From: Gammaproteobacteria bacterium
GTDB lineage: Bacteria > Pseudomonadota > Gammaproteobacteria > Xanthomonadales > Xanthomonadaceae
Length of the DNA stretch: 10,517 nucleotides
Direction of reading: 5' to 3'
NCBI GenBank assembly: GCA_012510865.1
Contig: JAAZHF010000376.1
Location: 1-10,517, forward strand
The translations under genes and the position numbers were made by a program. The notes under the pieces are model-generated. The model made no database searches, was not told the DNA's origin, and worked only from the letters and a program-made list of their open reading frames with translations. Below are positions 1 to 10,517 of this stretch, one piece after another. Positions within the stretch are counted from its first letter, which is position 1, and each line of letters opens with the position of its first letter.

Positions 1-21
1 GCGCACTGGAGTGGACGTTCG

Positions 22-453
22 ATGGACAAGCGCTTCTGGATCTGCGGCATCGTGGTCGCCATGGCGGCGCTGATCTGCGGCGTCCTGGTCCACGCGCTGC
101 TGCTGCGCGCCGACTACCAGGCCCTGGCCGCGCTCTACCGGACGCCCGACCAGGCCAATGCACACGCGGCCTGGGTCCTGCCCGCCTATCTCATGCTCGG
201 GCTCGCGATGACCTGGCTGTACCGCCGGATGCCCGCGAGCGATGGCGTCGACCTGGCGCGCGGCGCCCGCTTCGGCGTCGCGGTCGCGCTGGTGTCCTAC
301 GTGCCCTGGCACGTCCTGGCCTTCGTCGCGCAGCCGCTGCCGCTGTCGCTGATGCTGCGCCAGGTGCTGCTGGACCTGGTTTCGATGCTGCTGCTGGGCA
401 TGCTCCTGGCGTGGCTGCAGCCGCACCGGCGTGGACTCGCGACGCCGCCTTGA
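22..453 (+). CDS. Small four-helix integral membrane protein, function unknown
   Basis: The 143-residue protein is strongly hydrophobic, with four likely membrane helices at about residues 7-28, 48-67, 83-103 and 109-132. A polar loop (about 29-47) contains DYQAL and RTPDQA, and the C-terminus is basic. The ATG has a GGAG ribosome-binding site at 8-11, ten bases upstream, which supports this start. I recall similar short four-helix proteins with a VHxLLLxxDY segment after helix 1 annotated as hypothetical in other proteobacteria, but I cannot name a family. No catalytic or ligand motif is visible. Its operon partners would lie left of the window. The gene is secure; the function is unknown. 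Confidence 0.8.
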   Translation: MDKRFWICGIVVAMAALICGVLVHALLLRADYQALAALYRTPDQANAHAAWVLPAYLMLGLAMTWLYRRMPASDGVDLARGARFGVAVALVSYVPWHVLAFVAQPLPLSLMLRQVLLDLVSMLLLGMLLAWLQPHRRGLATPP

Positions 454-520
454 CGCCGCGCTGACCGGCCCTTCATGGGCCGCGCGTATCGTGGGCGGAC
501 CTTCCGGACGACCACGCCCC

Positions 521-1309
521 ATGCCCCTGCACCCCGCCGCGACTCCCTGCCTCCTGCTGACGGCCCTGGCGCTGGCACTGTCGGCCTGCGGCGAGCGCGA
601 GCAGGGCTTCGAACCGGTCGTCGTCGAACAGGAGGCCGACCCGCTGCCGGCTCCCCTTCCCGCCACCGGGCCGGTCACCGGACCCGGGCCGGGCGCGCCG
701 CCTCCGGCAGGGGGCCTCGTCGGCGACGTACCGGAACCGGGTGCGACGGCGCCGATCGGGCTGTCCGTGGTCGCGCCGGTCGATGGCACGGGAACGCTGC
801 ACATCGTCGACGCGGACGCCGACCCCGCGGCCGCGAGCGCGCCGGTGGCGTCGATCGCGTTTTCGGACGGGCCGCTGCCCCCGCTCGAGGACAACCCCGA
901 GTCGGGCCTCGCAGCGGCGGCAACCGACCCGGCGGCGACGGAGCGCCCGGGCGCGGAGCAGGCCGCCGCCGCGGTGCGCGCCTATTACGATGCGGTCGCC
1001 GCGGGCGACCTCGCGCGCGCCTACGCCGCCTGGTCGGACGGCGGCCGTGCCAGTGGCCGGACCTCGGAACGGTTCGCCACCGGATTCTACGGCGTCGCCA
1101 TCACGTCGGTCGCGGTGGGCGTGCCCGGGCCCTCGCAGGGAGCGGCGGGTTCGCGCTACGTCGAGGTCCCGGTGACCGTGACCAGCCGCGGCCGCGACGG
1201 ACGGGAGACGCGCCAGGCGGGCACCTTCGTCATGCGCAGCTCCGCCGTCGACGGCGCGCCGGCCGGCTGGTTCATCGCCTCGGCCGACCTGCGCGAGCTG
1301 CAGCCCTGA
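521..1309 (+). CDS. Secreted lipoprotein with Pro/Ala-rich linker and NTF2-like-looking C-terminal domain
   Basis: The 262-residue product starts with a short signal sequence whose hydrophobic stretch (residues 11-22) ends in the lipobox LSAC. Cys23 would be lipidated, so the protein should sit in the outer or inner membrane facing the periplasm. Residues 24-145 are low complexity, rich in Pro, Ala, Gly and acidic residues, like a flexible tether. Residues 147-262 look folded: a helix with AVRAYYDAVAAGDLARAYAAW, then alternating strands ending in GWFIASADL, the general pattern of NTF2/SnoaL-like folds. The start was placed at 521 because only this Met puts the signal peptide at the N-terminus; the open frame begins upstream at 431 and overlaps the preceding gene. 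There is no good Shine-Dalgarno. The function is not known. Confidence 0.75.
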   Translation: MPLHPAATPCLLLTALALALSACGEREQGFEPVVVEQEADPLPAPLPATGPVTGPGPGAPPPAGGLVGDVPEPGATAPIGLSVVAPVDGTGTLHIVDADADPAAASAPVASIAFSDGPLPPLEDNPESGLAAAATDPAATERPGAEQAAAAVRAYYDAVAAGDLARAYAAWSDGGRASGRTSERFATGFYGVAITSVAVGVPGPSQGAAGSRYVEVPVTVTSRGRDGRETRQAGTFVMRSSAVDGAPAGWFIASADLRELQP

Positions 1310-1324
1310 GGCCGCCGGCCGGCG

Positions 1325-1822
1325 TCAGCGCTTCGGCTGCAGCATCGTCCCGGTGCAGTTGGCCGCGCCGCAGCGGCAGCCCCATAGCTTCTTGAGCTTC
1401 GGCGTGTGCCGTTCGTCGTGGACGATGCCGTAGTTGTAGGTGAGTTCCTCGCCGGCCCTGATGTCGCGGATGGCCTCGATGAACACCTTGTCCTTGTGCG
1501 GGCGCCCCTTGTCGTCCTCTTCCACCACGGCCTCGCAGTTGGGGTCGCAGCTGTGGTTGATCCAGCGCGCGACCCCGCCCTTGATGTTGGCGTCGATGAC
1601 GTAGTGGTCGTTGAGCGTGAACAGGAAGGTGTGGCCGTCCTCTTCGATGTCGCCGTAGTCGGCGTCGACCTCGTCGTGGGTGCGCAGCTCGCCCTTGTAG
1701 CGGATGATGCGCTCGCCCTTGGCGATCGCCGCCGTCGCGAAGACCCCGTTGCCGTGGATCTCCGAGCGCCGGGCCTCGATTTTCTTGACCTTCTTCTTCT
1801 TGCTTGGCGTGTCCTTGGGCAT
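1325..1822 (-). CDS. SET-domain protein-lysine N-methyltransferase with post-SET motif
   Basis: This 165-residue protein is a compact SET methyltransferase, a family that moves methyl groups from S-adenosylmethionine to lysine side chains. A lysine-rich N-terminus (residues 8-14) precedes the SET core. Visible motifs are GNGVFA (24-29), RYKGE (41-45), the SAM/pseudoknot motif RWINHSCDPNCE (86-97) and GEELTYNYG (124-132) with the catalytic-type Tyr. A post-SET CxCxxxxC (Cys149, Cys151, Cys156) follows, which with Cys92 should bind one zinc. The domain is complete. The start at 1822 was chosen because the basic tail begins there; an in-frame ATG at 1855 would add 11 residues. The gene converges on the upstream lipoprotein (15-bp gap, GC-rich palindrome at 1314-1323) and diverges from the cytochrome gene. 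The substrate is unknown; a basic DNA-binding protein or ribosomal protein are reasonable guesses only. Confidence 0.9.
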   Translation of the reverse strand: MPKDTPSKKKKVKKIEARRSEIHGNGVFATAAIAKGERIIRYKGELRTHDEVDADYGDIEEDGHTFLFTLNDHYVIDANIKGGVARWINHSCDPNCEAVVEEDDKGRPHKDKVFIEAIRDIRAGEELTYNYGIVHDERHTPKLKKLWGCRCGAANCTGTMLQPKR

Positions 1823-1853
1823 CGTGCGGCGGCTTCGCTGGGCGGGAACGACC

Positions 1854-1883
1854 ATTGTGGTGCAGCCGCCGTGGAATCGCCAA
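1854..1883 (-). promoter_or_regulatory. Weak candidate promoter for the SET gene
   Basis: On the minus strand, TTGGCG (1878-1883) and CACAAT (1854-1859) are separated by 18 bases; each matches four of six consensus positions. It lies in the 126-bp divergent gap and would start a transcript about 25 bases before the ATG at 1822. In so GC-rich a region this is suggestive only. Confidence 0.25.
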
Positions 1884-1948
1884 CGCGGGCTGTCCGCTCC
1901 GCCGGGGCGCCGTCGTTGGACCTGCACCATCCCGACGGAAACCGACCG

Positions 1949-2500
1949 ATGAACGCCCGCTCCCTGTCCCCTGCCCTTGGCCTGCTGGTCGCCGCCTGCG
2001 CCGCCGACGCCCCGCCCCCGACCGTGTCGACCCTGGCGCCTGCGGCCGGTGCGGCCGCGTCCATCGCACCCGCGGCCCTGGACGACGAAGCGCTCCTCGC
2101 GCGCGGCGAGTACCTGGTCCGGATCGCCGGCTGCAACGACTGCCATACCGAGGGCTATGCCCGGGCCGGCGGCGAACTGCCGCAGGAACAGTGGCTGCTC
2201 GGGTCGCGCGAAGGCTTCAGCGGCCCGTGGGGCACGACCTATCCGACCAACCTCCGCCTGCGCCTGCAGGAGTTCGACGAGGACGAGTGGATGGCCTACA
2301 GCGCGACCCTGCGCACCCGGCCGCTGATGCCCGACTTCGCGCTGCGGGCGATGCAGGACGACGACCGCCGCGCGCTCTACCGGTTCATCCGCTCGCTCGG
2401 GCCGGCCGGGACGCCGGCGCCGGCGTGGCTTGCCCCGGGCGAAGCGCCTCCGCCGCCCTACCTGGCGATGGTCCTGCCCGGGGAGCAGGCAACGGAGTGA
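1949..2500 (+). CDS. Monohaem c-type cytochrome, probable lipoprotein
   Basis: The 183-residue protein has a short export signal ending in LVAAC; Cys17 fits a lipobox, so it is probably a membrane-anchored periplasmic lipoprotein. A Pro/Ala linker (18-45) leads to a class I cytochrome c domain with the haem-binding motif CNDCH at 62-66 (two thioether cysteines, His66 axial). Met127 in RPLMP is the likely second axial ligand, followed by a C-terminal helix (137-150, DDRRALYRFIRSL) typical of the fold. The GYLV-type lead-in RGEYLVRIAGCNDCH resembles cytochrome subunits that accept electrons from periplasmic dehydrogenases. No dehydrogenase gene is adjacent, so the partner is unknown. The start at 1949 is set by the signal peptide; the frame is open far upstream only because it shadows the antisense SET gene. 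Confidence 0.85.
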   Translation: MNARSLSPALGLLVAACAADAPPPTVSTLAPAAGAAASIAPAALDDEALLARGEYLVRIAGCNDCHTEGYARAGGELPQEQWLLGSREGFSGPWGTTYPTNLRLRLQEFDEDEWMAYSATLRTRPLMPDFALRAMQDDDRRALYRFIRSLGPAGTPAPAWLAPGEAPPPPYLAMVLPGEQATE

Positions 2501-2513
2501 TCCGCGGCGGGGC

Positions 2514-2542
2514 TTGGTCGACGGCCCTGCAAAGCGTACAAT
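2514..2542 (+). promoter_or_regulatory. Candidate sigma-70 promoter of the SUF operon
   Basis: TACAAT (2537-2542) is a 5/6 match to the -10 consensus and the only AT-rich hexamer in the gap. A poor -35, TTGGTC (2514-2519), is 17 bases upstream. Transcription would begin near 2549, inside the inverted repeat at 2546-2563. A weak -35 fits an activator- or repressor-controlled promoter. Confidence 0.45.
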
Positions 2543-2545
2543 TTC

Positions 2546-2563
2546 GGTCCTGATTGAAGGACC
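2546..2563 (+). promoter_or_regulatory. Inverted repeat at the SUF operon start: candidate operator or RBS-masking hairpin
   Basis: GGTCCT (2546-2551) and AGGACC (2558-2563) are a perfect 6-bp inverted repeat around GATTGA. It lies just downstream of the candidate -10 and spans the AAGGA (2557-2561) that is the best Shine-Dalgarno for the regulator at 2574. It could be the binding site by which the Rrf2 protein controls its own operon, or an RNA stem that hides the ribosome-binding site. It does not match the E. coli IscR site consensus in an obvious way. Confidence 0.35.
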
Positions 2564-2573
2564 CCACTCGCCG

Positions 2574-3044
2574 ATGCTCCGCGTCACCCGCCTCACCGAC
2601 TACGCCACCGTGGTGCTGACCGTGCTTGCCGCGGAGCCGGAGCGTGTCCTGAGCGCGGCCGAGCTCGCGGAGCGCGCGGGCCTGGAGACGCCCACGGTCA
2701 GCAAGGTGCTGAAGCCGCTGGCCCAGGCGGGCCTCCTGGAAGCCTTCCGCGGCGCGCACGGCGGCTACCGCCTGTCGCGCCCCGCCGGCCAGATCAGCCT
2801 GATCTCGATCGTCGAGGCCATGGAAGGCCCGCTGGCGATGACCGAGTGCAGCCTCGACGACACCAGCTGCGGCATCGCCAGCCAGTGCGGCGCGCGCGCC
2901 AACTGGCGCCGGATCAACGACATCGTCGCCGACGCCCTGCGCGGCGTCAGCCTGGCGCAGATGCTCGACGCGCCTTCCAACCCCCCTTCCGGGCCCGGCC
3001 CGGATGCGTCGCGACGCATCCCCGCCCGGCTCGCCAACGTTTGA
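2574..3044 (+). CDS. Rrf2-family SUF operon regulator (IscR-like)
   Basis: The 156-residue protein has the Rrf2 layout: an N-terminal [19 protein letters not shown], a winged helix with the recognition segment [20 protein letters not shown] (38-57), and the wing [12 protein letters not shown] (59-70). Cys92, Cys99 and Cys105 (C-x6-C-x5-C) sit where IscR carries its cluster-binding cysteines, so it probably binds an Fe-S cluster and reports cluster supply. Together with its place 17 bp before sufB this matches the SUF-specific Rrf2 regulators typical of xanthomonads. The tail after about residue 134 is Pro/Gly-rich and looks disordered; its codons contain a 20-bp palindrome (3002-3021). The ATG at 2574 gives the canonical N-terminus; AAGGA lies 12 bases upstream. 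It probably represses or activates its own operon; the sign cannot be read from the sequence. Confidence 0.93.
3002..3021. repeat. 20-bp perfect palindrome at the end of the regulator gene
   Basis: GGATGCGTCGCGACGCATCC is fully self-complementary. It lies in the codons of the regulator's disordered tail, 40 bases before sufB. As RNA it folds to an 8-bp stem with a CGCG loop. There is no following T run, so it is not a normal terminator. It may be a processing or stabilising hairpin between the regulator and structural genes, or an operator. Confidence 0.6.
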
Positions 3045-3061
3045 ACACCAGGCAGCCCACC

Positions 3062-4441
<1,380 letters not shown>

Positions 4442-4444
<3 letters not shown>

Positions 4445-4531
4445 AAGCAGGTCTTCCTCGAATTGCCGATGGAGTTCGCGGTGGAGGCGAAGAAGTCGCT
4501 GGAAGTGCGCCTCGAGGGCTCGGTGGGCTGA
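4442..4531 (+). pseudogene. sufB: In-frame SufB C-terminal segment after the internal TGA
   Basis: Reading through TGA 4442-4444 in the sufB frame gives 28 residues beginning KQVFLELPMEFAVEAK and ending LEGSVG before a second TGA at 4529-4531. This is the standard SufB C-terminus; with one residue for the TGA the full protein would be 489 residues, close to E. coli SufB (495). Codon use is like the rest of the gene and there is no frameshift. TGA differs by one base from the Cys codons TGC/TGT expected here. The segment is either the tail of an intact gene with a base error, a fresh pseudogene, or translated by read-through or selenocysteine insertion. Confidence 0.85.
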
Positions 4532-4645
4532 GACCGCGCGGTCGCGGATGCGGCTGCCGCGAGGGCGGGTCGCAGCTGTAGCTGCTCCTACAGGAATCGG
4601 GAGGTCCGGCTGGCTGGCCGGTCGTCCCAGACACGAGAGAACGAA
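4532..4645 (-). repeat. sufB-sufC spacer with REP (GTAG-type) palindromic element
   Basis: The element proper is 4566-4594. On the minus strand it begins CCTGTAGGAGCAGCTACAGC and continues TGCGACCCG. The GTAG tetranucleotide is followed by a GCAGC/GCTGC stem with a four-base loop (4572-4585 on the plus strand). This matches the well-known REP pattern of Xanthomonas, Stenotrophomonas and Pseudomonas that RAYT (REP-associated tyrosine) transposases recognise. No RAYT gene is in the window and only one copy is seen. The same spacer carries a 12-bp perfect palindrome GACCGCGCGGTC (4532-4543) directly after the second sufB stop, and a GCGGC/GCCGC repeat (4550-4560). Such elements inside operons can protect upstream mRNA or lower downstream expression. 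Confidence 0.7.
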
Positions 4646-5412
<767 letters not shown>

Positions 5413-5413
<1 letters not shown>

Positions 5414-6684
5414 TGGCGACCCTGCTCGAATCGCTGGCAACGGGATTCAGCGGCGAGGGCGCACGGCGCGCCGCGCTCGACGCCGCGCTGCGCGACGGCC
5501 TGCCGCACGCGCGCAGCGAGGCCTGGAAGTACACCTCGCTGCGCCAGCTCGAGCGCCGCAGCTTCTCGCCGGCGGCGCTGCCGCACGCGGCCGTGGACCC
5601 CGCGCTCGTCGCCGGCATCCCGGCGCCGCGCCTGGTCTTCGCCAACGGCCGCTTCGACGCCGGGCTGTCCGACCTCTCCGGGCTGCCGGACGGCGTGCGC
5701 CTGCTGACGATGGCCGAAGCCCTGGCCAGCGACGACCCGCGCGAGGGCAACGTGCTGGGCCGCAGCTACGAGCGCGCCGACGAGGTGTTCGCACGGCTCA
5801 ACGCCGCGCTGGCCGACGACGGCGCGGTGCTGCGGGTTGCCGAGGGCGTGGCGGTCGAGGCCCCGGTGCACCTGGTCTTCGTCGGCCTGCCGGCGGAAGG
5901 CGACCTCGCCTGGCATTCGCGCCACCTGATCGAACTTCGCCGCGGCGCATCGGCCACGGTCATCGAACACCACGTCGCCGGCGGCGACCACGCGCACCTC
6001 GGCAATGCGATCGCCCACGTGCACGTCGCGGCGAACGCCTCGCTGCGGCACGCGCGCGTGCAGGACGAATCCGACCGCGCCACGCTGATCACCCGCACCG
6101 ACGCCGTGCTCGCGCGCGAGTCGAGCTATCGCCGCCTGGACCTCGAACTCGGCGCTGCGCTGTCGCGGCACGAGCTCAACGTGCGCCTCGAGGGCGAACG
6201 CGCGGACCTGGTCGCCAATGGAGTGATGCTGGCCTCCGGCCGCCGCCACCTCGACACCCGCCTCGGGATCGACCACATCGCCCGCGATACCCGCTGCGAG
6301 CTCGGCTGGCGCGGCATGGCCGCGGGCCGCGGCCGCGCGGTGTTCCACGGCGGCATCGAGATCCGCGCCGGCGCGGACGGCACCGACGCCCGGCTGTCGA
6401 ACAAGAACCTGCTGCTGTCCGACACCGCCGAGATCGACACCCAGCCGGTGCTGGTGATCCACGCCGACGAGGTCACCGCCGCGCACGGCGCCACGGTCGG
6501 CCAGCTCGACGCCGAGGCGATGTTCTACCTGCGCACGCGCGGCCTGCCCGAGCCGGAGGCCCGCGCCCTTCTGACCGCCGCCTTCGTGCGCGATCCGCTG
6601 GTGTCCGTGGTCCAGACGCCGGCGATCCGCGAGCGGCTGGAGGCCTGGCTCGATCGCGCGATCGCGGCGCAGGCGCTGGCATGA
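5413..6684 (+). CDS. sufD: Fe-S cluster assembly scaffold subunit SufD
   Basis: SufD pairs with SufB and binds the second SufC; the SufB-SufD interface is the proposed site of cluster formation. The 423 residues equal the E. coli length. The N-terminal part carries the SufD-type RSEAWKYTSLRQL (35-46). The C-terminal beta-helix part has GRGRAVFHGGIEI (305-317), SNKNLLLSD (329-337) and HADEVTAAHGATVGQLDAEA (350-369), where His358 corresponds to the important E. coli His360. The Cys two residues before it in E. coli (Cys358) is Ala356 here, and the whole protein has only one cysteine (Cys295). The start at 5413 is fixed by the TGATG overlap with sufC; an upstream in-frame ATG at 5374 lies inside sufC and is less likely. 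The stop overlaps the sufS start (ATGA). Confidence 0.96.
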
Positions 6685-7970
6685 GCGGGCCCGGCGCGAC
6701 GCGCCGCGATCCGGGCCTCCCGCCCCGGGCGGCGGAAGGGCAGCCGGGCCCCGGTGTGGACTGGTCCAGGGTCCGCGGCGACTTCCCGCTGCTTGGGCGC
6801 GAGGTCCATGGCAAGCCGCTGGTCTACTTCGACTCCGCGAACACCAGCCAGAAGCCGGCCGCGGTGATCGACGCCGTGGACGGTTTCTACCGCCGCCACA
6901 ACGCCAACGTCAGCCGCGCCGTGCACCAGCTCGGGAGCGAGGCCACCGAGGCCTACGAGGACGCACGCGCGAAGCTGGCCGGCTTCATCAACGCCCGCCC
7001 GGACGACCTGGTGCTCACCAGCGGCACCACCTTCGCGATCAACCTCGTGGCGTACTCGTGGGCGCTGCCGCGCCTGGGGTCCGGCGACGTGATCCTGCTC
7101 ACGCGCATGGAGCACCACGCCAACATCGTGCCCTGGCAGCTGGTCGCACAGCGGACCGGCGCGCGCATCGACGTGGTCGAGCTGCTGCCCGACGGCAGCC
7201 TGGACCTGGACATGCTGCGGGCGAAGATCGCCGGCGACGTGAAGCTGCTCGCGGTCGCCCACGTCAGCAACGTGCTCGGCACGGTCAATCCGGTGGCCGA
7301 CATCTGCCGCGAAGCGCGCCGCCGCGGCATCGTCACCGTGGTCGACGGCTCGCAGGCGCTGCCGCACCGGCCGGTCGACGTGGCCGGCATCGGCTGCGAT
7401 TTCTACGCGCTCACCGGCCACAAGATGTGCGGACCGACCGGCACCGGGGCGCTCTGGGCCCGCCGCGGCCACCTCGACGGCATGCCGCCCTTCATCGGCG
7501 GCGGCGAGATGATCCGCGAGGTGCGCCTGGACGGCGGGACGGTGTTCAACGACCCGCCGCGGAAGTTCGAGGCCGGCACCCCGAACATCGCCGGCTTCGT
7601 CGGCCTCGGCGCGGCGGTGGACTATCTCTCGGCGCTGGGCATGGACCGGGTCGAGGCCCGCGAGCAGGCCCTGCTGGCGCACCTCGCCGAGGAGTTCGCG
7701 AAGGTCGACGGCCTGCGCGTGTTCGGCACCGCGCCGGGCAAGGCGGCGGTGGTGTCGTTCGCGATCGACGGCGTGCATTCGCACGACCTCGCCACCCTGC
7801 TCGACCTGGAGGGCATGGCGGTGCGCTCGGGCCAGCACTGCGCGCACCCGCTTCTGGAATGGCTCGGCGTGTCGGCCACCTGCCGCGCGTCGCTGGCCTT
7901 CTACAACACCCACGAGGAAATCGACGCCTTCGTGGCCGCGCTGCGCAAGGTCCGCCGGCTGCTGGCCTAG
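6681..7970 (+). CDS. sufS: Cysteine desulfurase SufS
   Basis: SufS is a PLP enzyme that removes sulfur from L-cysteine, giving alanine and an enzyme persulfide for SufBCD. The 429-residue protein has fold-type I motifs: FDSANTSQKP (50-59), TSGTTFAINLVA (113-124), EHHAN (144-148), HVSNVLGTVNP (194-204), VDGSQALPH (221-229) and TGHKMCGPTGTG with PLP-binding Lys248. The active-site loop RSGQHCAHP (382-390) carries Cys387, the class II (SufS) pattern, followed by RASLAFYNT with Arg402. Residues 1-26 are a Gly/Pro/Arg-rich extension before DWSRVRGDFPLL, where E. coli SufS begins. The ATG at 6681 overlaps the sufD stop, which supports it; GTG at 6756 is a possible shorter start. Its usual sulfur acceptor (SufE or SufU) is not in the window. 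Confidence 0.96.
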   Translation: MSGPGATRRDPGLPPRAAEGQPGPGVDWSRVRGDFPLLGREVHGKPLVYFDSANTSQKPAAVIDAVDGFYRRHNANVSRAVHQLGSEATEAYEDARAKLAGFINARPDDLVLTSGTTFAINLVAYSWALPRLGSGDVILLTRMEHHANIVPWQLVAQRTGARIDVVELLPDGSLDLDMLRAKIAGDVKLLAVAHVSNVLGTVNPVADICREARRRGIVTVVDGSQALPHRPVDVAGIGCDFYALTGHKMCGPTGTGALWARRGHLDGMPPFIGGGEMIREVRLDGGTVFNDPPRKFEAGTPNIAGFVGLGAAVDYLSALGMDRVEAREQALLAHLAEEFAKVDGLRVFGTAPGKAAVVSFAIDGVHSHDLATLLDLEGMAVRSGQHCAHPLLEWLGVSATCRASLAFYNTHEEIDAFVAALRKVRRLLA

Positions 7971-7998
7971 GGCCGCCTGCGCGCGGCAGAATCACGCC

Positions 7999-8529
7999 AT
8001 GGATCCGCTGCACTTCCGCCTCGCCACCGAGGCCGACATCGACGCCGTGGTGCAGCTGGTCACGCGCGCCTACCGCGGCGACGCGAGCCGCCAGGGCTGG
8101 ACCACCGAGGCCGACCTGCTCGACGGCGAGCGGATCGACCCCGGGGTGCTGCGCGCCGACATCGCCCGCCCGCGCAGCCGCATCGTCCTCGGCCTGCGCG
8201 GCGATGCGCTGCTGGCCTGCGCGCACGTCGCCGACGACGGCGGCCAGGGCTACTTCGGCATGTTCGCGGTCGAGCCCACCCGGCAGGGCGGCGGCATCGG
8301 CCGCGCGGTCGTCGCCGAGTGCGAGCGCATCGCCCGCGACGACTGGCGGCTGCCGCGCATGTGCATGACGGTGATCGAACAGCGGACGGAACTGATCGCC
8401 TGGTACGAACGGCTGGGCTACCGCCGCACCGGCGAACACCGGCCCTTTCCCTACGGCGACGCCCGCTTCGGCTCGCCGCGACGCGACGACCTCCGCTTCG
8501 AGGTGCTGGAGAAGCCGCTTTGGACGTGA
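7999..8529 (+). CDS. GNAT-family N-acetyltransferase
   Basis: The 176-residue protein has the GNAT fold order: N-terminal strand and helix FRLATEADIDAVVQLVTRAY (6-25), a central strand GYFGMFAVEP (84-93), then the acetyl-CoA pyrophosphate loop RQGGGIGRAVV (95-105). The C-terminal ELIAWYERLGYRRTGE (131-146) is also typical. It should transfer an acetyl group from acetyl-CoA to an amine; the substrate is not predictable. It begins 28 bp after sufS with no terminator between and overlaps the Rieske gene, so it is probably carried on the SUF transcript. A role in cluster assembly is not implied by the sequence. No clear ribosome-binding site precedes the ATG. Confidence 0.9.
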   Translation: MDPLHFRLATEADIDAVVQLVTRAYRGDASRQGWTTEADLLDGERIDPGVLRADIARPRSRIVLGLRGDALLACAHVADDGGQGYFGMFAVEPTRQGGGIGRAVVAECERIARDDWRLPRMCMTVIEQRTELIAWYERLGYRRTGEHRPFPYGDARFGSPRRDDLRFEVLEKPLWT

Positions 8530-8852
8530 CCTGGACCTTCGTCTGCGCCAGCAGCGAGCTGCTGCCCGGCGAGATGCGCACGACCTTCGACGAGGTCACC
8601 GGCACGCCGATCCTGGTGATGAACCTGGACGGCGAGCTGTATGCACTCGAGGACACCTGCAGCCACGAGGACTTCGAGCTGTCGGCAGGCACGCTGGACC
8701 CCGCCGAAGGCACGATCGAATGCGTGCTGCACGGCGCGAAGTTCGACGTCCGCGACGGCCGCGCGCTCTGCGCCCCGGCCTACGAGCCGGTGGCGAAGTT
8801 CCCGGTCAAGCGCGACAACGACGGGGTCTGGACCCGGGACGACCGCGACTGA
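8520..8852 (+). CDS. Rieske-type [2Fe-2S] ferredoxin (non-haem iron oxygenase ferredoxin subunit family)
   Basis: This small soluble protein (110 residues from this start) has a complete Rieske site: CSH (Cys47, His49) and CVLHG (Cys68, His71), spaced as in oxygenase-linked Rieske ferredoxins. After the second motif come AKFDVRDGRALCAPAYEPV, as in NirD/BphF-type proteins. It should carry one [2Fe-2S] cluster and move electrons. No oxygenase or reductase is adjacent, and its place at the end of the SUF operon suggests a role linked to cluster assembly or simply co-regulation. The start is uncertain: TTG at 8520 has GGAG eight bases upstream (8508-8511), while GTG at 8526 overlaps the GNAT stop as GTGA and gives 108 residues. 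The proteins differ by two residues only. Confidence 0.9.
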   Translation: MDVTWTFVCASSELLPGEMRTTFDEVTGTPILVMNLDGELYALEDTCSHEDFELSAGTLDPAEGTIECVLHGAKFDVRDGRALCAPAYEPVAKFPVKRDNDGVWTRDDRD

Positions 8853-8873
8853 GGACCCGACCGGCAGTGCAAG

Positions 8874-8892
8874 AACGGGAATGATTCCCGTT
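8874..8892 (+). promoter_or_regulatory. Perfect inverted repeat with Fur-box core, 21 bp after the Rieske gene
   Basis: AACGGGAATGATTCCCGTT is an 8-bp perfect inverted repeat around TGA. Its core GGGAATGATTCCC differs by two bases from GAGAATGATTCTC, a common Fur-site core in gammaproteobacteria. It lies seven bases before the second Fur-like site. It could also act as the SUF operon's transcription terminator stem, but no T run follows. Confidence 0.45.
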
Positions 8893-8919
8893 GCGCATGT
8901 GAATGGTTCTCATTAACAT
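8891..8919 (+). promoter_or_regulatory. Candidate promoter of the TonB receptor gene
   Basis: TTGCGC (8891-8896) and TAACAT (8914-8919) are 17 bases apart, with three and four of six consensus matches. The Fur-like site fills the spacer and covers most of the -10, the expected layout for iron repression. The implied leader is about 115 bases long and includes the hairpin at 8930-8971. Confidence 0.4.
8899..8917 (+). promoter_or_regulatory. Fur box upstream of the TonB receptor
   Basis: GTGAATGGTTCTCATTAAC agrees with the classical 19-bp Fur consensus GATAATGATAATCATTATC at 13 positions by direct comparison, including AATG and TCATTA. Its position before a siderophore receptor supports iron-dependent repression by Fur with Fe(II). 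Confidence 0.6.
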
Positions 8920-8929
8920 GGTGCGGATC

Positions 8930-8971
8930 TGAACGGCTGCCCGGGGATCCAGGGGATCAGGCAGCCGTTCA
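8930..8971 (+). promoter_or_regulatory. Nested hairpin in the leader of the TonB receptor gene
   Basis: TGAACGGCTGCC (8930-8941) and GGCAGCCGTTCA (8960-8971) are a perfect 12-bp inverted repeat. Within the loop, GATCC (8946-8950) can pair with GGATC (8954-8958) around AGG, and the loop also holds a direct repeat GGGGATC (8943-8949, 8952-8958). No T run follows, so it is not a simple terminator. It lies 69 bases before the start codon and should be in the mRNA leader. Its function is unknown; mRNA stability, a protein-binding site or attenuation are options. Confidence 0.55.
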
Positions 8972-9040
8972 ACGCGTCCAGCAGCCGCCAGCGACGTGGG
9001 CACTTCCTTTCCCATGCACACGTTCCGGAGCCATTCCCCG

Positions 9041-10517
9041 ATGTCGAACCCTGCAATCCGCGCCGACGGCGGCCGTGCGCGCACCCTCCTCTTCGTGGCA
9101 ATGGCGGCCCTGCTGCCCGTGTCGCAGGCCACGGCGCAGCCCGTGCAGCCCGACGGCGCCGGCGACGCGACCGATTTCGACGCCATCGTGGTGACCGCGG
9201 CGGGCTTCGAGCAGAAGATCACCGACGCGCCGGCCAGCATCAGCGTGATCACGCGCGAGGAGCTGGTGAAGCGACCCTACGTCACGCTGATCGACGCGGT
9301 GCGCGACCTCGAAGGCGTGGACGTGGGCGAGACCTCGGACAAGACCGGCCAGAAGACCATCAGCATGCGCGGCATGGGCCCGGACTACACCCTGGTCCTG
9401 ATCGACGGCAAGCGCCAGAACAACCACGGCGACATCTATCCGAACAACTTCGGCGGCAACCAGTTCAACCACGTCCCGCCGCTGGACATGATCGAGCGCA
9501 TCGAAGTGATCCGCGGGCCGGCCTCCACGCTGTACGGCGCCGACGCGCTCGGCGGCGTGATCAACATCATCACCCGCAAGGTCAGCAACCGCTGGCGCGG
9601 CTCCGCGACGGTCTCGCGAAACTTCCAGGAGAACGACGACTTCGGAACCGACAGCACGCTCGACTTCGCGGTCATGGGCCCGCTGGTCGAGGACGTGCTC
9701 GGCCTGGGCGTGCGCGGCTCCTGGTACGAGCGCGACGCGTCGACCCCGGAGTACGAGGTCATCACCGCGCCCGACGGCACCGCGTTCGAGCGCTCGCTGG
9801 GCTTCGGCGGCGGCGGCAAGACCGTGGACAACACCAACCGGTCCGCCGGCGTGACCCTGAGCTGGACGCCCGGCGGATTCCAGAGCCTGGTGTTCGATTA
9901 CGATCGCTCGGAGCAGGAATACGACAACACCCCGTACGTCAACAACCTGGGCACCGAGACCTATCCGCTGGGCACGGTCGACGGCATCGAGGGCCTGTGG
10001 CGCGCTGCGCCGCGCGTGGGCGACGCCGCCGAGCAGCGCGGCACCCGCGACCAGTGGTCGGTGGCCTACGAGGGCCAGTGGGACTGGGGCGACGGCTTCG
10101 TGTCGTTGGCGCACATCGAGACCGCCAACCACGGCCGTACGCTGCCCTTCACGGTGGCCGAACGCCTTCTCCACCAGGACATGTACTGCGGCAACGCGGC
10201 CACCTGCGCCGACGGCCCCTACGCCGGGCTGACGCGCGCAGAGCGCCGCCAGCTGGTCGAGGACACGTTCCTGCCCCGCCCGAAGCGGACCATGGAGAGC
10301 AGCCAGTACACGCTCGACGCCAAGCTCGCCTTCGCGGTCGGTGCACGCCACCACTTCATCGTCGGCGGCCAGCTGGTCGACGGCGAGCTCGAGGACGGCG
10401 TGTTCGGCATGGAAGGCGGCGGCGAAGGCGGCGGCACCGTGCAGGAGCATCGGATGTGGTCGCTGTTCGCCGAGGACAACTGGAGCCCCGTCGAGGCCCT
10501 GACCATCACCCTGGGCC
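9041..10517 (+). CDS. TonB-dependent outer-membrane receptor, siderophore type (5' part, runs off the window)
   Basis: The open frame gives 492 residues without a stop and continues beyond the window. A signal peptide (LLFVAMAALLPVSQATA, cut near residues 32-33) is followed by a TonB box DAIVVTA (47-53) and a plug domain with MRGMGPDYTLVLIDGKRQN (109-127), IERIEVIRGPASTLYGADA (151-169) and GGVINIITRK (171-180). Beta-barrel sequence follows. The pattern is that of FepA/CirA-like receptors for ferric catecholate siderophores and colicins, so it probably imports a ferri-siderophore using TonB energy; the ligand is not certain. A Cys pair (YCGNAATC) lies in a likely extracellular loop. GGAG at 9027-9030 supports the ATG at 9041; an in-frame ATG at 9014 adds nine residues but has no ribosome-binding site. 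Fur-like sites upstream indicate induction under iron limitation. Confidence 0.95.
   Translation, partial: MSNPAIRADGGRARTLLFVAMAALLPVSQATAQPVQPDGAGDATDFDAIVVTAAGFEQKITDAPASISVITREELVKRPYVTLIDAVRDLEGVDVGETSDKTGQKTISMRGMGPDYTLVLIDGKRQNNHGDIYPNNFGGNQFNHVPPLDMIERIEVIRGPASTLYGADALGGVINIITRKVSNRWRGSATVSRNFQENDDFGTDSTLDFAVMGPLVEDVLGLGVRGSWYERDASTPEYEVITAPDGTAFERSLGFGGGGKTVDNTNRSAGVTLSWTPGGFQSLVFDYDRSEQEYDNTPYVNNLGTETYPLGTVDGIEGLWRAAPRVGDAAEQRGTRDQWSVAYEGQWDWGDGFVSLAHIETANHGRTLPFTVAERLLHQDMYCGNAATCADGPYAGLTRAERRQLVEDTFLPRPKRTMESSQYTLDAKLAFAVGARHHFIVGGQLVDGELEDGVFGMEGGGEGGGTVQEHRMWSLFAEDNWSPVEALTITLG

Follow-up and report, generated by a model that had tools for sequence, protein, structure and literature searches.

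In the genome assembly of a gammaproteobacterium of the Xanthomonadaceae, sufB ends 29 codons early, at a TGA. Rather than a new selenoprotein, this codon most likely marks a gene that has become shorter or an error in the draft genome, and on balance we lean towards a genuine nonsense mutation by which this lineage has lost the end of sufB. In the mechanism that we propose, such a mutation would have ended the gene at codon 461 and ribosomes would stop at the TGA to yield a 460-residue SufB. This protein would retain the core together with those residues that Escherichia coli requires, but its SufC-binding C-terminal helical region would lack the final 29 residues, and the 3′ remnant of the gene, released from selection, would be drifting. 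We infer that the living organism has the stop as well as its assembly, and that SufB remains functional in the shortened form, if perhaps weakly, since no second scaffold was found in the assembly. The evidence for the stop comes from one draft genome of one strain, and the counts are small.

The window, 10,517 nucleotides in all, is the entire contig C176 of a draft genome (G000) of 2.67 Mb in 469 contigs, 91% complete and with 4.7% contamination. On its plus strand, a gene for an Rrf2/IscR-type regulator (2574..3044), recognised from a gene call and a domain match, lies 5′ of sufB, which was identified by its reading frame and by Pfam and NCBIfam models and occupies 3062..4444 as translated (460 residues and the TGA). 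The remnant of sufB (4445..4531; 28 codons and the ancestral stop) and a spacer (4532..4645) separate it from sufC (4646..5413) on the same strand, and sufD (5413..6684), which overlaps the end of sufC, and the sufS frame (6684..7970, with a putative start) follow. The contig also carries genes for an acetyltransferase and a Rieske protein and, judged by eye, the probable start of a TonB receptor gene. The spacer holds a repeat-like element, GTAGCTGCTCCTACAG, that recurs in sampled contigs of the same genome; the relatives G003 and G018 have it too, G015 has one that resembles it, and G012 lacks it.

As the first-pass annotation had described, codon 461 of the frame that starts at 3062 is TGA (4442..4444), preceded by VDGF and followed by 28 more open codons and a second TGA at 4529–4531. 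It had also placed this TGA at a conserved cysteine codon, and codon 461 is indeed TGC in 41 of 41 relatives read. Related strains ending at VDGF, which it had named as a sign of a tolerated truncation, were not found: the sufB match extends to residue 489 in all 60 relatives (in one, at a contig edge, it begins at residue 240). In three of the 60 the match contains a single stop, which falls at residue 9 in one relative and ahead of residue 11 or 12 in the other two, and none of these is near residue 461. Of 143 members of the class, 85 match sufB, and G000, itself one of the 85, is alone in having an internal stop; the other 84, two of whose matches end before the tail, have none. A real truncation of sufB would thus be rare.

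The collection of genome contigs, which may not include all records of the genome that holds the window, was also scanned with a degenerate pattern for SufB carrying TGA. The single match was spurious, lying antisense to a dehydrogenase-like frame. Since the same pattern with a cysteine codon fits 39 of the 41 relatives, the scan is sensitive near this genus. At the protein level, none of the best 120 of 7,871 proteins (8,000 candidates scored, in a database clustered at 90%) is more than 90% identical to the window's SufB; the relatives that are named belong to the Lysobacteraceae, e.g., Pseudoxanthomonas and Cognatilysobacter, which makes this the probable family of the organism.

What would a SufB of 460 residues keep? 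The Pfam domain SUFBD_core ends at residue 460, so that a stop at this point would remove about 29 C-terminal residues, and the shortened protein passes the NCBIfam cut-offs, scoring 842.6 bits with NF008773 (cut-off 717) and 606.5 bits with TIGR01980 (cut-off 346.4). SufB of E. coli, a component of the SufBC2D complex (PDB 5awf, 5awg), is of the same family, and its residues 20–466 align to residues 24–460 of the window's protein; the E. coli chain runs on to residue 495, whereas translation of the window's SufB would go no further than the counterpart of 466. The E. coli study (PMC5571166) gives R226, N228, C254, Q285, W287, K303, C405, and E434 as essential. Their counterparts, with positions matched by eye on the alignment and letters checked in the sequence, are R219, N221, C247, Q278, W280, K297, C399, and E428, all before the stop. 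Because all eight remain, a shortened but working SufB is possible.

What would be lost is part of the docking surface. The C-terminal helical region of SufB binds SufC, according to the same study (PMC5571166), and here that region would be incomplete, as translation would stop 29 residues early. For the SufC2D2 complex, another report describes the contact on SufC as involving β6, α2, α3, and the Q-loop (PMC6006206). A structure prediction for the read-through form of the window's SufB has a mean pLDDT of 62.5, below 50 for residues 450–489, and its helix at 449–466, which spans the stop, is unreliable at such confidence. The suggestion that SUF may be the only cluster system in this lineage is borne out as far as tested: neither an IscU/NifU_N domain nor a second sufB was found in the assembly.

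The tail had been said to show no decay, and this is wrong: it is normally very constrained, yet among its 28 codons in the window three carry unique replacements. Across the 231 pairs of 22 relatives, codon differences in the tail amount to 112 replacement and 1552 silent, with at most two replacements in any pair. The tail of the window, its stop counted, differs from those of the same relatives by four residues (18 relatives) or five (4 relatives). R466L, L479S, and S483R are unique to the window in the genus set (37 genomes, its own included); the relatives whose tails were read have Arg or Lys at 466, always Leu at 479, and always Ser at 483, and each of the 35 relatives scored, one partial relative being left out, has at most one unique replacement in this stretch. 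Over the whole gene, the unique replacements relative to the 22 relatives number eight in codons 1–460 and three in the tail (P 0.013 to 0.021).

Nucleotide comparisons with the two relatives G003 and G018 give a similar picture. Against G003, 6 of 84 bases of the remnant differ after the stop codon and 6 of 114 in the adjoining non-coding stretch, while none of the 59 coding bases just before the third position of codon 461 does; the corresponding differences from G018 are seven, six, and two. The remnant, therefore, changes about like non-coding DNA. One of the three tail replacements requires two adjacent base changes, which is unlike random error. A weaker test, of replacement versus silent changes in the tail and in codons 247–460 against G003 alone, gave P 0.16. 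The three unique replacements in a normally constrained tail thus favour a genuine truncation with an unselected remnant over a lone base error. An open frame past a stop is better judged by constraint across relatives than by its readability.

The excess of replacements is a property of sufB within the operon. Its unique codons comprise 12 replacement and 4 silent changes, the highest ratio of 23 genomes (the next is 1.12). The corresponding counts are 2:5 in sufC, 6:13 in sufD, and 9:15 in sufS, none of them raised, and to judge from their sequences SufC, SufD, and SufS look ordinary overall. The replacement ratio of sufB differs from that of sufC, sufD, and sufS together with P 0.008; without the tail this becomes marginal (P 0.052). 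Against 22 relatives, SufC has only two unique replacements. These, G45V and G50C (codons at 4778 and 4793), both G>T, affect glycines that are constant in the 22 relatives (E. coli SufC has Ser and Gly at the matching positions 44 and 49), sit together just past the nucleotide-binding loop, and, as they lie within 350 bases of the stop, extend the cluster of changes beyond the remnant.

This cluster bears on the chief rival explanation, that the stop is an artefact and that the living organism has full-length SufB; base 4444 might be wrong, the consensus might be bad over a local patch, or the draft genome might mix strains. The fragmentation, incompleteness, and contamination of the assembly allow for it, as does the rarity of internal stops in the class. 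Around the stop, the window has six changes at otherwise constant sites in 360 bases and the other genomes (23 in the comparison) have at most four, and a bad consensus patch or imported DNA would also account for this cluster, the SufC glycines included. The window between 3801 and 5400 is mostly 93–100% identical to G003 and G018 per 100 bases (down to 89% at 4701–4900), and the identity drops on both sides; this block may reflect recombination or just conservation.

Against an artefact, errors should strike sufC, sufD, and sufS equally, and the excess of replacements is confined to sufB. A damage signature of G>T or C>A changes was sought and rejected, as these make up four of the eight base changes close to the stop and 18 of the 75 found elsewhere, a difference that is not significant (P 0.20). 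Nonsense errors also appear to be uncommon in the assembly, since a sample of 96 genes (29,906 codons), compared with open reading frames of G015 and G012, yielded only two premature stops that were judged clean, the one in sufB and one in a small gene on contig C205. The sample comprised 42 contigs, the window, and the flanks of searched genes, at identities of at least 65% and with overlapping duplicates dropped; the count of two leaves out three alignments that, well within a contig, fall short by more than 25 residues. Other stops were discounted by eye: two TGA codons where one gene aligns with gaps, a TGA that precedes a probable start, a TAG where the end of a gene matches poorly (57% over 7 residues), and three TAG codons of a single 156-residue reference frame taken as non-coding. 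The small gene on C205 (locus L211, about 3205–3209, minus strand) has TGA where G015 has Trp, eight codons before the ancestral stop, and its tail is identical at seven of eight positions, which could mean that errors are scattered through the assembly. Given the tail changes, a lone TGC-to-TGA error, which the first-pass annotation had thought the simplest option, and a very recent mutation have both become less likely; error in some form keeps a considerable chance, smaller than that of a genuine mutation.

For the genuine truncation, then, the sequences put forward the unique replacements in the tail, its constraint in relatives, the excess limited to sufB, and the retention of the essential residues, and together these would favour it. 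Against it, the apparently sole Fe–S scaffold would be deprived of most of its final SufC-binding residues, and the changed SufC glycines would fit a bad consensus patch as well. One might instead propose that sufB is dying, with an intact sufB or another scaffold lying in the missing part of the genome. The incompleteness of the assembly and the replacement ratio of sufB, the highest among the 23 genomes, are in keeping with this, but neither a second copy nor a NifU_N domain was found in the assembly and the neighbouring sufC, sufD, and sufS look constrained; we consider it unlikely.

The replacement of cysteine by selenocysteine at residue 461, which the first-pass annotation had raised, is suggested by the TGA in a Cys codon and by the company that this genome keeps. 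SelA was found in 5 of 41 genomes, a count that includes its own; four of the five are among the 24 same-genus relatives searched, and the fifth belongs to another genus. These four, G012, G015, G018, and G003, give the highest SufB scores after the window's own and have tRNA-Sec in the selA locus. In G012, this locus has formate dehydrogenase genes, an fdhE-like gene, selA, selB, selC, and a selD-like frame (names other than selA assigned by eye), with Rfam matches to SECIS_3, in the formate dehydrogenase gene, and to tRNA-Sec. Like the sufB of the window, the selenocysteine formate dehydrogenase gene of G012 has an in-frame TGA within a conserved gene; it has SECIS_3 and tRNA-Sec in its locus and selA in its genome, whereas none of these was found for sufB in G000.

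The site of this locus is empty in G000. On the continuous contig C182 (locus L130), positions 6558–6934 match 2031–2407 of the G015 locus L119, and 6959–7508 match 17492–18046; just 24 bases (6935–6958) replace the 15 kb of the formate dehydrogenase and selenocysteine locus (L119, 2408–17491). Both flanks enclose the locus in G015, G003, and G018, and G012 shares one of them. The locus is either lost in the lineage of G000 or was never gained. Nor did the search for selA, selB, and selC, which had been proposed as a check, recover the machinery elsewhere in the 91% complete assembly. SelA was not found in it, and the best SelB match, at 192 bits (cut-off 242), is taken for an EF-Tu-like GTPase. 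With 19.9 kb of G012 as query, 15 matches were obtained in G000, none of which covers a sel gene, those inside the selenocysteine genes being short (about 30 to 100 bases). The best tRNA-Sec match in G000 (47.4 bits, just above the cut-off of 47) is tRNA-Ser by ARAGORN.

The bacterial SECIS search, also proposed at the outset, gave no Rfam match at 4300–4800, though SECIS_3 was detected in the G012 control. The hairpin after the TGA is no better than shuffles (z −0.21), and its fold, at −14.1 kcal/mol, is weaker than that of 20 among the 22 relatives that have Cys there (in one by only 0.1), equal to that of one, and stronger than that of another. The hairpin is thus a by-product of the coding sequence, and a weakened one in this genome. 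Residue 460 of the window's SufB aligns to residue 466 of the E. coli protein and the TGA to Cys467, whose change to alanine had no conspicuous effect according to the E. coli study (PMC5571166). A selenoprotein is recognised by a functional cysteine and a conserved protein beyond it; here, the cysteine is dispensable in E. coli and the tail carries three unique replacements, and selenocysteine would not relax the constraint on the tail. Among the literature examined by title, no paper about a selenocysteine form of SufB was found. With its locus missing from a continuous contig, machinery and SECIS not found in the assembly, and the cysteine dispensable in E. coli, selenocysteine fails as an explanation, and we give it next to no credence. 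Such a SufB would have been striking, and it fails a clean genomic test, the empty site.

Reading of the UGA by other means, through leakage or a suppressor tRNA, could also yield enough full-length SufB, and no further stop interrupts the frame before the ancestral one. Functional use would, however, keep the tail constrained, and it is not. None of the 34 tRNA places found in G000 has the anticodon UCA (tRNA-Trp, a possible suppressor, is not among them either, probably because of an assembly gap), and UGA as a general sense codon is rejected by the terminal stops of 57 sampled genes, of which 45 are TGA, 6 TAG, and 2 TAA, with four having no stop in view, so that TGA closes 45 of the 53. 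The one further point in favour of read-through is that prfB, encoding RF2, was not found in the assembly, where two weak matches were seen, one of which lies beside a HemA-like frame and by eye looks like RF1. The usual neighbour of prfB is lysS, and here contig C51 (4,088 bases) breaks off within that gene. A gap that contains prfB is therefore likelier than the loss of RF2, and read-through is very improbable.

A SufBD-family scaffold with a short end is known from the archaea. SmsB of Methanocaldococcus jannaschii (MJ0034; PDB 9h7y, 9h78) belongs to the minimal SMS system, and its chain as solved, of 316 or 321 residues, stops shortly past the point that matches residue 460 of the window's SufB, in an alignment that is distant and weak (E about 6e-4 to 1e-3). 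As described in PMC12192291, SmsB and SmsC form a scaffold, and SmsC2B2 is an Fe–S assembly system that, when oxygen was absent and sulfide supplied, rescued an E. coli strain lacking both ISC and SUF. From the ends of these chains and the rescue, a short end exists in nature and is not fatal to such a scaffold. The missing tail is no rule for SmsB, since its NCBIfam model reaches into the tail, to residue 486 of the window.

It is tempting to propose, as a speculation that we hold rather doubtful, that a SUF-only bacterium lives with a SufB that lacks part of its SufC-docking end and that its SufC partner has adjusted through G45V and G50C. If so, the SufB–SufC interface of this SUF scaffold would be reduced, and the scaffold somewhat like the short-ended archaeal MJ0034. 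A shortened SufB in an assembly in which no other scaffold was found would show, if confirmed, how little of the SufC-binding end a SUF scaffold needs.
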